Source: Saccharomycopsis phalli (Eukaryota; Ascomycota; Saccharomycetes; Ascoideales; Saccharomycopsidaceae). From it: 64,000 nucleotides of DNA. The notes under the pieces are model-generated. The model saw only the letters and a list, made by a program, of their open reading frames with translations. It made no database searches and had not been told where the DNA came from. Positions 1 to 64,000 of this stretch are shown piece by piece (position 1 is the stretch's first letter; every line of letters begins with the position of its first letter). A program made the translations under genes and the position numbers. The stretch spans positions 558,001 through 622,000 of the forward strand of contig CP073215.1 in the NCBI GenBank assembly GCA_020342235.1. The letters are read 5' to 3'.

Positions 1-119
1 CACTCGCCAGTTGACCTCTACAATAGCCATGGCTACTTGACTTTGTCATTTGATTTTATTTATATTTTCCTTGGATGTAATGAAGAAGATGAAGGGGTTG
101 ACCTAAAATTCTATTTACC

Positions 120-430
120 GTCTGGTTGGCTCAGGAAATGGGCTAGCCAAGTCCATTTCGTCTGCACAATAGCACTGTGTGTTTCTCATGACCTCTGATT
201 ATTATCAAGGTCGTCATTGCTCTGCTTGAAAGTTTGATTTTGCTTTTTGTCTTTTACTTGCTTTTTAACCAATCATCTGAACAAGGTCAATGGTCTAGCC
301 AGGACCATTTTCATTGACCAAAGAATGTGTCTTGGCTTTTGCATATGTAAATAGCCAACTATTCAAGAATAGTCGAGCGAATATATTTAGCTATTTTACA
401 ACTCGTATTCTAGTTGTTATATTACATTGT
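120..430 (+). repeat. Dispersed unclassified repeat (family R2), two partial copies
   Basis: Two pieces share the core GGTCTAGCCAAGTCCATTT or close variants, at about 133-155 and 288-312. The second is followed about 80 bp later by a core resembling TATTTAGCTATTTTAC plus ACTCGTATTCTAGTTGTTAT (about 383-425). The same pair of cores recurs near 12.2 kb and 18.2-18.5 kb, and single cores occur near 44.9 kb and 63.1 kb. No coding capacity or terminal repeat was seen. The shared order and spacing suggest one old interspersed element of a few hundred bp, of unknown class. Positions 1-120 hold nothing recognisable. Confidence 0.5.
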
Positions 431-485
431 AGTTGTGTTATAATATTCGAGTTGTCCACTACTCAACTGAGTTTAGCTGTACTAC

Positions 486-730
486 ACATAATACAGTACT
501 ATGTAATCAGAGAACTATGTAATCAGAGAACTATGTAATCAGAGAACTATGTAATCAGAGAACTATGTAATCGCAGTACTACCTAATCACAGAACTACCT
601 AATCACAGAACTACCTAATCGCAGTTACCTAATCACAGTACTATCTAATCACTATACTATCCTATACTGTACTATCCTATACGTTACCATCTAATCACTA
701 TACTATCCAATCACTATACCATCCATACTT
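486..730. repeat. Minisatellite, 16-bp unit, 3' of the carnitine acyltransferase-like gene
   Basis: A unit close to AGAACTATGTAATCAG repeats about five times from 486. It then drifts into ACTACCTAATCAC and ACTATCCAATCACTAT variants and stops about 10 bp before the stop codon of the minus-strand gene at 740. It is the first of many 3'-flanking minisatellites in the window. Confidence 0.85.
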
Positions 731-739
731 ACATCACTC

Positions 740-2731
740 CTACTGCAACACCTCCATACTGGCCACTCGGCTCAACTGGCGGCTCTGGCCACGTGACTCG
801 AGGTTGCCGACGTCAAAGTAACCATATCCGCCAAGAGTCATGTACGATGTCGTCACCTGAGGCGCAGCGTTAAAGAGCCTCTCAATCTCCTCAAGTACCC
901 ACTCCAATGTGTCCAAAAAGCGGCCGTTTTGCCGGAAGTTCAGCGACAAGTTCACCACGGTATGGTCGTCCTTAATAATGTACCCCAAACCAAATCCATT
1001 GGGAGTGCTTGGCGTCACACCAAACAGCTTGAGTGACGGATTGCCGCAGTTGATTGCGACGAGCTCCGGCTCAAAGAGAAGATTGAACTTGCGCTCGTCA
1101 AACAAAAACGGCGGCACATTATCTTGGTGCAAGTCGACGATCTTGTCCACGCCTTTGCTGCTAATGCTATTCAAGTACTCTCGCTGGAGATATGCAAGCC
1201 GCAACGCCTTGAAGTGCTTCTCAAACCCATATCCTTGTCGGCACTTGAGCTTGGCTGCATCAATCTCGCGCACCCCGCTCTGGATGATCGCCCACCGTTT
1301 CGCAGCGTCGTTCGAAAGAAACGTCTGGCAGATCTTGACGATGCCGCTGCTCTGGATAAAACACATCTCCGAGCGCAGGTGCTCGTACATCCGCGTACTG
1401 ATGCTCTCGCAACTGCTCACACACTTACCATAGAGCGCATAATGGGTGAGCTGGATCGCAAGCTGCATCAACGAGTCAAAGTTCAACTTGTACTTTGTTG
1501 CCTTGTTCTTGCCGTACGCCACAATGCGGATCTGCTTGTCAAACTGGCACAACAAGTCGCCCAACCGGGTCTCGGCCAAGTGCAAGTTCAGCAACAACTT
1601 CCCGTTGTGGAGCGTCCATTCCAACGGGAAAAACTCGTGCTCCCCGCTGTCTGCAACCTTGATATCCGTCCAGAGCGAGTACTCATTCAGCTGGTTGATG
1701 CTCCGGGCCAATCGAAGCACTGAGTCGGTATAAATGTCACTCACGTATCGCAACACCACATTGGCGTCGTTCGACGTAGGTTCCCATACAACAGCTGCAA
1801 GACAGTCCTTGCTTACAATCAACTGCAACTTGTCATACCATCTCGAGTTGCAACTGCCCTTTTGCTGCCCACCTTCCATTCGCGACACTCCGTGACAAAT
1901 GTCCAAGTAGTCGCACTTTTTGTCATCAACAATGAACTCGTTGTTGTCCAAATTGATCACAAGCAACCCCGAATCAATTCGTTCCAATGCCTTGGCGTTG
2001 ATTGCATTCTTTTGCAACGACCGACGCAGCTTCCGCCAGCGGTCACGTGACTCGCTGGTGAAGGCACCAATGCCAATAACCGCGTCTTTTGTCTGTAAAA
2101 CATCACGGAAGATCTTCTCCAAGCTCGTCTGATTCACCAAGATGTCATACTCCTCATTGAACACCGTCAAACTAAAGAAATTTCCCCCGCAAATGATGAT
2201 CACGTGACGCGACTCCGGGAAGTGTTTGATGTTAATGCCCGAGTCCTTTTCCGACGGGAATCGTGTGCTGCCAAAAAGGTAATCAAACGAGCTCATGGTC
2301 AATTTTCGGCCGGACCGTGGCGTCACGTCCGGTGGCAAAAGTCCCCGCTTGAGCACAGAAATAAACTTCAAGCTGCTAAACGTGAGAATCGCAGCCCGTT
2401 CGCTTTGGGTCGGTGGTTTGAGCAGCCAGTGCATTGGGTCGTTTTCCACAATGAAGTATGGGTTTTTTGGCAACGTCTTGCCGCGGTATTCCGAATAGAT
2501 GTTCGTGGCATTGTGGTCCCGAACATTCGAGAAAAGATCCAAGTAGCATTGATGCTTTTGATTATAGTCCTGCAAATGCCGGTCCAAAACCGCAACAAAC
2601 TCGTTGGTTTTGAGCGACTCGAGTTCTAGCCGAGTGGCCTGGAACTCCGATTGTGGCTGCAACGGCTCATATGCTCGGATGATGCTGTCAACCGAGTCCT
2701 GGATAGAAGGTAAAGGGAGTTTTGGAAACAT
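740..2731 (-). CDS. Carnitine/choline acyltransferase family protein, probable pseudoenzyme
   Basis: The 663-residue protein spans the whole choline/carnitine acyltransferase fold, closest in feel to the yeast Yat1/Yat2/Cat2 carnitine acetyltransferases. It opens with the family-typical LPLPSIQDSVDSIIRAYEPL. It then has RWYDKLQLIV (about 297-306), LMQLAIQLTHYALYG (421-435), CESISTRMYEHLRSE (441-455) and NCGNPSLKLFG (561-571) followed by GFGLGYIIKDD. In active members the stretch after the RWFDK block carries Tyr/Trp-Glu-His with the catalytic histidine. Here it reads WEPTSNDA, so Pro318 (codon CCT, 1780-1778) replaces His. The carnitine-binding Ser-Thr-Ser ahead of NCGNP reads VAI (558-560). 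There is no C-terminal peroxisomal tripeptide and no clear presequence. The open frame is intact, so this is probably an expressed paralogue with a lost or changed activity. The family assignment is firm; the loss of function is inference. Confidence 0.85.
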   Translation of the reverse strand: MFPKLPLPSIQDSVDSIIRAYEPLQPQSEFQATRLELESLKTNEFVAVLDRHLQDYNQKHQCYLDLFSNVRDHNATNIYSEYRGKTLPKNPYFIVENDPMHWLLKPPTQSERAAILTFSSLKFISVLKRGLLPPDVTPRSGRKLTMSSFDYLFGSTRFPSEKDSGINIKHFPESRHVIIICGGNFFSLTVFNEEYDILVNQTSLEKIFRDVLQTKDAVIGIGAFTSESRDRWRKLRRSLQKNAINAKALERIDSGLLVINLDNNEFIVDDKKCDYLDICHGVSRMEGGQQKGSCNSRWYDKLQLIVSKDCLAAVVWEPTSNDANVVLRYVSDIYTDSVLRLARSINQLNEYSLWTDIKVADSGEHEFFPLEWTLHNGKLLLNLHLAETRLGDLLCQFDKQIRIVAYGKNKATKYKLNFDSLMQLAIQLTHYALYGKCVSSCESISTRMYEHLRSEMCFIQSSGIVKICQTFLSNDAAKRWAIIQSGVREIDAAKLKCRQGYGFEKHFKALRLAYLQREYLNSISSKGVDKIVDLHQDNVPPFLFDERKFNLLFEPELVAINCGNPSLKLFGVTPSTPNGFGLGYIIKDDHTVVNLSLNFRQNGRFLDTLEWVLEEIERLFNAAPQVTTSYMTLGGYGYFDVGNLESRGQSRQLSRVASMEVLQ

Positions 2732-2818
2732 GATGACGTGATGAGGAATCCCTCGGGTTGATATAGTGTGGGGCGGTCACGTGACTGCGCACGCAGCTCC
2801 GGTTGCCCGTTGAAATGG

Positions 2819-2870
2819 GTGAATGGAAGGTGAATGGAAGGTGAATGGAAGGTGAATGGAAGGTGAATGG
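2819..2870. repeat. Minisatellite GTGAATGGAAG, about 4.5 copies
   Basis: An 11-bp unit is tandemly repeated between the start of the acyltransferase-like gene and the RPS5 promoter. Confidence 0.9.
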
Positions 2871-3004
2871 ATATGGTGGAATGTAAATTGGAAGAATTAT
2901 TTCTGACTATACCCTTGGAATACTTTTGTAGTGCCAGATTGAATGTCCAATGGAGGACGGTTTGCCGTGACAGGCCCGCTTACATAAGCAGGACCAGCGG
3001 GTAT

Positions 3005-3058
3005 CACGTGCCAAGAACATGACACATTAGGGCTATTGTACCCGCATTTATTCACGTG
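3005..3058 (+). promoter_or_regulatory. RPS5 promoter with two CACGTG boxes and a Tbf1-like site
   Basis: CACGTG occurs at 3005-3010 and 3053-3058, with TTAGGGCT between them at 3027-3034 (AGCCCTAA on the other strand). The cluster lies about 105-160 bp before the RPS5 start. In Candida albicans, ribosomal protein genes are known to be driven by Tbf1 (ARCCCTAA-type site) and Cbf1 (CACGTG). That the same pair acts here is inferred from the two motifs lying side by side. Confidence 0.6.
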
Positions 3059-3162
3059 CTGTGCACGCTCCCAGTCACGGCACCCACCCACAGGGCCGGG
3101 GCGCTTAACCTGCTGAAAATGGACAAGGAATTTTTCACAGCAGCAGATTTACACAGAGCAAC

Positions 3163-3864
3163 ATGTCAGTTGAAGAACCAGTTGAGACACACGCTGAGGA
3201 GCAATTCGAGGAGCAAGAAGAAGATTTCGAGGTTGTCGCCGAGGTCAAGTACGTCGATTTGGCTACCAAGATCCCAAAGGACGTGCAAGCGGCTCAAAAC
3301 TCAATCAAATTATTCAACAAGTGGAGTTACGACGATGTCACCGTTAAGGACATTTCCTTGACCGACTATATCCAAATCCGTACCCCAGTGTTTGTGTCGC
3401 ACACCTCTGGTCGTTACGCCGCCAAGAGATTCAGAAAGGCCAACTGCCCAATCATTGAGAGATTGACCAACTCCTTGATGATGAACGGCCGTAACAACGG
3501 TAAGAAGTTGAAGGCCGTGAGAATCGTCAAGCACTCCCTTGAGATTATCCACGTCTTGACCGACCAAAACCCATTGCAAGTTGTTGTTGATGCTATTGCC
3601 AACACCGGCCCACGTGAAGACAGCACCAGAATCGGTTCTTCTGGAACCGTCAGAAGACAGGCTGTCGATGTTTCTCCATTGAGAAGAGTGAACCAGGCCA
3701 TCAGTTTGTTGACCATTGGTGCTCGTGAGTCTGCTTTCAGAAACGTTAAGACCATTGCCGAATGTTTGGCTGAGGAGTTGATTAACGCTGCCAAGGGTTC
3801 TTCTACTTCTTATGCTATCAAGAAGAAGGACGAGTTGGAGAGAGTTGCCAAGTCTAATCGTTAG
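3163..3864 (+). CDS. RPS5: 40S ribosomal protein S5 (uS7)
   Basis: The 233-residue protein is full-length eukaryotic uS7, a small-subunit head protein that contacts the mRNA exit and E site. An acidic N-terminal extension (residues 1-30) precedes the conserved body, with [42 protein letters not shown] and [16 protein letters not shown]. The C-terminus [18 protein letters not shown] is the invariant uS7 tail. It starts at the ATG at 3163 with no intron. Codon use looks strongly biased (AAG, TTG, GTC rich), as expected for a ribosomal protein gene. A Tbf1/Cbf1-type promoter cluster lies just upstream. Confidence 0.98.
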
Positions 3865-4644
3865 TTGTCATGATCAAGTAATATATGGTCGAGGAGGATG
3901 TAGAATGTGTAGGATGTAGGTGGTTGTATGATTCAATTATGTATATAGGACTTGATTGGTACCTATAAGACTCAATTGGTGTCCACAGGACTTGATTGGT
4001 GTCAATAAGGGTGTAAATTGGTGTCTAAAAGACTGTAATTGAATATCTGGAGACGTAAAATGGGCATCCATGTAAAGACTGTAAATTAGCATCCATGTAA
4101 AGACATGAAATTGAGCATCCGATGACCTAAAATTCGGCATCTGAAGATAAAATCCGGCATCTGGGGGTAAATCGTCTATTAATTCAGGTCAAGACTGTAA
4201 ATCGTCTGTTTAGGTTGTAGATGTTGAAACGATGGCAAATCGCCCATTGATCTTCTGGGTAATGGTTACAGATGTAAATCGCCTATTGAGCTGGAGATTT
4301 AATCGTCTATTGAACTTGGGATATAAATACACCTTGCCAAATTCAAGTGCAAGTGTCAATTCATGCGTAAACAAGTCAGATGAAATATCATCAAAATATA
4401 CCAAGTCAGCCGTGCGATGGGCATGGTAGATTGGATTTTGGTGTCACTGGTTCGTCACGACTAGTAAAATGTCATTTCAAATGTGTAAATTCAATTCATT
4501 TCAAGTTTCATTGTCTCTAATATTTTTGAATATCCATTCCATGCTCCGCATTGTAAACATATTTCAAGTCATTTCTACAAATATATTTTAATATTTTACC
4601 TGGCTTACACTTGATATTTCATCGCATTGAACGACGACTTGATC
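3865..4644. repeat. RPS5 3' flank with a degenerate 20-25 bp repeat (3945-4330)
   Basis: From about 3945 to 4330, short phrases such as GACTTGATTGGTGTC, AAGACTGTAAATTG and GGGCATCCATGTAAAGAC recur with many substitutions. This is a decayed minisatellite immediately 3' of RPS5. The remainder to 4644 is AT-rich with no gene seen. Confidence 0.6.
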
Positions 4645-4716
4645 TTTTCCTTCCTTCCTTCCTTCTTTCCTTCCTTCCTTCTTTCCTTCCTTCCTTCTTT
4701 CCTTCCTTCCTTCTTT
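4645..4716. repeat. CTTCCTTCCTTC microsatellite
   Basis: A polypyrimidine array of CCTT tetramers with a regular CTTT interruption every 16 bp. It creates a spurious Leu/Pro/Ser/Phe-rich frame that is not a gene. Confidence 0.95.
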
Positions 4717-5934
4717 CTGCTTCTTCCTTCATCTCCTTTCCTTCTTCTTCCTTCTCCTTATCTTATCTGCTAATCAATCCATCCATATGGTTCACCACAA
4801 TCAACACAAATCACATCACCATAAACTAAATCACACAATCAACTTGTCAGCGAGAATTTCGCCGCTGTAATCAAACTTTGTACAATTGTATTCCCAAGTG
4901 TAAGCTGGAGCATGACGAAGCAAAGCAAGTATAAACCACAGTCAGTGCACCACGCAGTACAATGGCTAAATCTAAAGTAATTAATCAAACCCATGCAGAA
5001 GAGACTAAAGAAACTCTATCTAGCAGTGCAGAAATTAATAATCCGGAACCCTCTTTTTTCAATTTAATTTAAATAATTTGTTGCATCAGTGTTCCAAGGC
5101 ATCTCACGACATTGTACAGTGTTTTACTGCAAAAAGGCACAGCCAAAGTCTAATAGCCAGACGATTTACAAAAGTCTTTTGCAGGTGGATTATCCATGGA
5201 GATTGGGTTTGGAATATTCCATTTGATATTCCGACACTAGTGTACCAGCCCACGTTGAAATTTACGGTATACTAGCTGCATGCAAATATCTCACTATATT
5301 ACACATGCCTAAATGCATGTTGATAATTAAAGTACCGTCATTTGCCTTGGATCTTCTTATTTTGACGTTTCATCTTGTATTACGGGATCATCAGGTTTCT
5401 AGAGTCACCTGTGCCGCATAATAATTAGCATGGTTTGTTAGACTCGGATCCCTGCAGGGAATGTTTGTGTCGAGACTTTTTAATGGTATATAAGATACGA
5501 TGGGAAACATGGTGGAATGAGTAGAAATATGGTAAAATGAGGGGAAATGTGGTGAAATGAGTTGAAACATGGTGGAAGAGTAGAAGCATGGAGAAACGGA
5601 ATAGACAAGAAGCCCAAGATTGTCTGCTATGATTTCAAACATCAAAATGAAAAACTAGGGGATTGGCAGGCTGTCTGTTGAATCATTGTAATAAAGTTTT
5701 GTAAAAAGAAAATACAAATTTCAATCTTCGTATGTTGAAATGCCAACGTATCATGGCTATACAATAATTTATGCATGCCATAATCTCCACTCATTTTTAC
5801 CTAGTATGGTATTTAAATTTTGATCTATTTACATTTCCTATTTACCCACATTTTCCAATTGTCTTGTAATTAGTTTAGCGTCTTGTAACCAATTCAGTGT
5901 TGTCGATCAGTTTACATCTTGTAACCAGTTCAGT
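4717..5934. other. Intergenic region, no gene recognised
   Basis: No convincing CDS or RNA gene was seen. A 36-codon ATG frame at 4963-5073 (MAKSKVINQTHAEE...) has no recognisable family or support. At 5497-5592 a degenerate unit of about 20 bp around ATGGTGGAATGAGTAGAAA repeats four to five times. Confidence 0.5.
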
Positions 5935-6103
5935 CTTAACAGATAGTCTAACAGATAGTCTTAACAGATAGTCTTAACAGATAGTCTTAACAGATAGTCT
6001 TAACAGATAGTCTTAACAGATAGTCTTAACAGATAGTCTTAACAGATAGTCGTAACATCTAGTCGTAACATCTAGTCGTAACAGCTAGTCGTAACATCTA
6101 GTC
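5935..6103. repeat. Minisatellite, 13-bp unit, abutting the IBA57 stop codon
   Basis: The unit CTTAACAGATAGT repeats about nine times. It is followed by four variant units CGTAACATCTAGT that run up to the last codon of the minus-strand IBA57 gene. The array probably forms much of its 3' UTR. Confidence 0.9.
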
Positions 6104-7285
6104 TTACTCCTCATTCCACTCCTCAGGAAACCAGTCTGGAACAAAACATCCAACCCCCACCTTCCCACCACTATGCTTCACATAAAACTCCCTCCCAGGC
6201 TTGAGATACTCCTCGATATTAACAATAGCCAACCCCTGACCCCCTTCCAACGTAACTACCCTGCCAACATTTTTCTTTCGTCCAACACCCACACTTGTGC
6301 CAAATGGAGATTTGCCAAACGGAGACGTGCCTTCCGGTTCCAGACTCGCGTCGTTGCTTGGCACGTCCCCAGTCTCCTCGAAATATATGCTAGTGTCTTC
6401 CAACGAAGAAACGTCGGAATCCAATTCAATGGGCAACAACCGCTTTCGAACCACGCCCCGAAAAAAAGTACGGTGTGTCAATTCCTGCCCCACATAGCAG
6501 CCCTTGTGGAACGAAATGACAGGACTGCTTTCTTGGCCGTCGATGCCCATTAGATTGTAGTTTAATTCCAACGGCAAATACTTCCCGCTCAGCAATTCAT
6601 GCTCATTGACCTCAGCAATTCCTTCGAGCCTGCGCTGCTGCTCAAACAGCCGTTGGTCTACTTCTTGGCACTCCACCAAGTCCGACAACTGGACCTGCGC
6701 ATCGGTGACGATTCGCACTCCACGCAACCCCCTTTCGTCCAAAGCAACCCCCCGGACCATTTCCCGCTGTGCTGGATCGCGGAATTGCTCCTGTAAAAAC
6801 CGGTCCATCCTGGTCTGCGCGTCCTCATAATCCCGCCCGTGCTTTGCGCCTAGACCCGCCTGGAAAAGCGCGTCGTCATGCACGTAGTAGCCGCAAAGAC
6901 CCGCCCAAGACACCTCGACCCGGCTGGCCAACTTGTGCATTGAAAAAATACTAAGCAAGTGCAGGGCGACTCCAGACTCGATCAAGTAGCCGTTTGCATT
7001 GGTAAACGGGGATAATGGATACACCCAAATGTCCAGGACAAGCCTGCCGGTGGAATTCAACATTAGCGAGTACTGGCCCAACTTTTTGTACTCGAGCGGC
7101 TCGATATAATTGTATGCCTGCTTACTAATGTACCAGCTGCGATCCTGGGCAATTGTACCGGGGATGTTTCCCAAGCGGCTGGTGACGAGTCCATTGAGGA
7201 ATTTTGCCGAGTCACTTCCGGTGATTTTGAGAAACTGGGTACCGAGTCGCGAGTAATGAAGCATTGAATGACAATAACGCGGCAC
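6104..7285 (-). CDS. IBA57: Mitochondrial Fe-S cluster assembly factor IBA57 (CAF17 family)
   Basis: The 393-residue protein belongs to the GcvT-like, folate-binding-fold family. Its signature KGCYVGQE lies in SFHKGCYVGQELTHRTFFRG (about residues 260-279). Family members act with Isa1/Isa2 in the mitochondrial matrix to mature 4Fe-4S clusters on aconitase-type and radical-SAM enzymes. The N-terminal part (YSRLGTQFLKITGSDSAKFL, NGLVTSRL) matches the first folate-fold half. Start Met1 at 7285 is used; Met8 at 7264 is an alternative, and either gives a short, weakly basic leader. It is divergent from the HDA-complex gene, sharing a promoter of about 118 bp with four CACGTG boxes. A 13-bp minisatellite abuts its 3' end. 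Confidence 0.93.
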   Translation of the reverse strand: MPRYCHSMLHYSRLGTQFLKITGSDSAKFLNGLVTSRLGNIPGTIAQDRSWYISKQAYNYIEPLEYKKLGQYSLMLNSTGRLVLDIWVYPLSPFTNANGYLIESGVALHLLSIFSMHKLASRVEVSWAGLCGYYVHDDALFQAGLGAKHGRDYEDAQTRMDRFLQEQFRDPAQREMVRGVALDERGLRGVRIVTDAQVQLSDLVECQEVDQRLFEQQRRLEGIAEVNEHELLSGKYLPLELNYNLMGIDGQESSPVISFHKGCYVGQELTHRTFFRGVVRKRLLPIELDSDVSSLEDTSIYFEETGDVPSNDASLEPEGTSPFGKSPFGTSVGVGRKKNVGRVVTLEGGQGLAIVNIEEYLKPGREFYVKHSGGKVGVGCFVPDWFPEEWNEE

Positions 7286-7300
7286 TGGGTTTTCGATAGT

Positions 7301-7362
7301 GGCACGTGATACAACTGGTTATATCACGTGCCATAATTATTCTGTGAATCACGTGCCACGTG
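7301..7362. promoter_or_regulatory. Divergent IBA57/HDA promoter with four CACGTG boxes
   Basis: CACGTG lies at 7303-7308, 7325-7330, 7350-7355 and 7357-7362. The first two are embedded in a perfect 10-bp inverted repeat, GGCACGTGAT (7301-7310) and ATCACGTGCC (7323-7332). A TATA-like CATATAAG follows at about 7366. CACGTG is the site of Cbf1/Ino2-Ino4-type bHLH factors; which factor acts here is not shown. Confidence 0.65.
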
Positions 7363-7403
7363 ACCCATATAAGGGCGACGATTTCTGTCATTTGATACAA
7401 CCG

Positions 7404-9716
7404 ATGGACATCTCACGGATTTTGGATGGAACTCCAGAACCTCTGGCTGTTCCAGTCATCGAGGCACCTTCTTACAACAATTCTCGCAAAGAGTATAGTC
7501 TTCCTACGCCAATGGCAGATTTTCAAAAGGAGTTGACCGACGCGATTGTCAGTTCGCATTACTCGGACATTCTCAAGTACTTTGAGACAAACCATAAGGA
7601 TGATCATGTGCTAATTGACTCGCTCCAGAAGCTCTACCTCCATCTCCAGCTTATTTCGGTCCATCCGTACTTGCTTATTTCGCACTTTATGCCGAAATCG
7701 CTCGTGTCCAAGGATATTCCCATGAAGTTGGCGCAGACCAGCGGCAAGTTCAGGCTTCTCAAGTGGATTCTCGATATATATTCCGGGGTCGCCGAGTTTC
7801 GTCAGATCCTTCGAGGACTTCTCCACCATTCCACCGACACATCCAAGAAGCATAACCAGCAGGTGGTGCATCAGGCCAAGGCGAAGATGCTCAAGCAGCC
7901 GGATGTTTCGCGGGAGATTGTCATTGTTGCGCGTCCGTCTGCGCTAGATTTGGTCGAGTCATTGATAATAGGCTTGAAGATCCGCTATATAAAGCATACA
8001 GGCACCTATCTCCGGACCCCGGCCTTTGATTGCCACGACTATGCTACGCGGGTTTCTGGGTGTCCGATTAATGTCAATGGGAGTCTCCGGAACTATTTGG
8101 ATGCGTCTGGTTTTAATTTGCAGCCGTTTTTCGACATTACCGTGCATCTTGTATCGTCCTGTGATTTTCAAAGCCTAGATTCGGGCAAAATGAGCCCCGA
8201 GTCTAATCAAGTGGATTCGGGCCAAGTGAATTCGGGCCAAGTGGATTCGGGCCAAGTGGATTTCGAGTCTAATCAAGTGGATTCCAAGTCTAGTCAGGTG
8301 AATTCAGACCAAGTGAATTCCAAGTCGGCTTCCAAGTCGGCATCCAAATCGGCATCCAAATCGGCATCCAAATCAGCTTCCAAATCAGCTTCCAAATCAA
8401 TTTCCAAATCAGCTTCCAAACCCCCATCCCAACCCATAGAAATCACCCAGCCAGACCTAATAATTGCCCTCGACTTGTCCGTCGACTCTGAAAACCCATC
8501 CTTTGCCCAGCTCAGAGGTTCAGCCCCACTACTCCGCTTGACCCCAGCATACACCGTGGAACATGTTGCATTGGGATTTGGATACAAGAATCACGATATT
8601 GACGAACGGTTCCGCAACACCATCAGCGCAGTGGTGGTTGAACGAGGCAAAGTCGGGCAGATTGACTCGAATCTCCGGTCGTTGTACAGCAGCCAGTTGG
8701 TCTTTTTATCCGACTGGCTTCTCCGGGGTGCCAGCTGGCCGTTACCGGCGATGGCGTCGGTGCCGATCTACGCGCCACAGGACGTGGAAAAATCGCTTCT
8801 TACCGAGGTGAGATATGTCCAGGAGGACGACTACTCTGACTTTGATGACGACACCAAGACCGAGCGGCACCACCAGCTCGAATTCGAGGACTATGCCCAG
8901 TTCCGCCGGACAGTGCTCCTAACCAAGAACGACGAGTTTTACCTTGGCAAACGGCTCCGGAACCGGTACTTGGTGAATCCGTTGGCGGACCGGCTGGCGG
9001 TGATTGGCATTGGGCAGGCGAATTTCGGCAAGATCGAGCAGTACTACGAGTATCTTTCGCGGGAGTTGATTCTCACGCACTTTGAGATCTTCGAGGTGAA
9101 CTTGAGGTATTTGCAGTACCAAAAGGCCGGAGGAAACGCAGCGATATCCCGGCCGCTCAATGGAGCACATAACCAGGAAGCAAGGGCCAATCTCGCGGAG
9201 TTTGAGGGTTTTTTGCAGCAGTATCGGGAGTTGAAGCGGCAGCACGAGCAGCTTGTTGCGCAGCGGGACGCGGTGCGCGTGCGGCTCGACGGTCTGGCTG
9301 GGAATTTGGAACGGCTTCGTGGAGGATTGGAGTCGTTGGACGGGTCAGGGCCTGTGGGATACGACGAATGGAGAAGCAACCAGCGGGAGATATTCCGGCT
9401 TGAGGAGAGGCGGGCCGAGCTTGAGGAGAAGAACCAGGCTCGGAGACACGAGCTCCAGTACTTGGAGATTGAGCTCAAGAAGCTTGAGGCTCTTGATGTG
9501 GAGCAGGGAGTGCGACTTGAGGAGAAGCGGGCCCTTGCATCAAGCTGCCAAGAGAGAGTGGCTGGGTTTTACGAGGAGTATGGGGAGTTTGTCGCGAGCA
9601 ACAAGCGGCGGAAGACGCAGGAGCTTATCTGCGATGTGGATTCGTTGATTCTCGATGTGCGACGAGCGGTTGCCAAGGACACTGTACCGTCTAACCGGCA
9701 CCGGCGCCGGAAATAG
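7404..9716 (+). CDS. HDA1 histone deacetylase complex subunit (HDA2/HDA3 family)
   Basis: From the ATG at 7404 the protein has 770 residues. The frame stays open upstream into the shared promoter, but MDISRILDGTPEPLAVPV is the natural start. The segment YSLPTPMADFQKELTDAIVS, then HYSDILKYFE and HPYLLISHFMPKSL, is typical of class II HDA complex subunits 2/3. These have a helicase-like N-terminal half and a C-terminal coiled coil, and hold Hda1 deacetylase at chromatin. Residues about 565-745 are rich in heptad-like E/L/R pattern (coiled coil). Between them (genomic 8190-8420) are two coding minisatellites, giving SGQVDSGQVD and SASK-type repeats, probably a flexible linker. Whether it corresponds to Hda2 or Hda3 cannot be decided by eye. 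Confidence 0.88.
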   Translation: MDISRILDGTPEPLAVPVIEAPSYNNSRKEYSLPTPMADFQKELTDAIVSSHYSDILKYFETNHKDDHVLIDSLQKLYLHLQLISVHPYLLISHFMPKSLVSKDIPMKLAQTSGKFRLLKWILDIYSGVAEFRQILRGLLHHSTDTSKKHNQQVVHQAKAKMLKQPDVSREIVIVARPSALDLVESLIIGLKIRYIKHTGTYLRTPAFDCHDYATRVSGCPINVNGSLRNYLDASGFNLQPFFDITVHLVSSCDFQSLDSGKMSPESNQVDSGQVNSGQVDSGQVDFESNQVDSKSSQVNSDQVNSKSASKSASKSASKSASKSASKSASKSISKSASKPPSQPIEITQPDLIIALDLSVDSENPSFAQLRGSAPLLRLTPAYTVEHVALGFGYKNHDIDERFRNTISAVVVERGKVGQIDSNLRSLYSSQLVFLSDWLLRGASWPLPAMASVPIYAPQDVEKSLLTEVRYVQEDDYSDFDDDTKTERHHQLEFEDYAQFRRTVLLTKNDEFYLGKRLRNRYLVNPLADRLAVIGIGQANFGKIEQYYEYLSRELILTHFEIFEVNLRYLQYQKAGGNAAISRPLNGAHNQEARANLAEFEGFLQQYRELKRQHEQLVAQRDAVRVRLDGLAGNLERLRGGLESLDGSGPVGYDEWRSNQREIFRLEERRAELEEKNQARRHELQYLEIELKKLEALDVEQGVRLEEKRALASSCQERVAGFYEEYGEFVASNKRRKTQELICDVDSLILDVRRAVAKDTVPSNRHRRRK

Positions 9717-9890
9717 GCGGGGCACATAACAAAACATACGACCAGGGCACATAACAAAACACTGGTCAGTGCTCATAACGAACACAATCACGGGCTCATA
9801 ACCATATATTAACCAGTGCTCATAACAAATCGTCGGCCCGGGCTCATACCATATTGTTGACCCGGGCTCACAACCATCAACCAATTCATG
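9717..9890. repeat. Degenerate 28-32 bp repeat between two tandem genes
   Basis: Phrases such as GGGCTCATAACAAAACA, GTGCTCATAACAAATC and CGGGCTCACAACCATC recur six to seven times with drift, directly after the HDA-subunit stop codon. Confidence 0.75.
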
Positions 9891-9980
9891 CATCTACTCC
9901 AGTGCTCCCCAACCATCACAGTGCCCGTAACCAACTGTTTTTCAAACCGTGGACACGATAAACAAACCAACCATGAGGCT

Positions 9981-11777
9981 ATGACTCCGGTGTGTGATGG
10001 GTCTACGTATATTACGAATCTTTCCGGATTCATCCGCGGGCACGAGCAGCAGCTCGCAAACGCGCTCCTAGCCTACAAGAAGTCGACGCGCGACGCCCAG
10101 AAGCCCGTGCGGCTTTCGTTGACGCTCCACCACCTCTACTTTTTATTGGACAGCTTCTCGCAAATGGGCCTTGCCACAGGGCCGTTGAAGATCCGTGTGC
10201 ACGACTTGGACGAGGTGTCGAGCTTTGAGGCCTACAATCAGCAGGAATACGTCTCGTTTCTCCTGAACAACTACAAGCTGAAGCGCATGAGTGACTACTC
10301 GAGCTCCATCAACTCCAACGACAATCTGTCCGTGACCCTGATGTCCTCAATGAAATCCGCCATCTCGCTGATCTGGAACTCCATGGGGTCGCATACCCCC
10401 GCTCCGGGCCCCGATTCCCCCACCGACAACCCGATTGTCGCCAACCATCTTCGATACTTGCACCTGTGCTTTGGCAAGCTTCCGTGTCTCCGGATCTCGC
10501 CGGACGTGTCGCTGAAGCTCATCCGCAACTACCAGGAGTTCCCATTTGACACTGTTGTTCCACTAACTGTGTTCCGCAACGTCAGCATTCTCGAGCTCAG
10601 CGAGGTGCTGCCAAAGGAGGTGTTTGGCTGGCACGTGCTTGCGGACGGGCTCCGGTTTCTCGTGATCAAGAACCAGGATCTCGACGGCAAGCTCGACTTT
10701 GTGTTTGTCGACCTCGTCTGGCAGGACTACAACAACCGCAAACCCACCCTCAGCTCGTCGCCCAGTTCCCCAGTCGATAAAAAGCCCAAGAAACGTCACA
10801 AGTCGTTTGGCCGCAAGGGGCTGCGTCGCGCAGCAGACTGCATGGTCCTGCAGGAAGCGTATCTCGCGTCCAAGTGGGCCAATCTCCGATACTTGTCTTT
10901 GGTCAATGGCAGCATTTCTGCGGTTGGCGAGTCGACGTTCAGTGCGTTTGTCGGCTTGTGCTCGTTGGACTTGCTGGGCAACCGCCTTGAAAAAGTGCCC
11001 CTGGGACTCAAGTGGCTCCGCAACTTGCGCTCGCTCAACTTGAGCAACAACAGCATCTCCTCGGTCGACGAGTTCCATGTGTTCCAGGGCGCATCCTCCT
11101 TGACGCTCCTCAATCTCAAGAGCAACTGCCTCGAGTCGCTTGACGGACTCCAGTGCCTATCGGCACTCACAAAACTCGACCTCAGCCATAACCAAATCAG
11201 CTTCTTGCGGCGACTCGCGCCGCTTTTTGGGGGCGACGCCGCCGGACGCGCGCCGCTAGGCAGCCTTGCATTGGCAGGCAACCCGTTGCAGGCCGTCGAC
11301 AAAAACTACCGCCTCAAATTGTTCAATCTCGCCGCCGCAGTCGGCTGGCCAGGGCTCAAAATCAACGGCTCACTGCCCTCCTACTTGGAGACGTACTACT
11401 TGATCACCGACCCGGAAATCGCCCGGCGGAACTTGGCTAAATTCCTCGCTTCCACCGACGACTACTTCCACCAGTACCGCCCAGGCGAACAGAGCGTCGT
11501 CCATCTGCTCCTGGACATGAAAAACTTTCCCCAGACCGTCAAAACCAGCCCAATCCCGGTCAACATCCGTGAAAATAAACTATACTACGTGCCCGGAAAC
11601 CCAGGAACCACCACCGCCACTGCTACCGTGGCACTGTATTCCGAGGACGAGCACCGGCTCCGCGGCATGCTGACCTCCAAGTCGTTGAACAATCTTCTCA
11701 ACATTGCCCAGCCAAGCAAGCATCAGCGCACCAAGCTGGCGATTTCTTATGTATCTACACATACCCTTACAGACTAA
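9981..11777 (+). CDS. Leucine-rich-repeat protein of unknown function
   Basis: The protein has 598 residues from the ATG at 9981 (MTPVCDGSTYITNLSGFIRG). An in-frame ATG at 9888 would add 31 unlike residues inside the upstream repeat. The N-terminal half (TLHHLYFLLDSFSQMGLATG, LPKEVFGWHVLADGLRFLVI) has no motif I can name. The middle, roughly residues 300-455, carries leucine-rich repeats: LRYLSLVNGSISAV, LCSLDLLGNRLEKVP, LRSLNLSNNSISSV, LTLLNLKSNCLESL and LTKLDLSHNQISFL, capped by a GNPL motif. The C-terminal 140 residues (NYRLKLFNLAAAVGWPGLKI, YLETYYLITDPEIARRNLAK) continue past the repeats. No signal peptide or transmembrane segment is visible, so it is probably a cytosolic scaffold. Similar fungal proteins exist as uncharacterised LRR proteins; no specific role is claimed. 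Confidence 0.8.
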   Translation: MTPVCDGSTYITNLSGFIRGHEQQLANALLAYKKSTRDAQKPVRLSLTLHHLYFLLDSFSQMGLATGPLKIRVHDLDEVSSFEAYNQQEYVSFLLNNYKLKRMSDYSSSINSNDNLSVTLMSSMKSAISLIWNSMGSHTPAPGPDSPTDNPIVANHLRYLHLCFGKLPCLRISPDVSLKLIRNYQEFPFDTVVPLTVFRNVSILELSEVLPKEVFGWHVLADGLRFLVIKNQDLDGKLDFVFVDLVWQDYNNRKPTLSSSPSSPVDKKPKKRHKSFGRKGLRRAADCMVLQEAYLASKWANLRYLSLVNGSISAVGESTFSAFVGLCSLDLLGNRLEKVPLGLKWLRNLRSLNLSNNSISSVDEFHVFQGASSLTLLNLKSNCLESLDGLQCLSALTKLDLSHNQISFLRRLAPLFGGDAAGRAPLGSLALAGNPLQAVDKNYRLKLFNLAAAVGWPGLKINGSLPSYLETYYLITDPEIARRNLAKFLASTDDYFHQYRPGEQSVVHLLLDMKNFPQTVKTSPIPVNIRENKLYYVPGNPGTTTATATVALYSEDEHRLRGMLTSKSLNNLLNIAQPSKHQRTKLAISYVSTHTLTD

Positions 11778-12190
11778 TGGATAATGACTAGGTTTGTAGT
11801 GAGACGAGTGGTTGGTTCTCAGGTTGGTTCTCAGGTTGGTTCTCAGGTTGGTTATGAATGGCATGTTATGAGTGGTATGTTAATGGCATGTTAATGGCAT
11901 GTTAATGGCGTGGCTTATGATACCGTGATGTAACAATATCATGGTTTATGATTGGCATGTTTATAATATGCATCATTCGTTTTATTTCAAATACAAAATA
12001 CTTCTCATGAATATACGTCTTCTTAGACTATACCCATGGCTGTCTCATACTCTGGCTGTCTCATACTCTGGCTCTCGTCACTCATGTTAGATACATACGC
12101 TGGCCCGCCTCATTTTCAAATATACACGCTTCTACTTTTGTTACTAAATGCCCGTAATAAAACAAAATACACATCTCCACTCCATCTCGC
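11778..12190. repeat. 3' flank of the LRR gene with a 13-bp minisatellite
   Basis: At 11812-11852, TTCTCAGGTTGGT repeats four times. It is followed by short GCATGTTAATG repeats to about 11910. The rest is AT-rich with no gene seen. Confidence 0.8.
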
Positions 12191-12194
12191 CAAT

Positions 12195-12375
12195 CCAATC
12201 TTCTGTCAAGGCAATGGTCTAGCCAGTTGGTTCTTTTCAAAACTTGTCCTTTGAAACTTTAATCAATGGCCACCTCTACAAATACCACCCTTTTCAAGTA
12301 CCAGACTTTTAGTACCCGTTTATTTGCCATTCTTTGCCATTCAACTCGTATTCTACTCACTACACTACAATGCCT
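12195..12375 (+). repeat. Dispersed repeat R2, copy near 12.2 kb
   Basis: CTTCTGTCAAGGCAATGGTC followed by TAGCCAGTTGG (about 12200-12232) and, 110 bp later, TTCAACTCGTATTCTACTCA (12344-12363) match the two cores of family R2 in the same order as at 288-425. The first core, including the CTTCTGTCAAGG lead-in, matches the copy near 44.95 kb. Confidence 0.5.
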
Positions 12376-12639
12376 CGTAAAACATCCTCGGCCTACACCT
12401 TTCCTCAATACAATGCAGCCATTCCATGCCACATTGTCCTCAGAGCACCACGCCAATAATAAGATTCATACAGCACCGTTGGTTGCGCAAATTCCTGTCC
12501 AATGTTCCAAGTGTACTCGGACTTGAGTCGTCTTCTGCAACATCCAAAGTGCCAGATGCTTTTTCATACGTAGATTATACATTAGCAGTTTCACGACGCA
12601 TGGCATGGACTTGAATGCTGGCATTGCAAATCTTCAATC

Positions 12640-13713
12640 AGTACAACGTACTGGAATGCCGCAGATACAAGTACTGAAATGTCGTCGATACAGGTACTGA
12701 AATGTCGTCGATACAAGTACTAAAGTGGCCCGTCAATACAAACACTAGATTGCCGTCAATAAAACTAGAATGCCATCAATAAAACTAGAATGCCATCAAT
12801 AAAACTAGAATGCCATCAATACAAGTACATTACGTCAATACATGATATTCCAACCAACACCCCAACATCTTCAGATTATCCTCCATCTCTTATCCATCCA
12901 TTAACCCAGCAAGTGCCTCGTCCAAAAACAATCATACAAAGGTGCAGAGAAGGCCAATTGATCTATGCAAATCCCTAGCAATATCTCTCTGCATTAATAG
13001 GCAGATGGATTTCACAGCCAATCCCACCAACGTCTGTTTGAAATGGCCAATCCTTTGGGATCTCGGTTCCAAGCCACGGAGATATGGTCCCAAAACATAC
13101 AACTGACGCAGTCCAACAGCTCATGGACAACAGACAATACCAACTCTCATTCAATGCCAATATCCACGCCAAGAACCACATCAAGCAGCATGCTGACTCG
13201 CTCGTGTCTTTACCGAAACAATGCATCAGGAATTCTACCAAGTTCCCTGTAAACCAGGCAACTATGCTTACATGGTAAACTATGTATCAATAATCATCAC
13301 CAGCTCGTATCAATAATCACCGCCAACTTGTATCACTACTTCCGTCCATGTATTGACTCGGTTTTCTTGGACACCTTTTAAAAAACTACAGTCATGCTCG
13401 ATTCATTAAACTCAGAGAGTGTCACGCACCAAGAAATATATCGGAAAATAGTCAGCTTATTTGCTTGAAAGGAAAACAGTCTTGTTTATACTTGGTTACT
13501 TGTACTCTTGGTAAAATGGAAATGCACCTAGTGGGCTCAATGCCCTTGGGAAAACAAAGAGTCAGAACGCAATAATAACCAGCCAAAGCAATTTAAAAAC
13601 ACCTTTTTAATACAATGGGCCCACTACAATAGCCCATGACCAAATATTATCTTGATTAAAATCCGGTAATCAGCCTAGCTGCCGTACATCATCCATGCAT
13701 ATATTGTACACAG
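12640..13713. repeat. Intergenic stretch with 20-23 bp minisatellites
   Basis: At 12655-12740 a unit near GTCGTCGATACAAGTACTGA recurs. At about 12755-12825 a 20-bp unit AATAAAACTAGAATGCCATC repeats three to four times. From 12840 to 13713 I see short open frames on both strands (about 12975-13280) but no recognisable gene. Confidence 0.6.
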
Positions 13714-13948
13714 GTGGGGGTCCAAGTGGGGGGGGGGGGTCCGAGGGCACTTAACCACCATGGTCGGTTTTCGTCCAGGGAGTTTGCAAAAGTATTCATG
13801 GGTGGTAATACAAAGCCCAGAGGTTTTCGAGTAAAGAGGCCAAACTATTTAGTAGCCAAGTTTGTTTACGGCGGATCTTTCAGACGGACGCGGGATACCA
13901 GGGCGGTGGACAAGTTAGATCATCAGATCAAAAACTTGAGTTTGAACA

Positions 13949-14458
13949 ATGGGCCGAACAATCGAAAAGCGGCTCGGCGGCAAAAAGACAATAGTCGGGC
14001 GACGATTTGAAAAGCGACTCGGTGGTAAAAGGACGATACTCGGGCGACGGTTTGAGAAACAACTCGGTGGTAAAATGTCAGTGGTTGAGCGGCGGTTTCG
14101 TGAGCTTTCCACGGCTCCACGAGTCCCCGTTTTGTCTCGTTTGGGGCCGATTACAATCGCCGAATACCAGGATTTACTGGTGGGACGCAAGTTCAAAATC
14201 TGTTTGAATTACATGCGTTACAGTATATTCCACCGGGGACACAAGATGGACCGGAAAAATGTCAAGAATGTATTTTTATATCAGCTCTTTCGTCAGTACG
14301 AGAAGTATTATTCCCAAAAGAACCTGCTTATTGGGTTCATGGGGATAAGTGTTTGTGAGAAGTTGGGGGTTATAGCCATGGTGGAAAAGGTTTATTTGAA
14401 TGTTTGGAACTTGAGCGAGAATTCTGTTTTGGACCGGGACTTGGTTCGGGACTTGTAA
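13949..14458 (+). CDS. Unrecognised ORF with three internal repeats
   Basis: A 169-codon ATG frame whose first 50 residues contain three near-copies of a 14-residue unit (EKRLGGKKTIVGRR, EKRLGGKRTILGRR, EKQLGGKMSVVERR), strongly basic. The remainder (RLGPITIAEYQDLLVGRKFK, LNYMRYSIFHRGHKMDRKNV, FLYQLFRQYEKYYSQKNLLI) has a composition like a real folded protein but fits no family I know. A second open frame overlaps just upstream in another register (from about 13714, first ATG at about 13798). It begins beside a run of 12 G at 13728-13739. The two may be parts of one gene joined by an unseen intron, or decayed sequence. The GC content is visibly higher than in the flanks. It may be a lineage-specific gene or a relic. 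Confidence 0.35.
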   Translation: MGRTIEKRLGGKKTIVGRRFEKRLGGKRTILGRRFEKQLGGKMSVVERRFRELSTAPRVPVLSRLGPITIAEYQDLLVGRKFKICLNYMRYSIFHRGHKMDRKNVKNVFLYQLFRQYEKYYSQKNLLIGFMGISVCEKLGVIAMVEKVYLNVWNLSENSVLDRDLVRDL

Positions 14459-15988
14459 ATTTGACAGATGAGGGTTTATGAAGTACTGTTGATTCATGGT
14501 GATGGAAATGGTGATGCTTAATGTTTCATGATAGGTTGTGGTTATACTGGTTTATTTAGGAGTCCGAGCAGGGTGTTTGAAATTGTTGATTTAGAGTCTG
14601 GATATCTAATTTGGAGTCTTTGGATCTTGATTCACATTGGTCTTTGGATTTTGATTCACATTAGTCTTTTATCGCAAAAGGACATTACACCCCTTTGCAC
14701 ATGTTCCCAGGGAAAGAATTAAAAATAGACGACAGGTCGCAATTGACCACTAGGCAGAATGCTTCTTCAGTACTCAGTTTATTAATAGCAATTAATAAAA
14801 GTCCATTCAAAAATCGTATCAATGCACATTGCTAGTTCCCTTTGTATGTTGCTAGTCTCAAGCAAGCATCGGTTTACAGCACCATGAAAAGATGAATATT
14901 GATTTTACAGAATCAACTTCAACAATCCGAGAGTGGAGAAATACCATTTTTGTTTGTTTCCTAGATTGCCCAATTATATAAGCCCGCGGAAGTGCTGCTA
15001 CATTTCCAAAGGCAACCGACAAATTAATATTTACAAATGTTTGCCTGTTTCTCGGAGATTACTAAGTATTACAAACCCCCTCCGGGATAGAAACGCGGGC
15101 ACATGTCTGATGGCTAAATAATAAAATAAAACCTTAACAAATTATCAAATCCGAGGGATCTCGGTTCTGTTAAATTATACAGTTTGTCCTTCCGAAGACT
15201 AATGATGGACAAGGTATCATGGATGTGTAGGCAAATAACCACAAAACGGAAAGTATCCATTGGTTCCACATCTATTGTGTATTTAGGCTCAGACTGTATT
15301 ACTCATTTTCAGGGAGAGGCGGATTTACGGCCATATTATACAGGTTTCGTAACTTGCTGAGTAAGAGGGTCACGGAAAACATAACTAGAGGAGTCGTATC
15401 CCGGAAGAGCGTTATAAAGCTTAATTACATGATGGGGCCCGGAAGAGCGTCAGAAAACTTAAATACATCAGACAAGTGATCTATCGTAAAGCCAGGGGAT
15501 GACGGATAATCGGCTAAATCCAAGGGTGGTGGGTAAAATCCAAGGACGAATCCCTAGTTGGAGCAATGAATTACTACCGATGAATACTACAAGACGTACA
15601 TATAATAAGCCAGATATGATTCAAAACGTATTATTCTTCCTTTTGCCGCTCTCAGTGGAGATAGATTTACCACTCGGTACTTGAATGGCATTGGCATTCT
15701 TGGCCAGGATTAAAGTTGCAAATGTAGGGTGGTGCGGGCCGTTAGAGACGGCCTGAATTACGTGACGAGTCTACGTGAGCGGCAATATTGGAACCAAATC
15801 TATACTGGGCCTAGACAATGGCATGGATTGTGTTATCAGAGTCATGTCACAACTTCTGACGTTATCTAATCTCCATTTGTTGCTGTGTTCCACGTCTCTG
15901 GCTAGGTTGGGCCATGCAGATGCGATGCCGGAACTATACCATTGTTTCCTGATATGCATGTAGACCCGAAGTTCCACCCAAGCTATAT
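14459..15988. other. Intergenic region, no gene recognised
   Basis: There are only short frames without coding character, and no tRNA-like B box or other RNA gene was seen. The last 200 bp are presumably the promoter of the transporter gene. Confidence 0.5.
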
Positions 15989-17752
15989 ATGACAACAAAT
16001 GTAATGACAGAGGTAAGCATGGGATCAAATTCATTGGACGGAAATGCGAGCTCAGAATCGCCAGATTTGAAGGCGAAAACGTCATCAAATGAGAACCAGA
16101 ATAGGCTAGTTCCGGTCAAGACAAAGGAGAGTATTATATCCATTCTTTCGTACCGTGAACAAGGTGATCTTGAAAAGGGCTCTCCAGAGTACTACAAAGA
16201 TAACACCGGGCCGTTGCCTACAAAGGCTGACGGTACAGAATTCGCGTCGATGGATCCGAATCTCGTCACTTGGGACACAGAACAGGACCCAGAGTACCCA
16301 AGAAACTGGTCAAGCCACAGAAAAACTGTTACCATGGGCCTAGTAGCCATGTATGCAATGCTCCTGCCTTTTAGTCTGAGTATTTGCACTCCCTCAACCG
16401 AAAGTATCGCCCAAGAATTTCACATCACTCAACCACCGGTCCAAGCCATGGTGGTTTCGATTTTCATTCTTGCATATGCCTGGGTGCCTCTCTTCATTGC
16501 TCCACTTTCTGAGATATTTGGTCGCCGCTGGCTTCTTATTGGGCTGGGCTGGTTTTTATTTTTCTTCACCATTGGCTGTGCGCTCAGCAAAAATACCGCC
16601 CTGATACTTGTTTTTAGGTTTCTAGCTGGTTCTGGTGGCTCCATCCCGCTTACTGTTGGGGCAGGTGTCATTGGCGACTTGTACGTGCCAAAGGACAGAA
16701 ACATGGCCAACACATTGTTTTCCCTTGGTCCTACCGTGGGACCTGTGATTGCCCCCGTGATTGCTGGATTTATTCAGGAAAATATTGGCTGGAGATGGAA
16801 CTTCTGGGTCATGTCCATACTTGCAGGTGTGGCTTGTCTCTTGGGAACAGCCTTTTACAAGGAGACATATCTGCCGGTTTTACTTAAGCAAAAGTGTAGA
16901 AAGATGAAAAAGACTACTAATAACCCAGACCTAAGTACAATTTATGATATTGCCGATGGTTCGACTCACGCAGAAAGAATCCTCGTGGGGATGACATTAC
17001 CGTTTAAGTTTTTATTTTTGCATCCCATGGTTTACGGTCTAGGAGCATTCCAAGCGTTCTTGTATGGTCTCTTTTATCTTCTCATTGTTGCATTCCCATC
17101 AGTTTATGGTGATACCTACCATTTCAATCTCGGTATCCTGGGCTTGATGTACATCTCCTTTGGAATAGGTTACGCGGTCGGATTGGTGTTCTGGAACTGG
17201 TACAATACCAGATTGTACAATAGTCGTGTGAAGGCGAACAATGGGGTTGCGCTTCCCGAGTACAGAGTAGAAACTTTGATTCATACAGCTGTGATCTGTT
17301 CTCTTTCACTTCTTGTTTTTGGCTGGACGGCTCAGAAAAAGGTGCACTGGATAGTCCCTACAATATTTGCTGCCATCTTCTCCTTTGCATACCTTAATAA
17401 TTTCTTGACGATCCAGGTTTATGTGATTGACATGAACCCACGGTTTGCTGCCAGTGCAATGTCGGCAGTTGCGTTTTTCAGATCGATATTTGGGTTTGTG
17501 TTTCCGCTCTTTTCGCCAAAGATGTTTCATCTGTTGGGTTACGGTTGGAGCTGTACGCTCTTTTGTTTTGTTGTGTTGCTTCTTGGGATTCCGTTCCCGT
17601 TGTTTGTGTTTAAAAATGGCCAGCGATTGAGAGAATGGGGTAACAGTCGCTTTGACAGAGAACAGGCCAAGAGAGATGAAAAGAATTACAAGAGACTAAT
17701 GGCAAAATTGGAAAAGGAAAATGCAAAAAAGTTGGAAGGACGCGGAGGGTAG
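15989..17752 (+). CDS. MFS drug/polyamine:H+ antiporter, DHA1 family
   Basis: The 587-residue protein has a long hydrophilic N-terminus (1-110, ending NLVTWDTEQDPEYPRNWSSH, a typical DHA1 lead-in of the form DPENPxNWS) and then 12 predicted membrane segments in two halves. Motif A after TM2 reads APLSEIFGRRWLLIG. The antiporter motif C in TM5 reads LGPTVGPVIAPVIAGFIQ. A long cytoplasmic loop (about 295-335) separates the halves. The C-terminus FPLFVFKNGQRLREW is typical of the Tpo1-4/Flr1 group of plasma-membrane exporters of polyamines or drugs. The last 40 residues are highly charged. It starts at the ATG at 15989, with Met6 and Met11 possible. The substrate cannot be told from sequence. 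Confidence 0.9.
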   Translation: MTTNVMTEVSMGSNSLDGNASSESPDLKAKTSSNENQNRLVPVKTKESIISILSYREQGDLEKGSPEYYKDNTGPLPTKADGTEFASMDPNLVTWDTEQDPEYPRNWSSHRKTVTMGLVAMYAMLLPFSLSICTPSTESIAQEFHITQPPVQAMVVSIFILAYAWVPLFIAPLSEIFGRRWLLIGLGWFLFFFTIGCALSKNTALILVFRFLAGSGGSIPLTVGAGVIGDLYVPKDRNMANTLFSLGPTVGPVIAPVIAGFIQENIGWRWNFWVMSILAGVACLLGTAFYKETYLPVLLKQKCRKMKKTTNNPDLSTIYDIADGSTHAERILVGMTLPFKFLFLHPMVYGLGAFQAFLYGLFYLLIVAFPSVYGDTYHFNLGILGLMYISFGIGYAVGLVFWNWYNTRLYNSRVKANNGVALPEYRVETLIHTAVICSLSLLVFGWTAQKKVHWIVPTIFAAIFSFAYLNNFLTIQVYVIDMNPRFAASAMSAVAFFRSIFGFVFPLFSPKMFHLLGYGWSCTLFCFVVLLLGIPFPLFVFKNGQRLREWGNSRFDREQAKRDEKNYKRLMAKLEKENAKKLEGRGG

Positions 17753-18199
17753 CCGAATAGTCCTGGGAGCTCGTAGCTGATGAATTAGTCTCGTGTTATC
17801 GTAGGGAGTTAATATACTATATATTTCTTGATATTATATCACTTGTAAGTTGGTGGATAGTGTATATGTACTGCTTGATATTAAGGTGTCGTGGTTAACT
17901 AACCACTGCAGAATAGGTCCAGTATTCCAGGAGGAGTTCGGAGTAGCTTACCGGACTCACCCACAGAATACAGTAGCGCGTCTGACGATCACAAGACCAA
18001 TTCAACTGGATATCTTTATCTAGCAAAACCCAATCCGGTTATCCAAATCCTAAAGGAACAAAACAAACAATTAAGTAGTTTATAGTTTGCTGTAATTCTA
18101 TGTCTATTCAGGGTACACCTATAAACTACGACATAAGGTAATGAGTACATGTAATATAAAGAGAAATTTTAATTCTTGGCTGCATTCTGGCTGATATAA
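17753..18199. other. Intergenic region after the transporter gene
   Basis: AT-rich sequence with no open frame of interest and no recognised repeat. Confidence 0.5.
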
Positions 18200-18560
18200 G
18201 CTTTTGTCATACCATGGTCTAGTCAAGTCCATTTCCTTTTTATAACTTTGTGGTCGTTCCCATGATTTTTTTGCTCTTCTCACAACTTCTTGTCTTCTCG
18301 TAACTTCTTGTCTTCTCGTAACTTCTTGTCTTCTCGTAACATCTTGTCTTCTCGTAACATCTTGTCATCTCACAACTTTTCTTCTCACACCTTCCTTCTG
18401 GCCCAAGCATCTGTCACAAAGGAAATAGACATGGCTCGACCATTTGCTTTCTACAGAGAACAAATCTCCTTTTCAAGTAGCAACAGTCCGACATTAAATG
18501 GTCAGGCCAATATATTTTAGCTATTTTACCCACTCATATTCTAATTGCTACTACAGTCCA
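18200..18560 (+). repeat. Dispersed repeat R2 copy interrupted by an 18-bp minisatellite
   Basis: The first R2 core (ATGGTCTAGTCAAGTCCATT, about 18214-18233) and second core (TTTTAGCTATTTTACCCACT, about 18513-18532, then CATATTCTAATTG) keep the family order. They are about 300 bp apart rather than about 90-130, because an array of TAACTTCTTGTCTTCTCG (18 bp, about five copies, 18275-18380) and other sequence lies between. The array seems to have grown inside the older element. Confidence 0.5.
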
Positions 18561-19373
18561 TTTTATTTTTTTGCTCCATTGGGATGGAGATGATTGTAAC
18601 GTCAATGCTGCACATTGAATTGGCAGTGGTGTAGCACACAGCCACCACCAAATGACCTTGTGTTTTGGCAAGACTCAAGTATTTTTCTGGTGGAGAAAGT
18701 TGTTTTTATTTGTGAGACATTATTGTATTACAATAGTAGCCAAGTTGAGTAATAATCATAGGTGAGACAACGATGTGATTGTTTTGATCAGGTGATTGTT
18801 CTATAAAAAGGGCGAAACTCAAGTACAAATTTGGCAAATCACAAAAAGGGCTACAAAAAGAACACGGCATGAATATGCCCCAGCCGTTTTTGTCAGGTGC
18901 CATCAATTCAACATGGAGGTAGATAGGTGGCCGTTTGGTTTCTGGTGAGTATATCACATGACCAATTACTGCATGATGATGTATGTGAAAAAGTCTGCAT
19001 TAGTTTTACATATGTATTTGACACCATTGCAAGCCAAGAGGATTAAATAAATTATAATGTTAGTACTGGTGCATAGTAGCGGGCGAAGCCACTACGTGTG
19101 GGTTTCAAATGATGGCAAAGCCACTCTGGACACCTGGATGTGTAATTTTTCATGTGCCGGTGGGTAATTTTAAAAGCCCAGTGGCCGCACTATACATTAG
19201 TGTCACGTGATGATGACGATACCATGTTTCAGAAACGCCAAAGGATTAGAGTTTTCCAATGCTCATGAAATACCACTCCAGGCTAGCGCAGGGTAAGCTA
19301 TCCAAGGGTTTCATCACGTGAGTGTTTGATGTGGAAGCCCTCGAATTTTAGCTCCAAGTAATCGCTACATGAC
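18561..19373. other. Intergenic region upstream of the PEF gene
   Basis: No gene was seen. CACGTG boxes occur at about 19204 and 19314, upstream of the penta-EF-hand gene. Confidence 0.45.
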
Positions 19374-21292
19374 ATGAGTGTTCCACGTTTTACAAACGAC
19401 GATATGATTGTGAGTTCCCAGGCACGACCTTTGTGGTTGATGCGACAGCCAAGAGTATACTAACTTAGGCCTTTGTGACGCCGAATGACGTGTTTTCCAA
19501 GAGGACCTCGGGATCCGGCAGCAGTTCGCCGGGAAGGGCGTACTTTTCTGATTCGCAAACCCCGTACAAGTATTCCGAGACGGGAAAGCCGTTTTCCGAC
19601 TCATTCAGCGACTACTTTCCCGAGAGCCCAGTGTCGGCAGATCATGACAAAAGCCTGAAGCGTAAGGTCTTTGCCTTGGGTCAAACGGCCGGCACCGAGT
19701 GGCAGTCCCAGTTGAGTAAGGGCGTACAAGACATGTACTTGGCCCACAAGAACGCGGAAAACGAATGCATGCCACATCGGCTAAACACGTCTCCTCTGGA
19801 TCCAGACCAGTTGGAGAAGCACCAGAATATGGATTCCAAGCGTGGAACTGCAGAGAAAAGATCGACGAGCGAGGGTAGCCAGCATCAGTGGAAAGTGCAT
19901 GCAGGAGAAGTGCCTTCAAGTAGGCGACCATTTTCGGAGAACTCAGCTGAATATTGTCCGCATATCCAACAAGTACAGCACGAGAAGCGGATTCTCAGGC
20001 TCCAGAAAGCAGAGCTTGATAAGCAGATCCAGGAGCAGCATAAGCGAGACGGAAGAATGAAGCATAAAATCACACACTCACCCCATCCTATTCTGCCCTT
20101 GCCAAAGGTGCCCGTGGATACGCTTTTGTCAAGCAGGAGTGTCATCCGCAACTCAAACGGGTCAAACCCGCACTTGAGCCAGGATACAACCTCCAATTCC
20201 GCTCCCAGTATTCCCATGAGCTCTGGATTCAGCTCTCCAGCGACTCTTGGCTCTCCAGCCACCCTCAGTTCTCCGCCAAACCTCAAACAGAGCCCGACGG
20301 CCGACCAAATTTCCCAGCCAAAGGAGTCTTATTTTGAAAATAAGCACGATGCTCTCGCATTTGGCGACCAGGGACTTATTCAGGCAATCCGCAACCAAAG
20401 GTTTCTTCAAGAAAATAAACACAAGGACTCTCGCACAGGCAAAACCCATTATGCCAGTAAACGGGCCGGTATGATCGAGCAAAGAACCAGCAAGGACCTG
20501 CAAGTTAGCCTGGATAGCCAAGCGTATTACTCTCAGGACCTGCAAACCAGCGGGAAAAAAACTCCAAAGGAACCTTCCCGTCGCTCTAGCGAACAAAATA
20601 GCAACAGAAAAACCGTCAATTCCGATATCCTGGGGTCGTTCGTGAAGATAAACAACACAATCTCCTTGCAGAGCCTAGAAACCCCGCAAGAACTGGCCCA
20701 GAACTCGCCCATGGTTCCTCAGGAAGAAACCAGGTCCTCAGACAAACAAGACTCGCTCCGGTCAGAAGACAACCCACGTCACATCTTTGATGTTATTGAT
20801 GTTCATAAAACCGGATATATAGACGCAGAGGAGCTTCAGAAGGTATTCATCAACGCAGGCGACCTCAAACTATCTACATGCCAGCTCGTGGTGTCGATTT
20901 TCTGCTCCAGCGATAAGACCAAATTAAACTTTCAAGAGTTTTATCGTTTCTGGGCGCATTACTCCCGATGGAGACAGCTTTTCCTTACTTATTCCAAGGA
21001 CAGTGGTAAGATCTCATATAGTCAATATAACGATGTGATCCGCGACTTGGATTACAGATTGGCTCCTGATACCGTGGTGCATTTGTTTAACATCTTTTCT
21101 ACTCTTGGGGACTCGGAGTTGGACCGGCAAATTGGGGTCAAGGTCCTCAAGTTTGAAATGTATACGGAAAGTCTCTTATGGCTCCGCAAATCAACAAGCT
21201 CGTTTAAAAAGTATGATGTGAACAGGAACGGAGTTGCGGTGTTTCCGTATGACAATTATATACAAGAGTCGTTGACTTTTCGCACGGCATAG
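19374..21292 (+). CDS. PEF1: Penta-EF-hand protein (PEF1/ALG-2-like), one intron
   Basis: The large frame has no ATG at its 5' end (its first start-like codon is GTG at 19475). A 36-nt first exon, 19374-19409 (MSVPRFTNDDMI), is joined to 19469 by an intron 19410-19468 (59 nt) with GTGAGT, branch TACTAAC at 19458-19464 and the AG just 4 nt on. The product is about 619 residues. The first 420 are low-complexity, Ser/Pro/Gln rich and presumably disordered. The last 170 form a Ca-binding penta-EF-hand domain: IFDVIDVHKTGYIDAEELQK is the clearest EF loop, followed by KLNFQEFYRFW, GKISYSQYNDVIRDL and KYDVNRNGVAVFPYDNYIQ. This matches yeast Pef1, an ALG-2 relative involved in bud-site and vesicle-related processes, which also has a long disordered N-terminus. 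Confidence 0.85.
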
Positions 21293-22229
21293 TGGTGTTT
21301 AATGGTCTGTTCAATGAATTTTGTATGTGGAGAAATTTCAGTGGATGAGGTTTTGGTGGATTAAAATCTCAGTGGATTTCAAGCTTGCTGTTATAATATA
21401 GTTATTTTATGCGCAGGATACTAATTGCGTCCTGGTATAACATGTAAAAGGCAGGATTATTTCTCCAACAAATGGAATAGTAATCCTGTCCTGGAACAGA
21501 GTCTAGGTATTTTAATTCTAGTTGCAAAAAATATTTTACCAATTTAACGACGTAGCGAGAACTGGTTTTTGCGTTTTACCCAAAGGTTCGTTCACTAGCT
21601 GGATTGTTGATAAAGTCAACATCAATTGAAGCTCGCATGTGTTGATTGTTTGGAGTAACCAGATGATGGATTTGCACATTCTTGAGCAGGGTTTGTCTTT
21701 TATAGTGAAGCTTCCATTGGTCTAAATGGGGCAATAATAATATTAATACGCATGTCTTTGCCTCAATAATAGTGCAACATTCTTTCTAAATATTGCACAT
21801 CAAACATTTTTGCCTCGACATATTTACTGCAATATTTATGCCTCATTGTTATACTACAATATTTATGCCGCTATTATACTGCAATATTTTTGCTCGACAT
21901 ATTATATTCCAAAATTTTGCCATTTACCATCCATGGTTGGAATCAAAACATGCTATGAGTAAATTCACCAAGATATGGTTCCACATCTGGAGAAATTCTA
22001 CAGCCTTTTCGCATACAAAATTAACCACACCCTAGTGTATCCATTATCAGCGTAAAAGGGCACTACATTATACACATATGTAAGGGGACTAGAAACTTGT
22101 CCCATGAACTATCTACAGACGCTCAAGCTTTGTACCAGTCAACAACTGACAGGGTAATTCTCTTACTATAAATTAAACGCAACCGCACACTGACTTGTCT
22201 ACAGTTACACATTAGCATTTTATTTCTAC
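21293..22229. other. Intergenic region between PEF1 and RPS11 (convergent)
   Basis: AT-rich. Phrases such as CATATTTACTGCAATATTTATG recur loosely at 21780-21920. No gene or RNA was recognised. Confidence 0.5.
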
Positions 22230-22918
22230 CTAAAACTTAGAAAATTTTTTGTTTCCCTTGGCAGCCGATTGGACCTTCAAGACGTTAAATCTCACAGTCT
22301 TAGACAATGGACGGCATTGGCCGACGGTAACCAAGTCACCCTCCTCAACTCTGAAAGCTGGAGAAACGTGGGCGGCAACATTCTTGTGTCTCTTTTCGTA
22401 TCTGTTGTATTTTGGAACATAGTGCAAGTATTCTCTTCTGATGATGATGGTTCTGTGCATCTTGGTGGACACAACAACACCAGAAAGAATCTTTCCTCTG
22501 ATGGAGATCTCACCGGTGAATGGACACTTCTTGTCAATGTAGTGACCCTCAATGGCAGCAGATGGGGTCTTGAACCCTAATCCGACATCTTTATACCATC
22601 TCTTGGTTCTTCTGTTGGCCTTGGCCTTTGGGTTGGTGAAGATGTGTGGTTGCTGTTGTTAGTATTGGACGAGTAGAATAATGTACGTGTCACAGATCAG
22701 TATTTCCATTGTTGATATGATAGCCAATATTTCCGATGCTAATATTCCAAGAGGTCACATTCAAATATACTACTTTCGTTGGACTATTCTCACTTTGGCA
22801 TATCATTAATCTTCCACATGGTCTATCCTTCACAAATACCTGATTTCGCCGTATCTCGCTGATTAATACACACCTTTTGGAAAGCCTTTTCGGATTGAAC
22901 AGTCAATTCAGTTGCCAT
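22230..22918 (-). CDS. RPS11: 40S ribosomal protein S11 (uS17), one intron
   Basis: Exon 1 is 22874-22918 (45 nt, [15 protein letters not shown]). The intron is 22653-22873 (221 nt) with GTGTGT at the 5' end and TACTAAC followed 5 nt later by CAG. Exon 2 is 22230-22652, starting [19 protein letters not shown]. The joined product is 155 residues, matching yeast uS17 almost end to end, with [60 protein letters not shown]-type core sequence and the tail [20 protein letters not shown]. It is a small-subunit body protein binding 18S rRNA early in assembly. The intron position after a 15-codon first exon fits other yeasts. I found no convincing snoRNA in this intron. The upstream region has two CACGTG boxes. 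Confidence 0.97.
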
Positions 22919-22984
22919 GTTGTACTTCTTGAGTTGCACTCTAGAAAATTTTAATATTTCAAACTCCCACGCTTTGCGGTTAGG

Positions 22985-23058
22985 AGCGCACCGTTCTCAC
23001 GAAAAATATAGTCACGTGCGTTACCGTGACATTGATATGCCCTGTGTATATGCACGTG
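22985..23058 (-). promoter_or_regulatory. RPS11 promoter with CACGTG boxes
   Basis: CACGTG occurs at 23013-23018 and 23053-23058, 95-140 bp before the start codon. A GTTAGGAGC phrase at about 22979 is only loosely Tbf1-like. The same box pair occurs before RPS5. Confidence 0.5.
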
Positions 23059-23295
23059 TATAATTCACAGGTACCCACGAAACTTGACGTGTCTTCGTAC
23101 ACGCTCCAGGAATCATGGATAAAACATATAGTCCGATAAAAATTCTAAAAAAACACCGTGCATGGAAGTTAAAATATGCATTTTCCATAATCTAATAAAA
23201 GGAGCATAGGACTTATCTCCATACCGTATAAAATTCTATTATTTGCCTTGCAATTTGCTGCTGTTCCTCAACACGCGTTTCTCCACTTTGCATCT

Positions 23296-23895
23296 CTAAC
23301 TATTGGATGGAGCACTGTGTTTGGTGACCTTCAACGCTTTTCCTCCCCATTCTCTTAAATCATCCAACAAATTTCCCTCGTCATGTAACGCTTTCATATC
23401 ATCAAACCCACCTCGGGAAACCCCATTCACAAACAAGTTCGGCACGGTTCGACGGCCAGAAGTCTCACCTATATACTGCTGCAACTCCTTACCGTGTTTG
23501 TGCTTGTCCAATTCCACGACTACAGGAACGGGAATCAAGTCGTAGTCGTTTTTCAACAACGCCTTGAGATTCAATGAATACGGACAATACGACTTTGAGA
23601 ATACCACCACTGGGGCAAATGATAGAATCTCGTTAAATTCTTTTTCTGGATTGAACTCCTGCCCAGCCTTTTCGGTCAAGTCATTGGCTGGTCGGTTGCT
23701 ACCGCCATCACTGGTCACAGAACTCTCGTCTATCTTTACATCACTAATCTTTGTGGCCAGTGAGGTTTCCGAAACTTCAAGAGGAAGCGCATCGCTGATA
23801 TCCTCTGAATAATTCGTTAGTCCACGCACAAGAAAAAACACGCCAAGTAACGCCACCACTGCCAATATAGAAATGCGTATCTTTCTGGTGGACAT
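23296..23895 (-). CDS. Membrane-anchored monothiol glutaredoxin (Grx6/Grx7 type)
   Basis: From the ATG at 23895 the protein has 199 residues; the frame opens further upstream (Met at 24000). It begins MSTRKIRISILAVVALLGVF with a single N-terminal hydrophobic anchor (about 7-23), then an acidic linker. The glutaredoxin domain runs from about residue 85: VVVFSKSYCPYSLNLKALL holds the monothiol active site Cys-Pro-Tyr-Ser, VELDKHKHGKELQQYIGE follows, and TVPNLFVNGVSRGGFDDM carries the cis-proline TVP and the GG glutathione site. Yeast Grx6 and Grx7 are early-secretory-pathway glutaredoxins with exactly this layout; Grx7 has CPYS and Grx6 CSYS. The likely role is glutathione-linked redox control in the ER/Golgi lumen. 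Confidence 0.9.
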   Translation of the reverse strand: MSTRKIRISILAVVALLGVFFLVRGLTNYSEDISDALPLEVSETSLATKISDVKIDESSVTSDGGSNRPANDLTEKAGQEFNPEKEFNEILSFAPVVVFSKSYCPYSLNLKALLKNDYDLIPVPVVVELDKHKHGKELQQYIGETSGRRTVPNLFVNGVSRGGFDDMKALHDEGNLLDDLREWGGKALKVTKHSAPSNS

Positions 23896-24617
23896 TTGAT
23901 TGCTTAGATGCGATCGATCATGTTCCCGATTTCGCCACATATTACGGTCACGTGGTCTCCCCGCACATTTTAGGTTGTGAGTGGGACTGGGGTTGATCAC
24001 CAGTGCTGTAAAAGTTTTCTTGATGTGTTTTTTTGGTACGATTTCAATTTGCTATTGCCTAATTAGTCCATGGCCCTGATGCGTGCCTTGTCACGCCGCA
24101 GGAATCAAGTGTTTACCGAGGAATACGCAGTTTAACATAGATTCCATTGAGTAGAGAATTCTTGTGGAAGGAAACTATCAAGGTACAAATTGGGTATGCC
24201 TATTATGTGTATTAAATTGTTTTTAATTGTCTGTGATACATTGCAGCATACTTACTAAATGTTGATGATTCTTTATTGTCCAGTTATGATTGTGTCCTAT
24301 TATAATATATTCTATTGTAATTTATATTCCATTACAATTTATCACACCAATATACTATACATACTATTATCCATTTCATCTTCTTTACTATTTGCACATA
24401 TTTGATTCTTGTTTCATGTCCTTGAGGATTTAAGGATAACCTCAAGAGGTTCAATCTGCTTGACAGTAAATGCAACCCTGTTTCATTCAACTATTAAGGA
24501 CAGTTTAAGGACTGCCCCAAATCTATTATTAGACTGGCAGATGCTAACCGACATATAAAGCTCACAACAATCATTTCAATGTCGGTTTCTTAAAGGGCCA
24601 CACCACTTGCATACATC
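23896..24617. other. Intergenic region between the divergent glutaredoxin and C2H2 genes
   Basis: A CACGTG box at about 23951 lies before the glutaredoxin start. Otherwise it is AT-rich with no gene recognised. Confidence 0.5.
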
Positions 24618-25388
24618 ATGATAGACTTTGAGCAGCAGCTATTGGAAAACCCCCACATCGTCGAGTATATGAACCTCCCAACGCCTCAACGATTGAAGAT
24701 TCGGTGCAGCTACTCGAAATGCGCTGACCGTAATACCTACTTTACAAGCTATATAGAATTGGCCCGGCACATGACGCTCCACACCAAGCAAGGATTCTAT
24801 CCAAAGTATAAATGCAATGGCGAGCATCTGTTTGCCAAAAGCTGCCCATTTACTGTGCTTGGATTTGCCAGTGAACAGGAACGGAAAGAACACCGGCAAA
24901 TCAGACAGTGTCAGTACTGCAAGCGGATCTTCAGTCGCATTGATAATCTAAAAACCCATTTGAAGAAACGAAATCATAATAGTGCTGGTCCATGCCAACG
25001 CAATAAAAAGTCCATTCAAGAGATCCCCAGGCTAACAGCTATGCCAGAAATCGACAATTCGAGTCCCAAAAATGATTCTTTGCTGGACAACCAGGTTTAC
25101 ATGTCGAATCAATCGCTTGGATATGAGTCTGGAAACATTGTGGATGTTTTCCATAATGGCAATCAGGCACTCAAGTCAAATATATACTCCACGACTTATG
25201 AGGAAGTTCCAAAGGCAGAGACTACAATACTGAATGACAATAGAATGCATTTAAATCCCGCTCTCTTGGGAATCCATGATGAAACGTTGGAGAACCTTTC
25301 TATTTACGATCAGGAACTAGCTAGTCAGAGGGTTTTTGACATCGGGAAGACCCCTTTTCTGTTTGGTTCTTATGTTGATTGGAAGTAA
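24618..25388 (+). CDS. C2H2 zinc-finger protein, probable transcription factor
   Basis: The 256-residue protein has an N-terminal block of zinc fingers. An atypical finger, CSYSKCADRNTYFTSYIELA followed by RHMTLH, begins at about residue 30. A Cys-rich middle (YKCNGEHLFAKSCPF) follows, and then a canonical finger CQYCKRIFSRIDNLKTHLKK-RNH (about 97-119) with C-x2-C-x12-H-x5-H spacing. The remainder is polar and acidic with no further motif. The FSRIDNLKTHL helix is the usual DNA-reading helix of ascomycete C2H2 factors. Starting at the ATG at 24618 gives MIDFEQQLLENPHIVEYMNL. The targets are unknown and I cannot assign an orthologue. Confidence 0.72.
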   Translation: MIDFEQQLLENPHIVEYMNLPTPQRLKIRCSYSKCADRNTYFTSYIELARHMTLHTKQGFYPKYKCNGEHLFAKSCPFTVLGFASEQERKEHRQIRQCQYCKRIFSRIDNLKTHLKKRNHNSAGPCQRNKKSIQEIPRLTAMPEIDNSSPKNDSLLDNQVYMSNQSLGYESGNIVDVFHNGNQALKSNIYSTTYEEVPKAETTILNDNRMHLNPALLGIHDETLENLSIYDQELASQRVFDIGKTPFLFGSYVDWK

Positions 25389-25587
25389 TGAGCAATGCAT
25401 GAATTAAAAATATTAGACAAGTTGATATAATAACAATGGCGATATACATGAATACATTACAATAATATAAGCACGAGTATATGTCTATTCTCCACACAAT
25501 ACCGTACATGAGGCATTGTCAGGTAATGGTTGTATCCGGGTAAGTATATAAGGGCTCATACAAGGTAACAGGGTACGTCTACAAGAA

Positions 25588-25722
25588 ATGTCTGGATGTT
25601 TTCCTTGGTACTATGCGCACTTCATACATACACCCGAACACCGTTTATGTCCTGATGTTTTCAAATTTGACACAAAAACCCTGGTGTCCAGGGCCATGTA
25701 ACCTGCCATAACATCCAGACAT
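25588..25722. repeat. Inverted repeat with 13-bp perfect arms
   Basis: ATGTCTGGATGTT at 25588-25600 and AACATCCAGACAT at 25710-25722 are perfect inverted copies around a 109-bp centre, in an otherwise featureless gap (25389-26877). The centre contains a small hairpin, CTGGTGTCCAG. The size would suit a MITE-like element, but no target-site duplication was identified. Confidence 0.45.
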
Positions 25723-26877
25723 GTTGCAGTATGTTTGGGTTTATTGTATAAATATTGGCATTGAGAATCAGCTTAGTGGTTCCAATAACTATAGGCAAGG
25801 CTGTAATTTTAGTAACTTTAATAGTTTTGTAAGATACGAAAAGAGCATCATGTTAGCGTAAATATATAGTTTGGCTACTTTCTGTTCGGCTCATCTTATC
25901 CTACTCTGCCATTATTCAATGAACCTGTTAAACTTGCCAATCCAGCATGCTTCATTGCTAGAAATTCTTCAAAGTTATTCAGAGAAATTTGGTACCTTGT
26001 TCAGAAAACAAGCGTTTAAACACAAGCAAAGTTTAGGTTATTCTAAACCACCGTACTTCAAAGTCACTTGTGGGTATAAAATCGTATATGTATCAAATTC
26101 TAATTTCAATCTATTAAAATGGACAAGATGCGTCGCTAATTTCAATAGGCGTATATTGTTCCTAGAAACTATTCTATTTAGATAAGCGGTACAATGTTGT
26201 GGTAAATTAGTCAGACAGAATAAGCCAAATATGAGCTCAATGTACCCTGAACATTGGCCACCGTTATTCATATACATCAAATTGCAACTGAATTCCAATC
26301 CAAGACCAAAATCAGCCTTGTTGTAGCTGCTATGGTTCACGCTGCACTAGCTTTTATAATTAACATGCTGTGAACCGAGTTCATTATTCTGCTGGTGTAG
26401 ATGACAAATAAATTTCAAGGGCCAAATAGGAAAAATATGCTACACGAAAATTGCCGTAGAAATTAGTTGATACATCAGAACGGATCAATTGCACAATTTG
26501 TAGTGGATATCTTCACTAGACGTCACAAGAAAATACTAAGCATATAAAGTGCCCATTAACGAGAATACCAATTATATAAAGTGTCCATTAAACAGAAACT
26601 CCCCCGGGATTAACTACACTGCGACAAATCAATTCAAAGACAATTATCCAATGGCATTGATGTTCCAATTGGATATTATGTATTGATATTTGTCAATGTA
26701 GTTGCAGCTATTTAATAGTCGTACACGATGCAGGACCGCGTAAGCATTCTAGAAAACCAAGATCAAAGAAACAATTTTTTTAAAATACATCAACTCATTC
26801 TTTAAAAATAAACGTTATAATTCCATTTACCCAAGTTCCAACCGTCAATTTACAACTCATAAACAGCGGATTGGGGG
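25723..26877. other. Intergenic region upstream of DPB2
   Basis: AT-rich sequence. Short frames at 25871-26340 on both strands have no recognisable product. Nothing else was seen. Confidence 0.5.
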
Positions 26878-26883
26878 ACGCGT
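26878..26883 (+). promoter_or_regulatory. MCB element (ACGCGT) before DPB2
   Basis: A single MluI cell-cycle box lies 37 bp before the DPB2 start codon. In yeasts, MBF uses ACGCGT to drive replication genes at G1/S, and DPB2 is a known periodic gene. A six-codon upstream frame (ATG at 26885, stop at 26903-26905) lies between it and the CDS and would act only if the transcript starts upstream. Confidence 0.6.
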
Positions 26884-26919
26884 CATGATGCATTGTACAC
26901 TGTAAATTTTCATCACTCA

Positions 26920-28875
26920 ATGGGACAGATCAACCTCCCCATAAAGCTCAACTCGGCGCACCTAAGACCCGTTGCATATCGTGTGCTTTCCAAGAAATAT
27001 GGACTCCATATAAAATCGTCTGCGCTTGAAGTTTTGACTGAATGGATAGGCCGGAAGTTTGGATCCCAATGGAAGAGCCAAGAGGCTGTGAAATACCTTG
27101 AATTGGTCGCAAAGACCTGGAGGACGAAGAACCAGGCAAACAAGAGTCTATTTATCGAGGGTGAGTCGTTGAAGGAGGTCTTGGAGGAGCTTGAAGAAGC
27201 TTCTAAGGCGACGGAAACAGCCGAGCCGACTATTGTCAAGGCCCAAGACTACTTTCGCGTGGTGGACATGTACGACCTTCCAATGTATAAATATGACGAG
27301 GCCAACAAACGGTACGTGCCTAGTTTACCAGCCCACGACAAACTGTCTGGTTCTTTGGTGCAAAAGCTCTCTGTAAACTTTGACATCAAGTACTGTCTCG
27401 ACATGTACATTTCTCGGTACTATCAAATGTACCACCAGCTCCAGCGCACCGAGCGATTCAAATGGACTGGCGAGGTGATCTCGGAGTCGCTGCGGTTCCA
27501 GAAAGTCTACTCTGCGAACCAAAATACTGCACTGCTCACGCTCACGAAGAATCTCTTGGGTCGTCACGGGAGCCGTTTTATTGTGTTTGGGCTTCTCAGC
27601 AAGAATCCTGAGGGACAGTATATGCTCCAGGATTCGTCGGGGACGATTGTGTTGGATCTTGCCAGTGCCATTCCCGACACGCGGTTCTTTTACTTTGAGG
27701 GATGCTTGATACTAGTTGACGGGGTGTATACGAATTTTGGAGGCCATAGCAAGTTGGTGGTGGACTTGATGTACCATCCAGGCACGGAGTCGCGCGAGGA
27801 CTTTTTCAAGACGTTTGGTAAGTTGGATTTCACGCTGGAGAAGTTGGATATCATTGGAGGTGCTGTGGAGGCGAGCTACAAGGAAATCAAGCTCCAGCAC
27901 AAGAAGCAGGCGCAGGACTACTTTGACGAGCAGAGCAGCGTGCTTCCGCCGCGGATTGTGTTTCTTGGCAAGGATATTGCGTTGGACCGTCTTGATACGT
28001 TGAGCCATCTCAAGAAGTTGTTTACGAGTCTTTGCGAGGATTTGAACAACTTGCCAATTGCCATGGTGTTTCCCGGGTCGTTTTTGAGCACCACGTTCCA
28101 GGTTTCCCCGTTGGATTCCATGGAGAATAGCTCCATGTCGTACAAGTCGGTGTTTGACACCTTGGCGGTGGTGCTCCAGGGGTTTCCGGAATTGTGTGCA
28201 AAGACCCAGTTTGTGTTCACCTCTGGGTATAGAGACCCATGGGCCTCGCTCCAGTACCAAGGCGACAAGAACGTACCAGTTCCACTTGGCCGGATCTCGA
28301 AGATCTTTCTGAGCCGGATTTCCAAGGTGGTGAGGAAGATGCGGTTTGTGACGAACCCGTTTCGAATATACTACTTGGATACGGAGATTTTGTGTTTTAA
28401 TGACGATATTTACGAGCGGATGCTGGAGAGTCGTATGGAGTTTGAATACACCAAGGAAAAAGCACGTACAGAAATGGACATGGACGAAGCACCACGTCTC
28501 GATTTGGACGAATCGGACTTGGAGTCCAATAAGCTCTACCTTCAGTCTCAAATCTCTGACTTGGATCTGCTCAACATCAATACTCTCAAGCCCGATGCAG
28601 GGCAGCTTGACCGGTTCGTCAACACCTTCCTTCACCAGGGTCACGTGTCTCCGTTCCTCGGCAGACCAATTGTCTGGAGGTACAACTGTGTACTCACGAT
28701 GCTGCCTCTTCCAAGTACCGTGGTGGTTTTTGATGGGTCGCAGGGGTTTTTCAGCCGCAAGACCAGTACTACCCATGTTATTAACCCTGGAAAATTCGTG
28801 GATGAGGCACGGCTCAACTATGTGGTGTATTATCCGTCGTTGGATCGGCTGGAGCATCGACAGGTGGTGCTTTAG
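26920..28875 (+). CDS. DPB2: DNA polymerase epsilon subunit B
   Basis: The protein has 651 residues from the ATG at 26920. The open frame begins nine codons earlier without an ATG, and MGQINLPIKLNSAHLRPVAY aligns with the known Dpb2 start. The N-terminal domain (LRPVAYRVLSKKYGLHIKSS, ALEVLTEWIGRKFG) is the region that contacts GINS. An OB-fold follows (RFIVFGLLSKNPEGQYMLQD, GTIVLDLASAIPDTRFFYFE). The C-terminal inactive calcineurin-like phosphoesterase domain runs from PRIVFLGKDIALDRLDTLSH through VFPGSFLSTTFQ and VFTSGYRDPWASLQ to the end (VVFDGSQGFF, YYPSLDRLEH). Dpb2 is the essential non-catalytic subunit of leading-strand polymerase and helps load it on the CMG helicase. An MCB box lies just upstream. 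Confidence 0.96.
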   Translation: MGQINLPIKLNSAHLRPVAYRVLSKKYGLHIKSSALEVLTEWIGRKFGSQWKSQEAVKYLELVAKTWRTKNQANKSLFIEGESLKEVLEELEEASKATETAEPTIVKAQDYFRVVDMYDLPMYKYDEANKRYVPSLPAHDKLSGSLVQKLSVNFDIKYCLDMYISRYYQMYHQLQRTERFKWTGEVISESLRFQKVYSANQNTALLTLTKNLLGRHGSRFIVFGLLSKNPEGQYMLQDSSGTIVLDLASAIPDTRFFYFEGCLILVDGVYTNFGGHSKLVVDLMYHPGTESREDFFKTFGKLDFTLEKLDIIGGAVEASYKEIKLQHKKQAQDYFDEQSSVLPPRIVFLGKDIALDRLDTLSHLKKLFTSLCEDLNNLPIAMVFPGSFLSTTFQVSPLDSMENSSMSYKSVFDTLAVVLQGFPELCAKTQFVFTSGYRDPWASLQYQGDKNVPVPLGRISKIFLSRISKVVRKMRFVTNPFRIYYLDTEILCFNDDIYERMLESRMEFEYTKEKARTEMDMDEAPRLDLDESDLESNKLYLQSQISDLDLLNINTLKPDAGQLDRFVNTFLHQGHVSPFLGRPIVWRYNCVLTMLPLPSTVVVFDGSQGFFSRKTSTTHVINPGKFVDEARLNYVVYYPSLDRLEHRQVVL

Positions 28876-29624
28876 ATGCGAATCGACGCACATATGAGAC
28901 AGTTCACTTCAAATATTTTTCCGCATTGGGAATAGCAACCTACTGTAGGCAATCCTATTGGCAATCTCTTGGTACACTCACTGCGAATTCTATGTTAGAG
29001 TTTCAAGCGTGAGAAATTCAATGGCTCCTCCAAGGTGGTTAATATTCCCGGAGCTGCTGTTACTCGCTGTGACTAGCATTATTCTCTGGTGAATACTTTG
29101 GCCGAGGTCTGTTGTCGGTTTTATTGGAGGATTATACTGTATACAGGACATGCATCAGTATTATGGGCCGAAATATGTACAATGCATATTGCTGAGTGAA
29201 AAACCGTAGATGCAATACCTTGTAATTCTGGTGGAATTACGGGTAAGTTGAAATTTGGTGGTATTATGGTATTCACTGATGGTGGTATACGGCTATACTG
29301 AAGAATATTGCAATTATACTGAAAAATATTGCAATTATACTGAAAAATATTGCAACTATACTTCAATTATACTTCAATTACCCATTCACAACTACCCACA
29401 CTTCAATCCTCACTACAATCCACTAAATTCTAATCCATTATTACCATGCTATTCTGAAACGTTGTCGTTTGACATAACTCGAGACATCCATGGCGTTCCA
29501 TGACGATCCTTATTACTTGGACCTGAGACACCACTCGGAAACATTCCGTTGTAAGACATTTTCACGTGTATTTCTCCCGCAATGACATTTATTTCTAGCC
29601 TCGTGAATTTACTAGATGTTGCCT
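28876..29624. repeat. Convergent DPB2/NOG2 gap with a 22-bp minisatellite
   Basis: At about 29290-29375, TACTGAAAAATATTGCAATT repeats about three times, followed by CTTCAATTA copies. No gene was seen in the rest. Confidence 0.7.
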
Positions 29625-31561
29625 TTACTCTCCATTTGACTCTTCCTTTGACTCTCCACTCAACTCTTCCTTTGACTCTCCACTCAACTCTTCCTTTGAC
29701 TCTCCATTCGACTCTCCATTCGACTCACCGCTCTCAGAATCCGCCTTTGGTGGAACTACAAACCACGGAATCTTCCCCCGATTAAAATCATTAATCACCT
29801 GCTTAGCCACCCCCGACAAATTAGCCTCACCTCCCTTCAACAACTTACCCTGTTTGTTCGCCAACAACTCCAAAAACTCTGTAGCGTTGCTCCATCCTTT
29901 TATCTCATATGTTCGCTCCAAGTAATTCGTCTTGACCTTCTCCAAGATCACATCTATATACTGCTCCGGATTGCTTACATTTTCCACCCGTACGGCTCCT
30001 CTAAACAAAATATCAGCCTCGCTGTCTGTCCGTGACGGAGGAACCACTCCTGGACAGTCAATGAGGAAAATCGACTTGACCAACGAAATGTATTGCCAGA
30101 CCTTGGTTTCCCCAGGAATCGGCGCCACATTAACGACCTTTTTGGCCTTTAGACAGTTGATCACCGACGACTTGCCTACGTTTGGATAGCCAATGAATCC
30201 CACTGAGATCTGCGGCTTGTCAGATTTAAGTTTCTTAAACTGTCGCAAAAGTTGGATCAATGAACCTTTTCCAAATGAGTTTTTGATGGAGGCGTGGAAC
30301 GCCAAAGTAGGGTATTCCTTGGACAAGTGTTTCACCCAAGCGGCCTAATGTTAGTATGAATTAAAAATGCAATTGATCTTAAATGGATAGTGTGTCACAT
30401 AACAAGAGACTTGGATATTCGTAAATGACATCCAGTGATCCAGTGTAATGAGTGTAATGATCCAGTACATTAACATCCATATCAACATCACATCAACACC
30501 AAACCATATTACATGTGCGGGTCTTTACTAAGAGCAATCCAGGTATGCTGAAACACTCAACTCAAAAGTCCCATTTCAAATCAGAAGCAGCAAAACGCTG
30601 CCAATGTCCCGACCCAAAACGAGCCAGGACAAACGATCGAATCAATCTTCCAAAGAAGTAACAGTCAAATTTTATTTCGGAAAAAATGACCTGACAAAAT
30701 CTTTGGTGTGAACCAGACATTTGTACGCCTGAGACACGCAAATCCATCTAAAACAATCAAACTATAAATACTTACAGCTACCCAAGTGGGAACCAAGTCA
30801 CACTTGTTCAACACGAATATCACGTGCTTATGCGGGGCCTCTTTCTTGACATGCTGCTCAATCTTCTCACATCTCGTGCCCATGGGATCTCTGGCGTCCA
30901 ACACCTGGATGATGACGTCACTGGAGTCGATGACCTTGTATAACTCGTTCCAGATCCGTTTTGACTGGCCCTTGTGGAAGATGGCATCCTTAGCGACTTG
31001 CGACCATCCTTCGGTGTCGGTGGTGTTCATCAAGCCAAGGGTGGTTGACAATGCCTGCTTGTCATCATAGGCCCCCAAATCCAGCGACGAGCTGGCGGCA
31101 AGCTCGTCAAATGTGGAGTCCTTGCGCAGCTGTTTTTTCCGCTGGGCCTTTGGGCCAAATGTGTTTTCAAACGACTCCAACTGCACCACGGCTTTGGAGG
31201 AGATGGTCTGTTTGTCAATATGCTGGGCTTCCTGGAGGAGGGAGACTGGCAACTTGTTGCGGTGCAACACCACGTTGTATGTGCTTTTCAGGGCTTCGCT
31301 AAAGGCCGATCGGAAGTGTTCCAAAGCGTCCTGGGAAATGACTCTGGTGTTGCCAAACCATCTTCTGTTTGGGTCTACTCTAGCGGTGGGGATGTCGGTG
31401 GACTGTAACACTGAGGCATTGTGGTTGTACATTTTCTTTTTCTTTGCGGCTTTTGCATCGGTGTAGAAGTTTTCGCCCTTTTGGCGGATGTTGCCAAACT
31501 TTTTGCCACCATCCTTGGCCTCTCTAGCTCTCCGCGACTTTTCCTTTTTAAATGTACCCAT
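29625..31561 (-). CDS. NOG2: Nucleolar GTPase NOG2 (NUG2/NGP-1), one intron
   Basis: Exon 1 is 30776-31561 (262 codons, [20 protein letters not shown]... to [11 protein letters not shown]). The intron is 30345-30775 (431 nt) with GTAAGT and TACTAAC at 30350-30356, the AG 5 nt further on. Exon 2 is 29625-30344, starting [20 protein letters not shown]. The joined product is 501 residues. The circularly permuted GTPase order is visible: G4 NKCD in VLNKCDLVP, then G1 [15 protein letters not shown], then G3 in [22 protein letters not shown] is the conserved C-terminal NOG2 motif. Nog2 binds late nuclear pre-60S particles and checks their maturation before Nmd3 and export. The last 25 residues are a Glu/Ser repeat from a coding minisatellite at about 29630-29720. 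The unusually long intron hosts a probable snoRNA. Confidence 0.97.
30511..30715 (-). ncRNA. H/ACA box snoRNA in the NOG2 intron, snR191-like
   Basis: Inside the NOG2 intron, on the sense (minus) strand, two hairpins fit the H/ACA plan. 5' hairpin: basal stem CCAAAG (30706-30701) with CTTTGG (30655-30650), an internal loop, then an upper stem beginning GTCA and closing TGAC. It is followed by an H-like box AGATTG at 30648-30643, 15 nt from the pocket (consensus ANANNA, so the last base is off). 3' hairpin: GGGACTTT (30572-30565) with AAAGACCC (30526-30519), upper stem GAGTG...CTC, and an ACA box at 30516-30514, again 15 nt from the pocket. The 5' pocket's right arm contains GTTACTTC, complementary (one G-U) to GGAGTAAC in helix 69 of 25S rRNA. 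In S. cerevisiae the NOG2 intron carries snR191, which guides pseudouridines 2258 and 2260 in that helix. The homology is inferred from position, layout and guide. Confidence 0.72.
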
Positions 31562-32414
31562 GAGGAAAGTGCAAGTGAGAAGAAAAAAAAAATTTTTCGA
31601 GCCTCATCGAACCACGTGACTACAGGGTAACTGTGTGTGCGCTAGCGTGCATTAGAATGAGTATTGTTGAGTATACGAGGCTAGCCGGATGCAGCGACAC
31701 AGTATTAATAGATCGACTTTATAATGGCTATTTGGAACCACGCTGATGTCAGAGGAGGGGCATGGATTCTGCATGAAGGGTACAGGAACCAGGGCTAGTA
31801 AAGTAGGGCCAGGAACGGAGTGGGAGGAGGAAATTAAGAGTGTAGACAGGCAAGGTAGGAATGTAGACAGGCATGGTGGAAAAAAAGTATGGGGATGTAG
31901 ATGGGTAAAGAAGGTGGTATAAAGTGGAATAAAGTTGGTGAGTTGGTGAACTGGTAAGTTGGTGAACTGGTAAGTTGGTGAATTGGTAAGTTTGTAAGTT
32001 TGTAAGTTTGTCATTTGTCATTTGTCATTTGACAATATAGACACGGAACATGGAGGAGCTGGACCTAGGTGGATTGTCCGATAAAGGCATACATGACCAA
32101 ACAGAACAAGACAAGACAAGACATGTACAGAAGCCTGGAGTGACTGGAGAGGTATATGGCCTGGTGTTCCGACTAGATCTGATGAGATGGATGCTGGCAG
32201 CTGCCATCCGCTGCAGCCGGCTGCCCTCCTTAGGGACCTATGCACCAGATCAAGATAGCTGTTCAGCGGCCGCGGCACTTGCCTGCAGGCCGCGGCAGGT
32301 CTCAAGTCCTAGAATTCCGTGCTTGAATTTCAGTTTTTCACGTTTACTTCCCGCACCTGGCACAGTGTCATTGAAAAAAAAAACCCAGCTTGATATTCTT
32401 TCCCACGGCTGGCG
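31562..32414. repeat. Divergent NOG2 / C2H2-factor gap with a minisatellite
   Basis: At about 31934-32032, phrases of GTTGGTGAACTGGTAA (16 bp) repeat about four times and decay into TTTGTAAG and TTTGTCA repeats. A CACGTG box at about 31613 lies before NOG2. No gene was recognised. Confidence 0.7.
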
Positions 32415-34079
32415 ATGCGACGCAAATCCAAGAAGAGAGTCTTCCAGTGCACGGGCTACGACAACTGTAGCATGACCTTTACGCGCTCCGAACATCTAGC
32501 CAGACACATCCGCAAACATACGGGAGAACGGCCGTTCCAGTGTCAGTTCTGCAACAAGTACTTCTCGCGCTTGGACAATCTCAGGCAGCACAAACAGACG
32601 GTCCATGCCTACGAAAACTACGTCTTGACCGTCAGCGGCTCCGAGGAAGGTTCTCCGCTGTTTGGCGACGTGTTCGCAAACAACCCGGCCCAGACCCAGG
32701 CCCAGACCCCGGCCTACGATAGCAACCAGTCGGTCAAGAGCCTCCTGACACTCAAGTCGACTGGAAGTCTCCAGAGCACCACCAGCCTCTCGAGCACAGG
32801 TCTGGCCCAGTCGGCGGCCACCATGATTGGTGAATCCAACTCACCGACCCGACAAATCTACCTCACACTGCCCCCAGCAGCATCCTCCAACATTGTCCAG
32901 CAATTCACCGCGTCCCAGCCAAAACCGAAAAACCGCCCAGTGCCGCTAACCCTCGACACCGAGCAGGGCTTCTATGCCAAGCTTGGGCAGCCGTATGCCC
33001 AAAGTCTGTCGCTGGTGAATCTGGCGCCGTCTAGTTTCTCTCAGGAGAACTTCAAGGCTGGGTTTGCCCCGCCGCACCATGCTCTGAGCCCCTCCATGCT
33101 GCCTTACAACTCAAAGTTCTCCCAGAACTTGTCCCAGCCGTCTTCCCCGCTGTTTAGCAGCTTTCTGGCCGCGCTGCACTTTGACCTGGTCAAATCAACA
33201 CCAAACTCGTCGTCACAACTGTCGATTCGCTCTTCATTCTCCTCGACATCCTCGCTCAACAGCAACAGACGCCTGGTCAACAGCAAGTTGAACGTCAGCC
33301 TTCCTCCGCTTCCAGTGGTCTTCTCCAATCAAACCGCGCCGTCAAAGCTCCTGGCATACCAGCAGGCACAATTGGCCTCAGACTCTGGGAAAAAGTTGCC
33401 AATCATCTCCGAAAGCTACCAGGACAACTTGGAGCATTTCAACCAGCAAATGGCCCACAACAAGCGCACGTCCTCTGCATCGCTGAACTCGTGGCTCCGC
33501 TCGGTGTTGAACGACGACAAGCGCTCCTCCATCCGCCTGAACTTCTCCGTCAACTCCTCCTTCTCAGTCAACTCAGACTCAAAGTTGTACATCTCCAAGT
33601 CCCACGACTCGGGCCACTCCCGCAGAACAAGCGACCTTCCTCATCCTCTGCTCCCCACATTGTCCTCTCTCAGTCTCGGCGCACCACTCCGCAAAAAACC
33701 CACAATTGAGATGCTTGTGCACCGTGATTCCCGCGACATGCCGCACGACGCCCGGTCCTCGTTCCAGGACGCAAAGTTCCACAACGCGACCCGCTCAGAC
33801 TCCTCTGGACCGCCAGACCGAACAAACTCCGACGGAAGCTTGTCCTCAAGCCAAGACGACGTCGAGATGGACGGCCCCAAAAGCAGCAAGGTCGGGGCTC
33901 CGTACAGCGGCCGGATCTCGCAGCCGGAGTCCGAGGACGACGACGAGAGCGACCAGAAGGAGTTTTTGAAGCGCCAGTTGCAGTACCGCAACCCGAACTT
34001 GCCGTCGTCGGTGGATAACCTGGCGAGCTACACCCCCGGGCGGATCAACTTGCCAAATGTGAATAGTTTGGGGTTGTAG
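32415..34079 (+). CDS. C2H2 zinc-finger transcription factor (Usv1/Rgm1/Com2-like finger pair)
   Basis: The 554-residue protein has two adjacent canonical fingers at its N-terminus: [20 protein letters not shown] (first, C-x4-C, with HIRKH completing it) joined by the TGERPFQC linker to [22 protein letters not shown]. The helix residues RSEHLAR and RLDNLRQ are those of stress-element-binding factors of the Msn2/Usv1/Rgm1/Com2 type, which read CCCCT-like sites. The long remainder is Ser/Asn/Gln/Pro rich and disordered, with acidic patches near the C-terminus ([12 protein letters not shown]). It has no intron and starts at the ATG at 32415. A nuclear regulator of stress or carbon response is plausible but inferred from the fingers only. 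Confidence 0.82.
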
Positions 34080-34228
34080 ATTCGCCATGGGAGGTGTGAG
34101 GAGGTATGGGGAGCTGGAGAGAGCTATTGGGGTCTCTTTATTAGTGAGTTCTTTATTAGGAAGTCTCTATTGGGATCTCTTGGAGATTCTCTTTATTAGT
34201 GTGTCGCCTTGGCGAGTTGCCATCGGAG

Positions 34229-34750
34229 AGTCTCTTTATTGGCACGTCTCTTATTGGTACGTCTCTTTATTGGTACGTCTCTTTATTGGTACGTCTCTTT
34301 ATTGGTACGTCTCTTTATTGGTACGTCTCTTTATTGGTACGTCTCTTTATTGGTACGTCTCTTTATTGGTACGTCTCTTTATTGGTACGTCTCTTTATTG
34401 GTACGTCTCTTTATTGGTACGTCTCTTTATTGGTACGTCTCTTTATTGGTACGTCTCTTTATTGGTACGTCTCTTTATTGGTACGTCTCTTTATTGGTAC
34501 GTCTCTTTATTGGTACGTCTCTTTATTGGTACGTCTCTTTATTGGTACGTCTCTTTATTGGTACGTCTCTTTATTGGTACGTCTCTTTATTGGTACGTCT
34601 CTTTATTGGTACGTCTCTTTATTGGTACGTCTCTTTATTGGTACGTCTCTTTATTGGTACGTCTCTTTATTGGTACGTCTCTTTATTGGTACGTCTCTTT
34701 ATTGGTACGTCTCTTTATTGGTACGTCTCTTTATTGGTACGTCTCTTTAT
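34229..34750. repeat. Minisatellite, 16-bp unit, 30 perfect copies
   Basis: GTCTCTTTATTGGTAC repeats exactly 30 times from 34261 to 34740, with imperfect units on both sides. No substitution was seen within the core, so it is young or strongly homogenised. Because 16 is not a multiple of three and no frame meets a stop, all three forward frames stay open and give the same 16-residue periodic peptide. These frames are artefacts. The array lies 150 bp after the stop of the C2H2 factor gene. Confidence 0.97.
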
Positions 34751-34998
34751 TTAGTCAGTCGCTAGTGGTGATTTTCTTTATTGGCGAGCCTTTATTGGTG
34801 TGTCTTTATTGGTGTGTGATGGTTCAGGACCATGGTTCAGGGCCGTGGTCCAGGTGTATCAGGTACAACTACTTGTCCAAGATATGGATTCTCACCGACA
34901 AGTTATGGTATTGATTAGTTAGTTTTCGCTGATGAGTCGAGGTGCAACTTCAAGTCAAAGTACAATTTGTCAGGCATCAATTTTTCAAGCCCAGACCC

Positions 34999-35112
34999 AA
35001 TTGCCAAGTCGCGATACAGTCGAGGTGCAATTGCCAAGTCGTGATACAGTCAAGGTGCAATTGCCAAGTCGAAATACAGTCAAGGTGCAATTCAAGATAC
35101 AATTGCCAAGTC
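34999..35112. repeat. Minisatellite, 30-bp unit, about 3.5 copies
   Basis: The unit has two halves, CAATTGCCAAGTCG and (C/T)GATACAGTC(A/G)AGGTG, repeated from 34999 to about 35112. Between 35113 and 35657 no gene was recognised. Confidence 0.85.
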
Positions 35113-35654
35113 CAGGATAGCACCAACTCCATACACAACTGATACTACCATATGCCCACTCATCGTCATTCCACACGCCACTCACCCTTGACGTACCGCC
35201 TTCACCTAGCTAATATAAATAGCCAACCATCCGCCGTGACTCGCATCAACTATCAGACGAGTCTCGGACCTGACTCACTTCAAAGTATCAGATGAGTCTC
35301 AGATTAGTCAAATCTCGAGATTCTCATCCCTATTGAAAACCATCTTGAGATTCTCTTAGTCGGAAACACAATTCCCTTATAGATGAGTCTCGATAAACTT
35401 TCATCGTTTGATGAGTCGGCTCTTGATGAATCACCGCATTACATCTTCCTGGCCGATTCTCTGATACCCCTCCTTTGCTTTACCCCTTGTCCTTCAACTA
35501 CATCATTGGTCTCATTTTATGGTTTGGTTTTGCTTTGTCGATTTTGTGTTATTTTAATTCTTTCTATTAGATTTTTGTCCATCATTTCATGTAATCCCAT
35601 GAACCCTGTGTAAGCCATTGAGTCCACGTGCCTTGCATCGTAGTTACAAATGGC

Positions 35655-35815
35655 CCCAGTATAATGTTTATTCAAGGCTATTATACTAGGCTCTAAAAGG
35701 TGATTTATACTTTGCCATCATGACAAAGGACGGTGCTATGTAGTCGTAACTCTCGACAATGACTTTTGACTGTTGCTTATGAATATATAAGTTAATGTAT
35801 TGAAGGGGCAATGTA
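35655..35815 (-). mobile_element. LINE-like 3' end, copy at 35.7 kb
   Basis: On the minus strand it reads from AAAAGTCATTGTCGAGAG through a hairpin region (ACCGTCC...), AGTATAAATCACC and AGAGCCTAGTATAAT to AATAAACATTATAC. It matches the copy at 57.3 kb along about 110 bp. A shared flank (GGGGCAATG at about 35808-35816) also occurs beside the copy at 44.7 kb. Confidence 0.55.
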
Positions 35816-35823
35816 TGGTCTCA

Positions 35824-35990
35824 GCAATAATAATATGTTTATTTACTTCTATAGCTTTACTGGGCTCCCCGGGAAATAGATACTTTACAGTCTAAAAAAT
35901 AAAGACGGCACCGCCAACTTTTGTGTTGAGAGAAAACCCTTGAAATGGGGATAAAACCTTTCGACTTGATCTTTAACCAACTGTTCAAGA
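35824..35990 (-). mobile_element. LINE-like 3' end, second diverged copy
   Basis: Minus-strand landmarks are in order: GTTTTCTCTCAACA, GGCGGTGCCGTC, TATCTATTTCCCGGGGAGCC and AATAAACATATTATTATT. It lies head to tail with the copy at 35655-35815. Confidence 0.5.
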
Positions 35991-36066
35991 GAGACGACTC
36001 AGAAGGAGTTATGGAGTCTCACGGTCTCAGTAATTGAGTTGTATCATTTCCAATACTGCCTACAAT

Positions 36067-36300
36067 GGTCAATGTGTTTATATTAACATCTGTTTATTCC
36101 GTAGCCCTACACTAATCAATGTGTTTATATTAGTATCCGCTTATGTCATAGCCCTACACTAATAATCTACTTATTTCTTAGTCTAGCAATCTACTTATTA
36201 GTCTATCAATCTGCTTATTAGTCTATTAATCTGCTTATTAGTCTATTAATCTGCTTATTAGTCTATTAATCCGCTTATATTAGTCTAATGTGTTAATAGT
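36067..36300. repeat. Two minisatellites (about 53 bp x2, then 20 bp x6)
   Basis: AATGTGTTTATATTA plus ATAGCCCTACACTAAT-type phrases occur twice (36067-36170). Then TTAGTCTATTAATCTGCTTA repeats about six times to 36290. Confidence 0.8.
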
Positions 36301-36940
36301 CCTCTGTACAATCGTCTACACTAACCAATCTGCTTTTCTCGCTGGTCGCCAACCCGTTTATTCTCGCTGATCCAGCTCATTCCACCGTGTGTATACATTT
36401 GCCAATGTGCAACTTCTGCCAGTCAGCCAAACCAACAGTGACTCGCCCATTGATAATACGGTATTCAACTCTACAATCAGCATGTCCTACTTTCAAATCA
36501 TACGATCCCCTAAATAATTACAATGCAGATGCTTCGGCCAACATCCACCTCGGCACCATCTGACCCTACCAGATCCCAAATTGTATCTGATATACCAACG
36601 CGTCTTGTTTCATTCGCACCAACTAAAGCAAGCCAACCGGATAGTACATCCTGCTCACCGCATTGGTATATTCACCCAGGTCATGTTACGGTTTTAAGAC
36701 ATTCCATGTCTCACTTGTCCATCTAGTGAAGATAGGTACATGTTAGGTACATGCTTTTTTTGAAAAGACATGGAGGACAAAACACCAGCTGAGGATGAGA
36801 CACCCAACACATGTGAATACTCGGTATAATATGGAAAAATTAAAATATATCTATATATTCTATTTGTATGTGATATCTTGTGGAAACAGCCGTGATAACT
36901 CACAACTGCATCGTAAAATGCAACTTTATAAAACAATCCA
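36301..36940. other. Intergenic region, no gene recognised
   Basis: AT-rich. A 67-codon ATG frame at 36523 has no family resemblance and poor coding character. Confidence 0.45.
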
Positions 36941-37015
36941 ATAGGGCAAAACACAACAGGACAAAAACACAACAGGACAAAAACACAACAGGACAAAAAC
37001 ACCAACAGTAAAAAA
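36941..37015. repeat. Minisatellite, 16-bp unit, 3' of the coiled-coil gene
   Basis: ACACAACAGGACAAAA repeats about four times and ends about 35 bp from the stop codon of the minus-strand gene. Confidence 0.85.
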
Positions 37016-37048
37016 ACACTAGCAGTAGAAAACACAAAAGGCCGCACA

Positions 37049-38713
37049 CTAAATCTCCTTTGGAACCGCTTGTTCCTTGGTATACCCAAGAACACTAAGG
37101 TTTCCATGCATCGTATGGTACTCAGAAGTACCAAGACTATCAGTGCTACGGCTAAACTCAGGCTTGGCACGTAAGTTTGATAGAAAATCTGTTCCCGTAT
37201 GTTGTGTGCCGTGAATCGCCTGATCCTTGACCTTGGGTGTAATCACGTACTTTGGGTCCAAGCTGGTGAAGCTCAATTTTGTCACTTCATGAATACTTGG
37301 GTCCTGTGAGGCAGCCACGTTGTCGTTTGTTGGGGCCTGTCCCAAGAGTTTTTTCTCTACATCTGCGGTCTTGGGATATGTGGTGGATGGCTGATGGTTA
37401 GTTTGGTGACAGTTGGTTTGGTGACAGTTGGTTTGGTGACAGTTGGTTTGGTGACAGTTGGTTTGGTGACACTTGATTTGGTGGTCGACTTTCAGACAGT
37501 TGGTTTGCTTAGAACTGTTAACCATCACAGTATCCTTCTTTGCCTTTTTCCGAAACGGACGTCCCATGTTAATCAAGGTCTTTTTGTTTGCCAGAAACAT
37601 CTTCTTCATCTTGGTTTCCGTCAATGGACTCTCCAAGGTCAGGTCGTGGCTCATTGTAACTTTCAACGACGAGCTGCTAGTCATTTTGCGAAGCCCACTG
37701 CCAAACTTCAAGTTGAGAGGCGAGAGCGGCTTTGGGAAATCCAAAAAGAACCGGTTCGGCGCCTTGTCTTTGCCTACGAGGATTTCCTCGGAGATGGAAG
37801 TAACAGAAGATGCAGGTGAGACTACCAGTTTGAGCGAATCCATGTCGGAGTCGCTGGTTGAAAGATCGTTCAATGAAGACAAGTCTGTCTTTATCTTTGG
37901 GGGTGTGAGGTCCTGGAATATTTTTGGAGAGGCTGAGAAATTTAGCGAGGCTGAAAATGGAATGGCTGAGACTTTTAGAGGGGCTGAAAATGGAGAGGCT
38001 GAAGTCTTTGGAGAAGCCGAAGTCTTTGGAGAAGCCGAATTATTTGGAGAAGCCAAAGTCTTTGGAGAGGCGGAAATCTTTGGAGGAGATACCAATTTAA
38101 ACGGCGAAGCCAACTTAAATGGCGAAGACATCTTCGAAGTTACAGAATCACTCACCTTTGATCTCGAGTCACCCAGTTTGGCCATGGCCTTGTAGCACTC
38201 TTTTTCCATTTCCTTGGCACATTCTTTTGCCGTTGCGTCCTTCTCCACTCCATCGTTCAGCTTATTTATTCCCTTTGCCGTTTCACTCGGCTCACCTGCC
38301 TTGCTCTTTATATATCCTCGTACAGACAACTCATTCACGCCAAAACTCCGGCTCTTTCGGTGGCTTTGCAACTTTGCAGCACAACCTTGCGCACTAGCCG
38401 TTATCACTGGTACCTGGGCCAAGGGACTGGATCCAGAACTCTCCAAAACCAACTGCCTTAGCACACTGTTGGACCTCTGGAGCGTGTCTATTTCATTTTT
38501 CATCCGTTCAACTTCATGCTGCATGCTGGCAAACTCCGTCGCCTTGACACCCGCCAACTCGTCAAAACTATGACACAAGTCATCCACAAACGATTTCAAG
38601 TCTCGGATGGTCCGTTTGAATTTCACATTGTCCTCGCATAGTGTCCGAACCCGCTCCTGCTCAACGGCTAAAAGCCGGGAAACCTCGGACTTGGTTTTCA
38701 ACGTTTCTGACAT
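37049..38713 (-). CDS. Coiled-coil protein of unknown function with coding repeats
   Basis: The 554-residue protein is not recognised. Residues 1-95 (MSETLKTKSEVSRLLAVEQE, VRTLCEDNVKFKRTIRDLKS, MQHEVERMKNEIDTLQRS) form a convincing coiled coil. The remainder is Ser/Lys/Pro rich. Two coding minisatellites are visible: a run of SPKTSASP-type octamers (about 195-270, basic, with SP sites) and five CHQTN pentamers (about 420-450, genomic 37400-37485). The octamer region also has SPFKLASPFKLVSP. Such SP-rich tails often serve as kinase targets, and the layout would fit a cytoskeletal or septin/spindle-associated adaptor, but that is a guess. It starts at the ATG at 38713 with no intron. Confidence 0.6.
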   Translation of the reverse strand: MSETLKTKSEVSRLLAVEQERVRTLCEDNVKFKRTIRDLKSFVDDLCHSFDELAGVKATEFASMQHEVERMKNEIDTLQRSNSVLRQLVLESSGSSPLAQVPVITASAQGCAAKLQSHRKSRSFGVNELSVRGYIKSKAGEPSETAKGINKLNDGVEKDATAKECAKEMEKECYKAMAKLGDSRSKVSDSVTSKMSSPFKLASPFKLVSPPKISASPKTLASPNNSASPKTSASPKTSASPFSAPLKVSAIPFSASLNFSASPKIFQDLTPPKIKTDLSSLNDLSTSDSDMDSLKLVVSPASSVTSISEEILVGKDKAPNRFFLDFPKPLSPLNLKFGSGLRKMTSSSSLKVTMSHDLTLESPLTETKMKKMFLANKKTLINMGRPFRKKAKKDTVMVNSSKQTNCLKVDHQIKCHQTNCHQTNCHQTNCHQTNCHQTNHQPSTTYPKTADVEKKLLGQAPTNDNVAASQDPSIHEVTKLSFTSLDPKYVITPKVKDQAIHGTQHTGTDFLSNLRAKPEFSRSTDSLGTSEYHTMHGNLSVLGYTKEQAVPKEI

Positions 38714-38860
38714 TGCCTACTGTACAAATTGCTACTAGCTGGCTCATTATATACCTTTAAGCCTTCCATGACTGCGCCTTGGATCCACTAACCGGTGGGT
38801 TTGACCGCGTGATGGGCACGTGGAGTGGTATGTCACGTGATGATTGAGTGCAAGATGTGT

Positions 38861-38947
38861 CAGAGGAATTAATATTGGAGATAACCAGAGGAATTAATAT
38901 TGGAGATAACCAGAGGAATTAATATTGGAGATAATCAGAGGAAATAA
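38861..38947. repeat. Minisatellite, 25-bp unit, 3.5 copies
   Basis: CAGAGGAATTAATATTGGAG followed by ATAAC repeats between the coiled-coil gene promoter and the 3' end of DCP1. A CACGTG box at about 38833 belongs to the coiled-coil gene promoter. No gene was seen in 38948-39229. Confidence 0.9.
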
Positions 38948-39229
38948 TGGCCATGTATTTACAGGACTAACGTATATCCATTCATGTCAGCTTCATCATT
39001 GAAGCTCAACTCTTTGGCAACTTAAAATGGGTGGTCTCTTTAAACTCTGTATATTAAACAATGGACTGCAACTCATATGTACATTTCCACCGAGATTGCC
39101 GGCCAAGGTGGCATTTATTTGCATTGCTCACCACTTCAATGAGTAGCCTTGTGCCTTATGCCCAAGAATGCACGTGGCAGACGGCTTCCAATTTGCAAAC
39201 AATCAGCCTGTAGGCTTTTCCACTGCCGA

Positions 39230-39757
39230 TTATTTCCCCTCGATTGCATAATTGATAAAGTCAGAAAACATCTTCCGGTCTTCCTGGTTGTGTATCCATA
39301 TACCATACACTTCCCCTACAGTGGTGCGGATCATCAACAAATCATTAGCCTGCTGGAGCTCGTAGTGGATTCCCTTGTAGAATTCAGGATATGCCAGAGT
39401 AATGGCCTTGGAGATTATTCCAATGGCCAAGTTCTTGGGCCCATTTCGATTGACAATCATCAAGCCATGGCCATACAAATCTTTGAGTTTCATATCGGCA
39501 TCAGACACTTTGTTTTGCGTCACGTCGTCGATGCTTCGCTCATAAAAGATCAAAGGCCCCTGGAAATCAGTCTGCTCCCAGTTATCTGTGGCCTCGTTGA
39601 ATTTATACAGCACAGCATGGGGCGTCGTTCGTATTATTTGTTTCAATTTCGGATCATATTTCCCAACACAGTTGAAATTTAATATATGTTTATATAATTC
39701 TAGTGCCACCTGGCTATCCTCAGGAGCTTTGAACGTCGTCTGCGATTGTGTAGCCAT
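39230..39757 (-). CDS. DCP1: mRNA decapping enzyme subunit 1
   Basis: The 175-residue protein is a single EVH1-like Dcp1 domain with almost no extension. ALELYKHILNFNCVGKYDPK is the N-terminal helix that packs on Dcp2. HAVLYKFNEATDNWEQTDFQ with GPLIFYER forms the first strands, HGLMIVNRNGPKNLAIGI follows, and VGEVYGIWIHNQEDRKMFSD is the closing strand and helix. Dcp1 activates the Dcp2 hydrolase that removes the 5' cap in the cytoplasm and P-bodies. It is shorter than S. cerevisiae Dcp1 (231 aa) because it lacks the yeast-specific insertions. It starts at the ATG at 39757 with no intron. Confidence 0.93.
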   Translation of the reverse strand: MATQSQTTFKAPEDSQVALELYKHILNFNCVGKYDPKLKQIIRTTPHAVLYKFNEATDNWEQTDFQGPLIFYERSIDDVTQNKVSDADMKLKDLYGHGLMIVNRNGPKNLAIGIISKAITLAYPEFYKGIHYELQQANDLLMIRTTVGEVYGIWIHNQEDRKMFSDFINYAIEGK

Positions 39758-40461
39758 TTGCTCAATAAAGTCTCGTTGTTTCCACTATATGGGTGTTACC
39801 CGGGACAGTACTTGGCTAATCCTGTTGTCTTATCCTGCTGTGATAATGAATAATATTTATTCTTGTCTATATATTGTTCCGAAAATACGATCATTTGACT
39901 AGTCTATTGTCACTTGGAATTTCCTGAGGCGACATACTGTTTTCCACTTTGATTTTTCTCTGATTCTCTGATTCTTTGATTCTTTGGTTCTCTGATTCTT
40001 TCCCTGGTTTTTTCTCTAATTCCTTCTACTTGACAGTTAATGTGTTGCAATTAATATTTATATTAGCTGTATTTTTGCGTCATTTCGAACCGTATAATTG
40101 TTCTATGTCATTGACTGATGTCCTGAATAAATAGGATTCTACTGTAGCTTTACATTTAATCGAGTTACAATCTTGAGAGCATTGGAGTTTCTTGTGCATC
40201 AAAGCTTGTTGTACTAGAGTAATGTGCAATCATCTATAGAGCACAGTCTGATGCAAACATGTGATTTACCTCATGTGCTGTATCACTATAAAATAATAGC
40301 TATATTCCACGCAGCCTACAATTCTTAACCACCAAATAACCAACGACGGAAATATTTCTCGTGAGTTTGCTCTGATTGCTCAATGCAGTCTGTTAGGTGA
40401 GGCTGTGGTTACTATCATATTGATCACCAGAGCGTTGCATAACCAAGATTAGAAAAAGCCT
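39758..40461. other. Intergenic region upstream of DCP1
   Basis: AT-rich, with a short TTCTCTGATTC-type repeat at 39956-40005. No gene or RNA was recognised. Confidence 0.5.
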
Positions 40462-40632
40462 CATTGCAAATCAAACTACAAGCTATTGCAAATCAAACTA
40501 CAAGCTATTGCAAATCAAACTACAAGCTATTGCAAATCAAACGACAAACCATTGGAAGATCAAACAACAACATATTGCAAATCAAACGACAAGCCATTGG
40601 AACATCAAACAACAAGCCATTGGAAGATCATT
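40462..40632. repeat. Minisatellite, about 22-bp unit, about seven copies
   Basis: ATTGCAAATCAAACTACAAG is tandemly repeated. The first three copies are nearly perfect and the rest decay to ATTGGAACATCAAACAACAA forms. Confidence 0.9.
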
Positions 40633-40938
40633 AATGACCTTTTCAATTTACCCGCTAAAAAGTAGAAGGTTCATTGTAGCATAGGCACATCAAGCTGAGT
40701 AGCACACTAAGATTCATGTTTCAAAAACACATTCTAAGGACGCTTCAATTGAAATTACCGGACTGATCCTGGTCCTTGCCCGCATTACTTGGGGATCCGA
40801 GACGCACTAATATAACAAAACTTGAATATATCCAAGTAATATGTTTCATTGAGCACTGGGCAGGATACTGTCAACTCCTCAAACGAATGCCAAGGAAGGT
40901 GTATCCAATGGTTTATAGTCCCAGGATCTTATCCAATG

Positions 40939-41047
40939 CTAATCTGCTCAAGCTAATTTGCTCAAGCTAATTTGCTCCAACTAATCTACTCCAACTAATC
41001 TACTCCAACTAATCTACTCCAACTAATCTACTCCAACTAATCTACTC
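40939..41047. repeat. Minisatellite, 14-bp unit
   Basis: AACTAATCTACTCC repeats about five times after four diverged AGCTAATTTGCTC units. The flanking 40633-40938 and 41048-41616 hold no recognisable gene. Confidence 0.9.
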
Positions 41048-41616
41048 AGAGCACCATCAGAGCACCGTCGGTAGTAGTAAAATCGAATCGAATTGTTCTT
41101 GATACACCTACACTATTGAAACATCACGAAATGAACTTCACTTGACAAGATAAATCACATGGTTGAAACAATCCACGTCCAGTCTGAGTAAACAACTTAT
41201 CACTGGTCATTCCACTGATTAAATAAAATAAATGGGCTCCAAGACCAGATACCAAGACTCCAAATGCCAAATATCAAAGACTACTGGATATTAGACCACC
41301 CTCCCACTACAAAAATCTTCATAGACCCAAACCCTAACGAGTCGTATTGTGTCAATGTCAGTATCAGCAGTTTTTGACATCTTTATAAGCTATACTCCGA
41401 TGGCTAATTATAAATGAGTTTTGATCCTTTTTACATGAATAATTGGAAATTATAGTGATGGCCATTTACACAATTTTCTCCATCCAAATTTGGTAAACTT
41501 CTCTCCTTGTATAGTTGAGATTTGTATCATAGTCTTTTACCTGCCCTTACGGGTTATACATCTCATTTTTTAGATACCTATTGTATCGTACAATGCGCGA
41601 TACATACACTTACCAA

Positions 41617-41740
41617 ATGATAATATATTTATTCAAGGGTATAGCTATAGGTTCCCAGGGAAGATTTACACTTTGCTGCTATGTAGCTGTCGGAAGAAAA
41701 CTATGCAACAGAGATTAAAAACTCCCGGATAGTGTTTGTT
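41617..41740 (-). mobile_element. LINE-like 3' end, copy at 41.7 kb
   Basis: On the minus strand it shows TTAATCTCTGTTGC, AGTTTTCTTCCGACA, AGTGTAAATCTTCCCTGGGA and CCTATAGCTATAC, then AATAAATATATTATCA. These are the landmarks of the other copies, with the hairpin segment partly lost. Confidence 0.5.
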
Positions 41741-42184
41741 ACACTTACCAAACACCAGTTGGTCTTTGATACGTGTATTAACAACGGTTTACAGCCTCAA
41801 CAGATATATTATCGTGGTAACTCCACTAGTATACAGGTCACATGACCTGTAATACAACGGCATGAAGCTTCAGCTGAACTGCATCACCATAAAACCGTTG
41901 TGGCTAAGCTTACGCTAAAAAAAATACTGATAAGTTATCCATGTGACTGAACACATAAACTGTATCCAAGTATCTAGGCGATTTATTACACGTGAGTTCC
42001 AGATGATCTACAACAGGTGTAATAAGGCACTGGAGTCAGATCTGTACTCGTGCATATATATATATATATATATAAAATCTAAAAATTGGTGATTCATACA
42101 AGTGGAACGCACCTCCTGAAATTATAACATATAGCATTTACCCATACCAAGGGAACAAAATTTTTTCATTGAAACAATCCAATT
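41741..42184. other. 5' flank of the copia-derived ORF
   Basis: Contains a TA microsatellite (about 42053-42074) and a CACGTG box at about 41991. I could not match any part of it to the 3' flank of the ORF, so no LTR pair is claimed. Confidence 0.45.
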
Positions 42185-43891
42185 ATGAACGAGCAATTTG
42201 GCAGCTACCCAGAGAAAAAGGGACAAAAGAGGAAATATGGTGTTTGTGAGGGATGTGGTAAACGAGGATGGCACACGATCAAACAATGTACTGTTGCCAA
42301 AGAAAAGGCGGAAAATGAATCCAGATCCAGTCTAGGAGTCTTGGATACCAAACAAGACAGCATGAAGATCTCCAAGCGTGCTTTTATTCGAGTGTCACAG
42401 TTGGAAAACATGGACCCATCCGTGATGCTTTATGATGCTACGGGCGATGTTACGTTTACTACGTTCAAAGACATGCTTACGGATATCCAGGATGAAACTA
42501 TTTATTGCGAAACACGGGGAGACGAAATGTTGCGTCTAACTGGCCCTGGAAATATTACAATACCTTTTGGAGGTCTGTTGATTACACTCAAGGGATACTA
42601 CTTGGATCGAAACGATGTGGGGAAGGATCTCTCGGTTGTTTCTTTTCAAGGCGTGCCTAGTCAACGTGTGTCTATTTCTAACCTGCTGTACAACGAGGTT
42701 GAAATCACATATGATGGAAAATCCACTCGAATAGTCGCTGACCACAATCGATTGCTTTATTTCAAGCTCGACAAGAAACCTACACCAGCAGCTTTTAAAT
42801 TGGAAAGAGGTCTGGATCCCTTTGCGCTTTCGCGAACAGAAAACGAGCTCCTACAAGATTTCAAAAGGAAGTACCAGCGCGATCTAAATGAAGAAGTGAT
42901 GAAATTGGGTCTCGGGCTGTCATCCAACGACGAGGCAAGTGTTCCGGGGCATACTTTGTATTCTGCCATGCTTTTGTATAATAATAATACTGTGTTGTTA
43001 ATGGTCGATGGATACAGCAAAATGGTCGATGCTGTTTTGATTCCATACCAAAAAGCGGCCGAGCTGATTGCTGAACGAGTCTTGATGAATGGCTACAAGC
43101 ATTTCGTTACTTACAAGGAACTGCCATTTGATACTGAGAGTTTTGTGGAATTTCTTGCAAAGAATCATATTGAAAGACTGAAACGCACTCGCGACTGTGA
43201 TGAAACTATGAATGAATGTGTGACTATGATGCAAAACCAGTTAAAGAAAACCGAACAAAGTTTAAGAAACAGAAGCAATGGTGGGAATTGGGACATTCTG
43301 GACAAGGAATTTACTCAACATTACTTTCAAGAACTTTTGAGCCACATCACTTACCAGTATAATAGACAACCGCGACTGTCAGATGGGATCATTCCATTAC
43401 AACGGCACTATGGAGAAAATATAGTTAAGACCATAGACGAACGGGCATTTCACGATTTTGGGTCCCTAGTATATTACAGCACGGAATATGATAGGTTCAT
43501 GTTACCAAGATACCCCGAAGAGGCTGGACGGTTCTTGGGCTGTTGGAAGGAACATTTAGATTTTATTATTGAAGATGTGTCAACAGGATTTCGCGAAACT
43601 ACGTATAATGTTCGATTTGATAAGGTTAAAAGTATACCATCAATGCATGGTTTACCAGACGGCAGAAAAAACCTTAGTAATGAGGCAAGGCTTCAGCCTA
43701 GACTGGGTAGCTGGGTGACACAGGGACCCCTGAGTGACGATGAACCGGAGTTTCATTATGGTGCAGAAAAAGAACCCTATTATCAGGTAATTGATCCATG
43801 TGAGTCTGATTTCAGCATAATACTTGATTTGTTGATACCTGTTGCACAACATCTCTCCTACAATCGTGAAGAGACTATTAAAAAGCCATGA
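42185..43891 (+). mobile_element. Ty1/copia-derived relic (gag-end, protease-like and integrase-like parts)
   Basis: A 568-codon open frame with the part order of a copia-group (Pseudoviridae) element. It has a Gag-type zinc knuckle near the start (VCEGCGKRGWHTIKQC), a protease-like segment (GPGNITIPFGG region), an integrase-core-like segment (LLMVDGYSKMVDAVLIPY) and an integrase C-terminal part typical of copia (ITYQYNRQPRLSDGIIP, then DFGSLVYY and AGRFLGCW). Reverse transcriptase and RNase H are not present and no LTR pair was recognised, so the element is broken and partial. The frame itself is long and uninterrupted, so it is either fairly young or kept by the host as a captured gene. Treated here as a fossil. 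Confidence 0.75.
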
Positions 43892-44699
43892 AATGAGTGA
43901 AATCAATTATACAGGAATGGAAATGATGCACTACTTGGTAGACATTGTAATGTTGGAAGGTGACTCATGAAATAATGAGAAGCGTGTGAGAAAGAGATAC
44001 TTTCACATCAAGTGTATGAACCTGGCAGTTTATCTATTGGTACTGGATAGATGAGAAGAGTTATGCCTACGTGAGCCAATTAGTGTTGAGAGAGGACCAA
44101 TTTGTTGTGATGGATAGTTTTTTATTCAAGCTGATGTATAGACGAAATCATTCTCAAGGCAGATATTCCAATTGATGAAGACGAAATTGTTCTCAAGGCA
44201 GATACTCAATTGGTAAAGACTAATTACCCAACTGGTTTTCAATTAAACAAGTTGTAGTTTATTCGACAAAGGAACAAGACTATCATGATTATTTAATTTA
44301 CGCCATCTATAATGATTTGTCAATACATGAGCCTGAACACAACCATTTTCGAGCACTGTTTCAAATAAAGGATATTTAAACAGTGTAGATGTAAATTTCA
44401 GCCAAACCTGGGAATTATTGGAATGCATTTATGAATACTTGGCGGATATTACGAGGTTTGTAGTTTAACATGTGGCCATGTCAGTGAATTCTTTTCTGCC
44501 AAAGGGTTGGCGATTGTGACTACCCGACTACCTATATGACGTGACTTTTGGCTGTATAATCATTTCCAAAGATGTTGTAAGATCAAGCTTATCCAGTTTT
44601 CCTTGGAATGTGGCGATGATTCTGTAATTTAGTCCATGGCCATTTACAAATTTGGCCATTTCCTCGGGAAACGACTGAAATAGTGACACGAGTTACAGA
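43892..44699. other. Intergenic region 3' of the copia relic
   Basis: No gene was recognised. A GACGAAATTGTTCTCAAGGC phrase occurs twice (about 44140-44200). The rest is AT-rich. Confidence 0.45.
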
Positions 44700-44846
44700 T
44701 AATAATAATAATAATATTTATCTAAGGCTATAGCTATACTAGGCTCTCAGAGGAGATTTATACTGCGCCGTCTGACTAAGGACGGTGTTGTTATGTTGTT
44801 GTCAAAAGAAAACTCTACGACAGAGATAAACTTTTGACTAGAGCTT
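44700..44846 (-). mobile_element. LINE-like 3' end with short ATT tail, copy at 44.7 kb
   Basis: On the minus strand: GTCAAAAGTTTATCTCTGTC, then GAGTTTTCTTTTGACA, the hairpin region CCGTCCTTAGTCAGACGG, AGTATAAATCTCCTCTGAGA, GCCTAGTATAGCTATAG, and a tail of about six ATT units. It is very close to the 57.3 kb copy over about 130 bp. Confidence 0.65.
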
Positions 44847-44889
44847 GTAAATATGTAAGGTAATGAGCATTGGAGGGGCAATGAACATG

Positions 44890-44985
44890 AGTTGGTAAAA
44901 TGAATGATATGGTAAAATGAATGATATAGTAAAATAAATGGACTTGGCTAGACCATTGCCTTGACAGAAGCTTGGGCTGGAATAG
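44890..44985 (-). repeat. Dispersed repeat R2, copy near 44.95 kb
   Basis: On the minus strand it reads CTTCTGTCAAGGCAATGGTC then TAGCCAAGTCCATTTATTT. This is near-identical over about 30 bp to the 12.2 kb copy. It lies 50-100 bp from the LINE-like copy. The remainder to 45298 holds nothing recognised. Confidence 0.5.
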
Positions 44986-45298
44986 TCGAGATGAAATCTC
45001 TGCATTACATCGACATAAAGAGGAATATAAATGGATTATTTGGAAAAGTTGGATGGTGGATTATCATATGGAGTCTTGCGACTACCTTGAGCCAGACCAT
45101 GTCTTGAGACTACGCATGGGCTAACATAACAAACATGTCTATTCCGTATATTCCAAAGAACCTATGTTTGGTCCAAAGAGCCTAGGCATGTTCCAAAGAA
45201 CCACAAGGTTTTATTCCCATGTCACCATTGGTAAAGATTAGGCAATCTACCAAAATTCATTCTTTTATTCTCACCACACTTTTCCCATAATTTACTCT

Positions 45299-45381
45299 TT
45301 CTTCTCTTCTCTTCTCTCACTTCTCTCCTCTCTCCTCTCTCCTCTCTCCTCTCTCCTCTCTCCTCTCTCCTCTCTCCTCTC
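45299..45381. repeat. CTCTCCT minisatellite abutting the DID2 stop codon
   Basis: A 7-bp polypyrimidine unit repeats about ten times and ends immediately before the DID2 stop codon. On the DID2 transcript it reads as purine-rich AGGAGAG repeats at the very start of the 3' UTR. Confidence 0.95.
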
Positions 45382-46056
45382 CTAACTACGCAACGCTCGC
45401 AACCGCTCAGCCAACTTATCCTCCTTGGCCTCATCAACAGCTTGCTTCAACTGCGACTCATCCACCTTTGTTTCGTGCAAATTCTGGCGGAGCTCAAGCC
45501 CAGCTTCATCCGCCACTTTTCCCATGAGCAAATCGACTTCTTCCTGAGGCGTGGTCAAAGCAGTGGCGTTGTTGGTGGCGGCTTCGTAGTAGTTTGTGGT
45601 GGCGTCCAAATCTTCAAACTGGGACTCGAATTTTTCCATGACAAGGGATATTTTCTCGAGGTTCATGCTCTGGAGAGCCTTGTCCATGCCCTTGATGACG
45701 TTGGTCATGTTGCCGCTCACTTGCCGCATGGTGACTGCGGTTTGCACTCGGGAAGAAACTGCGTCGATTCTTGACGACAAGCGAAGAAGATTGAGCCGCT
45801 CGTGGGCCTTGCGGATTGCGTTCTGGGCGTATATCTGGGCAATGTCGTTGTTTCCCTGCTGCATTGCCTTCTTGATCTTCTGCTTCTCCTTCTGCTCCTC
45901 CTTGCCGGCCTTTTGCGCCTGCTTACTCAACTGCTTGGCAGTAAACTAAGTTAGTAAAGACATGGCCTGTTGGCACTACGTACTTTCAATTGGAATAACG
46001 ATTCTAATGTTAGTTTTTACTAGTTGTGTAGAGTACCCACTTTCTAAGCCGCTCAT
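45382..46056 (-). CDS. DID2: ESCRT-III subunit DID2/Vps46 (CHMP1), two tiny introns
   Basis: The long frame (45382-45945) lacks the family N-terminus. Two upstream mini-exons restore it. Exon 1 is 46041-46056 (16 nt), intron 1 is 46004-46040 (37 nt, GTGGGT ... AACTAAC, AG), exon 2 is 45984-46003 (20 nt), intron 2 is 45946-45983 (38 nt, GTACGT ... TACTAAC then TTAG), and exon 3 starts at 45945. The joined start MSGLEKSLFQLKFTAKQLSK aligns with yeast Did2 (GLENTLFQLKFT). The 199-residue product has the basic N-terminal half, SSRIDAVSSRVQTAVTMRQV, GMDKALQSMNLEKISLVMEK and FESQFEDLD. Its C-terminal MIM helix DKLAERLRALRS recruits Vps4. Did2 acts on endosomes in multivesicular body sorting by coupling ESCRT-III disassembly to Vps4. 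A CACGTG box lies at 46094-46099. Confidence 0.95.
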
Positions 46057-46111
46057 TGCACAGCGGCTACATTTGCAGTTGTTTTTATACGGTCACGTGT
46101 CATGCATTGGT

Positions 46112-47203
46112 CTAGATAAGGAGGAGGGCAGCAACAATGGCACCAGCAATTCCAGTGGATAATTTGGCAGCTTGTCCGACTGGAATGGTAGAAACTGTAG
46201 AAGAACTGCTGGATTCCGCAGCCAGTGCGGAACTAGACGATGCCTCTGTAGTTTCAGATGCCTTAGTCTCTGAAGACTCGGTGACTTGAGCTTCAATGGA
46301 TGGAGCTTCGGTAGATTCTACAGCTTTTGGAGCCTCGGTTGGAATGGACTCTAGCGTCGATGGCATGTGGGTAGTTTCCCCAGTAGGCTCAGATTCACCT
46401 TCAGAACCAGTAGGCTCAGATTCACCTTCAGAACCAGTAGGCTCAGATTCACCTTCAGAACCAGTAGGCTCAGATTCACCTTCAGAACCAGTTGGTTCGG
46501 ACTCACCTTCAGAACCAGTTGGTTCGGACTCACCTTCAGAACCAGTTGGTTCGGACGCTAATCCAGTTGGCTCGGACTCAGCAGACTTGGATCCAGTTGA
46601 CATAGACTTTGATTCAGTTGGCTCAGACTTGGATTCAGTTGGCTCAGACTTGGATCCAGTTGGCATAGCTTTGGATCCAGACTCAGACTCAGACCCAGAC
46701 TCAGACTCAGATCCAGCTGATTCAGACTCAGACCCAGACTCAGACTCAGATCCAGACTCAGACTCAGACCAAGATCCAGACTCAGATCCAGACTCAGACT
46801 CAGATCCAGTTGGCTTAGACTCAGCTCCCTTGGTCTTGGCTGGCTCCTCTGGCAATGGACAAAAAGTAGTATACTCAGTAGTCACAGCACTAATGGTCTT
46901 GGTGATTACAGAAACACCCGTAGTTATTGGAATCTTAGTACACGTCTTGGTACCACAACTAGTCACAGTCATCACCGTAGTGCGAACGTCAGACACCGTC
47001 ACCGTCGAAGCATTGTGCCCTTTAGCACCCATATGAATCTCAGAACCTTCCAAAGAAGCAGAGGCCGGCCAGTCAGACTCGCCGTCCATCATCCAGTTGG
47101 ACTCGTTGGCAGCCTGCATCTCAGACTTGGCAACAGTGTGGGCTTCAGAAGCCATGACAGCTGAGGAGGCAGATACAGCAAGAATAGTCGAAGAAAACTT
47201 CAT
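46112..47203 (-). CDS. GPI-anchored Ser/Glu-rich cell-wall protein (adhesin-like)
   Basis: From Met at 47203 (Met at 47224 is possible) the protein has 363 residues. It begins with the signal peptide MKFSSTILAVSASSAVMASE. A conserved wall-protein module follows (TVMTVTSCGTKTCTKIPITT, GVSVITKTISAVTTEYTTFC, then PLPEE); the TTGVxVxT...TEYTT(F/Y)CPL pattern is common in yeast flocculin-like proteins. The middle is acidic repeat: SESESGSE runs and then six 9-residue units close to SEPTGSEGE from a 27-bp coding minisatellite (about 46385-46560). The C-terminus has a Ser/Ala-rich stretch and a hydrophobic tail GIAGAIVAALLLI that fits a GPI-attachment signal. It is probably covalently linked to beta-glucan. 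It shares its module with the wall protein at 49734-52214. Confidence 0.85.
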   Translation of the reverse strand: MKFSSTILAVSASSAVMASEAHTVAKSEMQAANESNWMMDGESDWPASASLEGSEIHMGAKGHNASTVTVSDVRTTVMTVTSCGTKTCTKIPITTGVSVITKTISAVTTEYTTFCPLPEEPAKTKGAESKPTGSESESGSESGSWSESESGSESESGSESESAGSESESGSESESGSKAMPTGSKSEPTESKSEPTESKSMSTGSKSAESEPTGLASEPTGSEGESEPTGSEGESEPTGSEGESEPTGSEGESEPTGSEGESEPTGSEGESEPTGETTHMPSTLESIPTEAPKAVESTEAPSIEAQVTESSETKASETTEASSSSALAAESSSSSTVSTIPVGQAAKLSTGIAGAIVAALLLI

Positions 47204-47635
47204 GTTTTTGGTAATGATAAACATCTAGAATCCAATCTCTATTTATATTACCCAGGGGTTCTTCTCCACGAAAAAAGATCGCCTGGATGCGTGCCATACA
47301 AGGCATGGATAGTTTTTGATGCCTTACAGGGCTTTCCATGATACAAGACAAGGCACACTGTGCATACAAATTAATTCTCAAACGGCAAAATATCCATGTA
47401 ATTATACTCACAATGGTCGTAATCATATCCTTTTGTATCCCTCTGGTTTCCTTGCTTGGTTGTTTGCTGTATTTCATACTTCGCCCTGGAAGCACACCGT
47501 ACATGGTACCATGATCTTTGGCTCCAAGGAATTAGGGGTCAATAGGCATTAAAAAAAAAGCCACAGGGGTTGTATACTAGCGATTTTTTCTTGCTACATA
47601 AATTACTCAAATGAATACATTGGCTATACAGAGCA

Positions 47636-48010
47636 TCACACCTGGGGCTCTCGCTTCACAAACTCGGGAAGCATAGGATCAATTCTCACCAATCCATTGT
47701 CCAAAAACAAGTCAACGGACTTGACAAAATTAACCACAGCCTCGGGATGGTAGTTCTTGATTGTCAACACAGTAGGAGCAACGTATTCCCCTGGACCTTC
47801 AATGAGCTGTCCGACACCCTGGTACTGTTTGAGATGGTTGATGAGCCGTGAATGGATTTTCCGATCCGGAAACGCCGGCACAGTTTCCTCAGTTGGAATC
47901 TCATTAGGGGTTCCTTCTGCTGGAATATCTTGAGTTGGTTCTTGGCTCATGGTGGTAGTACTCGCAGCAATAGTTGGTTCAGTCTGGCCGAGAATTCTTC
48001 GAATAGGCAT
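47636..48010 (-). CDS. Small protein of unknown function
   Basis: A 124-codon ATG frame with real-looking composition. It has an N-terminus that could be a weak mitochondrial leader (MPIRRILGQTEPTIAASTTT) and an acidic Glu/Pro/Thr linker (about 22-46). An ordered C-terminal half follows: FPDRKIHSRLINHLKQYQGV, GQLIEGPGEYVAPTVLTIKN and YHPEAVVNFVKSVDLFLDNG. I recognise no family. It stands alone between the two wall-protein genes, transcribed like the first. It may be a lineage-restricted protein or a divergent member of a known small family. Confidence 0.5.
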   Translation of the reverse strand: MPIRRILGQTEPTIAASTTTMSQEPTQDIPAEGTPNEIPTEETVPAFPDRKIHSRLINHLKQYQGVGQLIEGPGEYVAPTVLTIKNYHPEAVVNFVKSVDLFLDNGLVRIDPMLPEFVKREPQV

Positions 48011-49733
48011 TTATTGTTTTGGTATTTTATGGAAAAAAGTGGATGGTGAAACCAGAGAATCTGGGCTATTTTTATATTGCAAATGAGCTTGTGAATCACA
48101 TTTGTTGATTATCACAAACACATTAGAGGAAGTCACAACGCAGTGTTGACGCTCACAAATACTAGCACACAATCAAGGTCAATCAAGTCAACCAAAGCAA
48201 ATCAAGGCCATGTTGAGACTCTTCAAGACTCGATATTTGATTGGAGTTTGCAAATGGCCTGATGAAAATTTACAACGACAGCCTTGACCGAATTACGAAA
48301 AAGCTACGAGTAGTAGTATTTAAAACTTCATGTTGGATAATCAACGCCATCCAATGAAGTTTAGCTGCAAGCCATGGGTATTGTGTGACTTTGTATAACT
48401 CTGTATTGCAAATGTAAAGTATGTTGGCTGCAAGTGTAAAGTACACTGTATGATGATTAGAAAAAGGCAAGATACAAGCATTATGACAAGATACAAACAG
48501 CCATGACAAGATACAAGCATCATGACAAGATACAAGCACAGTCTATTTATTACGCGATACAAGTACAGTCTATTTATCACATGATACTAGCAGTCTGGTG
48601 CCAAGTGCTTCAACGTGTCCAATAGCTGGCTACACGTGACATGTGACCTTCCCATTAATACTGGCAACCAAATGGCTGGAAAAATATTGGGTCCATTACA
48701 AGAAAAACTCAACTTGGATTGATCAAGGCATTGTAACAGCCCAAATGATCAAACATTGGCCGAGATTATCCACACATGTTGTGTGAAAGGGGCACGTGTA
48801 AATATTGGCCACGTCTATAATTAGACTTTGTACAAGAAAAGTCAGTGGTACCCATGGGGCTCATGACGTGAGATTTTCAATATGCTAATCTGAAATTCGA
48901 TATAAGCCCAAACAGGACGCGTTCGTATGATTTAGCTGGCATTTTGTCTTTAGTGACTGTAGGTGTTGCCGTTTCAGCTCCACAGGTATGCTGAAAGAGG
49001 AAATAGTGATGCATCTCTTAGACAATAAAGCAGGGTGCTCGGAGACAATTAGTGTCATAAAAGCAGTGATGTTTCAGGTAACTACATTTCCTAATGAGGA
49101 ATGTCACAGTATCCCTATGCTTTAGTACATGTATGATGAGACGAATAATTATTTGATGGCCAGAGAACATTCTGCATGTAAATAAATGACTTGCAATGGT
49201 GTAGAGTAGAATAGTGATAAAAGAAGATTGTATAGTAGAGAAAAGAATAGAAATGATGGGATAGACATGATATAGGATAAAATAAGCAAGCTAGACAACA
49301 AACGGATAAAATATATATTAATTTTGTCTTACAAGAAGCGAATATTAATTTGCTGAAACCGATTTGGTATTGAGAATCCATAAAACGCTCCTGTGTTGAA
49401 ACATGCATAGAAAAGCTGCCAGAAGACGGTGGAAATTTTGTGGAAATTTTGTACCGTTGCACGGAAACTCGTTTGACATAGTACCAATGATATTGGCACT
49501 CATGTTGAATTTGTAGTAATATAATCCAAGCCCATCACTAATTTAACCTTGATACCTCCTGGATATATCCTAGATTTGAAAATGTCTGCCACGAACCTTT
49601 TAAATTTTAGTCTATAATAATAACGACTTAGGGTCGGTACTAATGTATGGAGACGCAGCGACGTAAATGCTGCAGCACAGCTGGATTGGTATATATTACA
49701 ACGAGAATCTCAAACACGATTGCAAATTGTATA
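48011..49733. repeat. Long intergenic region with a 20-bp minisatellite (48467-48590)
   Basis: CATGACAAGATACAAGCA-type units repeat four times at 48467-48540, then a diverged pair GCGATACAAGTACAGTCTAT follows. The rest of the 1.7 kb holds no recognisable gene. CACGTG occurs at about 48633 and 48792. The length is typical of the regulatory regions before wall-adhesin genes such as the one starting at 49734, but no element was identified. Confidence 0.55.
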
Positions 49734-52214
49734 ATGTGGTCAGCATATTTTCTAGTGGCGTCGTTATTCGCCCAGTTTGTCTTGTCACAAACTGTTTTGT
49801 TGTACAAGACTGTCACCGTGACAACATGGACAGCTCCACTGACGACATACGCATACTTTGGGTGCACTGACGGATGTAAGGTGTATAAAGGAATGTTAAT
49901 GAGTGCTAGCTCGACATCCACCAGTTCGACATCCACCAGTTCGACATCCACCAGTTCGACATCCACCAGTTCGACATCCACCAGTTCGACTTCAACTACT
50001 AGTTCAACTTCTACCAGCTCAACTTCTACCAGCTCAACTTCTACCAGCTCAACTTCTACCAGCTCAACTTCAAGTACCAGCTCGACTTCAAGTACTAGCT
50101 CGACTTCTACCACCAGCTCAACTTCAAGCTCGAGTAGCTCAAGTACCGACTCTTCAAGCACTACTACTGGAACTTCAAGCTCAAGCACTACTACTGGAAC
50201 ATCAAGCTCAAGCACCGACTCTTCAAGTACTACTGGAACTTCAAGTTCAAGCACCGACTCTTCAAGTTCAAGTACCGGAACTTCAAGCACTGACTCTTCA
50301 AGTACTACTACTGGAACATCAAGCTCAAGCACCGACTCTTCAAGTACTACTGGAACTTCAAGTTCAAGCACCGACTCTTCAAGTTCAATTACCGGAACTT
50401 CAAGCACTGACTCTTCAAGTACTACTACTGGAACTTCAAGTACCGAATCTTCAAGCTCAAGCACTGACTCTTCAAGTACTACTACCGGAACTTCAAGTAC
50501 TACTACTGGAACTTCAAGTTCAAGCACTGACTCTTCAAGCTCAAGCACTGACTCTTCAAGCACTACTACCGGAGTCTCAAGCACTGAATCTTCAAGCTCA
50601 AGCACCGGAACTTCTAGCACCGGAACTTCTAGCACCGGAACCTCTAGTTCAAGTACTGGAAGCTCAAGCACTGACTCTTTAAACACAAGCTCTGACATTT
50701 CAAGTACTAGTACTGGAACTTCAAGCTCAAGCACCAGCTCTGACTCAAGCACCAGCTCTGAAACTTCTTTCTCTTCCAACCCTAACTCCAGCAGTTCTAC
50801 CTCGTCAGGCGCACCTGGTGAATCCAGTTCTGCCCCATCCACTCAAACCACAACTGCAACTTACGAAACAGTCCAATGCGAACAAGACAAATGCTCGACA
50901 GTGCAAACATCTGGCCCAGCAATTCCTGTGGTGCAAACCAGTACATTTACAACAGTCTCTGACGGCCAAACGATTGTTTCGTCCTCGCTTGTTACGTCCT
51001 TCTCTCCAGTGTCAACTAGTCCAACTCCAGATCCAACTACATCCCCAGAGACCCTGAGACGGAGCCATTCTCACGGATATGCCACCACTCTGGTCGCATC
51101 TTCTACTGTGAGTGAATCCACCAGCACAATGGACAATATCTCCACCACCGTGGTGAGTATCGAGTCGTGTGATGCAGGGAAATGTTCGTCAGTTCCAGTG
51201 ACCACCGGGGTTAGTGTAGTCACTGTTACTTCAAGCGGTGTTGTCACGGAATACACTACTTATTGTCCATTGACTGCTTCCGAGGCTTCAACTCTGCAAA
51301 GTGTAACATCTTCTGAAGCTTCAACTCTGCAAAGTGTGACATCTTCTGAAGCTTCAACTCTGCAAAGTGTGACATCTTCTGAAGCTCCGTCAAGTGCTCA
51401 GAGCTCCAGCATCACAACTGGAGTCACTGTAGTCACTGTGACTTCAAGTGGAATTGTTACTGAATACACCACCTTCTGTCCATTGACTGAGGGCGGATCG
51501 ACCACTGTGATTCCAACCGAGGCTGCTCAATCAGAGACAAAGACACTGATTTCCGAATCTTCAGAGACTCTTACCGTTTCGAGTGCAAGTACTTCTGTTG
51601 TCGCTCCAAATGACTCTTTGACCCAATCATCCACTCCAGTTTCCTCTCCAAATGACTCTTTGACCCAATCGTCAACCCCAGTTTCCTCTCAAGTCTCAAC
51701 TTCATCACCAGTCTCTACTAACACATCTGAATCAGCAGTTTCAGAAACTACTCCTCAACCAAATCCACAAACCACTTTGGTATCAACTACTTCTGGACCA
51801 GTTACCCCAGCTAGTGCTTTACAAGAGTCATCTAGTCCATCTAGTGCTGCACAAGAGTCATCTAGTCCATCTAGTGCTGCACAAGAGTCATCTAGTGCTT
51901 CATCTACTCCATCTAGTGATTCAAATCCATCCAATTCAATTCAAACACCAGCACCAACTACTACTGCACATGCCTTGGAAGTTAACCCAGCCAACGCCCC
52001 AACAAATGCTCCGTTGGCTCCAGCTAACCCAACTTTGGCGGCAGCCGATACCACATTTTCTGCTTCTTCTTCAATTTCTTCTCCTTCTTCCAGTCCTGCT
52101 GGCCCAGGCCCATCGACATTTAGTTCTACTATAATGCAAGCAAATGGCTCGTCCAAGATCCACGCAAGTTTCGTGGCAGTGCTACTCGCATTGTGCCCAT
52201 TTATTCTTCTTTAA
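49734..52214 (+). CDS. GPI-anchored mucin-like cell-wall adhesin
   Basis: The ATG at 49734 gives 826 residues beginning [19 protein letters not shown], a clear signal peptide; the frame is open further upstream. A short Cys-containing module ([17 protein letters not shown]) precedes a Ser/Thr tract of about 290 residues (genomic 49905-50790). The tract is built from SSTST and [14 protein letters not shown] units, presumably a heavily O-mannosylated stalk. After it come three copies of a wall-protein module: [39 protein letters not shown] plus [11 protein letters not shown]; and [20 protein letters not shown] plus FCPLT. More Ser/Thr/Pro sequence follows with repeats (SSPSSAAQE). The C-terminus [19 protein letters not shown] fits a GPI signal. 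The role is probably adhesion or flocculation at the cell surface. The Ser/Thr repeats are likely to vary in length between strains. Confidence 0.88.
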
Positions 52215-52358
52215 TCATATACAATTTATTTAGTGGTCATATACAAGTGTTTATACCTGTAGCAAGATGTAATTTAATTTACGCAATTTACAGTTGGTGG
52301 TGGCACTAGCATTGGGCTACATGGTAATTGTGACGGTGTAATATTAAATGTCATTGGT

Positions 52359-52485
52359 AATTATTCGAGTAGATATTGATATTATTCGAGTAGATATTGA
52401 TATCATTCGAGTAGATATTGATATCATTCGAGTAGACATTGGTACCATTCGAGTAGACATTGGTATCATTCGAGTAGACATTGAT
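52359..52485. repeat. Minisatellite, 21-bp unit, six copies
   Basis: ATTCGAGTAGATATTGATAT and later ATTCGAGTAGACATTGGTAT variants are repeated between the convergent adhesin and J-protein genes. Confidence 0.95.
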
Positions 52486-52516
52486 TACTCCACATTGCCA
52501 TCATTATCATTAATCA

Positions 52517-54655
52517 TCATAGTGCGGAATACACCTTCTGGAGCTTCAAATTATTATAATACTGCCCCATTACTTTCCTGTTCACATCACTGGCTTCGGC
52601 CCATATCCTCTGGACCTCCATATCATGGTCAATTCCTCCAAGATACACATCCAGATTCTGGTAATACCCCATGACATCGTCATGATGCTGTGCCATCGCT
52701 TGTACCCGAGCAGCTTTATACTGAATCACCCTCTCATTATACTCTAACCACTGCCTCTGGTATTGCTCCACCCCACTTCGGTAGGAATGCCACTGGGCCA
52801 CGTCGTGAAACTCGCCAGGCGGGTCCGGCGGAATTAGAGGCGGATCACGTGACGCAAGGTCGCCCGAAGAGAGCCGTTTACAGGCCGCATACACCGGCCG
52901 GTTCACCGGCATGTGGAGCCCTTCGGCATTTCCTTCTTCGGGGTACTCAAAATGGCGTTTCCGCGTCACTTTTGGCCGCTTGCCGTCCTTTGGATCAAGC
53001 AGGTTGCGCAAACTATCAAAATCAAAGTTCGATTCCCGGTCCTGCGTGAATGGAGGAATGTTTTCGATACCGTCAATGCCAAACTGCGGCTCTGGGTCGC
53101 TCTCCAAATCAGGATCCGCCTCCACAAAATTCTCATCCAAGTCGCTGTCAGCAAGATCAATGTATGGCTGCCGCGCCTCGTCAAAGCCTGCAACCTCCTC
53201 CACGTCATCATCTTCTTCCAGAGAAATCATCTCGGGACGCCGGAATTTCAGCTCTTGCGGCTTTTCTTTGGTCCGCTCAGTCCGTAGTGGTCGTTTGTAC
53301 TTGTTCTGTGGCGGTCGTCGGAACGTTCCTGCGCTCTCACGGACAATTTTGTCCAATTTGGAGTAGTCTAGTTTGACTGTGTGATGATCCTGATCGAGTT
53401 GCTCTTCTTGGTTGGATTTGTTTCCCTGGCTTTCCTGGTTATATTGGCTGCTTTCTTGGTTAACTGGTTTCTTTTTGGCTGATTCCTGTGATTCGTGTGT
53501 TGATTTCTGTGATTCATGTGTCGATTCCTGTTTAACTTCTTCCTGTTTGACTGCCTCTTGCTTTACTTCCTGCTTAACTGCCTCTTGCTTGTATCCAAAA
53601 CTGCCAAACAGAGTCCCTGAAAAAAAATCCCGACGGAGAGGCGAGTCAACTTCGTCATCATCGTCATCGTCATCAATGATAATCGGGTCTTTCATTCTCC
53701 CACCTCGATGACTAGGAATGCTCCTACTAGGACTTTCAGGAACTCGCAGGCCGGAACCTGGGGATTTAATTTCAGAACGGACAGTGTGGCTGCTCTGGTC
53801 ATATTTTTTGTACTGTGTCTCAGGGCTTGTTCTAGTCTTGCTATTTCCAGGAGTTTTCACTCTAGTCAGACTGTTGCCTGGGCTTTTGTTTCCACCAATG
53901 TTTGTCTTGTGATCGTTGGTATGATTTACATATGCATACCCGGTGCTTCTCCCCCAGTTGTCTTTGGTAGACCGTAACTCGGGTTGTACTTCGCTCGTTG
54001 CCTTTTCATTTTGTCGTTGTTTTTCTTGCTGCTCTCTTTCTCTTTCCATCTGTCTTTCCCTTTCCCTTTCCCTCTCCATTTGTCTTTCCCTTTCCCTTTC
54101 CCTCTCCATTTGTCTTTCCCTCTCCATTTGTCTCTCTCTTTCTCTTTCTCTTTCCTTCTCCATCTCCCTTTCTTTCTCCCTCTCCTTCTGCTTCTGCCTC
54201 TGGTATCCCGTATACTTCAGATAACTATTCACATTTGGGTTCCCAAACGTCGAGCGGTTCCGCAAATACTCATAGTCCAAGTCGTCAAGATTGGAATAAA
54301 ACTTGCGGTCAAAAGCACTTCGAGTAAACGCATCATTGAACCCCTGGTAAAAGTCGTACTGCTCCTGTCTCCTCAGACCAAACCCATTGAAAAAATTATC
54401 CGTAGTGCCGCGCCGGTTCGCAAATCCATTGTAGCTCTTTGAGACCTTTGGCGCCAACCCGCGGTCGTATTCTGCCTTTTTGGTTTCATCAGAAAGAATT
54501 GCATATGAATCAACAATCCGCTTAAACTTTTCGTGGGCTCCAGAATCCTGGTTTTTATCAGGATGGTATTTCAACGCCAATTTCTTGTATGCTCTCTTGA
54601 TTTCCGTCTCATTGGCGTTTCGTCCTAACCCCAATTGTGCGTAGTGGTCAGACAT
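52517..54655 (-). CDS. J-domain (DnaJ/Hsp40) protein with charged coiled region
   Basis: The 712-residue protein opens with a complete J domain (residues 4-66): YAQLGLGRNANETEIKRAYK, KLALKYHPDKNQ with the HPD motif that triggers Hsp70 ATPase, and FKRIVDSYAILSDETKKAEY-DRG. Residues about 150-220 are an almost pure Arg/Glu/Met/Gln repeat (MERERERERQ) from a coding minisatellite at about 54040-54190, predicted as a single charged helix. The centre has poly-Asp (about 335) and VKQE repeats. The C-terminal 150 residues are ordered (PPDPPGEFHDVAQWHSYRSG, VEQYQRQWLEYNERVIQYKA). There is no signal peptide, Cys-rich zinc domain or membrane segment, so it is a class C (type III) J protein, cytosolic or nuclear. 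I cannot name the orthologue. It is divergent from VPS62 with 125 bp between starts. Confidence 0.82.
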   Translation of the reverse strand: MSDHYAQLGLGRNANETEIKRAYKKLALKYHPDKNQDSGAHEKFKRIVDSYAILSDETKKAEYDRGLAPKVSKSYNGFANRRGTTDNFFNGFGLRRQEQYDFYQGFNDAFTRSAFDRKFYSNLDDLDYEYLRNRSTFGNPNVNSYLKYTGYQRQKQKEREKEREMEKERERERERQMERERQMERERERERQMERERERERQMEREREQQEKQRQNEKATSEVQPELRSTKDNWGRSTGYAYVNHTNDHKTNIGGNKSPGNSLTRVKTPGNSKTRTSPETQYKKYDQSSHTVRSEIKSPGSGLRVPESPSRSIPSHRGGRMKDPIIIDDDDDDDEVDSPLRRDFFSGTLFGSFGYKQEAVKQEVKQEAVKQEEVKQESTHESQKSTHESQESAKKKPVNQESSQYNQESQGNKSNQEEQLDQDHHTVKLDYSKLDKIVRESAGTFRRPPQNKYKRPLRTERTKEKPQELKFRRPEMISLEEDDDVEEVAGFDEARQPYIDLADSDLDENFVEADPDLESDPEPQFGIDGIENIPPFTQDRESNFDFDSLRNLLDPKDGKRPKVTRKRHFEYPEEGNAEGLHMPVNRPVYAACKRLSSGDLASRDPPLIPPDPPGEFHDVAQWHSYRSGVEQYQRQWLEYNERVIQYKAARVQAMAQHHDDVMGYYQNLDVYLGGIDHDMEVQRIWAEASDVNRKVMGQYYNNLKLQKVYSAL

Positions 54656-54780
54656 GCAAATATCATGTTTAGGCGCTCCTTATATAAAGGTTATGGGCGA
54701 TGGGTCATCCTGTGGTTGTGAGCGATGGGACGTAGTTATGTGCCATGCCATATATATTTACCCCAGCCCATTTCAACGCC

Positions 54781-56130
54781 ATGGGCTTTCCATTCCTATT
54801 GCTACTCCCAGTGCTTGCAAATTGTCTCCAATGGCAGTTGAAGTTGGACACATTGGTTCTGGAAGACCCATTTGCTGACGTGGATCTCTTAAAAGTATAT
54901 TCGCAGCAGTACGGCAGCTCCGGAAGTGCACCACACAAATTGTCTATGGACAAGCCTATGGACAATTCCAGTGATGGTATTGTGCCAGATTACGTTTTAA
55001 AATATGCTCCGGTGGTCCACTTGTACTCAGAAGAACGGTACTTGCCGTATGACGTGAATCAGTATGTCAAAGAGTTTTATTTGACCTATGCCAACGGCAC
55101 GAATTTGACGACAGCCTCAGACTTGCCGCTTGATTTGTCGCGGCTCTCTGAATTTGCCCAAGTGTCTCGAGATTCCGACGTCTTCATGACCAGTTTGCTG
55201 GACTTTTCCACCGACCCGGACTGGCTCACGGGCAAAAAAAATACCGTCAATCCCGAAACAGGAGAAATAAAAGACGCCCCCGCGGTCTTGATTGTGGTAG
55301 ACAGGGGCAACGGCTGGGTGGACTCGTACTGGTTCTACTTTTATTCGTTCAATTTGGGGCCGTTTGTCATGGGGCACGGACCATATGGCAATCACGTGGG
55401 CGACTGGGAACACTCGCTAGTGCGGTTCTACAACGGCAAACCGGTGGTTCTTTGGATGAGCGCACACAGTGGCGGCAACGGATACCGCTTTGATGCCGTC
55501 GAGAAGTATATTTCCTCTGGAAAATTCAGCAGAGATGCAAACCTCAGCCGGCCTGTGATATTTTCTGCTAGAGGCACCCACGCAAACTACGCCTCGGTCG
55601 GACAGCACTCCCACGACTTGCCATACTCCATTTTGTGCGATTTCACCGACCGTGGGCCGTTGTGGGACCCTGCCAAGAACTATCTCGCATACTTTTGGGA
55701 TGGCTCTACACTAGCACCAGCACGCAACAGCACACCCGACGCCCATGGAATCCATCGTGTGCGATCGCGCGAAGCCTCCTATGGACCCTGGCTTCAGTTT
55801 TGGGGCCGGTGGGGCGACAAGAAGCTCGACTCACGTGACCGCAGACAGAGGTGGTCACCGTGGGAGTACAAGTACATTGACGGGCCCATGGGTCCGTTGA
55901 ATAAGAATTTGCTTCGCAGTCTGCCGTGCCAGGGTTCAAAATGGTGGAATTTCTGGGGCGGGTGTGCTGTAAGGCGGTACTTGGATATGGGCACTGGCAT
56001 GGACAGTGAGGGTGCCAGCAGCTGTGTTGTGATTGCCAATCATATTGACAACTGGCTATTGGGACGGGTTTTTGTATGGGTTGCTAGGGGAGGTTTGTTG
56101 TGTGGTTTTGTGGATGCTTTTTGGGGATAG
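54781..56130 (+). CDS. VPS62: Vacuolar protein sorting-associated protein 62 family (VPS62/TDA6)
   Basis: From Met at 54781 the protein has 449 residues, beginning with signal peptide [15 protein letters not shown]; the frame opens 12 codons earlier. The Vps62 domain is clear: YAPVVHLYSEERYLPYDVNQ at about 92-111, VDSYWFYFYSFNLGP, HVGDWEHSLVRFYNGKPVVL, WMSAHSGGNGY, then VIFSARGTHANYASVGQHSH and GPLWDPAKNYLAYFWDGSTL. Yeast Vps62 and Tda6 are related secretory-pathway proteins linked genetically to cytoplasm-to-vacuole sorting, and their biochemical activity is unknown. The conserved GDWEH and GTHANY blocks are intact. The C-terminus ends in a hydrophobic stretch. A TATA-like TATATATTTA lies about 30 bp before the chosen start. 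Confidence 0.9.
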   Translation: MGFPFLLLLPVLANCLQWQLKLDTLVLEDPFADVDLLKVYSQQYGSSGSAPHKLSMDKPMDNSSDGIVPDYVLKYAPVVHLYSEERYLPYDVNQYVKEFYLTYANGTNLTTASDLPLDLSRLSEFAQVSRDSDVFMTSLLDFSTDPDWLTGKKNTVNPETGEIKDAPAVLIVVDRGNGWVDSYWFYFYSFNLGPFVMGHGPYGNHVGDWEHSLVRFYNGKPVVLWMSAHSGGNGYRFDAVEKYISSGKFSRDANLSRPVIFSARGTHANYASVGQHSHDLPYSILCDFTDRGPLWDPAKNYLAYFWDGSTLAPARNSTPDAHGIHRVRSREASYGPWLQFWGRWGDKKLDSRDRRQRWSPWEYKYIDGPMGPLNKNLLRSLPCQGSKWWNFWGGCAVRRYLDMGTGMDSEGASSCVVIANHIDNWLLGRVFVWVARGGLLCGFVDAFWG

Positions 56131-56289
56131 TGGCCGAGTGCTGAGCAAAGTGAGGACAAGAGTGGGAAGATGTAGGTTTGGAAATGGTGATCAAGGGACT
56201 GGTATAGAATTAATATATGGCTAAGTTTATTGGCAATGTGGTGTTGATTTGCACTTGTTGAATGGGTATGAAGTGTTTATTGGTCAAGG
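56131..56289. other. VPS62 3' flank
   Basis: AT-rich, no feature seen. Confidence 0.4.
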
Positions 56290-56735
56290 GCTATTAAATG
56301 TTTAGTGATGTACCATTGGTCAAGACTATTAATATACTATTTACTAGGTAATGATCAAGTATTGAATAATACTGACTAATTGATACACTGCCTAATTAAC
56401 TATTGATACACTGCCTAATTGACTAATTGATTACTATACTAATACACTGACTGACTAAGTGACTACTATATTAAGACACTATTCACCAGCTAATTGACTA
56501 CTATATTAAGACACTATTCACCAGCTAATTGACCACTATATTAATGCACTATTGACCAACTAATTGACTATTATTGACCAACCAATTGACTATTATTGAC
56601 CAACCAATTGACTACTATATCAATACACCATCACTAGCTAATTGAATCAAGTATTGCATTCATCCACTGACTAATTGGTTACTATATCAATACACCATCA
56701 CTAGCTAATTGAGTCAAATATTATGTTAATAGACA
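56290..56735. repeat. Degenerate minisatellite, about 35-40 bp unit
   Basis: Phrases such as CTAATTGACTACTATATTAA, GACACTATTCACCAG and CAATACACCATCACTAGCTA recur about ten times with drift across more than 400 bp. The same CTAATTGACTACTATATTGA phrase resumes at about 57584-57660, beyond the LINE-like copy, so that element appears inserted into the array. Confidence 0.75.
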
Positions 56736-56749
56736 CTGATTAAATCAGG

Positions 56750-57575
<826 letters not shown>

Positions 57576-57745
57576 GTTAATGCACTGACTAATTGACTAC
57601 TATATTGATACACTCACTAATCAACTACATCAATACACTCACCAACGAATCAACTATTATACCAACCTCGGCAAATGTAGTCATGCAGCATCATGCACCT
57701 TGCGATGGACCATCAAAATTATCATAAAAATTTTCCCTCACTCAA

Positions 57746-58216
57746 ATGGCCAGAAAGATATCCAAAAATTCCAGAGCAGCACGGAGACAGCAGGCCGATG
57801 AACCCGAGACGGCCGAATTATCCAAATTGCCGCGGATCTCTGATAAAAGCGACATTGCCAATTATTTGGTAAGGACCACCAACAAAAATGAAGACCTCTT
57901 GAAACTCAAGTTGGAAAAAAAGAAAAACACAGCCAAGGACAAGGACTCGAAAATCACAAAGAGCAACAAGGGAAAGGTCACCAAAGCTTTGCTGTTTGGC
58001 GGGAAATTGTCCACCAAGATCCAAAAGAGTATTGACCGTGGCTTAAAAGTACGTCAGCGAAGAAGCACGTGGGATCAGGTCAACTCTGACTTGAAGAACA
58101 TTGACAGCAATGGGAGTATCTCAAAGCCAAAGAAGGAGGATCTGGACGATGAGGAGGAAGAGGAAGAAAAGCACAAGAATGGCGGGTTCTCGGTGTTGGA
58201 GGAAATCGAGGCTTGA
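57746..58216 (+). CDS. ALB1: Ribosome biogenesis protein ALB1-like
   Basis: The 156-residue, highly charged protein begins MARKISKNSRAARRQQADEP. The KNSRAARR motif near the start is characteristic of fungal Alb1. A basic middle (LLKLKLEKKKNTAKDKDSKI), KALLFGGKLSTKIQKSIDRG and an acidic tail with an Asp/Glu run ending GGFSVLEEIEA complete it. Alb1 binds Arx1 on late pre-60S subunits during nuclear export. The short length and charge fit, but the family is poorly conserved, so the name is provisional. Another small nucleolar pre-60S factor is the main alternative. It starts at the ATG at 57746. It is convergent with the beta-glucosidase gene, with only 49 bp between stops. Confidence 0.6.
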   Translation: MARKISKNSRAARRQQADEPETAELSKLPRISDKSDIANYLVRTTNKNEDLLKLKLEKKKNTAKDKDSKITKSNKGKVTKALLFGGKLSTKIQKSIDRGLKVRQRRSTWDQVNSDLKNIDSNGSISKPKKEDLDDEEEEEEKHKNGGFSVLEEIEA

Positions 58217-58265
58217 TACATTGCTAGTTTATATAATATTGAGCATTAATGTAGCTAGTTGCAGG

Positions 58266-61111
58266 CTAGGAATGAGTCGCGTGGCCGTCCCCGTCGTCAC
58301 AATCATCTTCCGGCGAAATATCAATTTCCCCACAGAGATCCAACTTCCTGCTGCTGGACCCAACATATATCTTGTACACTCCGTTCTGGATCACCCACGT
58401 CTGGCTTTCGGGGTCCCACGCGCTCATGTCTCTTCTCTGGATCGTGAAATCAATGGTGACGGTTGCTCCAGGGTCGATCTTCACCTTTTCAAACCCACGC
58501 AATTGTCGCGGCGGAGTGTATAAATAGCTGTCGCAATCGGCATCCGATGGATACTCAATGTATAGCTGTGCGACAAACTGGCCACACTCGGACCCTTCGT
58601 TTGTAGCATCGACTTTCACCGCGTACAACTCTTCCCACAACGCAGGGTTCCCTCCCAATCCGCCTCCTGGCTGGACCGGGTCCTTTTCCTGCTCGGGGGT
58701 ATACCCTTCTGGGTAACAGTATTCATCCACCGAGATGATCTTGTCGTTGAACAAGTATGGGTAGATAAATCCCGGCACCGGCACCAAGTCCTCATAGGGG
58801 AAGAGCGCCTCCTCGGGATCAGACACATCATAGGCATCGTCAAACCGATAAACTGGGAGATATGGCGCTGGGCAAGACAAGTCCTCGGTCGGGAATGCAA
58901 TCTCCTTGATTCGAAGATTGTTCAAGAAAAACCTGGTGTACGAAAGACCAAACCCAAACTCGAACCTCGGCTTGATTTTATTCTCGTCAAAGTACCGGTA
59001 GTCAAGCAACAAGTCGCGGTCCAAGAACGTGTTGTCTTGCGGCTCCCCATCGCTCGGAATGTCTTCAACGATACACACATAATCGTCAATATCCTTGGCA
59101 ATGGTAAACGGCAAGTGGCCCGACGGATTCACATCGCCAAATATTATTTCCGCCAAGGCAGTGCCTGAATATTGGCCCAATGGCGCAGCCCATAGCACCG
59201 CTACTATGTTATCGTCCTCGATCCAGTTCTCCATGTCCACAGGCCCAGTCGAAGTAACAATCACCACGGTCCGATGGCAGTTTTCCGCCACGTTCTGAAT
59301 CACCTCCTCGCCGTTATTCCACAACGTAAGGTTCTTGCGGTCGCCAAAATTCTCGTCCACTTGCACATATCCTTCACCACTATCGGCAGAAACCACCACT
59401 ATCGCCAAATCACTAGCAGAGGCCAATTCCCGAAGATGCTCAAACTCATATGAGTCGGACGAGAAGTCCACAGCAATACTGGCCTTTCTGGCACGACGGG
59501 CAATGGCCTCATATGGAGTAACCCCGTACATTTGATTCACGGCCGATGAGCCCCAGCCTTGGAACAATGCTCCATCGGAGCACTGCTGTTCCTTGCAATT
59601 GAATCCCTTGGGACTGGGTCCGGCTGCGATTCCGGCAACAAGTATTCTTCTGATTCCGTCTTCCTTGGCGATGGGTAATACCTTGGCATCGTTCTTGAGC
59701 AATACGATTGCTTCTTCGGCCACTTTCAAGGCCGTCTCGTCGGAAAATTCGCTAGTGGCGTCGATATGCCAGTTGACTTGCTTGATGGGGCCAAAGCTCT
59801 GGTACGGGAACTCCTGGTCATATGTGTGGAACGTCCACGAGGAAAAGTTTGGCACGTCCATGTAGTCGGGAAAACAGTCAAAGGCAAAGAACGGAGCCAA
59901 GATGCGGGTCACCATATCGTCAATTCTCTCTTCGGGAATCGTCTCGTTGTAGATGCTTCTTGTCAATAACGGGCCCCAGAAGGATTTCCCAGAGAGCCAC
60001 TCGCCAACCACTTCGCCAGGCATGTTCATGTCCAAGCCACTAAGCACGCTTGTCACTCCAGAATGAGTGGCGCCCCACTCGCTCAACACAAATCCCTGGA
60101 ACCCCAACTCCTCCTTCAACAAGTAGTTTAGCAAGTAGGAATTCTCGCACGCATACGTGTTGTTCACCTGGTTATAGGAGCACATGACCGACCCGACCCC
60201 GGCATGGATCGCGTCGGCAAACGGCCACAAGTATATTTCGTGCATCGCCCGGTCGCCGATGTTGGAGCTGATGGCCTCCTCCAAGTTATCCCAATACTCG
60301 CCTGTCCATTCGTGAAGCTGCCGAAACTTTTCCTGCTCGTTGCCAACAAAGTGCCTTACACTGGCAATAACCCCTTGCTCTTGAATTCCTTTGATGGTGT
60401 ATCGTGCCGCCACCCCTTGGAGGTACGGGTCGGCGCCAAACGACTCAAAGTTCCGGCCCCCTTGTGCTTTCAAGCCAATCGGTCCAATGGTTGGGCCAAG
60501 CATCACATGAACCCCCTTGGACTTGAACTCCTCGCCCAACGATTTTCCTCGGAGATACATGAGCGCCTTGTTGAAAGTTGAGCCTGCCGCCAACCCCGAT
60601 GGGAATGCGGTGATAAAGTCAGTGAACCGAACACCCATGGGTCCGTCTTGGAGACATAATGAGGGGATTCCAAGACGTGGAACTGCCCCCGTGTTCCCCA
60701 CACAGGGCCCGGATCCCCAGCCTGTTCCAGTGGTCAAGTTGACCTTCTCGACTGTTGTCATTTGCTCCACGATGCAGCGGGCCTTTTCATAGGCCTCCTG
60801 CCAGACGTTCTGGATTCTTCCGCCGGCAGCTAACAGTTAGAAATGAATTGTCAGAAATAAAGCCACCTACGTGAGGGAAAATAGTTGGGACTGTATGGTC
60901 TGGGGCCATACCAGGAGTAGCTTTGCACTACTTCGTCCATGGCGCCCCAAGCTCTTTTTGAAAGCGGCTGATTTGCTGCCGGTGACATGGGACGCTCAGA
61001 AGCAAACGGTCCGAATTCCAAACAGTATATTGCTGGCAGAATGAGCCAGGATAATTTTCCAAGAAGCATGTAATGAAGAAGTAGAATTAGCGCCCAATGT
61101 TGGGCCGTCAT
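58266..61111 (-). CDS. Secreted GH3 beta-glucosidase, one intron, nucleophile Asp replaced by Glu
   Basis: Exon 1 (61111 or 61150 to 60871) encodes a signal/anchor (MTAQHWALILLLHYMLLGKL) and a Kex2-like LSKR site. The intron 60830-60870 (41 nt) runs GTAGGT ... CTAACTGTTAG. Exon 2 is 58266-60829. The join restores the family start NYFPS-PAGGRIQNVWQEAYEKA. The product is 934 residues from 61111 (947 from 61150). The GH3 N-domain shows KVNLTTGTGWGSGPCVGNTG, LQDGPMGVRF, GRNFESFGADPYLQG, RHFVGNEQE and SYNQVNNTYACENSYLLN. The nucleophile block normally SDWG reads SEWGATHSG (Glu codon at 60080-60078). The GH3 C-domain follows with the acid/base SGEGYVQ, and a fibronectin-III-like C-terminus. The enzyme would hydrolyse beta-glucosides or cellobiose outside the cell or at the wall. 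Its activity with Glu as nucleophile is uncertain. Confidence 0.9.
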
Positions 61112-61193
61112 GGTGCGGACGCGGTCGGGTAACATGTAGACTGGAAGCAAAAGTCAAGTGGATGTAACCAAACTGGAGCAGGGTGGAAACGAA

Positions 61194-62066
61194 ATGGAAA
61201 ACGAAATGGAAAAAGACACAGAGAATGTGACACAGGGCCAGATGGAGTTGGACAAGGGCGAAGACACTACCGATTCAATTCGTCCGCAGGCGGTTTTTTT
61301 ACGAGGCGTGGATAATTTGTCGTCGCGCGAGATCAAAAAGTACTTGGATCATTATTTAAAGGACTCTGTGGCGTCGCCTGACCAGAGGATCAACACGTTT
61401 CACTTGGAGTGGGTGAATGACAGCTCATTGAACATTGTATTTGAGGATAGTGAGGAGGGGAACCAGGCGCTTATTCGCTTGAGTGAGGAGTATGACGAAA
61501 CATTGGGAGCCGAGACCGAGCGGCCAGCCAAGTCGTTTTATTTCGAGGACTCGGAAGTCCCGAAAGACCAGGAGGAGAATTTCCGGTTTACGGTCCGAGT
61601 GAGCCGCCAAAGCGACCGGAAAGAGAAGAATGCCAAGGACAAGTCGCGGTACTATTTGCTACATGGAGAGCCCGACCGAAGAAGACAGCGCCGCACGTAC
61701 CGGGGAGGCGAGTACCGGGAACGCGACCGAAGAGACCGCAACCGAAGAGATCGCGACCGAGGGCAGCGGCTGGGACCGGACTTGTTTGCTGATAAAAACT
61801 TGGCTGGGTCTGACGATGACGAGGACTTGTTTCCAGATAAAGTGGTTTCCGAAGACGAGGATATGGAGGACGAGCGGTCACGTTCGCCTGGAAGGGACGT
61901 TGATTTGAGTAGCCGGATTGGGGTGCGGGATGGCGACCGAGGAAGGGGCCGGAAGCGGGACCGGAAGAAGTCACGTGCCCGGTTGGAGGAGCGGATTGGC
62001 AGCCGGAGCTTGGAAGACCGGATCCAGTCGCGACCACGTGGGCCACGGGCGCATAACCTCTTTTAG
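61194..62066 (+). CDS. NCBP3-like RNA-binding protein (DUF2414 / RRM-like)
   Basis: The first in-frame ATG is at 61194; the open frame begins at 61140 without an ATG, and the ATG at 61162 is out of frame. The protein has 290 residues. Residues about 25-105 match the NCBP3/DUF2414 RRM-like domain: RPQAVFLRGVDNLSSREIKK, YLDHYL, NTFHLEWVNDSSLNIVFEDS and EEGNQALIRLSEEY. The WxNDxSxNxVF pattern is the family hallmark. The C-terminal half is Arg/Asp/Glu/Gly rich (YRERDRRDRNRRDRDRGQ, RSRSPGRD), like RNA-processing proteins. Animal NCBP3 binds the cap complex and export factors; the fungal role is unclear. The start lies 43-82 bp from that of the divergent beta-glucosidase gene, and SmF follows 66 bp downstream. 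Confidence 0.78.
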   Translation: MENEMEKDTENVTQGQMELDKGEDTTDSIRPQAVFLRGVDNLSSREIKKYLDHYLKDSVASPDQRINTFHLEWVNDSSLNIVFEDSEEGNQALIRLSEEYDETLGAETERPAKSFYFEDSEVPKDQEENFRFTVRVSRQSDRKEKNAKDKSRYYLLHGEPDRRRQRRTYRGGEYRERDRRDRNRRDRDRGQRLGPDLFADKNLAGSDDDEDLFPDKVVSEDEDMEDERSRSPGRDVDLSSRIGVRDGDRGRGRKRDRKKSRARLEERIGSRSLEDRIQSRPRGPRAHNLF

Positions 62067-62132
62067 TACATAAGCCGTTAGTCAGCATGGAAAAAGAAAA
62101 ACGCAATCAAGCTGGCTGTGAGATTTGTAGAC

Positions 62133-62445
62133 ATGTCGGTAAGTAGGCATTGGAAGAAATGGATTTTTTGGTATTAACAAATAGTTGGTAAAACCGGTTA
62201 ATCCCAAACCGTTCTTGAAGTCTTTGATTGACAAGCCGGTCAATGTGCGATTGAAGTGGAACCAGACCGAGTATCGCGGCACGTTGTTGTCGGTGGACAA
62301 TTACATGAACTTGCAATTGGATGATGCTGTAGAGTACATTGGTGGTGAGGAGCAGGGCAAGATTGGAGAGATTTTTATTCGGTGTAACAATGTGTTGTTT
62401 GTAGGGGAGGGTAATCTAGATGAGGATACGGAAATGGCTTCATAA
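62133..62445 (+). CDS. SMX3: Small nuclear ribonucleoprotein SmF, one intron
   Basis: Exon 1 is only ATGTCG (62133-62138). The intron is 62139-62184 (46 nt; GTAAGT, branch TATTAAC, then AAATAG). Exon 2 is 62185-62445. The join gives [20 protein letters not shown], 88 residues in all, matching SmF across the whole protein. The Sm1 motif is in [20 protein letters not shown] and [11 protein letters not shown]. The Sm2 motif is [17 protein letters not shown]. SmF is one of the seven Sm ring proteins on U1, U2, U4 and U5 snRNAs, acting in the nucleus. A two-codon first exon is notable. A 14-bp minisatellite lies about 230 bp downstream. Confidence 0.95.
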
Positions 62446-62597
62446 ATGGCTACAAGGGAATGGTGCTGAGCATCATTGGTGAGACAAAACAGGGACTGGG
62501 CAGGTGCACAGTGGCGGGACACGTGGCTCTGGAATCATTTTCGAATCGTCAAGGTCATGTTGAAATTTTTTATCCAAAGGGTCCTGCGTACTACGTT

Positions 62598-62660
62598 TAG
62601 TGACAAACCAGTTACCATGGAGCCTAGTATAGCTATTTACCATGAATGAATATTAAAAGT
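62598..62660 (+). mobile_element. LINE-like 3' end, short remnant
   Basis: TACCATGGAGCCTAGTATAG then CTATTTACC and GAATGAATATTA match the last 50 bp of the family's 3' region (GGAGCCTAGTATAG core). Confidence 0.4.
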
Positions 62661-62675
62661 GCAGCGGAGACATAT

Positions 62676-62746
62676 GTATTGACGGTATAATTTTGACGGT
62701 ATAATTTTGACGGTATAATATTGACGGTATAATTTTGACGGTATAA
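62676..62746. repeat. Minisatellite, 14-bp unit, five copies
   Basis: TTGACGGTATAATT repeats five times 3' of SmF. Confidence 0.93.
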
Positions 62747-62765
62747 TGTATTAGCAATATTGTAA

Positions 62766-63160
62766 TAAAGAAAAGGTTTACCCTAATATTTCAACCCTGT
62801 TTGTCCTTTAATATTTTTAGAGAATCAGGACTTTGCTTTAAATAATCAGACCTCTCGCTGAATAGCATTGAGCTCCGTCAGTAGTTCTCTAGTTAATTTG
62901 GAATTGGTCATTCTGCAATCGGTATTTGGGTTCATTTAGAGTTTATAGATTGTCAAAATACTGCTCCAATGGTATATTTCAGCTCTTTTACTAAAATATA
63001 TTCTAGGTATTATATTGCATGTGTAATGAGAAGGTTTACTCTAATTTTTACAACCCGGTTCGTCCTTTGATCCTTACGAGAATCACGACTTTCTTTGAAT
63101 TATCAAGCAAAGGTATTTAGCTATTTTACCAATTCGTATACCAGTTACTATACCGATGTA
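62766..63160. repeat. About 85-bp direct repeat, 262 bp apart, with R2 core
   Basis: Segments 62772-62855 and 63030-63112 share in order AAGGTTTAC(C/T)CTAAT, CAACCC, GTCCTTT, GAGAATCA, GACTTT and AAT(A/T)ATCA. The second is followed at once by TATTTAGCTATTTTACCAAT (63114-63133), the second core of dispersed family R2. A diverged form of that core sits at about 62972-63010. This may be two overlapping copies of R2. No gene was seen in 63161-63364. Confidence 0.6.
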
Positions 63161-63364
63161 TTAATATGACGTATTAGCATAATGTATAATGTATAACATA
63201 GTATATTTAGCCACACCCTTAGCAACATGTCGCATATAGACATCCTCAGATAATATAGATCTCAGCACAATCTCATTACAATATTCTAGTTCATTATACA
63301 AATACTCTACAAGGCACATTGCACTGTACAAAGACATTATGCATTCACCAGCACTGCTAGTATG

Positions 63365-64000
63365 TTATATCTGAGTCAATCTCACTTGCTCATCACCGGT
63401 AATTTCCTTCCCCCCGTTCTTGTCAAATATATACTCCATGGATAAATAACTCCATGTGAAATCTATCAAAATCGCACCAAGCCCCAATCCATAGACCAAA
63501 TTGATGGCATAAAAAAAGTTGGAGTTCCCGCTGCCGCTGAAGATCCACAAGTAGTAAAAAATCGGGCTGAGAATGATCGCATGAGTAATCAAAAGCACCA
63601 GAACAAGCGGATACTTCAAGAACGCGAGGATCTTCAAGTTGTTTTGGAACACAAGCACAAGCAAGAATTGGATAAAGAGAGCAAGATCGACAAGCGTCGG
63701 GTAAGCTTTTGTAAGGGTGAGGAACCCAAGGCAGAGCACAAGCGGGAATATCTTGTAACGGTTATTTGCTGGTAAGTTCAGGTACCGGGACCCTTGGAAC
63801 CGGATTGTAATGGGGAGGATGTATATCACGTGGTATATGTTGAAGACGCCAATGAAGAAGTTGCTGAAAAAGTCAAATACCTCGATAAAGAAGTACCACC
63901 AGAGGCCGATGTTGGGGCGGATTTTCGTAAAGAAGATGGTGGTTCCGTACGTGGACCAGAGAAAGTTCCAATTGGATCCATTGACCCAGTAACTTCCATA
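63365..64000 (-). CDS. GAB1: GPI transamidase subunit GAB1 (PIG-U/CDC91), 5' end outside the window
   Basis: The minus-strand frame is open from the stop at 63365 to the right edge (212 codons) with no start reached, so the N-terminal part is missing from the window. The visible part is polytopic: GLWWYFFIEVFDFFSNFFIG is a conserved PIG-U block, then HVIYILPITIRFQ, and PLVLCLGFLTLTKAYPTLVD. The C-terminal signature LWIFSGSGNSNFFYAINLVY is diagnostic, since the family has GS(G/A)NSNFFYA. Gab1 is an ER membrane subunit of the transamidase (with Gpi8, Gaa1, Gpi16 and Gpi17) that attaches GPI anchors. Its substrates would include the two wall proteins encoded at 46-52 kb. Confidence 0.9.
   Translation of the reverse strand, partial: YGSYWVNGSNWNFLWSTYGTTIFFTKIRPNIGLWWYFFIEVFDFFSNFFIGVFNIYHVIYILPITIRFQGSRYLNLPANNRYKIFPLVLCLGFLTLTKAYPTLVDLALFIQFLLVLVFQNNLKILAFLKYPLVLVLLITHAIILSPIFYYLWIFSGSGNSNFFYAINLVYGLGLGAILIDFTWSYLSMEYIFDKNGGKEITGDEQVRLTQI

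Follow-up and report, generated by a model that had tools for sequence, protein, structure and literature searches.

A predicted snR191 H/ACA snoRNA in the NOG2 intron of the yeast Saccharomycopsis phalli

The DNA analysed here is a 64,000-nt stretch of the Saccharomycopsis phalli genome (hereafter the window), in which the Nog2 coding span runs on the minus strand from 31561 to 29625 as two exons separated by one 431-nt intron. Exon 1 (30776..31561, minus strand, 262 codons) and exon 2 (29625..30344, minus strand, including the stop codon) flank an intron (30345..30775, minus strand) that opens with GTAAGT at 30775, carries TACTAAC from 30356 and closes with the 3' splice site TAG ending at 30345, as read from the sequence and from a loose splice-signal scan; the reading frame of NOG2 runs on across the exon junction. 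Consistently with the host gene proposed in an earlier note on this DNA, the two exons, once joined, encode a protein that matches Nucleolar GTP-binding protein 2 (PDB 3jct chain m, E 6.3e-200), and the 13 residues over the exon seam are identical to those of that chain. Within the intron, the two segments that flank the snoRNA described below (30345-30510 and 30709-30775, minus strand) can form a long duplex with one another, at an energy of -36.3 against a shuffle mean of -28.8. Equally good duplexes arose in 13 of 500 shuffles, a mild excess that weakly suggests an intron-closing stem.

Other features of the window concern codon usage and three further open reading frames. Fourteen CTG codons, in NOG2 (3), DPB2 (9) and DCP1 (2), were counted over the segments 26920-28875 (plus strand), 39230-39757 (minus strand) and 30776-31561 (minus strand); two of them are aligned to Leu, Ile, Val or Met in the solved homologue that matches best, as against 89 of 115 for the other leucine codons aligned in these genes. 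This avoidance of leucine-like positions supports the view that CTG is not read as leucine, and the species is probably a CTG-to-serine clade yeast whose genome would read CTG as serine. On the plus strand, a Ser/Thr-rich ORF of 855 aa (49647-52214) contains Flocculin type 3 repeats (Pfam PF13928, E 1.2e-18), suggesting that its product may be cell-wall adhesin-like. Another, of 568 aa (42185-43891, plus strand), begins, as judged by eye, like a zinc knuckle, has a stretch resembling an integrase and is possibly retrotransposon-derived, and a third (34087-34914, plus strand) consists largely of a tandem repeat (GTSLYWYVSLLVRLFI) and may be a minisatellite that is open by happenstance; neither of these two matched a Pfam family at E 0.001.

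When 4227 Rfam families were searched for across the window at their gathering thresholds, a single match was recovered, to snR191 (RF01263), an H/ACA snoRNA whose original description is said to be that of Badis et al. (2003). The match lies within the NOG2 intron (30708-30511, minus strand), covers the model in full (positions 1-273 of 273) and scores 70.4 bits against a cut-off of 46, with an E-value (9.8e-14) at which chance does not account for it. These boundaries define a predicted mature RNA of 198 nt (30511..30708, minus strand). The earlier note had placed an snR191-type RNA in this intron with a 3' end at 30511, 3 nt past the ACA box, and Rfam agrees on both; its 5' end, given there as 30715, moves to 30708. 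A permissive Rfam scan of 30300-30850, from which one overlapping hit with a lower score, to a family in the same clan, was omitted, returned snR191 again, together with a sub-threshold mir-1000 match over the accessory hairpins (15.5 bits against a cut-off of 50) that we took as chance. A separate snR191 locus, which would have spoken against the proposal, was not found: across the assembly (14,148,124 bases in 8 contigs; ~14.1 Mb), in a search that scored 28 of 688 first-look candidates, the NOG2 intron held the only match. The locus thus scores above the gathering threshold, has two pockets whose guide arms are placed as in the consensus, and lies in the NOG2 intron, the usual but not obligatory location of snR191.

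Folded without constraints, the 198 nt reach -58.1 kcal/mol; their shuffles average -47.34 (sd 4.03; z -2.67), with 1 of 200 folding at least as well. Both guide hairpins emerge from this unconstrained fold. The 5' guide hairpin (30650..30706, minus strand) has a 7-bp lower stem and the pocket arms UUUUGUCA and GUUACU, and is the predicted guide for Psi2258. It is followed by an H-like box, AGAUUG (30643..30648, minus strand), by accessory hairpin A (30605..30631, minus strand; 11 bp, loop C(GUUUU)G at 30620-30616) and by accessory hairpin B (30586..30602, minus strand; 6 bp, loop C(GUUUU)G at 30596-30592), both supported by fold and consensus. The 3' guide hairpin (30519..30572, minus strand), with pocket arms UGAGUU and UUAGU, is the predicted guide for Psi2260, and the ACA box (30514..30516, minus strand) precedes the predicted 3' end by 3 nt. 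The positions assigned by eye to AGATTG (30648-30643), GTTACTTC (30662-30655), TAGT (30530-30527) and ACA (30516-30514) proved exact.

In H/ACA RNAs the ACA box stands 3 nt from the 3' end and the pockets lie 14-16 nt ahead of the H and ACA boxes. Here, the ACA at 30516-30514 lies at that distance from the end of the match at 30511, and, counted from its first right-hand base, the pocket of the 5' hairpin precedes the H-like box by 14 nt and that of the 3' hairpin precedes ACA by 15 nt; a spacing of exactly 15 nt, proposed for both hairpins, thus stands for the second and becomes 14 for the first. The H box, already regarded as imperfect, is genuinely so: AGAUUG has two of the three fixed letters of ANANNA, ending in G where the Rfam consensus (AGAuUA) has A, and no perfect ANANNA was found in 30625-30652. 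In the unconstrained fold, moreover, the box is covered by a small predicted hairpin of 5 bp.

The guide arms were compared with the 25S helix 69 letters that we take to be those of the target. In the 5' pocket, GUCA and GUUACU complement UGAC and AGUAAC, which would flank U2258-A2259; in the 3' pocket, GAGU and UAGU complement ACUC and ACUA, which would flank U2260-G2261. The proposed pairing of the right arm of the 5' pocket with helix 69 is thus borne out against these letters. As for the 3' guide, it is indeed short, which had been counted as a weak point, but the Rfam consensus carries the same letters GAGU/UAGU, so the shortness is a feature of the family and no weakness of the Saccharomycopsis phalli copy. 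A search of the assembly for rRNA, using a 16-base helix 69 pattern (at most one mismatch) and a small-subunit 3'-end pattern (at most two mismatches), gave no match for either, which probably means that these contigs lack the rDNA or are not searchable for it; a text search of the literature with the helix 69 letters AACUAUGACUC gave no match. The guide arms agree with the Rfam consensus and with the snR191 sites tabulated in PMC8307265, where the available part of the table lists Am2256, Psi2258 and Psi2260 and assigns the last two to snR191.

A decaying relic of snR191, which would have kept the resemblance while no longer yielding a working guide, might account for some of these features, namely AGAUUG in place of AGAUUA, hinge letters able to form the 5-bp hairpin over the H box, and a part of the consensus structure that is missing. 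However, both guide arms, the ACA box and the 3' end agree with the RF01263 family, and the search of the assembly, with 28 of 688 first-look candidates scored, yielded no replacement copy. Of the 65 consensus pairs displayed, the Saccharomycopsis phalli RNA keeps 47, has a mismatch in 6 and lacks one or both partners in 12; this count was taken from an alignment fitted to the model, which leans it, and with the tips of two hairpins hidden. The gaps fall in the multibranch-closing helix (4 of 6 pairs), in hairpin A (3 of 15) and in the outer stem of hairpin B (5 of 5). Judged against the Rfam consensus only, 14 of the 47 kept pairs differ from it on both sides and still pair, which points to selection, and we regard decay as very improbable.

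Chance was also addressed with a pattern combining the two pockets, the two boxes and their spacing. On both strands of the window this pattern occurred at one locus, the snoRNA (overlapping starts at 30695 and 30690), and of 20000 dinucleotide shuffles of the intron one contained it, while 284 matched when only the 5' part was required and 310 when only the 3' part was. Because the pattern was devised after the locus had been seen and accepted either A or G at the final H-box position, this control is only supporting; the Rfam E-value is the independent chance test. A further scan of bacterial and archaeal contigs (257 billion bases) gave at least 119 stretches, approximately the chance level for 16 fixed bases, and was uninformative, the stretches being set aside; its pattern had one T too many and fits neither the NOG2-intron snoRNA nor the printed RF01263 consensus. 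That a long structured intron merely offered H/ACA-like features to the eye, as the commonness of the 3' pocket motif on its own might suggest (11 start positions on both window strands, 2 of them at the snR191 locus), is exceedingly improbable in view of the E-value over the full model, the single shuffle with the combined pattern and the position of the match in the published host gene.

We are therefore nearly certain that the NOG2 intron of Saccharomycopsis phalli encodes the orthologue of S. cerevisiae snR191. The sequence itself shows the family match, fold, ACA box, guide arms and host gene; the expression, processing and pseudouridine modifications are what we infer from them. Box H/ACA snoRNAs are stable RNAs bound by Cbf5, Nhp2, Nop10 and Gar1. 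The intron would be spliced out and debranched, and exonucleases would then trim it to the H/ACA particle, leaving an RNA of ~198 nt that ends 3 nt past ACA. In this RNA, the 5' pocket (GUCA/GUUACU) would pair with helix 69 of the 25S rRNA and present U2258, and the 3' pocket (GAGU/UAGU) would present U2260 (S. cerevisiae numbering), both of which the pseudouridine synthase Cbf5 would isomerise, as expected from the class of the RNA.

The segment between the guide hairpins (30586-30631, minus strand) holds both accessory hairpins, whose loops share the sequence C(GUUUU)G. Two such hairpins are likewise present in the RF01263 consensus, with the loops C(GUUuU)G and c(gUUUu)g, and the loops are kept here although the surrounding helix is mostly lost. 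Tentatively, and with more doubt than conviction, we suggest that the twin hairpins form a conserved docking module, for a protein or for rRNA beside helix 69, rather than filler. The loop letters CGUUU could, for example, pair with the AAACG that presumably lies a few bases ahead of helix 69. In the part of the snR191 literature surveyed, we met no role for the twin loops, which is not a claim that none has been described.

Compared with S. cerevisiae snR191 and the RF01263 consensus, the Saccharomycopsis phalli RNA shares the NOG2 intron, the two pockets with consensus arms and the ACA box. It differs from the consensus in the final G of its H box, in the right arm of the 5' pocket (GUUACU(UC) against GUUAca) and in the absence of most of the multibranch-closing helix and of the 5-bp outer stem of hairpin B. 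At ~198 nt it is also shorter than S. cerevisiae snR191, for which the accessible text of PMC12389098 gives 274 nt, along with PIP2 binding reported in vitro.

That host gene and snoRNA have stayed linked across yeasts, as the earlier note also put forward, holds and had already been published for other fungi. In the excerpt available, PMC5033589 places snR191 within the NOG2 intron in S. cerevisiae, Candida albicans and Lodderomyces elongisporus, the last two being CTG-clade yeasts that resemble Saccharomycopsis phalli in host gene and intronic location; in contrast, it describes C. parapsilosis and C. orthopsilosis as having a NOG2 intron that is too short and a monocistronic snR191. According to the available sections of PMC8476143, the position of the NOG2 intron is conserved in 8 of 8 intron-poor fungi and in 72% of the surveyed fungi, and a legend states that NOG2 introns encode H/ACA snoRNAs, part of one of the eight being of low confidence. 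The consulted portion of PMC4937481 refers in its text to snR191 orthologues in all Saccharomycotina and in its table to Saccharomycetaceae and Candida, and that of PMC4202332 reports the loss of snR191 in Naumovozyma dairenensis and a copy located elsewhere in Kazachstania africana. Since the pairing is already published, the locus represents a new example of an RNA already known, an ordinary snR191 in its usual host intron, and adds one more yeast genome to the long-lasting association of NOG2 and snR191.
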